Of a DNA stretch of 64,000 bases, positions 1-64,000 are shown one piece after another. The notes under the pieces were generated by a model, which saw only the letters and a program-made list of their open reading frames with translations, ran no database searches and had not been told where the DNA came from. The translations under genes and the position numbers were made by a program. Origin of the DNA: Scedosporium boydii (Eukaryota; Ascomycota; Sordariomycetes; Microascales; Microascaceae); the NCBI GenBank assembly GCA_002221725.1, contig NJFT01000089.1:62001-126000 (forward strand), in the 5' to 3' direction. Positions within the stretch are counted from its first letter, which is position 1. Each line of letters opens with the position of its first letter.

Positions 1-797
1 GCCCCCATTACTAACAACAGACCTCAGCGTCTCGGGTAAGAGCAGGACCAAGAAAATCAAGAAAACACCGCTGTAGATGGTCAACAGCCAGAAGATTGAT
101 CTCCAGCCAAGAGACCCGGCCAGCGCACCGCCAATAATTGGTCCCACTGCCACAGGCACCAGCAGTCCAGCCTGGAAGATACCCATCAGTCCACCGCGAT
201 TATCTCGGGTGGTAATGTCGCCGATAACGCCTGCCCCGATAGCAATTGTACTGGCACTGCCGGTGCTCTGAACGCATCTCAGCACGACCATGGTCGCGTA
301 ATTCTTGGCCTCTGCTAAACCAATACATGCTCCCAGGAAGACCACGAAGGTGAGCGAGTATGCAAGCCGGCGTCCCTTGACATCCGATATTGGGCCCCAG
401 AGACTGGGGGCTAAGCCTTGGAAGATGAGGTAGGAAGTAACTGTGAGATTGATCAATTCAATCGAGACGCCAAGGTCATGGGCGATGGTCGGGAGCGCTG
501 GGAAGTAGATGTTTGACGCGAACCCCGAGACTGTGTCAGCGTCAACAAGACGAGACGATCAAAGTGAGGATAGCATGCGAGCTTACATGTTGCGGCGATG
601 GAGACGAGCGTAACGATCAAGGCGATTTGACGTTTGTCGAAAATGGTATACGGCTCTTGAGCAGGTAAGGAGGATGCCGGGAAGCCCACGACAGGCGCAG
701 GTGTCGCTGGCGGTTCCTCGGTCTTCGGGGGAGAGAGCATCGTCGGAGCTGGGATGACATTGCCGCGCTGCGGTTGTTGTCGGGTTGCGGCGGTCAT
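1..797 (-). CDS. MFS multidrug transporter (DHA1 type), 5' part only
   Basis: Proton-coupled drug or metabolite exporter of the plasma membrane, major facilitator superfamily, cut by the window edge. The ATG is at 797. Exon 1 runs to 587, an intron spans 531-586 (GTAAGC...CAG), and exon 2 reads from 530 out of the window. After a Pro-rich cytoplasmic N-terminus of about 50 residues the protein enters helix 1 (ALIVTLVSIAAT), continues as FASNIYFPALP, and then carries the MFS loop 2-3 motif as GPISDVKGRR. The order of helices and the phrase NIYFPALP fit fungal DHA1 transporters related to Qdr/Flr1. The splice joins the reading frame exactly. It is divergent from the isochorismatase-like gene at 1186, with about 390 bases between the two starts. 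Substrate cannot be told. Confidence 0.88.
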
Positions 798-1185
798 TTG
801 CGACGACGGTGAATGCAACAATGGGGTGATGTAAAGTAATGGAAAGCATCTGCAATCGGGGGCCAGGGAGAAGTGAAGTGGAAAGGGATGATATTCTTAA
901 CTAAGTTTACACTTTTAGACGCCCCGACGCAAGGGCAAGGATTGTTCGGAGTTCGGAGCTGAGCATCCAGTCAATTAGCGTGACTTGCTCAGCTCCGAAT
1001 CTCGACAACCAATCGGGTCGGACCCATGACGTTGGAGACTTGAATGGATCTGGCAATTGGGGAAAAGACGAAGAACTGATAGCGTTGGGGCCCTCCAACA
1101 GACTCAACCTATAACATATAAACCATGAAACATTCCTGTCGTCCAGGCGCTTGCCCATCTTTGCTATTGACAGGACCCTCTCAAG
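798..1185. promoter_or_regulatory. Divergent intergenic promoter region
   Basis: This 388-base spacer separates the starts of the transporter (minus) and the isochorismatase-like gene (plus), so it should hold both promoters. An AT-rich CATATAAACC element lies about 75 bases before the plus-strand ATG and could act as a TATA box. I see no convincing operator. Confidence 0.35.
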
Positions 1186-1875
1186 ATGGAACAGTCTTCG
1201 CATCAAGGAGCCCCAGTATTTAGTTTCGGGAACAATTATGCCGTCTTAAATCTAGACTGGATGTCCATCCTCATGGGCGCCATTGAGGATACACCCCAAG
1301 GCCAGGCATTCATCAGCAACTGCGCCCGGTGGAACGACGCCGTGCATGCGCAAGAGCCTCAACCGACCATCATTTCCACCAGCCTCTTCTTCTCGAATAG
1401 TACGCAGCCGTAACACCCGCACGACTGAAAGCCTTTTACAAAAGTAGTCCGTGGCTTTGACACATTCGAAAAGAGCTCTCCAGGGGTACAGATCGACCCC
1501 CGCTTTACCGTTGGTGACAGGGACATCGTCTTACAGAAGACTCGATGGTACGCGGGTGCGGGCAACCCTTTGGAACAGATCCTCAGGTCACAGAATATAG
1601 ATACCGTCATCATTGTATGTCTATCTTGTACTATCAAAACAGATCATTTCTGAGAGATTTGCTCGCAGTCCGGATTAACCCTGTCTGGTGTTGTCATGAG
1701 CATCATCTATCACTTGGCGGATCTCGACTACGAGATCTACGTTATTTCGGACAATGTGGTGGAGTTGCTCGTGAGCCACACAGATGAGTATTCTAAGGTT
1801 ATGCTGGGCAGTCTGCTCGGCAAGATGAACTTGCAAGTTATTACACTTGGGGAGTCTTTGGAGGCACTGAAATGA
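1186..1875 (+). pseudogene. Isochorismatase-family (cysteine hydrolase-like) gene with two in-frame stops
   Basis: Remnant of a fungal isochorismatase-like hydrolase of about 210 residues. From the ATG at 1186 the frame reads 75 codons, meets TAA at 1411, then TGA at 1426, and goes on in the same frame with family-like sequence: a region around GDRDIVLQKTRWYAGAGNP, then NIDTVII. An intron at 1615-1668 (GTATGT...CAG) joins cleanly to SGLTLSGVVMS and VISDNVVE, the segment that holds the catalytic Cys in canonical members; here that position is not Cys, as in some fungal relatives. The stop at 1873-1875 closes the frame. Both internal stops are explained by C-to-T changes (CAA to TAA, CGA to TGA), as RIP would give. 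No intron of plausible length removes both. Function is therefore probably lost. Confidence 0.72.
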
Positions 1876-2228
1876 TCTTGACTTGCTGTGAATGGTTTTT
1901 GTTTGTCGATCTGTTGAGCAGACTGTGGATGATTGGCAAGGCTGTACGAAGTATGAAGAATCGATATTGCTGAATCTTAATATTCTTCTGAAATAAATTT
2001 CTTAAAAAATTAGTCCCGTTCACGTTGACGGCATATCGAAAGCTGTCATCACTTCCAATAAAACTTACCTTTTTATTAGTCGCAGATCCTGGCCATTAAA
2101 ATTTGTGTTTTAGAAAGAGAATATCGACGCAAAGCATCGGCGCTTTTGTGGAGGGTAGCTCAGGCTCACCTTGGTCGATTTTTTAATTACGCGCCGCGAA
2201 CACGTCACCCAGTTTATCCATCACCACC
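1876..2228. other. AT-rich spacer
   Basis: No gene or RNA seen. The stretch is richer in A and T than its surroundings, mainly from 1980 to 2120, and lies between the pseudogene and a retroelement LTR, which fits decayed repeat DNA. Confidence 0.5.
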
Positions 2229-2739
2229 TTCAAAAATCATATTTTATCGGAGCCGAGTAGTATATAACCTAAGATATAAATAGGTCCGTGCCACCCACTC
2301 ATCGGGGTAGATAGCATAAGTTGGGAATCGCACAACATAGAAGAATTAGTCCAATAGTCATCGTATGGTCGTAATGGTCAAGTAGGACGTCGGGAAGTCA
2401 ACGATCAGTCGGAATCTGTATCGTGAAGGATCACAGCCGGATAAAACAGGAGAAAAGTAATGATAGAAAGTAGTATTGAAAATAGAATAGCAAAAGAATG
2501 ACTCTCGTAACAAGTTGTAGGCCAAAGGGAAACGACTGATTGCTCTCTGCTGCAATAGTTTCCCTTTGCCTCTTCTGCGCTGTTCTTCTCGTGTAAGTTC
2601 TGCTCTACAGATCTGGGAGCCTTTGTCCCATTTTATGCGTAAGTGAGGTTCGGCTACGTGGCACTTCGGGCTTCCTCCATGGCGGCACCGATCCGCGATG
2701 TGGCGCCGCCGAATGCCCGTTGCCCTACGCACCAACACA
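2229..2739 (-). repeat. Ty1/copia LTR (degraded), same family as the solo LTR at 18 kb
   Basis: On the minus strand the LTR starts TGTGTTGGTGCG at 2739. It matches the solo LTR at 18064-18563 along most of its length: for example GATCAGTCGGAATCTG is shared at 2403 and 18241, and the block CGGAGCCGAG near 2248 is shared with 18088. The far end near 2229 is too decayed to fix exactly. It follows directly on copia RNase H coding sequence, so it is the 3' LTR of a minus-strand element. Confidence 0.7.
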
Positions 2740-2965
2740 CCATCAGCTGGCATTTCCTTCGTCTTAACGTATTTCAATTCGAACATCCTTTCCGCCGCGG
2801 TCTTCTCAATTACCCACTTAAAGCGGATATGTATATGTTTCGTTCGTCCTATATTTAGAGGATTCAGGACGTGGTCGCGCGCAGTTTCGCTGTCAGTCAA
2901 CAACTGTAATGGTTCCATCACCTTTCTTCCCGATAACTGGTTGTAGCACTTCGCCGTCCACTATC
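2740..2965 (-). pseudogene. Ty1/copia polyprotein C-terminus (RNase H remnant)
   Basis: The minus strand encodes the last part of a copia RNase H: a short Asp-containing segment (LLTDSETARDHVLNP), then RTKHIHIRFKWV and the terminal KTKEMPADG. In intact elements these read roughly as CDNQSAI...ARTKHIDIRYH...ADGLTKPL. The reading ends at ADG and the LTR starts at once, so the usual last residues and polypurine tract are missing. The rest of the polyprotein is not found upstream. A dead fragment. Confidence 0.75.
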
Positions 2966-4379
2966 ATAGTAGCCTGTGCTAAATGAAGTTTGATGCAATT
3001 TCTCCTCTGTCTCTGCCTTTCCGCTGCTAGTGGCTATCTAGAGGCCACATAGCTGAGGCATGCCGTGGGATGAGGCACAGAGCCCATTGCAGAGACTGGT
3101 TCCCTGAATCGTGGCAGTAAGGAAACGACGCTGCTTGGCACTGCAGACATGGAAGTGGCGATGAGTGTCTCGAGCATAGCTCCAATGGAACTTGCAATAT
3201 CAAGCAGGAATTTCTCGAATTGTCGGCAGCGGGAGATTGGGCCAATATTCCATAGGTGTTTGAATAGAGGAATGCCTAGACCTTTCTTGATCAATTAGTC
3301 ACTGTTGTCAGGTATTAAGGAGACCGTTTTAGCCAGGCTAATTCTGGCCTAGTTCTGTGACCTAAGAGGAACACTGGCTTCCTGATTCTACTTCACCCAA
3401 CAGAACGAAGTAAGCCCATGGTAACGACAGTTAACATGGCCAACAGTCTTGGATTCCGGAACGTGATCCAGGACGCAGGCGGCGGGGACATCGAACCACC
3501 ATCGGACTTTAGTGTCCTGTCGCCGTGGCTGACGAGCATTGGTAATAGTGGTGGGAAAAGGCTGCAGCTTCCGCTGACACTTTGGGGGAGGCTGGCAAGG
3601 CCGAGTCTATATCAGACAGCCCAAGGAAAACCCCTCTCGCATCTTGGTTCCGCGGTCCTTACTGGAGCTCACCAACATTTCCGTAAACAAGTAGAAAGGA
3701 AGCCTCCAAATAGGGGAGGCTTCAAGAATCATCTCAGTGCTCAAAGGGACACCCTGTGACATAAGTCGAGCTGGAATAGGCAGCTGGACGTCACCAATAA
3801 TAAGGATCAGTGAAAGAGTGAAATAAGAGAGTCAATTCAACTGTCAAAGAACTAATAACTGAAGAACTTAATGACTTGAGAAAACTTTTTTGGAAGAAGA
3901 AGAACTTGTCCCTCTGTCTGATGAGAAAGAAGAAAAGAAAAGAAATAACCATACTCTGGCCCCCATGGGCAAGGAAGAAAGTTCTTCCACTGCCGCTCTT
4001 CCACTCCACACGAGAACTGTGCCCCTCTCACACCAGTCACCTTATTCCCCGTCTCAATATCAGGATCCTTAGCTTCTTTAAGTAGTTGAGTATCCTTAGG
4101 TCTGGGTGGTAGGTCCGAAACTCTTATGATATAGATGGGGGTATTAATAGTGTAGAAAGTAGTTACTGGTTGAGGGAGGTGTTGGAGGAGAAGGTTGAGG
4201 AGGTTGATTAGGGGCAGGTTGAGGAGGTAGGAGTATATATGTCCTAATTGCCTAATGTCCGTCTGCTAAGGGAACCTTATAAGCCCAATAGATCCTACTA
4301 TTATTAACTTCTTTGATAGTTAAAGAACACACCAACTCCCAGAATATATGTTGTTCTAAGTTAGACCCCCCTTCTAACC
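2966..4379. other. No recognisable gene (decayed DNA)
   Basis: Only short reading frames occur, among them an 86-codon minus frame ending at 3034 and a 113-codon plus frame at 3418-3759; neither resembles a family I know. Purine-rich runs lie at 3880-3950 and a loose GGTTGAGGAGG tandem repeat at 4190-4235. Confidence 0.5.
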
Positions 4380-4950
4380 TATATCTTTAGTAAGACGTGG
4401 ATCCGGTATTAATTCTTCCATTGATCAACCTTTCGGCAGTCGGGACAGGCTGCCTCGTTCTCCCATCGGAGCAAGTAACCAAACCCATTGGTCATAATCT
4501 TCGCAATGGGCTGGGAGGTATCCCCTGTGGTCCACAGTGTAGAATCAAGGCTTCAATGTCGAGTTTCGCTGGGGCTCTTGCTAGACCATCATTGGGAAAA
4601 CATCGTTTGACCTGTTGAACCAAAGCCTGACTGCTCGGGTTCACCGTACTTTTCCTGAGAGAGAACTCCCATCGAGAAGACGAGGAAGAAAACCCAGATG
4701 CAGAGTTTGAGATCATCCTCGTCACCCTCATCAGGCTCGTTGTCAGACACATCGTCGGGGTCGTTGTCGGGGTCGCTCGAACCACCCGGGCCGTTCACAC
4801 CACTGGGCTCGCCGTTCGGTTCCGTTGGGTCATTGGGGCACCATTCGAATCATCACGTCCATCTAACGCTGCCTGAAAGGGGCACCGTTCGTATGAGCGG
4901 CTGGTGATAATGTCGAATCGAGTAAGGAAGGGTCCCATGCCTCGGCCAAA
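4380..4950 (-). repeat. Unidentified repeat, copy A
   Basis: Minus-strand remnant: a Ser/Asp-rich acidic stretch (about 4790-4690) followed by KLDIEALILHCGPQGIP (about 4560-4500). A second copy at 12.08-12.95 kb has the same order, an acidic segment and then KVDVQALALHYGPDGVP. The shared order and residues show a dispersed family, now without an intact frame. I cannot name it. Confidence 0.5.
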
Positions 4951-7674
4951 CGCTTAAATGGTTAGGAGATCGATTCTTGGTGGTATATATGACATAACGG
5001 AGGCCTTGTTGACCGGCGGCGGTTTGGGCATCGGTTTTGAGACAGTCTCGATGTCGATGCTGGCTGCAGCCCGTTGGCTCACGGGCGAACTGGTCTCCAA
5101 CAAGAGAACTCTGGCGAATCGTGTATCTGGAGGAGTTTGGTTTTTGTTGTTCTTTATAAAGCTCCTCAGGCTCTTGAGGCTACCCTTGTTTGGACTTTTA
5201 CACTATCCGCAGATATTAGGTAGACGTAGTCGTTCTATCCTCTCGACCGTGAACCTCGAGGGGTCTTCCGAGGAGAGTGGTGGCGAGAAAGGGCGGGAGG
5301 TCCCTAGGGCATGCCTTGTATTGAAATACATTCCGGGTGGTCTCGGATAGACTAGTACCGAATCGGTAGGGGCGTTCTTCAGGCAGTGCATCTAAGCCTC
5401 CTCTCAGGGGGGAGGGTAGGAGAATCGAGACGTCTGGACCTCAAAGCAGGTTCTTCCAGTGCTGAACGGGGTTATCGCTCATACCCGAATTATACGTGTT
5501 CGAGGGTTCCCATGTCGACGTCGACTTCCTTTCGTGATTTCCTTGCCGCTCTTATCCATCTCTCGGTGTTTTGTATCCTCTCGAGGGCGGGGAATATATA
5601 TATATGTCATGATATGTGAGCCCTCGAAGAGGGGTCTCGTGTTATTCTGGCATATGAGGCCGTTCTGAGCCCAACCAGGCGATGAAATCCGTCAATAGTG
5701 TGCTTGTCTATATCAGACACAGAAACCGGGAAACAGCCATGCTGAAGTACCGCGTAAGCCCATCTACAGTTTCGATAGATGATGAATATCTAATAGGAAA
5801 GGAATACTGCTCCTCAAGGATGCCAGGTTTCCACAATTGACAGAGTCAGATATCCAGGGGGATGTCAGGGGATAGAGCAATCCCTTACGTATCTTGGTAT
5901 GACTGCGGAGCCACGGGAATCAATGATTGGCACTCTTCATTGCAGCAAGGTGGTGAGAGGAGTAGACCTACGTGGCATGGATGGCGAAGAAAAGAGAAGG
6001 GAAAGTGAGAAGTTGAATGTCAATCCAGCAAGATCAAAAGTCTCCGAGAGACCCATTTGGGGCTCGTGGACGTCTCCGGACGGTAGCGTGAGTGGTGATT
6101 TCGTTACCCATCTGCGTTGAATGAGTCGCAGTATTGATCGGAGGATTTCCGAATATCTTATCTTACAGAAGGTGGAGGATATCGGTCAGGTCGAGACGGT
6201 GTTGATCATCGGCGTCGATATGACTATGTGAATTGCGTCACATTATTCCCGGCGAAGATGTTGATGAATGTCCCGTCTCGTCTCTTTGCAAGATGCGATT
6301 CATCTAAGATGATTCGACTGAACTTCCGATCCTCTATCCTGGTAGGCGTGAGTGTGTACCGTACGAGAGTCCCGTGGGCGGTGGCGCTGTCTTCGGGTTG
6401 AAGGATCCAAATCTGCGACATGCCAATTTCATGTCCAAAGCACACCGTCCCAGGTTTGCGAGCTTTCGTTTGGTTGGCGGTCTCTGTTTGGTTCGTTCGA
6501 TGATGGCTTGTCCTCAACAAACACAAAGCACGTTTCGGTCATCAGGATAGTGTGCACAGTCCCTCTGGCGCCAGGTGGAGTTTTGCATGGCTAGGAGTTA
6601 CCCGCTCCACGAGCAGTCTTCGCTTGTCGAGGAGGATTGCCTTCCTGCAAAATGGACAGGGTGGTTACCGCGGTGGCTATTGCGTTTATGGACAAGGGGG
6701 GCTGTGGCGTAAAGTTCGGCGATGTTGTTAGATCTTCAACGTCCCGAGATGTGATGGAGTTGGGAACTCGCTTCCGCGGTTCGGTCCCCGTCAGCCGCTC
6801 TTACGAGAGTTTCCGGCGGCGTATTTTCGTCGTCTCATCGACGGTGTATTTTTAGCCCCTTTTTATCTTGAAGATTGAGGGGCTTTTTTTCGAAGCTTGT
6901 TCGTCTGCCTCGCCGGATCGGGCGGCGGATTGGATTCGAATCCGGCTCGTCATCTTCCCAGCTGGGCAGCAATGATGAGGGTCAACGACTGCTCGTCCAT
7001 TGGTGGTAGTCGGGAGAGTTTCGAATCAATAGCCTTCTGTTCTAGGGCCGCCGGCAGGTTCAGATCTGGTTGCAACGAGGTCATCGTGTGTACCCGGGCC
7101 TTTATTAGGCGCCTCCACGGTTTTGCGAGTAGGATAGCGTACTAAATCAAGAGGATTCAAAATGGATCGAGGGGCCACAGGCCACTGATATTCTTGGTGG
7201 AGAGCAATTGAACGACGTAGGCCGCAAAGTGCAGATGGTCTGAGACCAAAGGGCCTTCATACTCAGTTCGAGGTCTGTTCCAAATATGGCCTGATATTTG
7301 TCTGGAAAGAAAGCAGGCTGTATATAGTGGGTTATTGCTATCCTGCTCCACCCTGTTCCGTTTTCCATGCCTGATACCTGAGAGACTGTGGACAAAGATT
7401 GACACGGTTGGCCAGACTCAAGGATTTGACGTCAAGCAGGGCCTGCGTGAGTGGTAGACAGTCGGAGTTCTACCGAATATATATGGCACCAGTTTCCAGT
7501 TCCGATGAGGGGATGGTAGCGCTTCAACAGGTTCGAATCGGCGAGCAGTCGCGCCTCGGGCTCTCGGCAGTCGCCGGTAGACCAACGAGCCGCAACGCCA
7601 GACTAAAGCATTAGGACTCGCTGGCAGGCTCCGAGGAGCTCCCAGGGGATCTAGCAAAAGGGAGAATTACCGCA
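4951..7674. other. No recognisable gene
   Basis: I find only short or low-complexity frames, such as a 130-codon hydrophobic plus frame at 4958-5350 with no relative that I know. A sequence near 6905-6960 resembles part of 9400-9470 (both contain a GGATTNGANTCCGGC core), so more repeat copies are probably present but too decayed to bound. Confidence 0.45.
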
Positions 7675-7716
7675 GTTCAGGTGGCGACAAAGACAGGATT
7701 CGAACCTGTGCGGCCG
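7675..7716. repeat. tRNA-complementary stretch, possible retroelement primer-binding site
   Basis: The plus strand reads CAGG then TGGCGACAAAGACAGG and continues into a complement of a tRNA T-arm (ACAGG-TTCGAAT-CCTGT on minus, a perfect 5-bp stem) ending in CCA. A 3' tRNA end with CCA in the DNA is not expected in a nuclear tRNA gene, but TGG two bases after a terminal CA is how an LTR element's primer-binding site looks. No 5' tRNA half is present. The acceptor sequence may fit a Ser tRNA. No retroviral-type coding sequence follows on the plus strand, so this may be a relic. Confidence 0.4.
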
Positions 7717-7735
7717 AATTTACCACGATTTCTGT

Positions 7736-10560
7736 TGAAAAAGGGTGGTATTATAAAAGCAGCTGAAAAAAATGTAAATCCGCCGGAATGACTGTTCTCG
7801 TCAGGCGCAACCGAAATATATATGGGCTTCACCAAGTAGGATCGCCGTTAACTCAATATCTCCGTCTTCCCTGAGGGATTGAAGATGCGAGCGTCAACTT
7901 TGGAGCACTGTTTCAGGGAGAGGTCACCGTGTTGCCTTCCTCATGCTGCTCATCTTCCAGGACCTTTGATCCCTTTTCCCTCGCCTTCCTGGCCTCCACT
8001 TTTGCCACGGCCACTACCTGTACCAGGCCGGCCCCGCTCAAGCGTGGCATCGTACGAACCCATCTCCGGGTCCTTATTAGACAGGTTCTTTGGTATCTTG
8101 ATGCGCATGACCATCTACTTCAGGAGCTAGTGGTAGTCGCTGGAGAAGTTATGCTTTAAGAAGTTGGATCCCTGGCTTTCTATGACGAGGTTGTTCTCGT
8201 CATCGGCGTCAAGTTGCCCTGGAGACTCTTCGGCTGCGTTGGCCATCCGGTCCACATTCTCTTACTATCGAAGAGTTTCGTGAAGGTAAAGGTCAGGAAG
8301 TTACGGGGGCTCTAGGGTTAGTGGGGGATGGAGGAACTTAGCATGCTTTCCCCAGCGAATAGGAGTGTTAAAGCCGTGCCCTGCTGTCCTGGAGATGGCC
8401 TTCGCGGCTTGTATTCGCGCTTTCGTCCGTTGATCATTTCGCTCGGTAAGGTACGTCATCGGTACCATTAGAGGTACGACGCGTCGTTTCTTCCCCACAG
8501 TATGTTGAAGCTGTTGGCTTTCGCGAAGATCAGGGCAATCGGTATCCGGAGAATGCCTTGGCCATCTAAAAAGGCGCAAATTGGGAATATCAAACTTGGG
8601 CTCCATCAGCCTCGCGCTTACAGCCGCGACTTTCCCGCTAAGGGCTCTTTGAAAGGGTAAAACAGATTGAGCGTAGGTAATCGGGAGTCGAGCCCCTCAG
8701 AACGAACAGAGGCATATTCAGGCTTCGGGGTTCGACCCAGAATGTACCTTGCTCTATATCATGAGACCGCATACGATTCCCCAGTGTGAACTTGGCACGG
8801 GACACCCCTGAACGACGCTCTTTGTCCTCGAAAACTAGCATTTACCAGGGCGAAGAGTTGCTCCTCATTGCATTTCGACTTGGGAGATCTGCCAGACGGG
8901 TAGTGAAGTTGCGCAGCGCCACCGAAACAATTGAACATCTTCCATCCCCATTCGCGGCTCTGGTGGCCATTTCAGTCTCTGTCAATCGCTCCTGTGAGTG
9001 TTTCCGGCGCTGGATGTTCGGCGTCTCTCTGATTTCGCTCGTCGTTCTTATGCCATTTGATCAAGTAGTGCATTTACAGTTTGGATTTCTTGCTCCAGTC
9101 CTGCTACGACGCATTTCAGTTCCCTGACGTCGCCTTTCATGTTCTCAACATCAGCCCGAATAGCCTTGACGTCTCTTTTCATATTCTTGATGTCAGTCCG
9201 AGCGGTCTTCATCTCGGTTTTCCTTATTTCCCACGGTGGACTCAAGGCTGAGAATCCGACAATTCAGATCCATATGGATGGAGTGCAGACTTTCGTCCAT
9301 TGACTCTTGCGTTTCGATGGCCTTGTCGATCTCCAACAGTCTTCGTGACTTTGAGGGGCCTTTCCATGCTCGCGGTTCTGCCTCGTGGAGCGTTTGGCTT
9401 CTGCTTTGGAAGCGGGAGGCGGGTTGGATTTGAGTCCGGCCCCTCCTCAGCGGCCTTTGAACGAACATCCATTTCCCGCGATAGCGTCAAGAAGTTCCAC
9501 AAAGGAAGTTGAATCGACGGCCGAAACCAAAACGAAGGAAAAGAGAATATAGGGCTTGTCTGAATAGTATCCTAGACCTGTGGCCCCTCTGGTCTCATGT
9601 CGGCTCCTCTTCTGAGGATGTCTCCTCCGTCCCCATGGGATCAGAGTCCCGATTAACTTTCCCCCGGATGGCAGATTAGATTTGACGGACGGTGTCTGAC
9701 GGGGCTCCGGAAACAGCCCGTAACTTAGGGGAAAGGTTACCTTCTTGGGGGCTCCTAGGGCTAGGAGTGGGCCGAGGTAAGAGTTCAGACGGCCGTGTGA
9801 CTCTAGAAGTGTTATTGGAATTCCCGAATCCAGAGCCAGAACGGCCAACCAAACTTGGCAAAGGGCGGCGATTACTCGAGTTCGAGGACTCCGACGAGTA
9901 GGTCGGCGGGGCGTGGCATCGTACTTTAAGGGATGTTGATGGATGAAGGATTTCAAGCACATTAGGGCGGAACGGAATTCGTTGCTGGGGTCGGTTGTGC
10001 AAAATTTTCGATTCAACCATGCTAAACGTCCACTACGCTCGCTCGCATCGAGTGAGGCGGTGGACCACCACCAGACGCCTCCTCTCGGACCATCTCGTTC
10101 CAAAACAGACACGATCTTTGAACTCCTTCCGCGAATTTCGCTCGTAGGAACATGATTACGAGATATCGACAACGAAGCGGACTTTTCCGTCGAGTCGAGG
10201 CTGCTGGCTAGAGGTCTTGCTCGCAGTCGGTGAAAGGTCGGAACAGGCAGTTTCATCATTAGGAAGCGGGTGAATGGTGCGTGGAGACAATTAAGACGCA
10301 GGGACGTGATGCCGTACTCTCCTCGCGGGATAAATATTTTTGTAGGTTTGAAGGCTTGTTTCGTCAATGTCTCTGTTGATGGTGTTGGCCGCTTTTGCTG
10401 ATCTCGAGAATTCATCCATCGATCCGCTGCTTCCCTTTTTCGAAACGTATTAACATGTCCTTGGTTGGTGCGGTGAGTGTTTATGAATTCTTGTTTGGAT
10501 GCCGGGAAGAGCGTGAGTCCAGGGTTAACAACAAGAGCATCATTATCCATAAGAGATCCG
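7736..10560 (-). pseudogene. Decayed minus-strand coding region with Ser/Pro-rich and coiled-coil parts
   Basis: No family recognised. On the minus strand protein-like sequence runs in broken frames: a start-like segment near 10,550 (the longest open frame is 367 codons, 10550-9447, but it crosses frame changes), a Ser/Pro-rich tract near 9960-9670, a heptad-rich coiled coil near 9340-9060 (ENMKGDVRELK, VVAGLEQEIQ) and a further frame at 8606-8301. Several stops and shifts separate them. The mix of a low-complexity region and a coiled coil recalls gag-like proteins of repeats, but that is a guess. Confidence 0.35.
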
Positions 10561-12079
10561 GGATAGGAGGTAGCGTCCTACCATCGTGACCGTTCGGAGT
10601 CTTCACCTTAGTCTCGTAGGACCGCTGAGTTGCCCTATCGCTACTGTCTCCAGTGGGTTGGCCATGAACGGCGTCCATGCCAATTTCAGTGGAGCGACAA
10701 CGGAAAGGGAGTATAGATACCATGCCCTTGGCCGTATATAGTTTTTTGAAAAATAGTGGCTTGTTGCCTAAGCCACGGATAAGAAGGTGGTTTTTGGAGG
10801 CGTCTTTTGTTCTATAACCTGGTCGAGGATTTCTTCGTCTCGGTCGATAAATCTCCATCTATAATCCTTAAGATCCGCCTCTTCCCACCCAGTGACAGTA
10901 GTGAATGACAATTCGTGGGACTCCACTTGGCTTGTCAAAATTTGCCTTTTAACTCAGTCATCGAGCTCAAGGATGAGCGGAACTGCTTGGTATCTCCACC
11001 CGCAATGACAAAACGGCACTAAGAGGGTTGCCAGAGCCGTGAGATCTCCGCCGTCCCCAAAGCTTTACCTCGATTAAGAGTTAGGCGAGACAACTCATCC
11101 CGCAGCAGCCGACAAAATGGGACAGCTTATCAAGAGTGAACAGCGGACCAATGTCGACGAACGTCTGTTGGAGTAGAGCTTCGAAGATGAGCCCAACTAT
11201 ATCATCATCGCGTTTGAATTTAGTAAAAGGAATCTTGAGTTGTTGTTGTTGTTCATCCAAGGAAGCACCAGGGATGTGGATTGACCTCTCCGTTAGCCAT
11301 GTGCAGCGGACTAGGATGAACAAAAGGGGGTGATAATGTGAAACTGAGTTGGCATTCGTTTCTATCATGCGTGGGAGACAGTCCTACGGACGTCATCTAT
11401 TGTGATGGGTGTAGGGTTCCTTCTCATGGTAGTCCAATGTGTTCTAGGCAAGGCCATGCCACTCTCTTGGATTTTACATCGAGGTACCGTCAGGTCTGCG
11501 GTATTGCCCTTGAGGGCACACTGTAAAGCAACAGAATGACATTCTAGTCGCGAGCTCTTCGGAACTGGTCGATGTATGGATGGATCCAAATCCAGGATTT
11601 GTCAATGTTTGTTGACATCCATAAATTCGGTTCAGTTTCCGTCCTTGGAACAGAGAAATACCGAATGGCTTCGGCGAAAAGGTCCGATATGAAAATATTT
11701 CCTTTCGCTTGGAAGAGGTATTCTAACGGTATGGGGTCTGAATACTCTCGAATTACCGTCATGGGCGTTGGGAAATCGGGAAACCCCTCGAACAGTTCGT
11801 CGGTTGAACAGCCGACGGTCTTGTCGTCGTTTGGCTTGGAATTCTTTTGCCATCGATAAACCTATTTGATGCCGAAGTGGCCAACGGTTGTTAGCACAAG
11901 TTGCAGACCTGCCTTCGGAATTCCTGGTAATCGGTATCAGGCTCATCTTCCTAATTTGCCCAGAGCGCAGGTCCAATATCGTGGTCGTACCAGTGCCACC
12001 AATCAAAGCTTGGGACCGGTTGAACTCGTCTAGAGGAGTGAGGCGGAACTCAGGGAGCTCGATATAGCTCTGTTGTTAA
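10561..12079. other. No recognisable gene
   Basis: Minus-strand frames of 72-125 codons occur (for example near 10858-10481 and 12006-11544) with the uneven composition of decayed coding DNA. None matches a family that I know. Confidence 0.45.
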
Positions 12080-12950
12080 GTATCGGGTTGTGCGTGTCGC
12101 CAACTATGTCGACTTGCTGCTCGGGACCAGTCAGATCTGGCACTGCGCTGATTTCAATATCATCTTCCTTGTGACGGTCCGATTGTTTGGGCCTTCGGGC
12201 TCATCCCTCCACTGGAATAGATTCCCAAACCCATTGGTGATGATTTTTCGAAACAGGTCATCGGGAACGCCATCAGGACCGTAATGAAGCGCCAACGCTT
12301 GAACATCGACTTTGTCTAGGGCCTTAGGCCGCCCAGGGTTCCGGAATCGCCTCATCACTTTGCTGAACCGAGCCCGGATATAGATTGAGTATAAAAACAA
12401 CAGGCGAATGTAAAGGAGCGAACAGACACCATTTGTGGGAAGGAGATCAATAGTGGCGAGAAACTCGGAAGTAGGCGATTTGATAAAATAACACCACCGA
12501 TGGCGTCAAGATCGCTTTGCTCGTTTCATCGCGGCGTCGAAGGCCGGTAACACTAGCGGGACGTTATCCCGGTAATCGTCGATGATTTGCAACTCCAACC
12601 TCCGTTTATCCACCTTAATGAGTTCGGTGTGTCATGGTCGTTAAGGATTTGCCATCTTGGAGCAACGAATTGAAGTAGCGCTTGAGGCTAGCGATCTGAC
12701 TAGCGAGCGCGTCAATGCGTTTGTTGACCTTTTGGAGCGCCTTGGCTAGTAGCTCGCTATCATTGTCGTGCTCGCCATCACTCGCATTGTCGGCAGCTAG
12801 CTTGCAGCCCGTCTCGACCACACTGGCATCCTCATCGATGTCCATAGCGGCGTCGGCGTCATTGGCGTCATCGGTTTCAATTGGCTCGACAGCTTCGTCC
12901 TCGGTTCATCCAAGTTTGTCCGGGTGTGCAGAAATGTGGCCGGATTGACT
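12080..12950 (-). repeat. Unidentified repeat, copy B
   Basis: The minus strand encodes an acidic segment (DGEHDNDSELL), a short coiled coil (VNKRIDALASQIASLK) near 12750-12660, then KVDVQALALHYGPDGVP at about 12310-12260. The last element is shared with copy A at 4.4 kb. Stops and frame changes break the reading. An N-terminal oligomerisation region before a conserved module would suit a gag-like or small chromosomal repeat protein. Confidence 0.5.
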
Positions 12951-13740
12951 GTTGAAGCTGACAAGTTCTGGCTTAGGCTTCGATCGGAGCTGTCGCTCTG
13001 TAGAGGAGGACTCCTAGGAACAGTGCTCCTGGTGGAGGTGATGAAGATGCTGCTGGATGGAATAAGAAGTGGCACCTCTGGTTCCTTCCAAGAGTCCCGT
13101 GTGTCATATTCCCGCCCGACTCGGGGAAAATACCGGCGGGAACGAGCAAACGTTGTTCCAAGAAGGAAATAGTTTCCAGGAATGGAAACGTTGGCTGAAA
13201 ACGCCAGTGACTCAGTTTGAAGGCTCCATAGAACAAGACAATCAGGCTGCCAACCTCTACGATGAGGAAGGATCCGCTCTCTCCATGCCGCGTAACTTCC
13301 CAAAACGCCTCGGATTCATTTCCCATGCGTGTAAGGTTTGAAATTGCCTTGTGAGAGACACCACTCTGTGAGTGGCTCCTTCTTCTCCGAGTCCATGTCC
13401 TTTGTCCTTCACATGTGTCCCTCCGCTGAACTTGATGTTGAAGCGAAAGCCTTTCGCTAACGGAGCTTTGTGTAAACCACCATGAAGATGTGTATCATTG
13501 TAATGGCATCGCGGCACTGATATATCATGGAGGGCACGAAAATATTTCGGACCTTCGTTAGAGGTAGGCGTGAGGAGGCCTCGCATCGAGGGAGGACGAA
13601 GATAGTATTTATGCTTCCCCTAGAATCGGTGATGAAATGTAGCGGTTCTTGCTTTCCTCGAATTTTGGGTCAGAGTTCCAAATCTTTCCCTTCCTAGAAG
13701 TAAGAAAATATTCCTTGGAAGGCGTAAGAAGCCCGTGAGG
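12951..13740. other. No recognisable gene
   Basis: The longest frame is 168 codons on the minus strand (13303-12797), rich in Ser and Arg and overlapping copy B out of frame. It is unlike any family I know and is probably spurious. Confidence 0.4.
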
Positions 13741-13760
13741 GACCTAGAAGGAGACAACAG

Positions 13761-14780
13761 TTAGTGTAGTCCAACCCATGCGGGGGCCGATAGGGGACTC
13801 ACAGAATAGCAAGCTTTTTCGTCGGCCTGGCAAAAAAGAAGAAAGTAAGGCCCGCGGCAACAAGCACGCATACATGCCAAGTCAATCGATGTGTAGAGGT
13901 GGCACAGTTGAAACAAGGTTCCTCGAGGCTGACGGTCTAAAATGCAGCCGGATTCAAACGAGACAGGCCCATTGCCGTCAAGTAATGCAATTCCGACCTG
14001 GCATCCCTGTCGGAGCCAGTCGCTGTGAACTCCGATGCCCTTGATGGTTCGAGTTTCCCCGCTGTAGCTAGAATACAGACCTCGAGGTCGTCTCCAGCAT
14101 CCCAGTTTGCGTCCATTAGCACTTACGCGAGCGAACTGGTAGGCCAAGTACCAAGAGAAAGAGACTTCGACTCCAGCAGGCCAACGGTTTTCCTCGTGTA
14201 GCTTGGTCCTCTGCTTTCTCAGACTGAGATGAACAATCCGTTGCGCCTTGCCATCATGATCATCGTCGATATCTCGAAGAAGATCCAAGGAGGCCGAAGC
14301 GACGACGCGGGGAGGAGGCGGGACAGGATTAGGCGCAAACTGGTTCAAAAGTTGGAGCCTGACGCGGAAGAGGGAATTGGTCTCCTCCAATTTGTTGGCA
14401 ATACCCGCCAGCTGCGCTACCGAAGGGGAGATACCGGCAATTCGCTGGGGAGGACCGGAGGGGACACCGGCAGGGGCGTCTCAGACGCCGCGGAGAGCCT
14501 GCAGAATGGCGGCCTAGGCTGCCTCGATCTCAGGCTGGGACGATGTTAGCAACATGGCGGCTGCGAAGAAGAAGGGACAACGAATCGTGCGAGTGGTAGT
14601 GACGTGGAGGAGTGCGTCCATCTTCGCAACAAGGTCGAGAGCACTTTGGGGTAGTCGGAGAACAACCTTTCTTCACTGTTTGGTAATGAAGACACTTCAT
14701 CGAGGCATCTAAGTCGGGCCAGTAATAGAGAAGACGAAGCGAAGAAGAAGAGACGTACTGGCGGACTGGCGGCAGACATG
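13761..14780 (-). pseudogene. Decayed hypothetical gene
   Basis: One minus-strand reading stays protein-like over about 700 bases from near 14640 to 14130, crossing two stops (near 14520 and 14480): AAAMLLTSSQPEIEAA, SVAQLAGIANKLEETN, then LLNQFAPNPVPPPPRVV and VASASLDLLRDIDDD. A frame shift near 14,650 links it to sequence upstream. The family is unknown to me. Confidence 0.35.
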
Positions 14781-16310
14781 GAGTTTTGTCACCATATACA
14801 ACCCTGTAACACGCTAACCCGCATTGTTGTATACATAATGGGAACACTGGGTATGGCCTGCGGGGATGCAGCGTTGAGAAGAAGGGGTAGTGGCGAGCAC
14901 TACCAAGAGGTCGAAAGGCGAATCGCCCCATCGATCTAGGCCGAAGATATCACAGGCGTGCCTCATCTCGTTCTGGAAGACACGGCCATTAGGGCTTTGA
15001 TGTCAGTGTTGCATTTCTTCCTCGCTAGTAAGTAGATTGCATATGCCACTCCCCATGGCTCTGATTTTGTCTCGCTCTGAGTGTTATGACAGATACTCCT
15101 CGGTAGGCCAGTATTAACACGACTAAATATTGGCTGTCAGGAGTGCATCCTGGCCAAGAAGGGAAATGACGGCCGTGAGTTCCGTGGGCGTGAGACGGTA
15201 GTCTGGAGTGCATGTGATGAGTCTAGGCGACTTGTTGTATTTTTCCGTCGGCCTACTGATGATGGAGAGCAGACACCACTTTGCCATAGCGCAGCAATGA
15301 TCCTTGACGCCAGCGCCGGTGACGAACGTTGAGTTAGCATGGTAGAAATACAATTCAGTGTCGTCAAATGCCGCTGTCCCAACTTGCAAATAGCGGCTTT
15401 AAAAAGGGCTGGGTTGACAAGCCATATTAGGCGATCTGCACCGCGGGAGGGGTGAGAGTGGCACATAGGCGTAAAGAAAACCACTAGATGTTCCAATGGT
15501 ACTGGAACCCTTGCGCTCGTTTCGATCCAACTAGGTATAATGGTGGGTATAGTAGGAATTGGCAATGTCTCCCTCGTACTGGCGAGGCCTGTTTGCCAAG
15601 AGGGTCCTAGAAGAGCAGTAATGGGTTCCCTTCTTCACTCCCCTACCTGGCACATGTATTCAGGATCGTAGGTGGGAAAACGCTTAGCAAGAGACGAGTC
15701 GACCGGGAAATCGCAGCAACAGTAGAAAATTATATATCAGATGATAAATTGGGCGCCTTATCTTCGCACCGTCCCCGTGCTCATGTGGCCTTGTAACACA
15801 GACGTTTCGGGTCCTTCGAAACCCAGGACGTGGGCATGACGGGCCTGTGGAATACAGAACAGCCACAGAGAGAATGTGGAACGGCAACGTGCCCTGCTCT
15901 TCTAAAGCGGCGGGAAAGCAAGCCGTTCGCCGTATGGGTGGCTCAGGTTAAGGAGGTCTGAGGCATCGTTTAGTTATATAAAATGCAAGGGACTCGGCTT
16001 ATCTTGTCGCAAACAAGAGCACCCATGCGTGGGTGAAGATGCCGGGCAAAGAGGTGTGGGTGGGCGTTGGGTGGAAGATCGTTTGGGGTTCTGAGGGATC
16101 ATCTGGAACTAGTAAGAAGTTTTCAGGATGGTGCTTAGACTGTGGAGAAACGTAGCGATCGAGATGATATATCCTTTTCCTCTAGTAGGCGCAAGCGGAG
16201 TCTAAAATGCATCGATTTGTTAGTTGCCGCGTAATTACTTTGTGTTTTTCTTCTCGGGAGCTAGTACAACTCACGATTTTGCGGGTAAGGTCTATAGGCC
16301 CTTATCTGAT
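14781..16310. other. No recognisable gene
   Basis: Short frames only, the best being 142 codons on the minus strand (15565-15137). No domain, repeat boundary or RNA is seen. Confidence 0.45.
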
Positions 16311-16870
16311 CTCGTCAAGCCATACTCAAGCATGAATGGAGTGGCGCTAGCTTGACTCTCCGGAATACCTTTGTCATAATATCGAGCAATGTATTCGTGG
16401 ATGTGAGCGACCCTCGGAGCCTATGTGTTGTCAATGGGGTTGACTGGTAGTTCGACATTCGACACAGCTTGGTCCTGCCCCTTGACAACCCCATTGTGCA
16501 GATAGGTACTGGAAAGCCCTGCCACTGGACACAGCCACTCTTCCATCCATAACGTCTGTAGTTATATAATTTAAGAAAAGTGGTACATGATTTCCGCCTT
16601 CGTCTATAAGGATCATACCATCCTCGTCTCAGATGTCGCTGGGGTTTGAAATTCGAAAATAGCGGCCTCGTTCTTGAAGGTGGTAGTCGGAGAGATGGTT
16701 GGCGACAGGGAGTGGCATGCGGGCCTGGAAGGAGAGACCAGAGAATTCGCAAGGAAGTCACATCCAGAGGCCTGTGGACACGATTCGGATTTTGGGATCG
16801 TCTTTTCCGGTTGCAGTTGTTCAAACAGCTTCTTCGCCTACAGGAGTGCCTGTCCTGTGAGAGGTTCATG
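16311..16870 (-). other. Unassigned decayed coding sequence beside the copia remnant
   Basis: A minus-strand reading runs from about 16,860 to 16,430 with three stops (segments such as GKDDPKIRIVSTGLWM and HLSDYHLQERGRYFRISNP, then NYITTDVMDGRVAVSSG). It is coherent enough to have been coding. It is not typical copia sequence and I cannot name it. Confidence 0.3.
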
Positions 16871-17332
16871 AACTCAGCCTCAACAGCTGGATACGTAGTA
16901 TTTCTGGCAGAGGGCCCAGTGATATAGAAGAGCGGGGAGTCATCGTTGGGTTTGCGTTTTCGAGACTGAAGTGGGCTAAAATCTTCATGGCGAATGTCCC
17001 TGGTGACGCCACAATAGGCAAGCGTTCTCAGCTGGGGTGACTTGGAATCCCAGGAATTCTTTGACAGGTCCCACTTTTTTCAAGTCGCAGACCTTTTCCA
17101 TGGAGTTCTTGATATATATCACTGATCATTTCCTTCGTTTTGGCTGCAATGAGGCAATCGCCAACGTAGATCAAGATCACTTCCCCTGTATCTCCATGTT
17201 TCAGGGGGGATTGTTCACCGTCAACAGGAAGGAAATCCATTTTCTTCATCATCTTCGCAATGTGTAGGAACCACGACAGCGGTGCCTGGCGGAGGCACAT
17301 GGGCGAGACAAATTCGGAAGCTCGATATAAGC
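16871..17332 (-). pseudogene. Ty1/copia reverse transcriptase remnant
   Basis: The minus strand carries the second half of a copia reverse transcriptase: LRQAPLSWFLHIAKMMKKM, then ILIYVGDCLIAAKTK, where the catalytic YVDD has become YVGD. Toward 16,960 it continues to ILAHFSLENANPTMTP, which corresponds to the stretch after the polymerase domain in intact elements. One catalytic Asp is lost and the frame is broken, so it is dead. At 17333 the sequence is cut by a short LTR in the other orientation. Confidence 0.82.
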
Positions 17333-17470
17333 TGTTGGGATAACTGCTCTTGATTGAGAAGAAAGGAATTTTCTTCCCGTGGGAATATGGTTCCCAAGCT
17401 AGCTCGCGCCTCGGGAGAGGTTCGATAGGTCCTGGCTAGCAGACGAGCCAACCAGGGCTGTTTGCCGACA
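17333..17470 (+). repeat. Short solo LTR (LTR-A) nested in the copia remnant
   Basis: A 138-base element starting TGTTGGGATAACTGC and ending CCGACA. It matches LTR-B at 22405 in start, middle (CTTGATTGAGAAGAAAGG against CTTGATTAGGAAGAGGAA) and end (CAGGGCTG..). It interrupts the minus-strand reverse transcriptase. The bases on either side (TAAGC and AGTCC) no longer form a clean duplication. Confidence 0.6.
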
Positions 17471-18057
17471 AGTCCGTCCAAGTCTTGCCGACCAAGTCAC
17501 TCAGGATATATAATTGCACCTGAGAGCCGGGATGACTCGTGGGTGCTCGACGATGTTGCACCTCCTACACACGAGGCTTCGAAACCCCCCATAGCAGTCG
17601 TTCCACCACTCTTGACGCTATCTTGCCGATCCTGATCCCAACCAGCCCACATCGCATCACTTTTGGCTGCCTTCTTGCGATCCTGATCTCTGCATAGTTT
17701 AAGGCCCCATCGAAAGAGTCCAAGGTCGAAGGCAATTGTTGTTCAACGTCTCAATTGCGAGCATGGTGGGATCCTTCCCGGCGACTCTATAATGACCGTT
17801 CCTCTTTGGTCTCGGCGTTCCTAGATTTGTCTTCCATTTCCCTGTTCATCATCGGCTTATCTTAGCTCGTGCAGAAAATGGGGTGTCTGAAAAATCCCGG
17901 ATGCAGGGGTGGGATGTCTTACCGCGAGACAATTGATACCAACGATGTTCAAACGAGAGACATGAAAGGTTTATATAGGTACGATGAGACGAAACGCCAG
18001 AGTTGAGAGTTAAGCGCAGTAATTCCCTCTCCACAATCATCGTGCGAGTTGATGTCG
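17471..18057. other. No recognisable gene
   Basis: Spacer between two LTRs. The missing upstream part of the copia polymerase is not readable here. Confidence 0.4.
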
Positions 18058-18569
18058 ATATGCTGTGTGTCGAGTAACATATTTTGTCGGAGCCGAGCAG
18101 CACAACCCAACAACACAGACAAGACTGTGCCGCCCACTCAAGAGAACAACTGGCAGTGACTGGAAGCCACACTGCAAAGAAGAAATGGTCCAATGGTCGT
18201 CGAAATGGTCTAACGGTCAAGTAGGGCGTCGAGAAGTCAATGATCAGTCGGAATCTGCATCATAGGACATCACATCCAAAAGAGAAAGGAGAAATGTAAA
18301 GATAGAAAAGAAGTAAAATTGAGGAAGAATAGTAAAGAAATAACTGCTGCCACAACTCGATGGCCGACAGGAAACAACTGATCGCTGACAACCGCGATGT
18401 CGCCCTTCGCTTGCTTCTGCTGCTTGACTCCGACAAAGGTCTCTCTTCTGAAATGGGGGCTGCCACCCTTTTATGTGTAAGTGAGGTTCGGATGTGTGGC
18501 ACTTCAGGCTTCCGGTGGCGGCACCGATCCGCAATGCCGCCAGTCGCCCTACACACCAACACAATATGC
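18058..18569 (-). mobile_element. Solo LTR of a Ty1/copia element with target-site duplication
   Basis: A 500-base LTR (18064-18563) begins TGTGTTGGTG on the minus strand and ends CGACACACA, so it has TG...CA ends with a short inverted repeat. It is flanked on both sides by the same six bases ATATGC (18058-18063 and 18564-18569), a target-site duplication. The LTR is homologous to that at 2229-2739. No internal sequence is present, so the element was removed by recombination between its two LTRs. Confidence 0.8.
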
Positions 18570-20800
18570 AAAGCCGCTAAGTGCCCTCGGCCTGCAGCGA
18601 TAGTCAGCGGTGCCATACCTCACGCCGCCTTGCCATGCCTTTTCGGTGCATTTTTATAACGTGATCAGGCCGCTCTTCGAAAATCGTCCAGGGTCGACAA
18701 ATTCCAGATCTGTCGCGACATCTCAACAAGATTCTGGTCAACGACTTGGTGGCTATGGCGCACGGGATAAGGTCGTCTCCAGAGGATTCGACTTTCGGAT
18801 GTATATAGATCTGAGAGTCCCGCGCGAGGGACACCGTGAGAGTGAGAGTGGTTACCGCCCGCCGAAGGTCGACGGAGTGGTTGCTGCGACTGCTGCCACC
18901 TGAAGGTCGTCAGAAATTATATTGAAAACGGGCCTATTGGAGTCCTCTTGGTGTTGGTCCTGCTTCTTGTGCCAATTATATAAAATTCCCAGTCTGGGAC
19001 GGTCAATGAACTGGTTAGAAACGTCGACGGGAAGTCTTACGAGATCTTCGTCTCCCTCCTACGTTCACCGTCAGGATACTAACATCCTCTTCAATAGTGA
19101 AAGCTGGGGTTGGGAAGCCATTGACATAGGTTTTCGCCGTTCCCCAGTCCTCAGAGCAGCACGGGATAATATATACTGGGTGTTATTGGGTTGGAACACT
19201 AGTGTTAATGTTTGGTGATACTGCGAGGCGCGTGTCAAATTACTGAGCGAACGCAAGGCCGCAGAGAAGCAATAACCCCGTCTCGTATCACGCCCACGAG
19301 TCGTATATATGAGCGGCTCCCGGGAAGCCAAATCCGGATGTCTTGGTCGGCGTTCGTCGTAACCCAGCGCGCTGGGCGGCTGAGCGTCGGTATGATGCAT
19401 ATATGTAATCGACTTTGCTTCGGAGACCGGTGGAGCCCAGAACACACGCGCCGAAGGAAAGACTGTTTTCGAGACTGTTGAGTTGAAACAGACGTTGGAT
19501 GGTTTCCACTTTCCGGTAGTTTCGCCATACCATAGACCACGTCGGTATTGACGATCTCGCCATACCATATAGCATCCGAGCTCGGCACATCTTTCCGCGT
19601 ACCAGGGGCGGGCTTCCTTGGGGGTTGGAACTCTACCCGTGCCCCGTCCGTTACCTCGTTGACCCTTCGTAGGGTGCAACGGGTCTTTAAGCCGAGACAG
19701 ACTGATATATAGTATAATCACCGAACAAGCTTACCCTCTCTGTGCCATGAGATACTTGCAAGCACTTAGATTAGCTTGGGTGATAAACGGTGGCACGTAC
19801 ATTTCAGTGCATGCGGTACAGTGGTTCGTCTCGTACCATTCTCCAGTTGGATCAATGAGCCATCTCCTCTGAACGTCCACATGCGATACGCCGTATCGGG
19901 ACCATGCCGAATCCTCCAACGAGATATGGCGCCTCTGACGTTCGGGAAGATGTCCCTGATTCGCGGAAGGACTGGACCGCTAAAATATACTATACTCAGC
20001 GCATACACGCCTCTCGTAGTCGGTGCTGAGAGCATGATTAGCAGAAATTTAGTGGACATTAGGGAGAAGGATGCCTACTAGTCCCTAGATGGTCACCGTG
20101 GCAAATGCCTCCAAGACCCAGTCGAATGCCGACACATGGATGCTTCTCGAACTGTTTGAGCGGACGGAAGATATAGTTATGCAGCACAGACGTCACTCCC
20201 TCGTGGATCGTGCCCATATTTTTAAAGTATAAAATCTGCCGTGGTTTGTTGGGGTCCTTTTCGTTCGGACCGCCTGTCGGCTGCACGTCATGGTCGAGAA
20301 CGTGATCAGCTCGAAGAAGATGCAGTCCATGAAATCGCGAGCGGAACCACCAGGTTGCCGTTTTGGACCTGATGAATACCACGGCCTGTCAAACCTCCCT
20401 ACTCTATACCGCAGTCCGGGGACCAAGTTGAGGAATTAGTTCAAGATCCCTCCGGTCTCGGCTATAAAGAAGGGCACCGCGGAAAATCGGTGTTCGACTC
20501 TAACATAGAGCCAAGTTTATATTCCCAAAGGGATGGTTCGCAGCATGCTCCGCCCGGGGTTGAATGGGTTATCGCCCAATGTGTTGCGGGTGTAGCCATT
20601 CACATGGCGACGGCGCCATGCGCCACGTCGCGGTGGTGCAGAGGCCAAGCACAGCATGGGACTTGGAAGTACGCCCAGCTTCTACTGCTTTGATGGAGAA
20701 CTTGGCTTCCGCCTCTACAGCGTACCCCGGACAACCAGCGGCGCCTCCCCTTTCGTCTCACGGGCGATCTCTAGCCTCAACCTATACAGACGATCTGCAA
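18570..20800 (-). other. Decayed sequence, including a weak copy of the 25.9-kb gene start
   Basis: Near 18850-18770 the minus strand reads DSQIYIHPKVESS, similar to DSLIYIHPNVVSF in the retropepsin-like pseudogene at 25.9 kb. The longest frame is 216 codons (19721-19071) with no relative known to me. Further on, a frame near 20380-20060 reads like former coding sequence. Nothing intact. Confidence 0.4.
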
Positions 20801-20805
20801 AGTGC

Positions 20806-21000
20806 TCACCGCTGCGTTAGAAGGGGCACGCATACAATCCGCCCGATGTCAGCATGGGCCAAGTCAAGCCGCGCAATGAGGGCTAGCAGCCCACTCTTTC
20901 CAGATCCGGCAAAGCCAATTACGGCCACGATGGAGGGTATTCCCGGAATTCTTTTTATGGTATAAAAGTTGGGGCTTCGCCAGAGTTGCCTTTGTACCCC
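20806..21000 (-). pseudogene. P-loop NTPase fragment
   Basis: The minus strand encodes SIVAVIGFAGSGKSGLLALIARL, a beta strand followed by a Walker A motif of the form GxxxxGKS and a helix, then a stop at 20806. Before and after it no NTPase sequence can be followed; no Walker B is seen. It may come from an NLR, ABC or AAA protein. A lone Walker A can arise by chance, so the call is weak. Confidence 0.35.
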
Positions 21001-21072
21001 AGGATGTGGGACATCACTCTCGGGTCGATGAACCGCGCCATAGACCCGCTTCGACTGATCGGTTGCGCTCAA

Positions 21073-22399
21073 CAGGGGGCCTACTGCTTGTGAGGTTGGC
21101 GATGGCGCACGGCTTGACTAAGATGTTGTTAAGGTAAGTCTACGTTGTGATACATACCGTGACTAAATCAATTTTATAGTCGTAGTACTTACACTTCTCC
21201 ATAATGCTTGATGAAGTGATCACGATGACCGGGATGGCGATGAGCCACGATTAACGTATATAAAGTAAATACGAGATCTGGAAAGAGTGACAGGAGGAAG
21301 AGGCTGTCATTTCGATGCCGGTGACGCTACACCCCTTCCTCAAATGTTTTCCTTTCTTGTTCTCCGCAAGTAAAGTTCGTCAACGGAAGTTGTAAATGAG
21401 AGAAAGCCCTTGAACCCAACGTCCTCCGTATAATCGAACCCTGAAGAACGGTACCCAAGTTCCAGTGCCATTGGGCGATGATGCCCTTGCAGCACGCATT
21501 GTGCATGTTCAAGCCGAAAGCACTCAGGTTCATGGATCTCACGAAAATCCGGCAGTCTGAATCCGTGTCGTTGAATCTCTCAACTGTCTTGTCCCGATCG
21601 TGTCCGGGTGTACTTGAAGGTAAGAACCAGGGCATTGTTCTGGATCTCCCTGCAGCTCACATGATTCAATTGTCCTTCGTGCGTCTATACCTGACCGACT
21701 CGGAGAAACCACCCTTCAATGCTTGGATGCACCGGGATGTTTGAAAGGGGTTACTCGAGAACCAGCTTCGGCGGATCGGTGCGAGCGGCCGCCGGTATCC
21801 AATCACCCAAGTCATATATATTGTGGGCTTGAGATGGGCGAAATTGAGAGTAGAACTCAAGCGAGAAGCTGATGAGATTGGAAACTGAGAAAAGGTAGTG
21901 AGGAGGGCAAATGTTTATTGTGGGAATAATGGTGGAAAGGACGCGAATTGAACCAGGCAATATATAAGCGGCATAGCGTATATACGCCCCCGCGTCGAAT
22001 TTAATCGTTCCAGTTCTCGAGGACTCGATGAGACAGCTGCGTATGTGTGGAAAGCCGCTGAATACTAGAGCCGCTGACGGTGCTGCAGCGCGCGAGGGTC
22101 ACGACCTACGGCACAAACCGGTCGGCTCTCCTGCCAATATAGATCGTCTAGGAGGCGGCGCATTGGGGAAAATGTGTGCCGCTTCGGGATCGCGTATGCC
22201 GGTGGTATACATTCTCGATTGCAAGAGGACTGGTTTGAGCTGTCCAAGCGATACTGGCCGAGCGTAAACCATGCGAAGACTGCCGAGATATATAGGTTGT
22301 CGTCAATAATCCTGACTTGGAAGATGCGCCGTAACTCCCAAGCACGAGCCTCCTTCGTGGATCATAGTGTATGTATGTCCTGCGTGAGCGCCCGGTAAG
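21073..22399. other. No recognisable gene
   Basis: Only short frames and several TATA-like runs (ATATATA) are present. No domain or RNA gene seen. Confidence 0.45.
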
Positions 22400-22546
22400 A
22401 TATATGTTGGGAATAAACGTTCTTGATTAGGAAGAGGAAATTTCTTCCTTGGGAAACCAGTTCCCGACAACGAATCAGTTCCTTGGAAGAAGTGTCAAAG
22501 AATCCGGCACCTCACCGCCTAATCAGGGCTGGCTGTCAACAATATA
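22400..22546 (+). mobile_element. Short solo LTR (LTR-B) with target-site duplication
   Basis: A 137-base element at 22405-22541 starts TGTTGGGAATAAACG and ends GTCAACA, so the ends TGTTG/CAACA are inverted. It is flanked by ATATA on both sides (22400-22404 and 22542-22546), a 5-bp duplication as copia integrases make. It is a relative of LTR-A at 17333. No internal region is present. Confidence 0.72.
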
Positions 22547-24026
22547 TAAATATTCGTATTCGGTGAGGACACACTTTCGATTGTCTCGTTCTTTACACTA
22601 GACGTGATAGAAGGGTTCGATGTTTCAAAGGAAATCGTTTCTGCAGGAGTGTTATCATATGTAGTTTGGATGCCGGCGATGCCTAGCCGGGGCGGGGAAA
22701 TGAAATCATACCTGTTCGGCGTCTTAGAACCCGGGAATGTTGAATAGGTTGCATATCGTTACTGATGAGGAGAGGATCTGGTACCGACATTTGGCACTTA
22801 TCAGTCTCGCCTCAGCTCTACCGCAGCTACTCATGAATGAAAAGTCCAGTCCTTTCCGTAAACGGTTGGGCTCGGGGACGAGCAGGGCTTGCAATCTCGG
22901 ATCACATGGCCCAATCTCTAACCTTGGGTCCGCATATTTCCTCCGGTACACGCATGCTGGCGATGAGGGCTAGGAGCAACGGAGAGTAGGACTCTTCGAA
23001 ATTTGACTTCAGGGAAATTGCTAGTGCAAAATTCGAATGGGATGTTATTGTCCCCGTTTCCCTGGTCTCTGAGGCACCCCGACTTGAGAGCGGCCACTCC
23101 ATTACCATCTATTAGGCGTAGGCCTGAGCTTGAGGTTAGAAGGTAATTGCATCCCTGTGGCTGCAGTAACGAACCGCGTACTTGATGCGCTATTGCGAAA
23201 GTGAGGAACTTGGCTGTCGAGCGGGTTGACGTCGGTCGGAGTGGCTATTTGGTCCCACCTTGTTTTGGAAGTGGTCGATATTTAACACCTAAGTTGTCGA
23301 GGATGGTATCGAGCGAGTCGGTGAGCTTGTAGTCAAGCCGTCTAGCCCAGAGAGCGGTTCCATACTTTAGTCTAATATGTTTGTTACACATAATAACTGA
23401 ATATACTTCCAGCCCTAACTTGGTCTCGTAGTCGGGTAACCGAAGTAAGTGGCCGCCTCCTGCTATTAACCAGACACTGCCCAGGACTGTATTTCTTCAG
23501 TAAGGCAGCTAATCCTCGGTCTTCCATTAGCCAACCCTTTTTAGTTTGGCGATCTCTGTGGAGTGTTTGGCTGACGGCAAGAGGCGAGATTAGCACGTAG
23601 GGGTGTAGTCTCCCCGAGAGACATTCCCCCTGGTGGTACTGTAACCACGCAGTGCGACGGCCAACCCCGCCCAGCCCTCGCCCTTGGGACTGATTTGGAA
23701 TAATCGCGAGGCGACGGCAGTCAGTGACCCTTCGCTCTCGAGGCCGCGGGTGCCCTTTTACTGTTAGGGCATCGCCAGTTCGCAAACTAGACTTGACTCT
23801 TTGAGTCAGGGATGGAGTGTGACGAGGCACGACGAGGGAATGATATTGCTTCGTGTTACCCACAACAAGGACAGACGCTCCGGGGAATAGTGTCGCAGCG
23901 GTCGTTTCATCCTTTTTTTGATCTTTATCCACGATCAAAAGTTGGACGACAATTCATCTCATCGCGGTCAACGAATCGGGATAATTTATCAATGGCGAAA
24001 GGCGTCCAACAAGAACAGCCGTCCGA
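22547..24026. other. No recognisable gene
   Basis: A 184-codon minus frame (23938-23384) is the longest; it shows no domain that I know. The rest is short frames. Confidence 0.4.
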
Positions 24027-24395
24027 TTGCAGCACCCACGCCATAATGAGGCTGCAGTACCGTTGCACTATATTGTCACCGGGGCCTCTGGCATATGGCT
24101 CAACTGCGACGAAGATGGCGGCGACAAGATAGTCGAGGATTTATTCTCTCGCCGAGCCTGGGACTATGGCGATATCGACAGGAGAATGGGCAGTAACCGC
24201 GAGGCGTATTTTCAGAGTATTTGCCTCAAGATAAAGTGGCCCGGATTTAGTGGGGACAAGCCGGAGAGCTACTTCCCCACTCATTCCTCTCCGGAGATGC
24301 GTAGCACCGACAAGGTTGCTGGTTTGGACACCTTCCTTGAAGACGACGATATTTCCTGGATGACAAAGGAGGTATCCATCGGGACGCGCTTCTAA
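24027..24395 (+). CDS. Small hypothetical ORF
   Basis: An open frame of 122 codons starting with ATG. Its composition is protein-like (acidic and aromatic residues well spread, for example DEDGGDKIVEDLFSRR and GLDTFLEDDDISWMTKE). I do not recognise it and see no neighbour that gives a clue. It may be the surviving piece of a larger gene, as its surroundings are decayed. Confidence 0.3.
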   Translation: MQHPRHNEAAVPLHYIVTGASGIWLNCDEDGGDKIVEDLFSRRAWDYGDIDRRMGSNREAYFQSICLKIKWPGFSGDKPESYFPTHSSPEMRSTDKVAGLDTFLEDDDISWMTKEVSIGTRF

Positions 24396-24840
24396 AGGAA
24401 TTAGACGAGTCGGCGAAACCTTCTCAGATATCCGAGTGGTCGTTTATTCTGGCTTCTGGTCTTTGCTTTTTTCTTGCTAAGTTGATATAACCATTGTAGA
24501 AGCAGGACCAGGCAACGAACCAGGGAGAATGCAGGTCTCCCGGTGCATGCTCGATTCTTCGGTGAATACAAGGTGAATTTTGATTCCTTACGTGCATCTG
24601 CCAAGCCGTCCATGATTCGAGGGAGAGTGTGAATGAGGCAGGGATTGCGTGCCGCCGGAAACTTATTTGCAGAATACACCTTGAGAGTCGATGAAAGTCA
24701 GCGTTGATAGGGATGTTTGACGTTGACCTCTAACTCACATGAACTCACATGACATGATTGCAGCCATTGATCTTTTCGACCAGCCTGAGGTAGGAGAAGG
24801 AAAGTTGGAGGAAAAATGTCCGTGATTAGAGGGCCATTTG

Positions 24841-25950
24841 AAAATCAGATCGGTAGGCCGCGGCAGGTAGACGGGGAATTGGTCTGAGTCGCCTGTATTC
24901 CCGTAGTTTCAGCATAGGAGCAGCATCGCTGAACGGCGATCATCATGCTCTGGGAGCCAGGCGCAAGGGTGAGACAGGCGACAGGAGGCTTTGAGTTCCT
25001 CCAACAGACTCTCCGCAGTCCGCACTGGAAATTGCGCTGAAAATCGTCGATGGATCTCTTCCCAATCCCTGGCCAGACCGTCCGCCATGAGTCGGAGAAG
25101 CAGAGCGTCTTCCTCCCCCGCAGTTCTAGAACTTCATGTTGTTTAACGAACTCTCTAAATTCGGGAGATAACAGGTCATCGGTTATGAAGTTGGCTTGTG
25201 CGCCGGTATCCCGTAGGGCCATAACTTTAGATAATTCTTGCTGGGGCATTGGATCTTCGTGGTCGATGGCGGATAAAGAGATCGTACATTGCACAGAAGG
25301 TAGGGCGAGCTCCTCGCGGTTGGCTATGATGAAGAAGTGTGGGTTGGCGGGAGGTGGCGGCGGGGTGTTGGTAATGTCGCCGAGGAAGTTCTGCTTCAAT
25401 TGGGCCCTCTCCTTCTGAGCCAAAGGCTTCGGCACACCTGCGGATTCTAAAAGACCCATAGTTGAGAACGCTCGCGTGTGGTAACCGAGGCGCGAGGCGC
25501 TCACGATATGCCAAGAGCACACTTCTCGCCCCCCATAAGTTGTGTCCGTGGCTGGATGGGCTCGTTCATTTCCTAGTCAGCGCCTTCGGGCAGGCCACAG
25601 TCCCATACAACTAGATCCTTCCCCTTACCCCGACCCCTATTAATGATGGCTACGGCGCAGAAATGCCACGCCTACTTGTCCCACTCATCGGTGTCAAGCC
25701 CAACCCATCTTGGGCTGTAGCTCAAGAGGGCGGCCCTGATGGCCCTGGACTTGTCGTCCTTGGCGCAGAGGAAACTATCGATGGTATCCCGACCTTCGGC
25801 GTAGGGAAGGCTCGGCGACCAGTTGGCCTCGTCGGCGCCATGGCGAAACGAAACGACGTTTGGGTGGATATAGATTAGTGAATCTTCTGCAATCTCCCTC
25901 AGTGTCTTTGAGAGCACATCCGCCGTCGCTGTGGGGTCGATAGTAGCCAT
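24841..25950 (-). pseudogene. Retropepsin-like aspartic protease gene, broken
   Basis: Minus-strand gene starting with ATG at 25950 (segments SLIYIHPNVVSF, EGRDTIDSFLCAKDDKSRA). It meets TAG at 25672, goes on in frame (AWHFCAVAIINRGRGKGKD), needs one frame change near 25,570, and then reads VCSWHIVSASRL into a domain with the aspartic protease signature ALRDTGAQANFITDD at about 25,220-25,170. DTGA is the catalytic motif of retroviral-type proteases and of their relatives in LTR-element Gag-Pol or domesticated genes. Dimer partners and substrates are unknown. The TAG fits TGG to TAG (G to A). No reverse transcriptase lies next to it, so it may be a domesticated or multicopy fungal gene that has died. 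Confidence 0.6.
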
Positions 25951-25978
25951 TGCGTAAAGGGGGCACGGGGCGGAGAGG

Positions 25979-26011
<33 letters not shown>
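25979..26011. repeat. Compound microsatellite (AT)n(AG)n
   Basis: About eight AT units pass straight into about eight AG units, just upstream of the retropepsin-like start. Length-variable by nature. Confidence 0.9.
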
Positions 26012-27860
26012 ATTTCTATATAGGTGCGACGGAGTGAGGATGGGCGAGATTATGGGCGAGATGTTAAGGCGTATGCCGCCTGCGAAAGGGAGTAGATGGG
26101 GTGAGGAAGGATGAAATGTTCGACGATGATTTCGGCACAGACGAGCGAGAAGGAAAAAGCTTTGAGCACTATCCTTCGCTCCCTATACATTTCCTGGGCC
26201 AAATTGACCTCATATCCTTTAAGAATTGGACTACTATAGGGAATTTCTGAGGCAGAGGGATCCCCAGGCCGTCAAAAAGATATGCCGGTTGAACGCGTAG
26301 TCGTTGTGAGACTATGACCCTATCATCAAGGGGTTCCGAGATGTCGGAGAAAGAATCGAGGCTTTTGAATTGATCGTTTGGAAAAAAACGGAGGACAGCA
26401 GCAAAGTGAGCTTCCAGGTGCAGCGGTCGTTTAGATCCTCCAGGCAGCAGCTGTTCAAGTGCTTCATCCCTTCCTCTGCTACATCGAGTTCGTGGCCTAA
26501 ATAGAGTCTAGCTTCTCTTCGAACCACCTCACACATGCCTTTCGTCTTGTTCTTCCAACAGGAAGTGGCGAAAGAGACTGAGGTCGAGACCAATCGGGAA
26601 AGTCACCGATGGTCGTGCAACGGGGGACGAGGAACCGCTGTCTCAGCTCGGAAGGGGCATCATGGAAACGCTTCCAATCAGATAGGGAAGGCAAGCACCC
26701 ACGACACCATTTCGTTTCTCTCCAGTGCAGTTTGCGCCAGACATGTTGGGCAGGTGAGACTTCTGAAGAGGGAAGGCCCATTAGCCCCTGCCTGTGAGAT
26801 GCTTGTGATCAGGAACAACATTTTGCTCTGTTCTTCGATCATCGCAGAGCTCTTTGCTGTGTGAAGTAAAGCATGTCTCTCGCTCCGAGGAGAGAGTCAG
26901 AATTCGTTTCGACACGGCACGTCAGCGGACATGCGGATGAAAGTCCAGCCGCCGTGAAACCATAATGTTAAATGTTTCAAGTCTAGGGTGGAAGAAGGGG
27001 TGTGTGACTATGTGTGACTTGTGTGCCACATCATCAGATTTTTTCGAGGGATGAAGAGGAGAGGGTTTGGGTTGGGGGTTGGGTTTCTTTTATAGATGCC
27101 TGGAGGACGTGATGATTACAGCATCTTCCCTGATAATTTCGATAAAGTGAATCAGAAGGGGGATTTCCACATGCCAAATCACATTCCTCAATGACTCTGT
27201 GAATCACCGTTGTGAATATAGGTTAAATGACAACAACAAAGGCAATCAATACTTATCTGATGCTCTGCTGATTGCCTAGCGAATCACACAGCTTCCCTGG
27301 CAGTCCGCTGCTGATTGCTCCTTGCAAATACAGGCAATTATATCAAGCATGCTCTCATGTTTGCCATTGTGGCTTTGGTTCTGGTAGATTTTGTTGATAT
27401 GATTGATCACATCCACCATCGCCATGTATCCTTTTCCGGCTTGATATCGCCAACTGGATGGGTTACTGGCCATCTCCATCGAGCTCATGGCGCCAGTTTG
27501 GATCCCGGGCTTGTAGGGAGGCTGTAAGTGATGGCACTGGAGGGTAAAGACGGTGCTTAAAATGGTGGGGGATGATGTTTGTGGTGGCCGATGGTGATTG
27601 AGGAGATTCCTGATGGCAATCGAGAGGTATCTTTAAAGTGATGGGTAATGGCAGCGAAGGGAAGGGAATGATCACGGTTACCACGATGTAGATATCTTGA
27701 CTGGTTGAGACCTTGTTTTCCTAGCGAAAGCAATCTGGTATCCGGGACCTGCTCTTCGTCCCTTCCTCAACCAGCTTCCCTACCAAGCAACTGGCTCCTT
27801 CCCCGTGTCAATCCCCAAAACTTCCCTCCTCGTACTTTATAATTTAGAATAAAGCAGCGA
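26012..27860. other. No intact gene; G-rich tract
   Basis: A minus-strand reading near 26,800-26,320 is protein-like but has several stops. A G-rich run at 27063-27083 (four G-tracts with loops of 2-3 bases) could form a G-quadruplex. The remainder shows nothing that I can name. Confidence 0.4.
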
Positions 27861-27875
27861 GATATCACCGAAGCC

Positions 27876-27965
27876 AGCTGGCTGACGCAGTCGGTTGGTG
27901 ACAGCAACCGTAACCTCCGCACGGGGAGAGCTTAGGTTCGATTCCGGTCGCGCACAAGTTCTTTT
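27876..27965 (+). repeat. tRNA-like sequence with pol III A and B boxes
   Basis: TGACGCAGTCGG at 27883-27894 fits the A box with one mismatch, and GGTTCGATTCC at 27935-27945 is a perfect B box, 40 bases further. TTTT at 27962 could end transcription. The acceptor and T stems do not pair, so it is not a working tRNA; a tRNA pseudogene or the head of a SINE are the options. The T-rich, GC-poor end near 28,090-28,130 would suit a SINE tail. Confidence 0.45.
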
Positions 27966-29740
27966 CAGGGGGCCATGGGATGCTCGGTCACCAGGGATCT
28001 GGTAAAGAAATATCTCGGTTAATGGAGATCCCCATCTGGGACTTGTCCCAGTGGTCCAGACGGGAGGCGCGACTGTAATGGCTAGGGCCCCTTTATTTTT
28101 TTTAAATTTCAATTTTCATTGTTTCTTTTTTTTTCTCTTCGTCTTTTGCCGCCGTATATCCTAGTCACTCGGAGGTTTGGCAGAGGCCCAAGTCATGATA
28201 CTGGCCGGGTCGCCTAATGGTTCGTCGATAACTTGGCATGGTCTTCATTTGAGGTCGGGCCTCGAGGCAGAGGAAGAATACACTTACGTCTGCTGCACGC
28301 GTCGAGGGGCAAACCACAAGGAATGGCGCATTTGAACCAGTCTCGAGACGCCTCTGTTAGGAGACGAATGGATATACTGAGAACGACAAAGGACGTTATA
28401 TACGTCGCCCGTCGCCGGACAGGATTTCGCCTTAGCAGAACCACTGCCTGGAGTATGTTCGGACGACGTCCACTGATTGGTCCGCGACCCTGCTGCGTGG
28501 ACTTGCACTATAACTGCCCGATGGAAGTCCGCGGACTAAAGTGGTATCTCGCGACTGCTGTTTAGGTAACAGAAATAGTGAACATATAACCACGGTGCCT
28601 ATGATAGATCTCGTGTCTGGTACAAAATCGCTAGGACCAAGAGAAATCGCCACCATGATCGGCCGTTTATAAAAAGGGCCGAGGCCGGTGGAGGGGCAAC
28701 TGTCTCGGCGTCAATGTACGCAACGGCCTGGAATGTGTAGCTCTCCCCTACTGGGTGGTCTCCCTCCGCATTTACGAAGCAGAAGCCTAGTTTCTGCGCT
28801 CGGAGACCCGCCAGGTGCTTTGCCAGTTTGTAGACATGCCGGGTAACCGACTGCGTCAAGGCGGTGAGGCGATCCTCATGCGTGTCCGCTCTGTGCAGTG
28901 GTTCGAATATATATTATATAGGCGCTATACACGATCAGATCCGAACTGAGGTCTGAAGAGGACGTGCGTTACATAGAACTGAAAAAGCCTCCTCCCATGC
29001 GTGGCTGTACGATAGTGGAGTTAGGAAGATGCTCAAACTTCCGCAACATAGTCTCTGTCCTCGGATGTCGGCCTGACTGTTATCGGAGTTCTCATAGTGG
29101 CAGAATGTGCCAGCCTAAAAACGTGCGGCATACCTAATATGGTGTGCGCCCCGGCATCTTCGTTCTCTCTTAGGGAGGAGACTCCGAGGGTCGAGTTGGC
29201 CAGCTGGCTGTACTGGGCCAAGCGCTCGTGCCTCTCCCGCTCAAATCAAAACACCAAGGTGAGACTTTGATATGGTAGCAGGAAATTCCGCGCGTGATAA
29301 CGGGTGATCGTTGGTGACATGTCTCTGAAAGAAAAGGCGAGCTATTAAGGATAGAGGCGAACCAATCCTCAGGCCTCGGGGGGGATCTGCAAAAGGTTAG
29401 ACGTCTTCTGAGGGAAGAAAGAGAGATATTACTCCAAAGCACCGCTTGAGAGATGTCTGGAAGATTGAACAAGCAATGCTCGTACCTGCAAAAGCACACG
29501 ACAAACAGATCTTCTGAGTCGGAAAAGAGACACGGGTCAGATAAGGCTCAAGCTTCAGGCCCAAGAGACACTCGGTTCCCAGCTGGATAATGCTGCCACA
29601 ACTAGGACCATTCAAAGAAGGCAGACGATGGGATCGACACAGGCAATAGCAAAGTCATCCTATTGCTATTTCCTGGTCAAGTATCTTCATCTTGTTGGTT
29701 TGGTGTTCCAGTGATTCTTGTTGTAATATAGATACTTGGG
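27966..29740. other. No recognisable gene
   Basis: Frames up to 110 codons on both strands, none with a known domain. A minus frame at 28859-28599 (86 codons) is protein-like but isolated. Confidence 0.45.
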
Positions 29741-29742
29741 GG

Positions 29743-30635
29743 CTATCTGCCCTCTACTTTTCCATCCTCGACCACTGGGCCGCGTCGCCTTTGTTTTCTG
29801 AGTGTCCTCTCCTCCCAACAGGCATTAACCGATTCGCACACTGACTCGTAATCCTCATCCAGAACACTCCCTACTATAAACACGCGAACGTTATGCTCCA
29901 CCGTCACTAGTTTGGAGTAATTTACCCTCGAAGCTGCGGGGAGGCTTTCACCGGCCACATGAAATTTAACTCTGACTGTTGGCCTACCCAGCTTCGGTTC
30001 CTCGGGGAGAAGACGCGGCTTTTGGCCAGCCATGACGATAATTCCGTGTCGGGCGGGGTTAACTCCTGCTTTCTTGCAACCTTTACCGCCATACGTGAAT
30101 ATAGGACTAGATGCGTGTTAGTTGATGATCTCGAGAACTGAAACCCCAGGCCCAGTACACATGAGCCGACGGTATAGGGCAAGGAGCAGGCACAAGAGTC
30201 TGTACATACACACATGTGCAGTGTCCAAAATCGTTTCCAATAACAATGAAACGCCTGATTCCCACAAGAATGGTATTCGAAGAAGAGCCACCCAGATCTA
30301 CATTTTTCTCTGACAAAGTGTCATCGACAAAATTCTTTTCGGAAGGTTCCGGCCATAGAACTTTGAAAATCTTTCGCATTCATATTAGCATCCACCGTAC
30401 ATATGCAGGATAAACATGCGGCAAACCTACCGTTCCAGGCTGAAATTTGTGGGAAGCCTCAACTCGGTACCCTTTGACGACATTACATTAGGTGAGTTCA
30501 ATAACGGGTCTCGGCTGACTCACTCGTGTCAAGTATCTCGGGATCCTTGTTCGAAGGGCCGGCGATATGGGTCCGCCACACTCGCATACCCCTCGTGTGT
30601 TGCCGTAGCCCCTTCTTCTGGGAAGTCGTCAACAT
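29743..30635 (-). CDS. DUF6590 domain protein
   Basis: Four-exon gene on the minus strand: 30635-30524, 30471-30431, 30370-30210 and 30106-29743, with introns of 52, 60 and 103 bases (GTGAGT, GTAGGT, GTATGT donors). The exons sum to 678 bases, 225 residues, with the frame kept throughout. The body shows the DUF6590 pattern: RYRVEASHKFQPGT, then IFKVLWPEPSE, IRRFIVI, GHCTCVPIFTYGGKG, and near the end SKLVTVEHNVRVFIVG. DUF6590 is a fungal domain of unknown function, common beside NLR and ankyrin genes. Here it opens a run of genes of recognition-related families. The start is the first in-frame ATG before the domain; an upstream exon cannot be excluded. Confidence 0.72.
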
Positions 30636-30850
30636 CTTGAGACAATATGCCGAAGTCCACTGCTTCTAGAGAATCGTCAACATCGCGAAACAATATGCCC
30701 AAGTTATATTCTATACGATACCTTCACCAGCTGACTGGAATGTGGAAGGCTGATCGGAATGGATTTCATCAGGCTTGCTTTGCTCGTCGTGAACATCCGA
30801 CTCTTCGTCTAGTACCGGGCCCCACTTCGTTTCGATAGTACCTAGATTTG

Positions 30851-33037
30851 TCAGTACAAGTATAAAATGCTTATTCGTGCTGTCTGATCAATAAACCGAC
30901 CGAAGTTGTCCTGGCGCTGACGATAGTATCTGGAGTATGTTTTGGACCAGTGCCAGTCGCCCCATACGCTCCAGATCTGATGTTTCCGACCCGTGCCTTT
31001 TCTGAGTCTGTGGCTGGAGTGCTTAGTGTCTTCCACTGATGTTGGAGGGCAGTCTAGTGCGTTTTCGGCGGGGTTCTCTTGCAGACTATCTTCATTTTCC
31101 GAGGATATTTGTTCTGGCAGTTTGTTGGGCTCGGAAAGACGTAGACTCATTACTGTTGCCCAATCCAACTCAAATATGTTCTCATCTAAAGGTTCTGGAA
31201 GGAATGACTCATTATAGCCCTCGAAATCTGGGTCCAAATCCTGGAAGTCGGAAGGGACAGGCAGGAAAACCCACTCCTCGTCGAGAAGAGTCGACGGACG
31301 TTGGCCAGCCCCCGACCCGTCGTCTGACTCGTCGTCTAGGTACGCGACTGACATGAATCCGAGCTCCTTGATATGGCATGCAACGTGGTGCGACAATTTC
31401 CTTCGAAAATCAGCATCGAGATCGTCACGGATTTGGACGGGACGTTTTGCTTTCCGCTTTGGGAGTTCGTTGAAGGCGTCCTCTTCAACAAGCCATGGTG
31501 CGATTAACGCGATTTCACGAGGCACGCAACCGCAAATTGGACAAGTGTATGGCAGCCTATCTCGCCGTACCTCGCACCACTCTTTCAGTAGGGTTACGTC
31601 GGACTGGGTATCGTACTCGGGGTGCTGCTTCATGACGTGCCTGTCAAAGGCCGCCTCATCGTCGAAGTTAAGCACTTCGTGGTTTGTACCGCAACACCAG
31701 AATGGAATCCCATGGATAGTTTCTGCCCAACGGGGTGAGTGGACTTGGTCCATATGACGACACCAGTCATCGAACCGCGAAAAGAGCTGCGGCGGCTCCA
31801 AGCATTGCTCAGATATACAAGCATATAACTTTAGATCATTATCAACGTGCCGTCTGAGGGCATATAGCAGTCAGTTTCAAGAAACATTGCAGAAAGAAAT
31901 ATGGAGAAGCGAAGGTAGGTTTAATACTCCCATAGTCTCTTATCCATTACAATCTTCTCTCCAATCGGGTGTGTGCAATATGGGCAAGTTACCACCTTCG
32001 CGGGAGGTTCAATCCTGGGTGGTTCGGGGTACCGAATATCTTGAAGCGGAACGGATATAGTGGAGCGAGCGGTTCCGGCGGGATCAGCATCTCGATATTT
32101 CCGCAGTGCGAGCCGCGAATCTGGCATCGTTGGCTCAGAGATGGACGGAGGTACTAGGCGACTAAGCCTGGGAGAGCCCCGAAATGGTATCACGCATTTG
32201 CCCTCGTCCTGTGTAGGTAGGATCAGCCCATCGTTAAGAGGATTCGGAACTGGGGTTGGCCTCCCTTCGAGTTTAACGGTGCCCGCGTCATGGTTGCGTG
32301 GGGTGCTCAGCTTTTCTGCATGACTTCGCAGGTACCGAATCCTGAAATATCTAAAGGAGATGGACGCTGCTAATTGCTTGCAAAGCGATAGCGGCGGGCC
32401 GGTGTCCTTGCCCTGGTTCCTGGCTGAGGCCATAAACTTGTGCTTAAGACGGAAGCAGATGAGATCCTGGAGGTCACCGTCATCCTCCTTATTCATGAAG
32501 GCGATAATCCTCTGGGTCAAATTGCTGGACGACGTCTGACGCATCGCCACACCTAGTCGATGCAAGCTGTCGAGGGCAGCTTCCAACGCTTGCAACGTTT
32601 CCACCAACGGCGATGACACGTTTTCGGAGGACCCCCGGACCATACTCTCGATAAGCGATGCTGGAGACTCGGACCCTGTCTTCTCATTTTCAATCGCCAC
32701 GGCTATAAAATAGTGTCAGCTCGGAGCGGCAACGTTGGCACCGGGCCTCATTCCCCAAACAAAGAGTAGAGACACGAGACTGACTACGGATCAAGTTCCG
32801 TTTTGCTATCTCTAACAGCTGCAGGACCAAGGTTCGCAGAGAATCGCTGGTCCTTAGCCGGGAGTCCAGGGATATCGACTCTTCGGCGAACACGCCGAGA
32901 TAGGACGCCCATTGCTGGAAGTGTTGGTACAGGACGTCCACGACGGGAAAGCTGGCCAGAGACCTGTCGCTGAGAAGGTCGTGAAAAGCATCTTCGCACA
33001 ATCTGCCGAGGTTGTAGATTTCATGGCTATCGGCCAT
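30851..33037 (-). CDS. AcuF-like C2H2 zinc-finger protein
   Basis: Three exons on the minus strand: 33037-32788, 32702-31928 and 31853-30851, with introns of 85 and 74 bases. The sum is 2028 bases, 675 residues. The N-terminal half is helical (LCEDAFHDLLSDRSL...FQQWASYLGVFAEE), the arrangement of the fungal AcuF-like C2H2 family. The zinc-binding part starts near residue 325: TCPYCTHPIGEK, then the spliced LWERHVDNDLKLYAC, DDWCRHMDQVH, FWCC, FDRHVMKQH and YTCPICGC. A long acidic C-terminal part ends in WSVWGDWHWSKTYSRYYR, also usual for the family. Such proteins are annotated as oxidoreductase- or zinc-finger-like with unknown role; many lie near NLR genes. Splice sites were chosen by frame and family continuity; the first intron is the less certain. 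Confidence 0.75.
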
Positions 33038-33633
33038 TGTGAATCTTCTATGGTCCAAGCTAGACCTAGAAACTCCCCATCAGAATTCGAATCATAAATA
33101 ATACGGTGACATGCTTTTGAGGTTCTGCTCTATAGAGGGTATAATGGGATACGAAAGGGCAGTACGGATTAGCCCGGGTAAGAGATGGCATCCCCGCTCA
33201 ACAGTTTTCGGTACAAAGAGGGTACCTATTACCTATTTGCCTGCGCTGGAGTTAGAAAGATCAAGTAGGTGCGTTTGAATATGCAGTTGGTGGCCCAATC
33301 AAGTCGTTCACTTCAGCCCCAGCCTGGTCACGTCTTCATGAATCCGTCGGTGTACTGGTACCTCTGCGAGCGGGGTAATGAATTGTTGCTCTTTACGGGT
33401 CAGAAATTCTTGCGGGAGTCGATGTTGGGTCTGATCTCAATGTTGATGCAATACCTGGTCCTTTATCATTTTGCCAGATAGCGATTGACGGGCGAAGCCA
33501 TCGGGGCTGGAACGATGCTACCACTCTCTATCTATTATGACCCGCAGTCTTTGCTGTTACCCAGCCCACACGTTAAATATTGCCATCGTACTCTCTAACT
33601 GCTTCCTCAACCGCCCTTCAACACTTTCGCCTC
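33038..33633. promoter_or_regulatory. Divergent intergenic region
   Basis: About 600 bases between the start of the C2H2 gene (minus) and that of the protease gene (plus). It should hold both promoters. No motif stands out. Confidence 0.3.
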
Positions 33634-36600
33634 ATGATGCTAGCCGGATCCAAACACTGGGCTCTGTTCCAGGCCATCTCTCCCCTCTTCACATCCGACA
33701 TACCCTGGTCCTCAGCAGGGCGGAGCGACGCGGAAACTACTGCCGTCCAGGAAGCCGGGGCCTTGTTGAGGGCCCATATCAGCGAAATACCCTTCCATGT
33801 TCCGCAAGATGCTGCGTTCTCCGATCAGACCCTATCCGATTTTACAACAGCCCTAAAATATTTGCTCTTAACACTTGAAGGTTTAGTCCTGCAGAGCGTT
33901 CTCGATGACGCGACTGCTCTTGGGGAGGTAAGCATCTGGAATCGCATGCACAACTTCAGGTGGTATCAATCGCTCCTAGGCTAAGCTTCACAGAGTCAGG
34001 CCGACCCCGTCGAGGAATACCCCAAGCTCTCTGCGCTGAGCTTATTCATCAGAAATGACAACTTCTCCACAGTTTACTGTCATCGCTTTCTGTATCTGAA
34101 TCAGAGGGCTGCCTTGCTCAAGGCCACTCGCTCACGCGCCGAGGGCTCCTTGAAGAATGTGAAGAAACTGTTTCAAGACTCGGCATCCCTGTCTAAAGAT
34201 GGGTTCGTTGCTGGGAACCATCTCCCGCCATCATCTCAACCTCAATACAGCCAAATATTTAGGGACTGCTCAGATACCTTGTTTAACACCCTGGAAAAAA
34301 CCCTGCGGCCATGTACATCAATGTCCTCTAAACACAAGGCCTTCTTTCACCTGAAGGCTTCGCCCAATCCTACAATTGGTGGTTCTTCCGCGGAAGTGGA
34401 TCTATTATTAGCATTATGCCCTCAGGGGAACCCTTGCCAAGAGGTTCGGTTCACCGTTCCCAACCATACGTAAGTTGTGCAAAGATGCAAAGATTGATGC
34501 ATGGAATCACGGACAACTCACCAAATACAGCGGTTCGATTCCGGCTGCGATGGCCGAATCTCACGAGCGACTTATCGAGGACGTCTGCCAAGTTGCCCGC
34601 GAGGCATACGAACGCCAACAAGTTGTGAGAATATACGTCCACGACAACAAACTGCACGACACTTCTGATTTCGACGAGGAGCCGAGCAACCCAGAAGCGG
34701 AACACACAATATCAATTTCTTCCCTCCTAGACAAACAGGTCTTGCGGGACCGCTTCAAGTTTCCGCTTGTTCACAAGAGAATTCTAGCCCTAACTCTCGC
34801 CCGAAGTCTATTAAACCTTTACGAGGGGCCGTGGATACAGACAGACTGGTCTGCCGAGCATGTTCTCTTTGCATATGACACTAATAAGAGCCGCGTTTAC
34901 GATATCCACCAGCCATATTTGCCTTGTACGCTCTCGTCGGAGCATGAATATCAATCAACAGTTAGCGATCCTCTACACAACAACCCATTGATCCTCTCTT
35001 TCGGAAGACTGCTCATGGAAATGGATAAAGGGGAACGTATCGCGATCACAAAAACCGTGAGGTCAAGACCGAGCCTCTACCGAACACTTGTGGCCGAATT
35101 GGATGACTGGGGCAAGGAGCTTCTAACTTCATACTACACCCAAGCTGTTGAGGGATGTTTGAAGTTTCCGAAATGGCTCCAGGCGAACAGGGGCATGAGC
35201 CGGGAACTTGCCTACCGCAAAGTCATCTTAGAGAAGATTCTGCATCCCCTGGAGCTTGAAGTTAGGACGTTTTCAAATCAAGGAGCGGGATCTCGAGATA
35301 TAGATTTGATTCACAATAACATAGCGCCACCGGACATCGCTAGCCCTTTGGTCCGTACCTCGAGTATACGGGGTTCAACAGTCGCCGGTTACACCGCCGT
35401 CTCAGCAAGAACGGATGCTCCCACGACCACCATGGGCAGAGTGTCCAGGAGCGGGGCAATGACCTCCTCTAGAATAAGCCTAGAGCAATCACAAACGAGT
35501 CACAGCACTAGGTCCTCCACATTAACTATTAACGCGTCGCGTTGCCCTCCAACTTCACTGCGCACCCACTCCTCCTCAACCACCAACGCCTCTCTAGCCA
35601 CGCGCTCCTCCCCAGTTAGTCGTCCCTCTCTGGCCAGCCGCGTTTCTCCAGAATCGACCCGAAGATTTGAACAACCTGCGCGGCAGCCGAGTCCAAGTGT
35701 CAGGTTTTCTTCGACCTCACGGCGCACTCAAATCTCATCTCGGCCCGAAAACGCAAGAGACATGCCGAACTTTGTACGCACATGTACCTTCATGTTCAGT
35801 GAGAGTGAGATGGAGCTATCTGAAGACAAGTTGAGTTTACCACTGGCCGACCCTACTCCACTAGGATCAATAGCATTGACTCGACGCAGGAAAACCCGTG
35901 CCAAAGAATTTCTGAAGAGATTTGAGGACTTTCGGTTATGTAACATCCACCGGTGTTCGAAGACAGCAAGAGTGCGGATTGTTGTCTTAGATACGGGCCT
36001 CTCTCACAATGACATCCGAATCCGTGCTCTGAAACGAGTCATAAAGGACGGCTGCCGGAAGAGGGAGAACATAAACTACAGAGACCCCATCCGGGAGGAG
36101 CGAAATTTTGTCGCCGGTAGTCCCGATCACGATGAAGATGGCCATGGAACCCATGTCATCGGGTTGCTGCTCACCCTTGCGCCGGAGGCAGACTTGTATG
36201 TTGGCAAGATCTCCCGAGGAAAGAAGTGCGAGACCCAGGACCAGGGGATGGCTGCGGTAAGTATTTTGCATTGGATCCTCATGCGTGGCTATAACTCGGA
36301 CGAAGTACTAATTGTTCTCTTCTATAAGGCGCTGAGGTGGGCCGTCGATGATGTTAAAGCGGATATTATATCCATGTCGTTTGGATTCGAAGATGATGCA
36401 GGCTGGGATGATGATATGGACAAAGCGATTAAGGAATCCTTTACCGCCGGTAGGATCGCATTCGCAGCTGCATCAAACTACGGTGGGAACTCATGTAGAA
36501 CGTATCCAGCCAAGGCTGAAACGGTTTTCTGCATTCACGCGTCAGACGGCCACGGCAACCCGAGCGGATTAGATCCCACACCGATACGTGGCGACTACAA

Positions 36601-36922
36601 TTTTAGTACGCTTGGAGTGGCCGTGCCGTGCGGCGATACGGGAGGCAGGGAGATCTTCAAGACGGGCACGTCGTATGCCACGCCGGTCGCTGCAGGCCTT
36701 GCTGCTAACATCATAGACCTCGCTGACTGGTTGGCCGAGGCGGGAGAGCTGACCTCCGCCCAAACGAAGAAGCTGCGCTCATATGAAGGCATGAGGAGCG
36801 TGTTTAAGCTTATGGCCCCCAGCCGTCGACAAGACTACGATTATGTCGCGCCTTGGAACCTGTGGAACAGGAGAGTAGAGGAAAGAATAATATGGGGCAA
36901 AATTAGAGAGAAACTCTCTTAA
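33634..36922 (+). CDS. DUF7580-like protein with C-terminal subtilisin (S8) protease domain
   Basis: Four exons: 33634-33927, 33994-34469, 34531-36256 and 36329-36922. Introns are 66, 61 and 72 bases. The sum is 3090 bases, 1029 residues. The first half (to about residue 520) looks like the fungal DUF7580 region (ILALTLARSLLNLYEGPW, WIQTDWSAEHVLF, NPLILSFGRLLMEM). A Ser/Thr/Arg-rich linker spans about 530-665. The S8 domain starts near 735 with all catalytic residues: Asp in VVLDTG (about 743), His in DGHGTHVIG (about 797), Ser in GTSYATPVAAG (about 946). No signal peptide, so it acts in the cytoplasm. This layout resembles HET-Q2-type proteases, which cleave a neighbouring gasdermin-like protein; its own neighbour ends 72 bases away, tail to tail. 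That role is inferred. The start is the first ATG of the conserved frame. Confidence 0.85.
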
Positions 36923-36994
36923 ACATTCGATAGATGGGCTGGAAGATACCCCAAAGAACATAGTAATGGATTTATGATACTTGGAATTGAAACA

Positions 36995-37840
36995 TTATCC
37001 TAGAACTCTGGTACAGATCCACATAGATTCATCTTGATCGTCGAAAACTGTTCCTTCAACTGTTTGCACTAGGTCATCAAAATCGTCTTCGCCAATTTCG
37101 TCTCCATCCAGATCTAACTCCGGTATATCATCCTCAGGGAAGGTCCGGGAACCATCTTGCATAGTGGCACCTTTGGTATGGACTTGCTGTTCGACCCTGC
37201 CATTTTTATATCTAATCTTCCTAAACCTCAAAGCAACGACGCAATCGTCACCTCGTGTGAAGGACATGCCCTGCATGGCGGTTCGAGCGAGCTCGATCTT
37301 CGGGCCAAAGACACCAATCCGCCCAATGACGCTAGCAGCGCCGAGGCTCCGGGTGGACGTATGCCGGGAGTCAGCCGCTACTTCTCGCCCGACCTTGATC
37401 CCCGTGATCATATACACGGGCACGCGGAACTTAGTCGTTCGCATGTACGCACGCACTTCCGACCCTGCCATGCTGGAGCGGATATAATCCTCAGTGGGGT
37501 TGAAGTACGTGGTCTCGAGACATCCGAACCTGTACTCTGTATCATCATCCTCCTCGACTCCTACCTCGGTGCGCGCTCCGAGGCCTAGCGTTAATGCCAA
37601 AAACTTGGCCCAAACGCCGAATTTGCCATGAAGGAGATCATTTCGAGTCGCCGTGAAGCCGTCCATCCTGTGTGGACCGTAGATCTCGTTCGAGGAGATT
37701 GGGAGGTGGTCCGCGATGTTTATGGACTGCAGAAATGTCGGGTCCTCGAGGATGTGGCCGAGATCAATAGGCCCAGCCGGTGGCGGCGGAGTGGTTAAGT
37801 CCGGCACGAAGACGAACGTTTTTCTGATTTTGGCCATCAT
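36995..37840 (-). CDS. Hypothetical protein, candidate gasdermin-like partner of the S8 protease
   Basis: Single-exon gene, 281 residues, starting at a double ATG (37840 or 37837). The N-terminus reads TFVFVPDLTTPPPPAGP, then IDLGHILEDP. The middle has alternating hydrophobic segments (KFGVWAKFLALTLGLG, VPVYMITGIKV). Near residue 198-212 it reads DDCVVALRFRKIRYK, like the last strand of a gasdermin pore domain (a proline/glycine-led strand then V-A-Y-R-L). A strongly acidic tail follows (about 235-270), which could be a removable inhibitory end. Length (fungal gasdermins are about 260-280), tail and convergent S8 neighbour all fit the HET-Q1/HET-Q2 plan. I did not search; plain hypothetical is the safe alternative. 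No signal peptide. Confidence 0.6.
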   Translation of the reverse strand: MMAKIRKTFVFVPDLTTPPPPAGPIDLGHILEDPTFLQSINIADHLPISSNEIYGPHRMDGFTATRNDLLHGKFGVWAKFLALTLGLGARTEVGVEEDDDTEYRFGCLETTYFNPTEDYIRSSMAGSEVRAYMRTTKFRVPVYMITGIKVGREVAADSRHTSTRSLGAASVIGRIGVFGPKIELARTAMQGMSFTRGDDCVVALRFRKIRYKNGRVEQQVHTKGATMQDGSRTFPEDDIPELDLDGDEIGEDDFDDLVQTVEGTVFDDQDESMWICTRVLG

Positions 37841-38028
37841 TCCGATATACTTTTGGCTTCGGGAGTGTACTCTACTTTCACCTTAAGATAGAGCTTTCCA
37901 CGAGGTGTTGAGGCTAATAAATCGAACATAGGAGATCTTTGTTTCGTACCAGTACTTCCACCATCCACGCTTACGGAGCCAAGAGAGATGGGGCCCTCGC
38001 ATTGCGATGCAGAAGCAACGTGGGGCAA
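37837..38028 (-). CDS. Small ORF overlapping the start of the 281-residue gene
   Basis: A 63-codon frame with ATG at 38028 whose stop overlaps the ATGATG of the next gene. It contains KLYLKVKVEYTPEAKS, which is protein-like. It may be an upstream ORF, a missed first exon or chance. No splice pair of normal length joins it to the larger frame. Confidence 0.25.
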   Translation of the reverse strand: MPHVASASQCEGPISLGSVSVDGGSTGTKQRSPMFDLLASTPRGKLYLKVKVEYTPEAKSISE

Positions 38029-38592
38029 CTAGATTGGTCGATGCCATTTCGAGGCGACTCGACTGAACGTACTGGCCTTCGATATCTCTAAAGAAAATGC
38101 TCTAGAGGAGGATGATTCGCTTGTCAAGGTTCCCCTTTTCCCGTTTTATTTTTCAAGTCTTCAAAGTACTTCCCCATGTCCCGTGCCTCGGCTACATCTC
38201 ACTGCATCTATAATTTAATTAGGGCGCTTCTTCTAAATCAATGAGAGAAGAGCGCCTATCGCGGCGAACTTACCGAACACGCAGGGCGTGTCCCACGAGG
38301 CGTCAAGGATGGGTCGGAGGGTAACTCTCCTCTCATTTCAGAGGAGCGTCGCATTCCTCAGGCGATTTTCCTAGGGTAAATATCTATATAACTTCCTTTT
38401 CGTCTTACCTGGCGTCGGTGTAATTCTCCTGTAAACGTCACCTAACATACTGCCGAGTAGCAATGTGCGACTAATACATCCATCTCCAAAATCAAGTTCA
38501 AGCCCCATATGAAGTCAAGACATGACGGATTGATGCTACAGATACCACACTGCCGAAACGTCAAAGACCCAAATGTTTCCAAACATCGTCGT
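38029..38592. other. Intergenic spacer
   Basis: Between the start of the 281-residue gene and the end of the CorA-like gene. No frame of note. Confidence 0.4.
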
Positions 38593-40067
38593 TTATAGCT
38601 TTTGCCCGAAGCGCACGATAAATTTATGCAGTGCCTGCCACCCCAGTGCAATAACGACAACTATCGAGAGGAGCGGTATAGCCGTCACGAAATATACCCA
38701 AAAGAGCCTTTCTCCCGGGCCATAGCCTTCTGCCATGCTAAAGACACTAGCGACCCACGAGAGCGGCACAAAGATGAGGGCGATGTAAGTCAAGCGCTGG
38801 ACATTCGAGGCTTCTCGTAGCTGAACCATTGACGTTGCTACCGGCAGCATTTGCTCGAGGGAGCGGCTCTGGTGATCAATTTGGCCGCGAATGAACTCTA
38901 CATCCTTGAGTACCATCTTCCACCGCATTTTTTCACCTTCGCGCTCTAACCAACACTCGATGAAGTCGGAAAGTAGGGCCAACTTATGGTTGCTTTGCTT
39001 AGTTCGACGGCGCCAGCGCTGTAGGTCGATGATGTCGTCATCGTGGAGTCGATCTTGAATACTGCGCAAAGAATACTCGTAGTGCTTGACATAGCGGCTC
39101 AAGACGTGAGTGTACATCATCCACTCAGCTATAACTACCCTGACCGGGTAATATCCTAGCTCCAAGATAGTCGGATATGATCTTGAAAACTGCACAGGGT
39201 TGTAGGTGAGGTAATGTAACAGCGCAGGAAGCATTGAGCTATGATCCCACTGTCCGGCATTCGTCGAGGAGGTCCGAAACGAGGAGAACGATATGGGTTG
39301 CGAGAAGTCTTCGAACCCTCCTTGTAGGACTTTGCTTTGAAATGCTCTGCAGGACCCAGAGGTAGATGTCTCGATTACACGGCTCACAGACGGGTCTATC
39401 AGCATGACACCTGGGTCAAGTTAGCCTAAGCCAGTCGTAAGATCGACCTTGGGTATAGGAGAGGCATACAAATCCAAGTACAATCTAGTTTCTTGACAAG
39501 GATAGAACAGCAACCGCGTGCGAGACCCAGCTGACGTTCTTCAATAGGTGGCAGTCGACGCACGTTGCGGTGGATGTTTGATGCAGTTCTTAACGTGTAC
39601 GGAACGCTCTTGTACAGGCCTGCGCTACCAAGGTCAATGACCTGTTGATAGTGAATGTTGAGATAGCCCCTTTCCGCGAACAGCGATGGAGGGAAAGCCA
39701 AGGATGGCGGAGGTGGCGCCTTTTCAATGCCACTGAAATCGGTGCTTATATGGCTAGCAAAGAATAAGGGATCTATATCCAGTTGTTCTCCCAGAATTTT
39801 CATGATATCCGGCTTGACATCTTCGACGAGCAGAATACGGCCTAGTACCGTGCGGTCTATAGAGCGAAGCTTTTCAAGTTCCTCTTCGGCGAACGGTGCT
39901 GGCTGCGTTGCGGGCCCTCTATCTCCAGGATAATCGATAGAGAAGATGGTACTTTTGGCAAGCAAGGGTTTAGATGAGAGGTACTTTGCTAGCCCGGCAA
40001 GGCATGGGTTGTTTCGGTATCGTGATGCTACGAAATCGCTGTACGATGGGATCTTCTTGGCTTCCAT
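38593..40067 (-). CDS. CorA-like Mg2+ transporter-type membrane protein
   Basis: Two exons, 40067-39470 and 39410-38593, with a 59-base intron (GTATGC...CAG) that keeps the frame; 1416 bases, 471 residues. The N-terminal two thirds is soluble and mostly helical (RSIQDRLHDDDIIDLQRWRRR, IRGQIDHQSRSLEQMLPVA), like the stalk of CorA channels. Two membrane helices close the protein: TYIALIFVPLSWVASVFSM and FWVYFVTAIPLLSIVVVIAL. The GMN selectivity motif between them is not kept (SMAEGYGPG instead), as in many fungal CorA-like proteins, so magnesium transport is doubtful. Such proteins often neighbour NLR and HET genes. Start: first ATG, followed by a typical KIPSYSDFVASRYRNNPCL opening. Confidence 0.75.
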
Positions 40068-40503
40068 CCCTTAGAAAGCTTGCTGCCAAAAAATATTGGT
40101 CGTATGGAGGCTATCACAGAAGTTAACGAGAGGAAACTCCGAATCATAGAAAGCCTTGAACAGACATTGAACTCGAGCGATGAGTAGGGTCCAACCCCGA
40201 CGTCCGAGCCTGGTGGACTTTTTCCACTTTTCCCTGGCTCGTATTCCGGCTTGGAGCTGGGCGCTTATTTTTTCCACTTGAATTAAGCCACAGCTGGGCT
40301 TGGCGCTCCCATTGGCTATCTCTACCTCGTACGTTGTCGCATCATTCAACAGGATTCAGCTGGAGGCAGGGATGCATATGAGGTCCTTCGTACCCCTCCT
40401 CATTTCACCTGCCCTCTACCGTCCCCTCTCCCGTTCCTTGTTCGGGCTTTCTCTAGGATAGCTTCTGTGCTTGATGAGGTCACCACCCGCAGCACCATGA
40501 AAC
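40068..40503. promoter_or_regulatory. Divergent intergenic region
   Basis: About 440 bases between the starts of the CorA-like gene and the NLR. It contains a 92-codon minus frame (40349-40071) of no known family. Probably promoters. Confidence 0.3.
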
Positions 40504-41592
40504 ATGGAGTTAGCATCCAGACAAGACTGTGATGTTGATTCCATTTCGGGCGACATAAGAATACCTTTACAATCGAAAATCGACGACATTCATTACGCAA
40601 GTGCACAAGATGGGGATCTCAAGGATTTCTTCATCAAGGCAGTCTGGCCCAGGCTAGTGTCGGATTACGAAGGCCTTGTAGAAGAAGTGAAAAGGCTGTG
40701 CCGCGATGAACTGCAAAGGCGAGGGATTGCGTTCTGGATCTACGGACGAGTGAAGGCGGCGGAATCAGTTGAGAAGTCTATTGAGCGTCGACAAGCCAAA
40801 CGCACCAGCAAAGGTGAAGAGGCATACAAATGCGTGGAGGAAATATTCCATGATGTGCATGATCTCGCCGGTATCCGGATCGTGCTCAGGTTCGACTCGG
40901 ACACGGAAACGGTTCGCGATTTTATCCAGGATCGATTTAAAGTCCGGGGTTCGACGGAATTCAAGCCTGACCGCGAGGTGTCTCCGGATCAGCGGTGGAT
41001 TCCACGATTCGGATCGTACGCAACAACAAACTATCACGTCAGACTCGGAAGCCAAGACGTCGGACCGCCACTTGCCCAGTTCCAGGGCATTTTGTTTGAG
41101 ATTCAGCTTACTGATATTGGGAACCACCTACACAATGAACTTGCACACCCCTTCTTGTATAAAGGAACGCCCTCGGATCTCAGCGCCGGGGATGGTATCG
41201 TCCTGGATATAACTCGTGGGCTCGCCCGAACATATGCGCTTTGCCTGATGTACTTCAAAGACAAGCAGGGAAATAAGCTTGGCAAAAGCGATCTTGAGGA
41301 TGAGCTAGGGCCGGTGTTGGCGAAGGCGATGGAGCCCGATGAGTCGCACGCTTCGATACAAGGCTCAAACTTACCGTCGCCAGAGGCTACGATAGACGCG
41401 GCATCTGAATTTATCGAGAATTTACTCCAGAGAGCCGGGAAAGATATGGGGCTCAAGGGGATTGGAAATTTACTTCCACTCCCACCGCAGGGCTGGGAGT
41501 CACTCACTGACCTCAAACTGTGGCTTGTTCGCGGTCTTGAGTGGGTCCTCATTATTCAACTCGCCTTCAGAATCTTGAAGCTAATGTTTTGA
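40504..41592 (+). CDS. RelA/SpoT-domain N-terminal part of an NLR
   Basis: Open frame of 362 codons. It carries a (p)ppGpp synthetase-like RelA/SpoT domain, no HD hydrolase: WIYGRVKAAESVEKSI (the R-x-K nucleotide-binding element), HDLAGIRIVLRFDSD, RFGSYATTNYHVRLG, and FEIQLTDIGNHLHNELAHP, which keeps the E-x-Q of the synthetase fold. The end is hydrophobic (LEWVLIIQLAFRILKL). RelA/SpoT is one of the known effector domains fused to the front of fungal NLRs. Here the frame stops at a TGA (41590) just before a NACHT-WD40 frame. Removing one T from TTTT (41587-41590) fuses the two. It is therefore best read as the head of one gene, either broken or misread, rather than an independent gene. Whether it makes alarmones in the cell is unknown. 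Confidence 0.82.
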   Translation: MELASRQDCDVDSISGDIRIPLQSKIDDIHYASAQDGDLKDFFIKAVWPRLVSDYEGLVEEVKRLCRDELQRRGIAFWIYGRVKAAESVEKSIERRQAKRTSKGEEAYKCVEEIFHDVHDLAGIRIVLRFDSDTETVRDFIQDRFKVRGSTEFKPDREVSPDQRWIPRFGSYATTNYHVRLGSQDVGPPLAQFQGILFEIQLTDIGNHLHNELAHPFLYKGTPSDLSAGDGIVLDITRGLARTYALCLMYFKDKQGNKLGKSDLEDELGPVLAKAMEPDESHASIQGSNLPSPEATIDAASEFIENLLQRAGKDMGLKGIGNLLPLPPQGWESLTDLKLWLVRGLEWVLIIQLAFRILKLMF

Positions 41593-44500
41593 GGATAGTA
41601 AGATCCGGAATGCGGACCAACCCACAGTCAAGCTTCCAACCGTCCGCAGTGCTTCATACGATAGTGGGGAGGACGAGCACCTTGCTTTTTGCCAAGCCGG
41701 CACCCGGGTGGGTGTACTGGAAGAGATCAAGAACTGGATATACGGACCCGAAAAGGAAACGATCTTGTGGATATACGGCACTGCGGGCATTGGAAAATCG
41801 ACGATTAGCCGAACAGTTGCGCATAGGTGTGACGAAATGGGCGTGCTAGGGGCCAGCTATTTCTTCAAGCGAGGGGAAGACGACAGGAATGATCCACGTC
41901 GTATCATTCCGACTCTAGCAACACAACTAGCAGTTTCAGTTCCAGGGTTTAGAAAGGCTCTAAGAGACTCCCTAGACGACCCCCAAAACGAAGGGATCGA
42001 GAACAAAGCTATGAGAAAACAGTTTAACGCTCTTCTATTGAACCCAACTGGCCGGGTTGTCGAAACCACACTAACTAATGATGCATCGTCGCGAACGCGC
42101 CCCGTTGTTATTGTTATCGACGCTCTAGATGAGTGCGACTCCGAAATCCATGAGACCCTTCTATTGTCGCTACACAGATTAGGCTCCATTGAAAATATCC
42201 GATTCCGCGTTGTGCTTACTAGCAGAGAAACTCACCAAGTCGAGGTCGTTGTACGAAAACTCGCTACACAACAAGCATGTCGCACTCTCCCCCTGCATCA
42301 AAAGTTCCAGGAGCAAACGCAGGTTGATGTCTCCAAGTTTTTCGAGGCACAATTCAAGCGTATTGCAAAGGACAACTTCCTGGATGGATGGCCCAGCCCC
42401 AGCGAGCTCAAACGCGTAAACGAGCTCGCAAGCACTCCTTCGCCACTCTTTATCTACGCAGCGACGCTTTGCCGCTACCTCGATGACGGGACTGGGCGAC
42501 AGCGTCCCAAAACTCGATTGGAGCTTTGGCTCAAACAGCAGGATCGCAGGGCTTCACAAGCTTCACAACTTCATCAGATTTATCTCCCAATATTGGACTA
42601 CATTTTCTTTGGTAGACGCAAGGCCAGTGACAAACCAGAGCCGCTTGACGAGAGAGAACAACTAGAGCTGCGAAAAGTACTCGGCGCCCTTGTCTTCCTT
42701 GCTACTCCGCTCCCTTCTCGAGCTATTGGGGATCTACTAGGTCTTGAGCAAGGGGATATTGAGAATTACTATCTCCGCAATCTCCACGCAGTCGTATACG
42801 TTCCAAAAGATCCGACAAGACCTGTACGCCTTTTCCACCAGTCATTTAGAGATTTCCTTGTTGGTTACAACGGAGAACACCAAGAGTACTTTCAGGTCGA
42901 TAAAATCAAGGCCCATAGGTGGCTTGCACGAGGGTGTTTAAGTGTCATGCGTAGCCTACTGAAACGAGACATTTGCAATACCCAAGATCCTGGCATTCTG
43001 AGGCAGGAAATAACAGACGAGGCCATCAATAAGCATATACCGCCGCACCTCCGATATTCCTGCCTTTTCTGGCTCCACCATCAGCTGGTTCTGGACGTGG
43101 AAGCTGTGCAAGAGTTCATCTGCACGCATCTTTTGCACTGGATGGAATGCATGTCCATTCTAGGTCAGTACGGGGACTGTGTAAGGCTGCTTAGACGTTT
43201 GCTCGCACTTTGCCAGGTAGGTCGACAACCGGTATAATAACCCTGGCTCCATTCCCTGCGCAGCTTTCATTCCTAATATCAAATTGTTTCAGTCAACCCC
43301 ATCCCTTGGCGTAAATCATGATTTCTGCCAGCTACTAGAGGATGCGGACCATTTTGCCACGATCCATGCAACAATAATGCAGCGTGCGCCGCTGCAAATA
43401 TATGCCTCAGCACTCGCGTTCACCCATAAGTCGAGTCCGGTGAAAATGCTTTTTTGGGGACAGAGATGGCCATTTCTCAAAATCGCCGAGGGCATCCAGC
43501 AGTCTTCCTGTCGCACGCTGGAAGGCCATACTCGATCGATTACATGTCTCGCCTTTGCACCCAACGGGAAGACAGTCGCGTCTGCGTCGGCTGACTGCTC
43601 AATACGCCTCTGGGATACAGATCTGGGCTTGTGCAGAATGTCCCTCGACACAGACTCCACTCCAACAGACCTTGTTTTTTCCTCTGACGGTACAACGCTC
43701 ATGTGTGTTGCCGGACACTGCGTGTTGAGTTGGGATATTGTAACCGGCACGCTCCAGGATAATGACCTTCCCGATCTTCCGGAAGAAGGGCATCAATCCT
43801 TCTCACCCGACGGCCGGATACTGGCCGTTGTTACACCGTGCACGTGGCCTGTGGAAATCGGCCTTCGATTTCTTGACCCCTTCGATGATATTCATATTTT
43901 GGACGTCGCTAAACGTACTCTCAAAACCACCGTAACCACTAGCAAAGTGGATCTATTAGCATTTTCTCCAGACGGCACTCGGTTAGCATGCAGCTCGATT
44001 GACGGATCAATATCTCTCTGGAACATATCAGCTGAGGCCACTCAAAAATGGTGTTTGAGGCCTTTACGCTCCCCTTACAGCATTGAAGGAATTGCTATTT
44101 CCTCCAACAAGGTCATCTTGTCCTCGAATTATATGCACGCCATTCGAATCCTAGACTCTGTTAGCGGCAAAGTTGATCGGATGATTCACCTCCCTGGAAT
44201 ATTTCCAACAAGCATGATATTTTCATCGCACGATGAAACCATAGCAGGAGCCTGCGAGGACGGGAAAATACGCATCTGGGATAGTGCAAGGCCCGAGAAT
44301 GGGCTTGTGCTTGGAAGCGCACACAGAGTAGCCCGGATGGCTTGCGCCCCCAATGGACGAATGATTGCATCGGCTTCAGGTGACCACGCAATACGACTTT
44401 GGACTGTTCCAGCCGGCTGGAGAGATATTAAACAGCCCTCTTATCGACCCAATGATCGTCATGCTAGGTATATCGCCCTTTCACGAGACCATGCAACAAT

Positions 44501-46283
44501 TGCGTTAAGCTTGGGGACCACTATTCAACTATGGGATGCCGAGACAGGCCTTGAGCGGCTCCGTCTGGTAGCAGATCATCGGAAACCAGTGGACTCCGTT
44601 GCTTTCTCCCCGGAAGGTAGAGATGTCGCCTCATCTTCATCAGGCGTTGTCTGCCTCTGGGATACGAGAACGGGTGAACAGAAGCAAGCCGTGACCTCTC
44701 CTAGCGGGAATACGAGTCGCACAGGCCCAGCATTTGACGCTGATTGGACTGTCTGCGACGTTGCCTTTTCACCTAATGGTCAAGTTATCGCTTGCGCATC
44801 TGAGAGGGGACTACGACTCTGGGACGCCAAGACAGGCATCTTTCAGTCCACGCATAAATTCTCCAACTTTAAATACTCGAGCGGGACTCACATTGTATCA
44901 CGGGATGGGGGACTTGTGATAACATGGAGCGAATATGAGTCGTTCTTCTGGGATACAGGAAATGAAATAGTGAACGGCCATAATAATCTCAGGACGTCGG
45001 AATCTAGAAAGATCGCTATCTCTCCCGACGGCACCTGGTTGGTAATTCCAATCGGGGAATTCATTCTCCTTACGGATTCCGCTACGAGAACTCGCCGTTC
45101 CTGGATCTGGAGGGGCTACCCATTCCTGCAAGTGTTACAATTCTCATCAGACAGCATGACACTCGCCACGACAGACAAGAATACGATTCACCTATGGAGC
45201 GCTGTTACTGGAACCCACCTTCGTACGCTACAAGGCCATGAATTTTGGGTCAACGCCGTTACCTTCTCTCCTGATAGGAAGAAATTGGCATCAGCTTCGT
45301 ATGACTTGACTGTCCGACTCTGGGACCGCGAGGCAGGAAATCTGCTATATACATTTCATGATACGGGGAGTTTGATCCACTTGCTTGCATTCTCGCCCGA
45401 TAGCAGGACACTTACCTGCTGCTCTCACAAATCCATTTGTATTTGGGACTGTGATAACGGTAGCGTGCTATTGGCACATAAGCTCGATGATGGTGAGACG
45501 GATAACGCTGTCACCACAATATCACCAAGAGGCGGGAAGGTTGCCTTGGCTTCAAGCAACGGAAGGCAGTGGGTGGTCAACATATGGGAGACATCAGTCA
45601 ATCTCCGCCATCGGCCCACTGTGGTTGAAAGCGACAAAATCCACGGACTGGTTTTCTCGGCCGATGAAACCACACTGGGAGTATCTTTGTCAAATTGTAC
45701 GCAGCTCTGGGATGTGGCGACTGGCCAAATTAGGAACAGCATTCCTGTCGCCGGATACCACCGGCGAATAGCACTTTCACCTGATGGCAAAGTGGCCGCT
45801 CTAATAGGTCATTTTTCGTTTAAGCTTGAGCTCTGGTACACTGGGGCGAACCAGCTCAAGCTAATGGGGCAATTTGGGTTCAGACAAGGATACGTCGCTG
45901 AATGCTCATTTTCGCCAGTGGGGACGACGCTTGTCATGAAAGGGCCAAGTGTTTATGACTTCTTAATCTATACAATCGGAGACTTCGATATCGAGAAGCA
46001 AATGCCCAGCCGGAGTAGGCTTCAACTTCCACGCCACCAGCGTCAGTATTTCCAGAATTCAGTGCCAAATAGCGATATCGAGGTCTCCAATCCCTTCTGC
46101 GGCCAAAGCGACCTGAAGAACAAGCTCATGGCCAGCGGGGAATGGGTGTTCCGCCAGGGAAAGCGTGTGTTTTGGCTCCCCAAGGATTACAGGGTTGAGT
46201 GTAAGGCTATGGACGATCATACTGTTGCCTTAGTAGGTCCGGACGGAGATTTAACAACCTTAAGATTCGACTTCAGGCAGTAG
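41585..46283 (+). CDS. NACHT-WD40 part of the NLR (STAND family)
   Basis: Exons 41585-43216 and 43293-46283, with a 76-base intron (CAG/GTAGGT...TTTCAG/TCA), frame kept. The open frame begins right after the RelA/SpoT stop and has no good ATG of its own before the NACHT domain. It runs through the usual NACHT lead-in (ASYDSGEDEHLAFCQAGTR), Walker A GTAGIGKST, IPTLATQLA, Walker B VVIVIDALDECD and the sensor LTSRE. A winged-helix-like region follows. The second exon holds about 19 WD40 repeats (SITCLAFAPNGKTVASAS..IRLWD is the first). They differ clearly from each other, unlike the near-identical repeats of HET-E-type genes, so this is not a fast-evolving HNWD. With the RelA/SpoT part and one T less, the product would be 1900 residues. 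Role by family: cytoplasmic non-self sensor. Confidence 0.85.
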
Positions 46284-46389
46284 CTTAATAATACTATATA
46301 TTCACTCTTCTTCTTTCTGATGTATAAGTCGACATAACTCTCCTATGCCGATACTCCCCTACACCACACAGGTGCGGCCATTCTTTACT

Positions 46390-47630
46390 CTCCAGTTACA
46401 AGGTAGAAGGCACAAAGGAGACGCTGTTGGGCTCGTACGCTATCATCAGATACCGGTCCTACAGATCGCAGCGCACCCATAAGATATGTGACGAAAAACA
46501 CCGTATTCGTTGGCCTCTCCAAGCCACCCAGCTGAATCCTCCGTCGTATTCTACCTCGACATCTAGGCACACGTTGCGCCTCTGCTCCTCCGATGGTGTG
46601 ATCTCGATACGGCACGCCGTCATGCCTCGGGCTCTTTTCCCAAAGCGGGTTGATATGAGGGGCCGGTCGATCGCAAGTCCCACTCCGGGACTGTGTACCT
46701 ATTCCCTTGAGCATGCGGCATACTCAATACGGCCGCGGACCACAACCTCCACGAAGTTGGTACCGCTGGTGTCGCCATCGTTGGCAACCCCAATCAGATT
46801 GTCGACCGTGGTGGAATCCGCCAAGGCTATCGTCTCGGCGTAGGTCGCCAATATTACATCGGTTTCACCTCCTATGAGGTAGCAGACAATAGACACGGCC
46901 GTAGAGTCGTCTAGTGAACATGCTAGTCTCATAAGCCACAAGGCTCCGAAGCCGTGAACCCCCCAATAGCCGCCTTGCTGCATCTCAATGACTTGCCGCA
47001 TATCAGTAGCTTGCTGTGTTTTAACGCATCGCGAGGGCGTAAGGGAGCTAAGGCGTCTATAGTCTGATTCTTTCCGCACGTAGTAGACGATACTTGTGTA
47101 AGTTGGGCCTCCCGCGATGAGCGTCCCCGAGGCGGAGAACGTCATGGCATGGGTATTTACGCAACTCGCCTCGTACCGGAGTACGGATCGCCTGGAGGCA
47201 GCGTCGAAAAGGAGAATCAACGGGGGATTGGTGTGTTTCACCAGAGCAAACAGCATGCCATGAGAGTTGAGCGCCAGTGCGGTGATGTACACCGGGAGCG
47301 TCGTCTCGACGTGCGTCCAGTCTCGAAGGTCTACCAGAAACATCCTGCGTTTTATGGCCATGAGGCCAAGCCTCGAGTCGGGGGAGAACGCCCAGCTGCT
47401 ACAGCTAGGCTTGCGGCAGCGGAAATCCTCGAATCAAAGACAAGAAGTGCCCCGGAATTGCAGCTTGACCGACGCAGTTGCCATTTCCCAGAGGTCGGCT
47501 CGGTCCGCACGCTGGGTTCCGCAGAGTTGAAGACGGCGACGACGAGCAAGCGGATCCACCAAACTCGGACATAGGACCAAAGAAGGCGTGCGTGCGTGTC
47601 GATAAAATGGCAATTCCTTCGCGTGCCCAT
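46390..47630 (-). pseudogene. WD40 repeat gene, decayed
   Basis: Minus-strand remnant. One frame reads DLWEMATASVKLQFR, crosses a TGA, then WAFSPDSRLGLMAIKRRMFLVDLRD and THAMTFSASGTLIAGG: the strand pattern of WD40 repeats, as in NLR C-termini. Upstream the match moves to another frame (RLLVVAVFNSAE), so there is a frameshift as well. It then runs open to 46,699, and protein-like sequence continues in a second frame to 46,459. No NACHT domain is found: upstream of 47,630 lies a sugar-transporter fragment. Probably the tail of a second WD40 or NLR gene that was cut and has decayed. Confidence 0.6.
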
Positions 47631-47654
47631 TTTGGAAGCTGGATTTTAGCGCTT

Positions 47655-48026
47655 ACTCACGGAGCTTCCGATTAGAATGCCTGAAAAAGAAAAAACATGT
47701 CAGCCATCGATTCACATCCATCACTGTAGGCACAACTGATTACTGTTTGGGGATGACAGGATGGGGGAAATAGACTTACCAAGACCAAACCCAACGTAAG
47801 GAAGGCTTGTAAAGAGCGAGAGCCACCAGCTTTCCAGCTCATATTTACCCTTCTTCTCATTGAAAACACCGAACGTGCGTTGAAAGGAGTCCATAGCCTG
47901 CGTGGAATTGAACCCTTGCTGATCAAATCCAAAGTTGAACTGGGAAATGGAAATAACCATGATGGTGAGCGTCAACGGCAAGTTGAATGTCTCGCGGATC
48001 GCGAGAGACCTGAAGGCGTTAAACAT
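47655..48026 (-). pseudogene. MFS sugar transporter, truncated after the first exons
   Basis: Starts with ATG at 48026. Exon 1 (48026-47780) gives FNLPLTLTIMVISISQFNFG, then FDQQGFNSTQAMDSF and SLFTSLPYVGFGLG, the first helix and following loop of fungal hexose transporters. An intron (47779-47681) leads to a 20-base exon (GILIGSS) with a GTGAGT donor at 47660. Beyond it the transporter sequence stops and WD40 sequence begins. About 90% of the usual 500-550 residues is missing. A complete start with good splice sites and no body points to a deletion or rearrangement at about 47,640. Confidence 0.72.
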
Positions 48027-50619
<2,593 letters not shown>

Positions 50620-51799
50620 TTGGCAACTATTCCCCAGGAGTCATGTAAAACGAGGTGCCGGTTGCTTAGAGGAGGATACTAGTGCTTGCATCAATATTTT
50701 TTCGTCCAGCCTAGATGCAGGACCAGGAATAATAAAAGAAAGATATAGTATAGACTATTTTCTTCATGATATCCGGCGATCTGGCAAATTACCACCTACA
50801 CGTAGATACATCTACATCGAGGTGGGAAAGGAACTGCCTAGGAACTGGGAGTAGCTTAGCCAGTAACATTCCAATGGAAAGTTGCAGAGGCAGATGGTGC
50901 TTGGGAGACAGGTACCACGACAAGCGTCCACACGCTGTGAGGAGTATTGTAGAAGACATCCCGAGGCCACGAATCATGCGACTCCGCACCCACAGCGCGA
51001 TTGCAACAAGCTCTCCGATTCAGTCGATCGAGATCCGAGTTAAAGGGGGAAAGTGACAGCGCGCTAACCGACGACATCCGACAGCTGTCTTAGTCTTCCA
51101 TTTCAGGCATAGACGAGCTACACCTCAGACAAATTCGTTTGAGGGTATGAAATGGTTATGAAATGGTTATAAAGCTAGAATACTGCCGGGGTTGAGTAAT
51201 CGGAAGGGAAATAATAGGCTACCAAAGATGAAACCGACCCAGCTACCCTATCCCACACTCCGGATCACAGCTCAACACACTAGAGCCATCATAGCATCAG
51301 CATCACCACTAGTTCTACATGGACGCTAGCACCTACTGTGCCATCATCTAGTCGGTATGACGCGCGAGGCGTTAGTAGATCCCAGCCGCGCGGTTACCTA
51401 TTCGACTCTGAGATACCACGCCCTGCATCCACCGTGCGTATCTGCCGTTCAGAATGGTCGAACTCATTTTAACCGAGTGGCTTAAGATGCAGATGCTAGG
51501 ATGCTCTGTCTCAACGATTGGTGATGAACGCCGTAGTATTCGAAGCCTTAGGAATCAGCTCCTGCATCACTGTGGCAGGTGGCCAGGGGCCGTCTGCCAT
51601 TGGAGACAATGCCTCGTTCCACGGTCTTGGCGTACTGACTTTATCAATTCGTGTCAGATCCGTGATTTCTTTCTGATTTGATTGAATCAAAGAAGTTGGC
51701 GAAATGGGACGTGGCAACGCCGTGGCTGACGGACGAGGCGGCCATGCGGCCTGTATTGCAGTCCCCATACTGAAGTCCTTTGGCCCGCATAGCCGTTGT
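50620..51799. other. No recognisable gene
   Basis: Spacer between the sulfatase and the Rho gene ends. Short frames only. A small tandem GAAATGGTTAT lies near 51,150. Confidence 0.5.
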
Positions 51800-52724
51800 C
51801 TATAGAATTGAACACTTCGACGATCTGCCTTTAGAATGCGTAGAGCGCTGTGGCCGTGGCCCAAGCGCAGCGCTGCGAAAACAGAGCAGATTAGTTAACA
51901 AGTTCGAGTCATGGCTGGGCACCCTATTTATGAGACTTACCGCACTGCTTCGTCGAACACAGCTGACACGTTTTTGTGGGTTAACGAAGAGCATTCGACA
52001 TATTTGTGAGCCAAGATTTCCCGGGCAAGGGCCGAAGCATGCTCATAGGATACAGGTGCTATGTGCTTGTTCTTCAAGTTCATCAAAGTGGCGGCGTCGT
52101 CGCGCAGGTCGAGCTGGGTCCCGACAAGCACGATAGGTGTATTTGGAGCAAAATGTTCAATATCGTCTAACCACTGAAATGAATACATTGTTAGCATATA
52201 CGAAGCGTTTCGATATACACGGTCTGCGACGTACCTTGTGCTTGACGTTTTCGAACGAGCAGGGCTGGACTATAGAAAAACATACGAGGAAAACATCGGC
52301 TCGCGGGAATATCTCTCGCCATGTTCGGGTTTTCAGTATGTAGTCTTCTTCAGGAAACACAGTATCCCAAAGGGAAAGGCCGATTGGTTCGCCACCATCA
52401 GCCTTTCTCCTTTCGGCATAGTTGTCAAATCTGTGTGAAAGTGTCGTCAGTCTCGGGGAATAAAGCGTTAACCTTGCTTATGAGAGAGAAGCAATGGGGC
52501 TGACGAACACACTGGGAATATAGTCGTGAGGAAATGCCTTTGTCGTGTGCGAGATAAGAAGGCATGTCTGTGTGGGGTGTTAATCTGCGGAAGTGGTGTT
52601 TGCGGACATTGTTACACGCTTGTGGCCTACCTTGCCAACATTACCGTCCCCAATCACGACACACTGGGGCAGTCAGTCAACGCGACACACAGCGACAGGA
52701 GAGGCTCACATTCAGGGATTTCAT
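51800..52724 (-). CDS. Atypical Rho-family small GTPase
   Basis: Six exons on the minus strand: 52724-52710, 52663-52631, 52567-52509, 52430-52235, 52173-51941 and 51872-51800; 609 bases, 202 residues. Membrane-anchored signalling switch by family. P-loop CVVIGDGNVGKT, effector loop DYIPSVFDNYAERR, G4 GTQLDLRDD, G5 ECSSLT, and a basic tail ending CSIL, a CaaX box for prenylation. Switch II is odd: canonical DTAGQEDY is replaced by DTVFPEEDY, so the Gly and the Gln that drive GTP hydrolysis are missing. The region after it (FPRADVFLVCFSIVQPCSFENVK) is normal. It may be a constitutively GTP-bound Rho, or one that is losing function. All splice sites fit and the frame is open, so this is not simple decay. 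Confidence 0.85.
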
Positions 52725-53808
52725 GACTGGATGAACCCTGCCGTACGCTGTTGTGCTGCAGAAGCGGAGGCAGGTCTCAGTAGCAGAAGGAAGTGTCTCG
52801 AAAGAGCAGTGGGACAAAGCAGCAGGCCTTTTCGTGATGTCCCTACTTCTCCTTTTATAGTTGGCGTGTACCCCTGAATGGTCACGAGTCCCCAGTCTGG
52901 CATGTTCCATCCCGGACGCTAGTCCAATGGACCCACTTGCCGACCACGAGGGGCGACAGATAAATAAGTTTACTAGGAGTCGACTAGGACCTATTCAACC
53001 GCAATGCATGTTTCCGGGGGCCTTTCAACAGGTGTATGTCAGTTTTCCGTTCTTTTCACACATTCTTCCTGTCTGACTCGAAGGCAGATGGCCCAGCCAA
53101 GAGTCAATTCTGAACCTGTAAGCTGTGTAATGATAATACGAACATGCCTGTTTTCTTCAAATCCTCGTCGACATTATTAGCAGCAACGCAGCTTCGCAAG
53201 TCTGGATCCTCTACTTTTCCTTGAGTTAGTCGGTACTGGCTTCTATAGCGCGCACAGGATCCCCAAGTCTTCTGAATCCTCCTTTGAGTATAGCCAGAAT
53301 GATACTTCAGTTCTGGGACTCCAGATCTCAATTGCAATAAAGGGGCCTACCCTAGCTCCCTCGAATGTGCCTCGGGCCAAGATGCCCAAGATCCGTTTCT
53401 TGCACAAAGCTAATTGGCCCGCAATGCATGCACAGCCTCCCTTTTCTGCTCCTCTCGACAACAGTTGCATGCGAATTTTTGGCGAAAGAGAGTAAGATTC
53501 TTATCCTTTCCCACGGGGCACTGTCAGGCAATAACGCTGTCCACTACGAAGTAAGTAGAATCTAATCAAGCAGCACCAGCATCCACGCCCTACAGGATAC
53601 CAAGCTGCCAAGCTGCCAAGAAGAAAGTATCCATAAGCAGGCGAAACATTATGCCGAGCACAAGGATGAATTTGCAGGCTCGTGCGGAACCTATCTGAGT
53701 ATGGTATTATAAATCCCAGCGCTTCTCTGAGCAGGCATATCTGGAACCCCACCCCAGTGGACCGAGCCTCATCAGGCAATCCAGTCCCACGTCCCCGGCT
53801 CAATAAAG
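52725..53808. other. No recognisable gene
   Basis: Region between the starts of the Rho gene (minus) and the MIT-like gene (plus). No domain seen. A short tandem CCAAGCTG lies at about 53,590. Confidence 0.5.
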
Positions 53809-55053
53809 ATGGACACTGAACTGAAGATCGACCCGAGATTCGCCGACATTCTCGAGACCTCCGCGCTCGCTTATGAAGCAGAAGAGCACAGTGCTCACGA
53901 GAAAGCGCTCGCCTTGCACAACGATGCGATCAATAGATTGACTGCACTCGCAAAGAAGGGTGGTTTCTTTTCTTTCCTGTCGCGTGAGAAGCGACTTTTG
54001 AAGAGGCAGGTCGAGACAAAAATCGGTCTACATCGGGAGCGGATCAAAGCATTAGGGTCAAAACTGGCGGTGCCAGCAGTGACAAGTTCAAGCGTTGCGC
54101 GTGAGCTTGGTGCGACGGATGGCACGGCGGAAGCCCTTTTACAGGCTGCGTCCGTGGGCGATATCACTGATAACACACCACTTTCTCTAGTAAGTTTTGT
54201 TCACTCGTTTCCACAACGGATGCCTAGCACCGCTACGTAGGCGTGAATCCTGCCAAGGCCCCGGTGGGGGACACGAGGTTCAAACTTCATTAACGGGGTA
54301 TCGTGTCGACAGGTAGAAATCCGCCACCCTCAGGATGATCACTTACCCCTAGAAGCGGCCATGGCAACTGTCCCTCCCGGCGTCCCCACTGAGACCTGGG
54401 TCGTCCGACGCGCGGGAAACACCGCGGCCGCCCTGGAGAAAGGATACTTCTTCACGGTCAAGGACGCCACCGAGACCAACACACTCTACATGCTCGAGGC
54501 TCCTATTATGTACGGCGCTCAGGTGCCTTTTGCGCGACTTTCTCGCGCAGGCGAATATCCACACACCGCCGCCCTGATTAAGCTCTGGCGGCCGGCGCCC
54601 ATGCAAACCCTAGGGACTCGTATCCTGCACAAAGGCAGGCCGTTAGAGGTCGATAATAACCTCCTGCAGGGGCCTGTCAAGGAAAACCCCGACGTGCGAG
54701 ACCTAAGCCCGTGGGGACCTCGGCGCTTCAGCTACGGTTCGCGCAACTTGGTGTGGAAGCCCAAGTACCCAGAGAAGGGGCGCGAAGACGGTAATTTCGA
54801 GACTCTGTACGAGTACAACAGGACATGGGTCCGGTCTGACGGGTCGGGGAGGATGGATGATGATGCGTGGGACGGGAGAATGCAGCCAGATACTCCGCTA
54901 TGCTGGAGCGATCCCGTACCGAACATAATTGTCGATTTCGTATGGAAGATTCATTTCGTTGGGGGATTAGATCCGCTTTTCAAGGAGCATTTAATTGCGT
55001 CGCAGTTGGCAAAGATGGCGGCAATGGCTGGAAATTCGCTCGACTCTATATGA
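53809..55053 (+). CDS. Hypothetical protein with MIT-like N-terminal helices
   Basis: Two exons, 53809-54189 and 54313-55053, intron 123 bases (CTA/GTAAGT...ACAG/GTA). Sum 1122 bases, 373 residues, frame kept. Residues about 10-85 form a three-helix pattern with a gap-free run of charged and small residues (YEAEEHSAHEKALALHND, AINRLTALAKK, LLKRQVETKIGLHRERIKAL), as in MIT domains of VPS4-type proteins that bind ESCRT-III. The second half (ETWVVRRAGNTAAALEKGY, LYMLEAPIMYGAQVPFARL, WKPKYPEKGRED) is rich in strands and aromatic residues and matches no domain that I can name with certainty. Possibly a membrane-trafficking protein; this rests on the N-terminus only. Confidence 0.72.
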
Positions 55054-55222
55054 GGTTTTTATTCTGTACCTAAGGGGACACCTGATTGGAGATTTTGCGG
55101 CGGGACAAAGCGACGGCCTCGTGTCGAGCATTCTGGGGAAGTCTTCTCAAGTTACATTTTTGTGGTGTGCTTAGCTTTGGAAGGGTAACAGGTTCTCTCT
55201 TACACTCTCGCCGCATCCGCCC

Positions 55223-55276
<54 letters not shown>

Positions 55277-56506
55277 TCTAACCTCACGAATCCCTAGCCT
55301 CTGTCTTTTTATTCGAGCCAATCTTGAGCGAATACATCTATGGGTAGCACAGCTCCACCAGAGAAAACTCTATATTTTCGGGCTGCCTCCACCAGTGATC
55401 CAGTACGGAATCCCCTTCAGTATAGGACCGCTGACAAGGCTCTAAACTTCTCGAAGCCTTTCTAACCAGTCCATGAAAGAAAAGGCCGCAACGAGGAGAC
55501 GAGAGGTCCAGGAGACAAAGGGTTGCTGACAATTCTGCTCCTCTAGAGCCATAATTTGAAGACATCCATCGATCAAAAGAGCGGTTGGGAGTGGCTGCAT
55601 CTTCGGACGAAATTTCACAACCGCAACATCTAAGAGACAGGACCGAGCGCAAACAACTTGCCCTAGAGAAACATACGAAAACACCCGAAATCTATCGATC
55701 CTCGAGCCAACATAAGATTACCCCAATATTCCGGTGTGATATGAAGGCCACGAAGAACAATTCTTCAAAGACATCGTTATAATACAGCCCACCGCTCTTC
55801 GTGCAGACGACTACAAAGGAAATACCTGCCGCCAAAGAGCAGCTCAATGAGATAATTCTACTAAGAGATCATGAGATAAGGGTTTAGCGCTCTGGAACGC
55901 GTTGTTGTTCGGGCCTTAGTCACGGGACATAGGCCATTCACAACCGGTTTTATTGGAATATCTAGCTTGCTCGGACTTGAAAGAGGGGGAAACTTTGTTA
56001 TGTGAGAAACGTCAATGTCAAATGTCAAAATCAAGTTATCAGGAAGCAGTTTCGTAATTATATGCGTATTTGAAAGACGATGAAATATTTAGAAGCGTGC
56101 ACATTTTGGAGGATTCCCTTTTGGATGACATATCTGCCCGGCAGGGGAACGGTTTATGATGCATGAGATCACGTCGTGTTAATTCACCGCACTGCGTTGC
56201 GAGCTGTTTAGTGCCTTGGATGTGTCGTGACCGCGGCAAGTACTTGAAAACTGGATAGATGGCAATTTTTTTACTTTTCGAATCTCAATTCGCCGTTTTT
56301 TTTTTTTAAAAAGAGGTATCAGTAGTATAGACCCTCAACTCCAAGTTACAAAAACAAGAGTTTACAGCAGCTTTTCCTTTTAGTAAGGATTCGGCGAGTA
56401 GGCCCGGAAACCAAACAATTGGATGTGGGCACAAACCGGAGACAATAATAGCCAACCTGACCTCCAAAGCGTCCCCACCCTGATTATCGGCCGAGCGATC
56501 GTGTTT
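55054..56506. other. Gene-free spacer
   Basis: Apart from the CT repeat I see no gene. A T13 run lies near 56,297. A few frames up to 119 codons at 55,086-55,690 are low-complexity or shadow the repeat. Confidence 0.45.
55224..55271. repeat. (CT)n microsatellite
   Basis: An uninterrupted run of about 24 CT units in the 3' flank of the MIT-like gene. Confidence 0.95.
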
Positions 56507-57094
56507 CTAGCTAGTTTCCTTGATGTGCTCCAAAAAGGCCTCGATCCTCACCCGATCGGCGGGGATATTGAGGTCCAGAGTGCCTTGGTGCACAGGTGAC
56601 AGGTGATCCGTTCCTCCATCGCCGCTTCGTTTCCATTCGTAAAACCGGACCTTCGCGCCAATTCCCACCGCACCGTGGAGGTTACCACCGTCGCCGTCGC
56701 CGTCGCCGTTCTGGTTGGAATTCAGCTGGCAATACTGGGCGAGATGGCTCTCGGCGTCTTGCCACCCTGCGGGGTCGTCCTCTGTGCTGCTGCCCCTGCA
56801 TTCGACGATGAATACCAACTTCTCGGAAAAATCGTCCCCGTCGCCACGCAGTATGCAGCGGACCTCCACAACAATGCAATCGGCTTCGTGGCCTGTTTGA
56901 AGCGGGACGGCCTTGGTTTCCACGGCGAACGCACTCTCTAGAAAAGTCCCTCCGCCGATGGGAGTGACAAACCATTGGTGCAGAATATTCGCCCAGAGTA
57001 TCTGGACGGGACGTTCCGTGGGAGATCCGGCCACCACTCGCAAATTGCGCCGGAGGCTAAGGTTATCATGGTGGAGGATCTGCCCCTCGGCCAT
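56507..57094 (-). CDS. Hypothetical protein, 195 residues
   Basis: Single exon with a good ATG at 57094. The N-terminus is HHDNLSLRRNLRVVAG; the centre reads CIVVEVRCILRG, then KLVFIVECRGSSTEDD and WQDAESHLAQYC. The strand-E-x-strand pattern (VFIVECR) recalls PD-(D/E)xK nuclease-like cores found in many fungal proteins, but the evidence is thin. A short Asp-Gly repeat (DGDGDGDGG) comes from a GTCGCC-type microsatellite. The end is helical. No signal peptide or membrane segment. Confidence 0.6.
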   Translation of the reverse strand: MAEGQILHHDNLSLRRNLRVVAGSPTERPVQILWANILHQWFVTPIGGGTFLESAFAVETKAVPLQTGHEADCIVVEVRCILRGDGDDFSEKLVFIVECRGSSTEDDPAGWQDAESHLAQYCQLNSNQNGDGDGDGGNLHGAVGIGAKVRFYEWKRSGDGGTDHLSPVHQGTLDLNIPADRVRIEAFLEHIKETS

Positions 57095-58559
57095 TGTATC
57101 GCTGGCATGAAAGTATAGAGACTGTTATTAGGATGACGTTTCTCTTCAAGGTGGCGGCAGGGTTGAATGTGGGGCGGCGGGCGACCGCTATCTTTTATAA
57201 ACTTGGTTGCACCACGGGAACCGTCGACCATTTATGGGGTGCCAGCAATCATACCACCAATCGTATGTGCCAGCAACCCGTACCTGTTGCCCGCCTGGTA
57301 GCGTTTTAAGTCTCCGCCGAACAGCTCGGACCAAAACAGTGCAGGATGCCCGCAAGCTATTTTTATTTCTGGCTATGTGGTTAGGGGAACATGTCGGCTC
57401 AGCCCACCACTCACTATCTCGCATCCTGAGAGAAACAGCCACAGGTGAACCCCGCAATACGAACCTGCTGTACCAATACGGTTGTTTCTAGTTTTCGTAC
57501 TCCGTCTTCCGCTCTCTGCAGATTTGATAACCTTACGCTTGCAAGCCCTCCGGCAGGGGAACTGAGAAGTCCGAACCACGCACAGCAACCCCGAGCGCAG
57601 CGTGGCGGGCGAGGGGATGGCATGCCACCCACCCACCCTTATTATTTTGGTAAGCAGTGCTTCTTCACTTTCGCGTCGCTCCGGCTTCACGCGTCAACGC
57701 GTTACCTCCAGAGGCTTGAATGGCCGTATGTGACTATGTGACGCACAATTAAACAAGGCGACGCTGTCAGGGGTGTCAACTACTGCCAGCAATTGGCGCG
57801 TGGCACTTGAAACGATAGGAAGAGAGGGGCGTATTTCAGTGACCATAAACAGCTCCATGGTCACTGAAATACGCCCCTCTCTTCTTCCGACCCCACCCCC
57901 CCTTGGACCAGCCACCCCTCCCTTTCCGTCCTTGTTCCTCACCCAATTAGAAGAAGAGATCATTCATAGACCCTTGCCATTTGCATAACACATTTCAAAT
58001 GCATGATCGAGACAGCCAAATGTGTGATCTGGTGCACGAGGATAATAGCGTTCACTTCTCTATCGTCTGCCCGGCCTTGAACTGCGGAAATTATCGGACA
58101 GTTGGGGAAATTCAATATCCCGCCAACTTGCTCAGCTTCACTCCGACCCGTTGCCCTGCAGTTGGTGCGGGTACAAAGCGTACATAGTAGCAAGAGACTT
58201 AAAGCCCTCAGTTGCGGCTTAAGGGTCGTCTACTTCAGTTTATCTTCTGCTTTCCACTGGCACTTACATTACTACTTTCCCAGATTTTATCTTAAAAGCT
58301 GACACTGAATATTCAGTGCATTCTAAACATTAACTGGTATCAAACTTACAGGTAATATTTCATGACCTATTGCGCCCTATATTGATACGTTCTTAATTAA
58401 ATATGCCGTTCTTTCTCCTGAATCTACGATGTCCTATGAGTCTAGATCCGCACATTCTCCGAGTATTCCGCGACCGCTTCCCCGGGCGCTGAGCATCAAA
58501 CAACTCGCTGCTCGAACACGGCTATGGGACATGGCTGAAGAATGACGGAGGTGTCTAGA
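57095..58559. other. Gene-free region with a large hairpin
   Basis: No gene recognised. It holds the hairpin at 57817-57886. Short frames at 57.2-57.7 kb are not family-like. Confidence 0.45.
57817..57886. repeat. Perfect long hairpin (inverted repeat)
   Basis: Arms 57820-57846 and 57857-57883 are exact reverse complements over 27 bases (left arm starts AAGAGAGGGGCGTATTTC), with a further G-C pair, a G-T wobble and an A-T pair outside. The loop is 10 bases. It could be a folded RNA, a foldback element or the tips of a palindromic insertion. No flanking duplication is seen. Confidence 0.92.
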
Positions 58560-59145
58560 ATATCACACACTGGCTACGCCCTCTCTATCTTTATATATTC
58601 CATTTGGAAAAAAATAGGACGCTTCTCCGATTTCACAAGATACCTCTCTCCTACTGACTGAGTGCAGACTCCCCATGATGCCTCGAAAGCGACTCCAGCA
58701 ACCGCGAAAGCGCCCCGCGCGGCACAGGCCGGTCGAAACAGTATCGTGGACACGAACAAGTCCGCCCACTGTCCGCCGAATCTCCTGACGGCCAGCATCG
58801 TCATCCAGATGTAGAATGCAATAAGGTTACCAATAGCTTTGAGCTGCTCTATCGATAGAAGTAAGTGTAAATTTCAGTTCCATTTGCCCCTCGATATTGT
58901 CCATTTCCTAAGCCGATACTGGGGAGCATGTAGACATGCAGGATAAACCGTATCGGTGCGAGCACGCCAACTGCAATGGCATGAAGGCGGTTAGTTGCCC
59001 AAAATCCTCGCGAGACGCGAGATTCATGTTCACAAGATGTCTGTTGCCGCAGAGACTTCTCCCAACGATAATATCTCCTCAGGTCTAACCCTTGGGTGGG
59101 CGACAATTCGAGACCCTCGATTCGCGGAGTTGGGACCTTGCGCAA
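58560..59145 (-). other. Possible decayed gene with a hydrophobic segment
   Basis: A minus frame (59145-58849) reads FWATNRLHAIAVGVLAPIRF then ILHVYMLPSIGLGNG, a plausible membrane or core helix pair, without a clear ATG. The frame after the stop (58804-58574) is also protein-like. I do not recognise a family. Confidence 0.25.
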
Positions 59146-60560
59146 TAATCTCCACGTGAGTCACTGACCGTATATCTGACGTTTGGATGTTTATGTCTGC
59201 ACGCCAGAGCTCAAACCAATATACAAATTTTCCCCCCCGAGGACCGCTTTCAAGAATGATGCCTTATGGCTGACAGTCAGAACTTGAGGCTGCAACGTAG
59301 CGGTAGTGCCCATAAGTTGCGTCCTATAGCTGCTGCGGCCAAGTTACGCTGACAAGATATAAGCTAGTGTTATATTTGGGAAATGATGCTATCTAGAGTA
59401 GAATAATGTCCCTCCGGTAGGTGCCATCAATAGCCCGCCCATATCCATGCCCACTCCACAAGAGGCGAATATCTTGGATACTCACAATGAGCATTAATAT
59501 CGCCTCGATCTCTATTTCTGTTTGTTTGGAAGGGAGCCGGTATTGCCACTTATGACTCCCCTATTGGTAGGTGAGATGGATGTCTCTGGGATCTTGGTCA
59601 CACTGTCGGTTATGTGTTGGTCCCGTACATAGCTCAGGCCATTCCAGGGGTCATCAAAGGGACCTTGGGCAAGCCAGAGATCGAGCGGACTCCCGGAATT
59701 GGCCAGTGATGGCCCGTTCTTGTGGGAGCGGGCGGCGGAGGAGTGTTGCCTGAATATTTATGAGTATTAGAGAAGGACGGCAACATGAAGGACGATGCTA
59801 AGAACTTACTGTCTTGGGACCTTCAACATGCCACCTTCTAGCTTGCTCAAATCTGCCTCGTGATTACTTTTCTTCTCCATTTTGAGTGATAGACGTGAAA
59901 ACGTAGGGAACTAAACGGGTTGGCGAGGATGGATGCTGAGGGGGGGATCTATGCCTAACGTGGAGAGGCTGTAACTAGCTTTATAGCCTCTGGGTGGCTT
60001 CTCCTCACCTCTTTCTAATTGGGACCACTTTGTCTGGGCGGACAGATGACATACGGCCGCGATACAGACCCCGCTTGAAGCATTTAATTTCTCTGCACTC
60101 AAAGAGAAGCTTGGGTGACTATGTGGGTTGATCCAGGAGCAAATCGCCCAGGATACAGGGCTCCTGCGTATCTGGCCCCAGACACCGATCCAACTCGGGC
60201 CCTACTAAAGTTCCTGGTATGGGTGAAACGTTGGCGTCTAGTCTTATTTATCAAAACCACCGAAGCAGGTGTGGGCCGGGAAGTCATGGCTCGGTCAGGT
60301 TCTAGCTCACACTCGCTTCCATGTTTCTTATCATATACGTGTCTTATTCACTGAGGGCAACATTTGTGAGTACCTAACGAGAAAGGCAATTCTATTATAG
60401 CATTAAGCCGCCCAAAGGATTGTTTCACCTGTAACGGACCGTTCTCCTTTCCCTCTCGAGCCTTCTCCCTTGCGTCTTCGTCGCTTCTCCCGTTGTTTCA
60501 CCGTTTTCCGTCAAGGAAGAGCACAGTCTCCCATCGGCATCACGCCAAGTGCCTCTCGCT
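59146..60560. other. No recognisable gene
   Basis: Frames up to 79 codons, no domain. Nothing to report. Confidence 0.45.
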
Positions 60561-61710
60561 CGAGAGCCTCAGCATGAGTCAATCGGATGAAGCGCAGTAT
60601 AGGGAAGAGATGCAACAAGGATTATTAGACATAGGTTGCCGATATGTGAGGCCAAGAGACTCCAGGAGCTCCACCCAACGGCGTGTCTGGAGACATTCAA
60701 GCTCTCTGAGAGGCGAAGGAAAACCATACTCCTCATCCATCCTCTTTACTTCGTCAGTGTAAGGACAGATGTATCCGAATTCGTGAAGCACTTGACGATA
60801 CCTCAGATCTGAAGTGTCTCAGCTTTGCAGATTCAAGACAGCGTCCGAAATTCTGAGACGTTCGCTGCACATTGACGATTCTAGTTTCAACAGTGACCGA
60901 TACAGACTATACCTTGCCGTTCGCTGTCGGTCCTCTTGGAGCCGTGATGAGGCAACGATTTGGTTCGGACTAGTAGTGTCGCAGCAAGAACTTCCTATAA
61001 TAACATTGTTCGTCATAAAAGCCACTTCTTCAACCATTCTGAGTGTCTCTTCTAGATGTGGTGATGTATGCGAAATAGGAGCCCCGGAAACTGCAGGAGG
61101 ACCTAGATGATGGTCACTGCTAGGGACCGGGGGGAATGCACTGTATTACAATACGCGAGTCGCAGAGGCATTCCAGGTGCGAACGGGTGTAAAGTTACGG
61201 CAGTTCTTGGGCAAAAGATGAGGAAAAGTCTGCCATTTTGGTAGTGTTGTTCGACGGCTTTGGCCGTTCGCCTGCGAATGTGGCGTTGTCCCGAGTGGCG
61301 CATTCCACGCCAGAGCCCTCGCAAGCCGTAGACCTCAGCTTCCAGTACGAGGCTCTGGTCGTCTAGAGAGCTGAGCATGAAAATTCCCGCTTGCGCGCTT
61401 CTGCTAGAAGAAATGTTGAAGCCGATAGCGTCCTCCAACAACCGCCCCAACAACATCTTCGTATAGGATGTCAAATGTTTCCAGAAGGCTGTCTAACTCG
61501 GCTGGCATACTGATGGATATAAGAGGTCGTCAGCGAAGCTAACCTTCTGGGAGCCATCACAGTGATCAGTTCATACTGTAGCACAGCTCTTGAGGCAGAG
61601 ATTGGCGCAAGATGACACAGATTCTTCTCCTTCAAGCGTGGAACTGGGACGCCGGTTTTGCTACTAGACATGGTGCTGCCGGTTAGAGGATGGGCGGCTG
61701 GGACAAACAA
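60561..61710 (-). other. Possible decayed coding region
   Basis: Minus frames at 61710-61471, 61474-61103, 61110-60816 and 60791-60579 follow one another and are protein-like (for example SLVLEAEVYGLRGLW and VLHEFGYICPYTDEVKRMDEEY), with stops between them. They could be exons or pieces of one gene. No family is recognised. Confidence 0.3.
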
Positions 61711-62339
61711 ATATCTAAGCTAATAAGAAGGCGGTTGTTCGGCGCCCAGAACCTGCATGACATTCTCCCTCACTTTTTTAGAGGGGCTCTTGGGGCCACC
61801 AGATATTGATGATGTGTTGGCTGCCGGGTTAAGCTTCCTGCATTGGTCAGTCCAAGTCGAAAAAGTGGCCCCAAAGTGGCAGATGCAGGGGCGTCAATCA
61901 TGGCCCCAATCTCGTGTTTGGAAATTACCATTGTTAACATTCCTAGCATTGTAGGATTTGACACCTATCGATGTCCCTGTGCAGGTACCGCTTTCCTATG
62001 CAGAGTTGTGTACTCGCTGGGGCCAATTTACTCAAATCCAGCTGAAGACGCACCCCTTTTTTTCGGTTTCACTGCCTGGCTGCGTGCGCCCGTCTTTCGG
62101 GCGATTCATCTGGGGCTGTTTTCTTTGCGACCATTTTCTACCCTGGCCTGGCTGGCCGCTGGCGGCTCCGAAGTATAACGCTGGGAATATCAAGCTTCGG
62201 TCGGTCCCTCCGCCTCTGGCTTCGACAACTCCCAGCGCCCCTAACAGCACAACAACAACTGTTGTAATATATCGCTAGGCATCTCTGCAGCCAGGGCGCG
62301 TCTGTTCACCCTTCGCTGCTGGGTCGCGAGGCGATCTGA
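61711..62339. other. No recognisable gene
   Basis: Two overlapping plus frames (111 and 106 codons, 61843-62278) without a known domain. It precedes the zinc-finger pseudogene and could hold its first exon. Confidence 0.4.
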
Positions 62340-63240
62340 CCCCGCGGCGGCCCCATTCAGCGGAGCCACAATGATCATCGCCTAGATCAAGCTGCGCGAG
62401 GCCCTTTCGGAAACTACGAAGAACACGTATACAGCTTCAATGACTTTCCTTCGCCGTTCGACGTCCTTGATGATGGCTGACGTGGGCCTCTAACGGAGTC
62501 ACTGCTCAGAGTTGTTCGTTTTCCCCACTCGGATGCGCAGACGTTACCGCCAGAGCATTTGACAGCGGCCGAGGTTAGCTCCACTTCACAGGCGGATTTT
62601 GACCTTAACAATACCGTTCACTGGATGGGATAGTTCTATGCCCTTTTCGCACCGACTGGGACTGCGCCAGTGGCCTTCAATTCGGGCACAGCCAGCGAGT
62701 CGATGCCAATTATCACGACCCAATCTAGCGCGTCTTGGCAATTACCGCCGTGGAAAACCAGCTTCTCACCAACTCCGACTAATAACAACCGACAATCGGA
62801 GACGGAGCAAGGCTTGTACGACAGCATATCCAACGAGCAACTGCACACTGGCGCATCGTCTTCTGCTTCTCGGTCGTCACTGTCCGCTGGGTCTACGCAA
62901 GTCGCACCCATGGATCCGAGGACGATACACACCGACGCAACGGAGCAGAAGCCGAATGATCCGAACCAGGCATACACCTGCCAGAGGGGATGCACCAAGG
63001 TATTCACGAGTCCAAAGGACGTCCAACAGCACTACAAGACGAAAGCCATGGCTGAGGGGAATTCAGGATCTACAGACGCCGCTGTGGCTTTTCCAACTCT
63101 CGCAAAGACCACTACCGCCGGCACCTGAAGCAAATGTCCTGCATTACTCGCCATCGCCAGCCTTATTTGTATTGCATCTGCTAAGAGGCAGAGGAAGAGA
63201 ACAGCCCCGAATGGTATTTACAACATGTGAGCCCGTGTAA
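62340..63240 (+). pseudogene. C2H2 zinc-finger transcription factor, decayed
   Basis: One plus frame reads HVYSFNDFPSPFDVLDDG, stop (TGA 62478), then VRFPHSDAQTLPPEHL, TVHWMG, stop (TAG 62631), then a Ser/Thr-rich stretch to a first finger AYTCQRGCTKVFTSPKDVQ followed by QHYKTK. After a frame change near 63,045 a second finger appears: RRCGFSNSRKDHYRRHLKQ. Two fingers at the C-terminal end after a long acidic and Ser-rich region is the usual layout of fungal C2H2 regulators. The stops fit C-to-T or G-to-A changes. It cannot make a full protein. Confidence 0.6.
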
Positions 63241-64000
63241 GGCAGGACGCAGAACCCCGGGACGACCCTTGAAAACGGCATGGCCAGTCGTCACCCGAAA
63301 AGAATTATCGATGTTTAGGGCAACCGAGCCACCCATCGTGCTCGAAATCACAACACAAAGGAGATCAATATTGAATGGATGAAAGAAATTCGGCGACTGG
63401 ATTTGCGTTTCTTGTTTTCTTTCCTTGAGATCACCTCCCTAGTCTGATCTGCATGACCTTTACCTCACTTTCGGATATTCGCATATGGCTTGGTCCGCTG
63501 TACGATCAAGCTCAGTCACAGTCCTTGTCTACTTCATCTCTTGTTTACGTTAGTTAGCGTTGGTTTTGTAGTCCCGATTATCACAGAATTAAGCCTACCA
63601 CAATTCAACCACGGTCATGCGTGGAGGGTTGCTGGTAGCAGTCTATGGATATATTCCTGTTTGTGGAACCAGATATCCAACTCCTTCCTCACTCCCTCCC
63701 TCCTTCCTCCTTCAGAGTCCTTCCGTTAGCTTCTCCTTTGTTACGAAGTTTACCCTTCCTTTTCAGTGTGATTAAATAAAGCCATGAAGTTAAGCTTCTG
63801 GATTACCGTTCCATGAGAGAGGGTATTAGTGCTTTCCCCTTTCCTTTGTCCTCGCTCCCTTATCGGATGATGTCGCTTAGATTCCCTGAGCTTTCTTGAG
63901 TTGTTATGTTACTCGATTTGCGAGCTAACATCTTTAGGAATGCATTGAGGGTTAACTGGATTCATGATGTATGTTTTCGATCGCGATGCCTTAGGGATAG
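63241..64000. other. Gene-free end of the window
   Basis: A 79-codon plus frame (63490-63729) is the only one of note and is Ser/Leu-rich without a known domain. Confidence 0.45.

Follow-up and report, generated by a model that had tools for sequence, protein, structure and literature searches.

A protease gene and a gasdermin gene lie tail to tail

In the window, i.e. the whole 64,000-nucleotide stretch of Scedosporium boydii DNA analysed here, a gene for a large S8 protease carrying a DUF7580 domain is paired with a gene for a fungal gasdermin (Table 1). We propose, with a probability of about 0.85, that the two genes form a self-directed cell-death module in which the subtilase activates the gasdermin by removing its tail. 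The domains of both proteins are identified, the catalytic motifs are in place, the small protein has the gasdermin fold, and a second locus in the genome shows the same linkage. The two stop codons are separated by 72 bases (36923-36994), the tail-to-tail layout that the initial annotation had described, and its pairing of protease and gasdermin is upheld by the same layout at the second locus.

This kind of pair and its mechanism are already published. In Podospora, the 388-aa S8 protease HET-Q2 cuts the 278-aa HET-Q1 after F238, taking off 40 residues, according to passages of PMC10989679. Passages of PMC10197012 place about 80% of fungal gasdermin genes in clusters with protease genes, and about 63% with S8 genes. 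Those of PMC12881547 describe gasdermin-linked proteases as multidomain sensors in which a protease domain can be joined with repeats or with predicted kinase-like domains, and the stimuli activating such sensors as an open question.

Table 1. Features of the two gene pairs and of neighbouring genes. Positions are those of the window, except in the last row.
Feature	Position	Strand	Basis
DUF7580-subtilase S8 gene, 1029 aa	33634..36922	+	Spliced model, GT..AG introns; Pfam matches
Model exons	33634-33927, 33994-34469, 34531-36256, 36329-36922	+	Three GT..AG introns of 66, 61, and 72 bases
DUF7580 (PF24476), residues 183-503, spans second intron, kinase-like	34246..35269	+	Pfam 190.1 bits; model and Foldseek
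Peptidase_S8, residues 738-978	35972..36766	+	Pfam 70 bits; motif positions
Fungal gasdermin, 281 aa, one exon	36995..37840	-	RCD-1 by phmmer, profile, Foldseek, VIA-align
Acidic tail at the C-terminus (residues 235-281), putatively inhibitory	36998..37138	-	18 D/E among 47 residues, net charge -17
Codon of Phe234, candidate P1 of protease cut	37139..37141	-	Suggested by F/L frequency and HET-Q1 F238-like spacing
CorA-like membrane protein adjoining gasdermin	38596-39405	-	Pfam
RelA_SpoT, NACHT/NPHP3_N, and WD40 repeats in three successive overlapping frames	40504-46280	+	Pfam
Second DUF7580-S8/gasdermin pair	L003 (G000:C96:107000-116500), about 3090-7307	tail to tail	Stop codons 131 bases apart

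The protease combines DUF7580 with a complete subtilase domain

The S8 gene model is a predicted splicing from DNA, and both its ends are supported by P0019, an annotated 722-aa protein of Scedosporium apiospermum whose first and last residues agree with the model. P0019 is 91% identical to the S8 protein over a local alignment that spans 38% of the query, and is without some internal stretches of the 1029-aa model. The start at 33634 given by the initial annotation agrees with both the spliced model and this relative. An 815-aa open reading frame is ruled out as the entire product, given that upstream exons complete DUF7580 and extend to that start. The third intron (36257-36328) stays in frame and the relatives P0018 and P0019 both translate the stretch, so it is a predicted feature only; were it coding, the protein would have 1053 aa. 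In the paralogue on contig C96, stops break the frame at the matching place and an acceptor is found there too, which favours the third intron in the window gene.

Both domains score far over their Pfam cut-offs (21.8 bits for Peptidase_S8, 27 bits for DUF7580). The complete set of S8 catalytic residues that had been noted near the C-terminus is present, i.e. Asp744 (VLDTG), His795 (DGHGTH), Asn882 (AAASNYGG), and Ser947 (GTSYATP), which we take to belong to the usual subtilase motifs. As such, the neighbour is an S8 protease as first annotated, and is not a bare subtilase, since DUF7580 is attached. Pfam returns no family match for residues 1-182 or for the Ser/Arg-rich linker. DUF7580 and Peptidase_S8 are both present in all six relatives found among 7993 proteins scored; those named come from S. 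apiospermum, Thelonectria olida, Xylaria scruposa, Xylaria curta, and Fusarium lateritium.

Multidomain S8 genes adjoining gasdermin genes are known as Q2L proteases, and kinase-like fusions are mentioned in passages on them (PMC10197012; PMC12881547); here, too, an S8 domain with intact catalytic residues is found 72 bases from a gasdermin gene. HET-Q2 differs, when compared by description, in having 388 aa vs about 1029 aa with DUF7580 here. CHAT is ruled out as the local protease, the sole CHAT match found in the genome being on contig C117, which holds neither of the gasdermins found, at 23968-24984 (-) and inside an open frame of 1183 aa.

The small protein is a gasdermin related to RCD-1

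The 281-residue open reading frame occupies the predicted place, with the VVALRFRKI strand, expected near residue 205, at residues 201-209. A single phmmer search with this one sequence reaches RCD-1-2 (E = 3.6e-7), and the profile built on it matches both RCD-1-2 (9.5e-19) and HET-Q1 (1.5e-9). The predicted structure matches the RCD-1 fold in Foldseek and VIA-align, in a model with a mean pLDDT of 52.1 in which 148 of 281 residues fall under 50 and the tail is not resolved. We find that RCD-1 of Neurospora crassa is its closest solved relative in both sequence and fold. Searched against the PDB with the single gasdermin sequence, up to E = 10, RCD-1 is found and the HET-Q1 chain is not; HET-Q1 is likewise not among the VIA-align matches listed. 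Pfam, PADLOC, and NCBIfam give no match to the protein.

The small protein is thus a gasdermin, and the gasdermin-like nature suggested in the initial annotation holds by sequence, by profile, and by fold. The phmmer and profile matches rule out a protein outside the known gasdermins. The accompanying suggestion of a divergent branch not obvious by sequence fails, because one phmmer search is enough to find RCD-1 and the branch is not hidden from sequence searches.

At the very end of the gene (36995-37020, -), the residues past MWI are unlike those of P0001, its 93% identical relative, and the two proteins appear to end as though in different frames. Three ENA open reading frames of 365-383 aa (P0029, P0030, and P0031) each combine an acidic linker with a gasdermin-like domain and a patatin part in one frame, the latter corresponding to the first 48 positions of the patatin phospholipase profile. 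Judged by their reading frames, these are perhaps a gasdermin-patatin fusion; such a fusion was not found among the patatin passages listed from two reviews, which covered all 7 places in one and 12 of 44 in the other.

The pair occurs twice in the genome

Three single-protein searches of the 442 contigs all find the same second gasdermin (C96:113620-114231, -), for a total of two in the genome, a count that may miss diverged copies. It shares 30% identity with the window gasdermin over 223 columns and matches the gasdermin profile in hhalign with a probability of 99.7%. By itself it reaches RCD-1-1 only at E = 0.083, and its membership rests on the genome searches, the identity, and the hhalign result. 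The adjoining DUF7580-S8 gene carries ILDTG, DGHGTH, AANQGG, and SGTS motifs. Stops in its frame, both between the two domains and within S8, are taken for introns, and the gene may also be a broken copy.

Merged by position, the genome has at least 19 S8 and at least 12 DUF7580 loci. The two domains coincide at only 2 places, each adjoining one of the 2 gasdermins found. With random placement, both gasdermins would have an S8 locus no more than 2 kb away with a chance of about 3e-6. Together with the Pfam scores, this second pair of the same kind makes the observation more than a matter of chance.

DUF7580 weakly resembles kinases in its predicted fold

A model of DUF7580 built on 17 alignment rows has a pLDDT of 80.4, and the best 50 of its 1669 Foldseek matches are all kinases or kinase complexes. 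These matches are weak, i.e. none of the 1669 reaches E = 0.001 (best E = 7e-3), with TM values of about 0.3-0.4. HMMER, with its filters on, finds no kinase family in the window domain at E up to 10. In a by-eye reading for HRD and DFG motifs, PWIQTDWSAEHVLF stands at the expected catalytic loop and DFG is absent. The genome also holds L008, a DUF7580 relative, which scores 29.6 bits with Pkinase (cut-off 31.7) and 23.5 bits with PK_Tyr_Ser-Thr (cut-off 23.1). We read DUF7580 as a degenerate kinase. The name was not found in the literature searched, and it does not appear in the relevant passages of PMC10197012 and PMC12881547.

Other genes in the window

Within the window, 15 open frames of at least 220 aa were kept. 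The region with RelA_SpoT, NACHT, and WD40 matches, about 2.7 kb away from the gasdermin gene, probably encodes a single NLR whose effector is RelA/SpoT. RelA/SpoT is a minor NLR effector class in the passages of reviews consulted. TRF finds no repeat array at window positions 40000-47000.

The acidic tail and the proposed activation by cleavage

The strongly acidic tail reported at the outset is confirmed, with 18 D/E residues among residues 235-281 and a net charge of -17. The charge is negative in all 18 alignment rows, ranging from -9 to -20. Of these rows, 11 have F or L as residue 234; 2 others have V, 2 have Q, and the remaining 3 carry G, K, or S there. The profile alignment places Gly224 of the window gasdermin on residue 228 of the HET-Q1 chain, and 10 residues further lie Phe234 here and F238 in HET-Q1, provided that chain numbering equals protein numbering. 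The spacing, so counted, is about equal, making Phe234 a candidate P1 residue for a cut by the neighbouring S8 protease. The pair further resembles HET-Q1/HET-Q2 of Podospora anserina in gasdermin length (278 vs 281 aa), in its short C-terminal tail, and in its S8 partner, and differs in that cleavage is demonstrated in Podospora, whereas the window gasdermin has a candidate site only. An inhibitory role of the tail is proposed because of the analogy to HET-Q1.

The protease probably switches on the gasdermin by cutting its tail. We infer the steps from sensing to cleavage and its site, pore formation, and death. Specifically, the N-terminal pore-forming domain (about residues 1-225) would be restrained by the short acidic tail, and the N-terminal part of the large intracellular activator, with DUF7580, would control the C-terminal subtilase. 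A non-self fusion or an intruder, sensed by the other domains of the S8 protein, would be the cue for the subtilase to cut after about Phe234, and the freed pore domain would oligomerise in the plasma membrane and kill the cell. Tail cutting is favoured because of the HET-Q2/HET-Q1 precedent, the repeated linkage, the complete S8 motifs, and the acidic tail.

The nearest solved relative points to a different route. RCD-1, as described in passages of PMC12881547, needs no proteolysis and becomes active when two antagonistic allelic variants co-exist, a route unlike the tail cutting proposed here. The window gasdermin could likewise form a mixed pore without cleavage once hyphal fusion brings two allelic variants together, with the protease serving elsewhere. 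We consider this improbable, as the 47-residue acidic tail resembles the part cut off HET-Q1 and both gasdermins found adjoin an S8 gene. It is more improbable still that DUF7580 is the decisive switch, its kinase-like part binding or modifying the gasdermin and the protease cutting another target. DUF7580 does accompany S8 in both pairs and in every relative found, but it shows neither visible kinase catalytic motifs nor a Pkinase match, and the S8 motifs are complete, as expected from published S8 partners, which cut gasdermin tails. Chance linkage of an unrelated intracellular subtilase, conceivable where S8 genes are as numerous as in fungal genomes, is practically negligible when both gasdermins found have the same arrangement.

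Within the tail-cutting module, DUF7580 might gate the attached protease as a sensor or decoy of the pseudokinase type, such that tampering with the bait leads to gasdermin death, a suggestion that we regard as rather doubtful. Plant pseudokinase decoys offer a parallel for the guarding of a kinase-like bait.

Overall, a clear protease/gasdermin module, with two copies in one genome, joins those known, and the kinase-like part of its protease receives a Pfam name, DUF7580. If the decoy reading were true, DUF7580 would represent a sensor class for fungal gasdermins, paralleling the pseudokinase decoys of plants.
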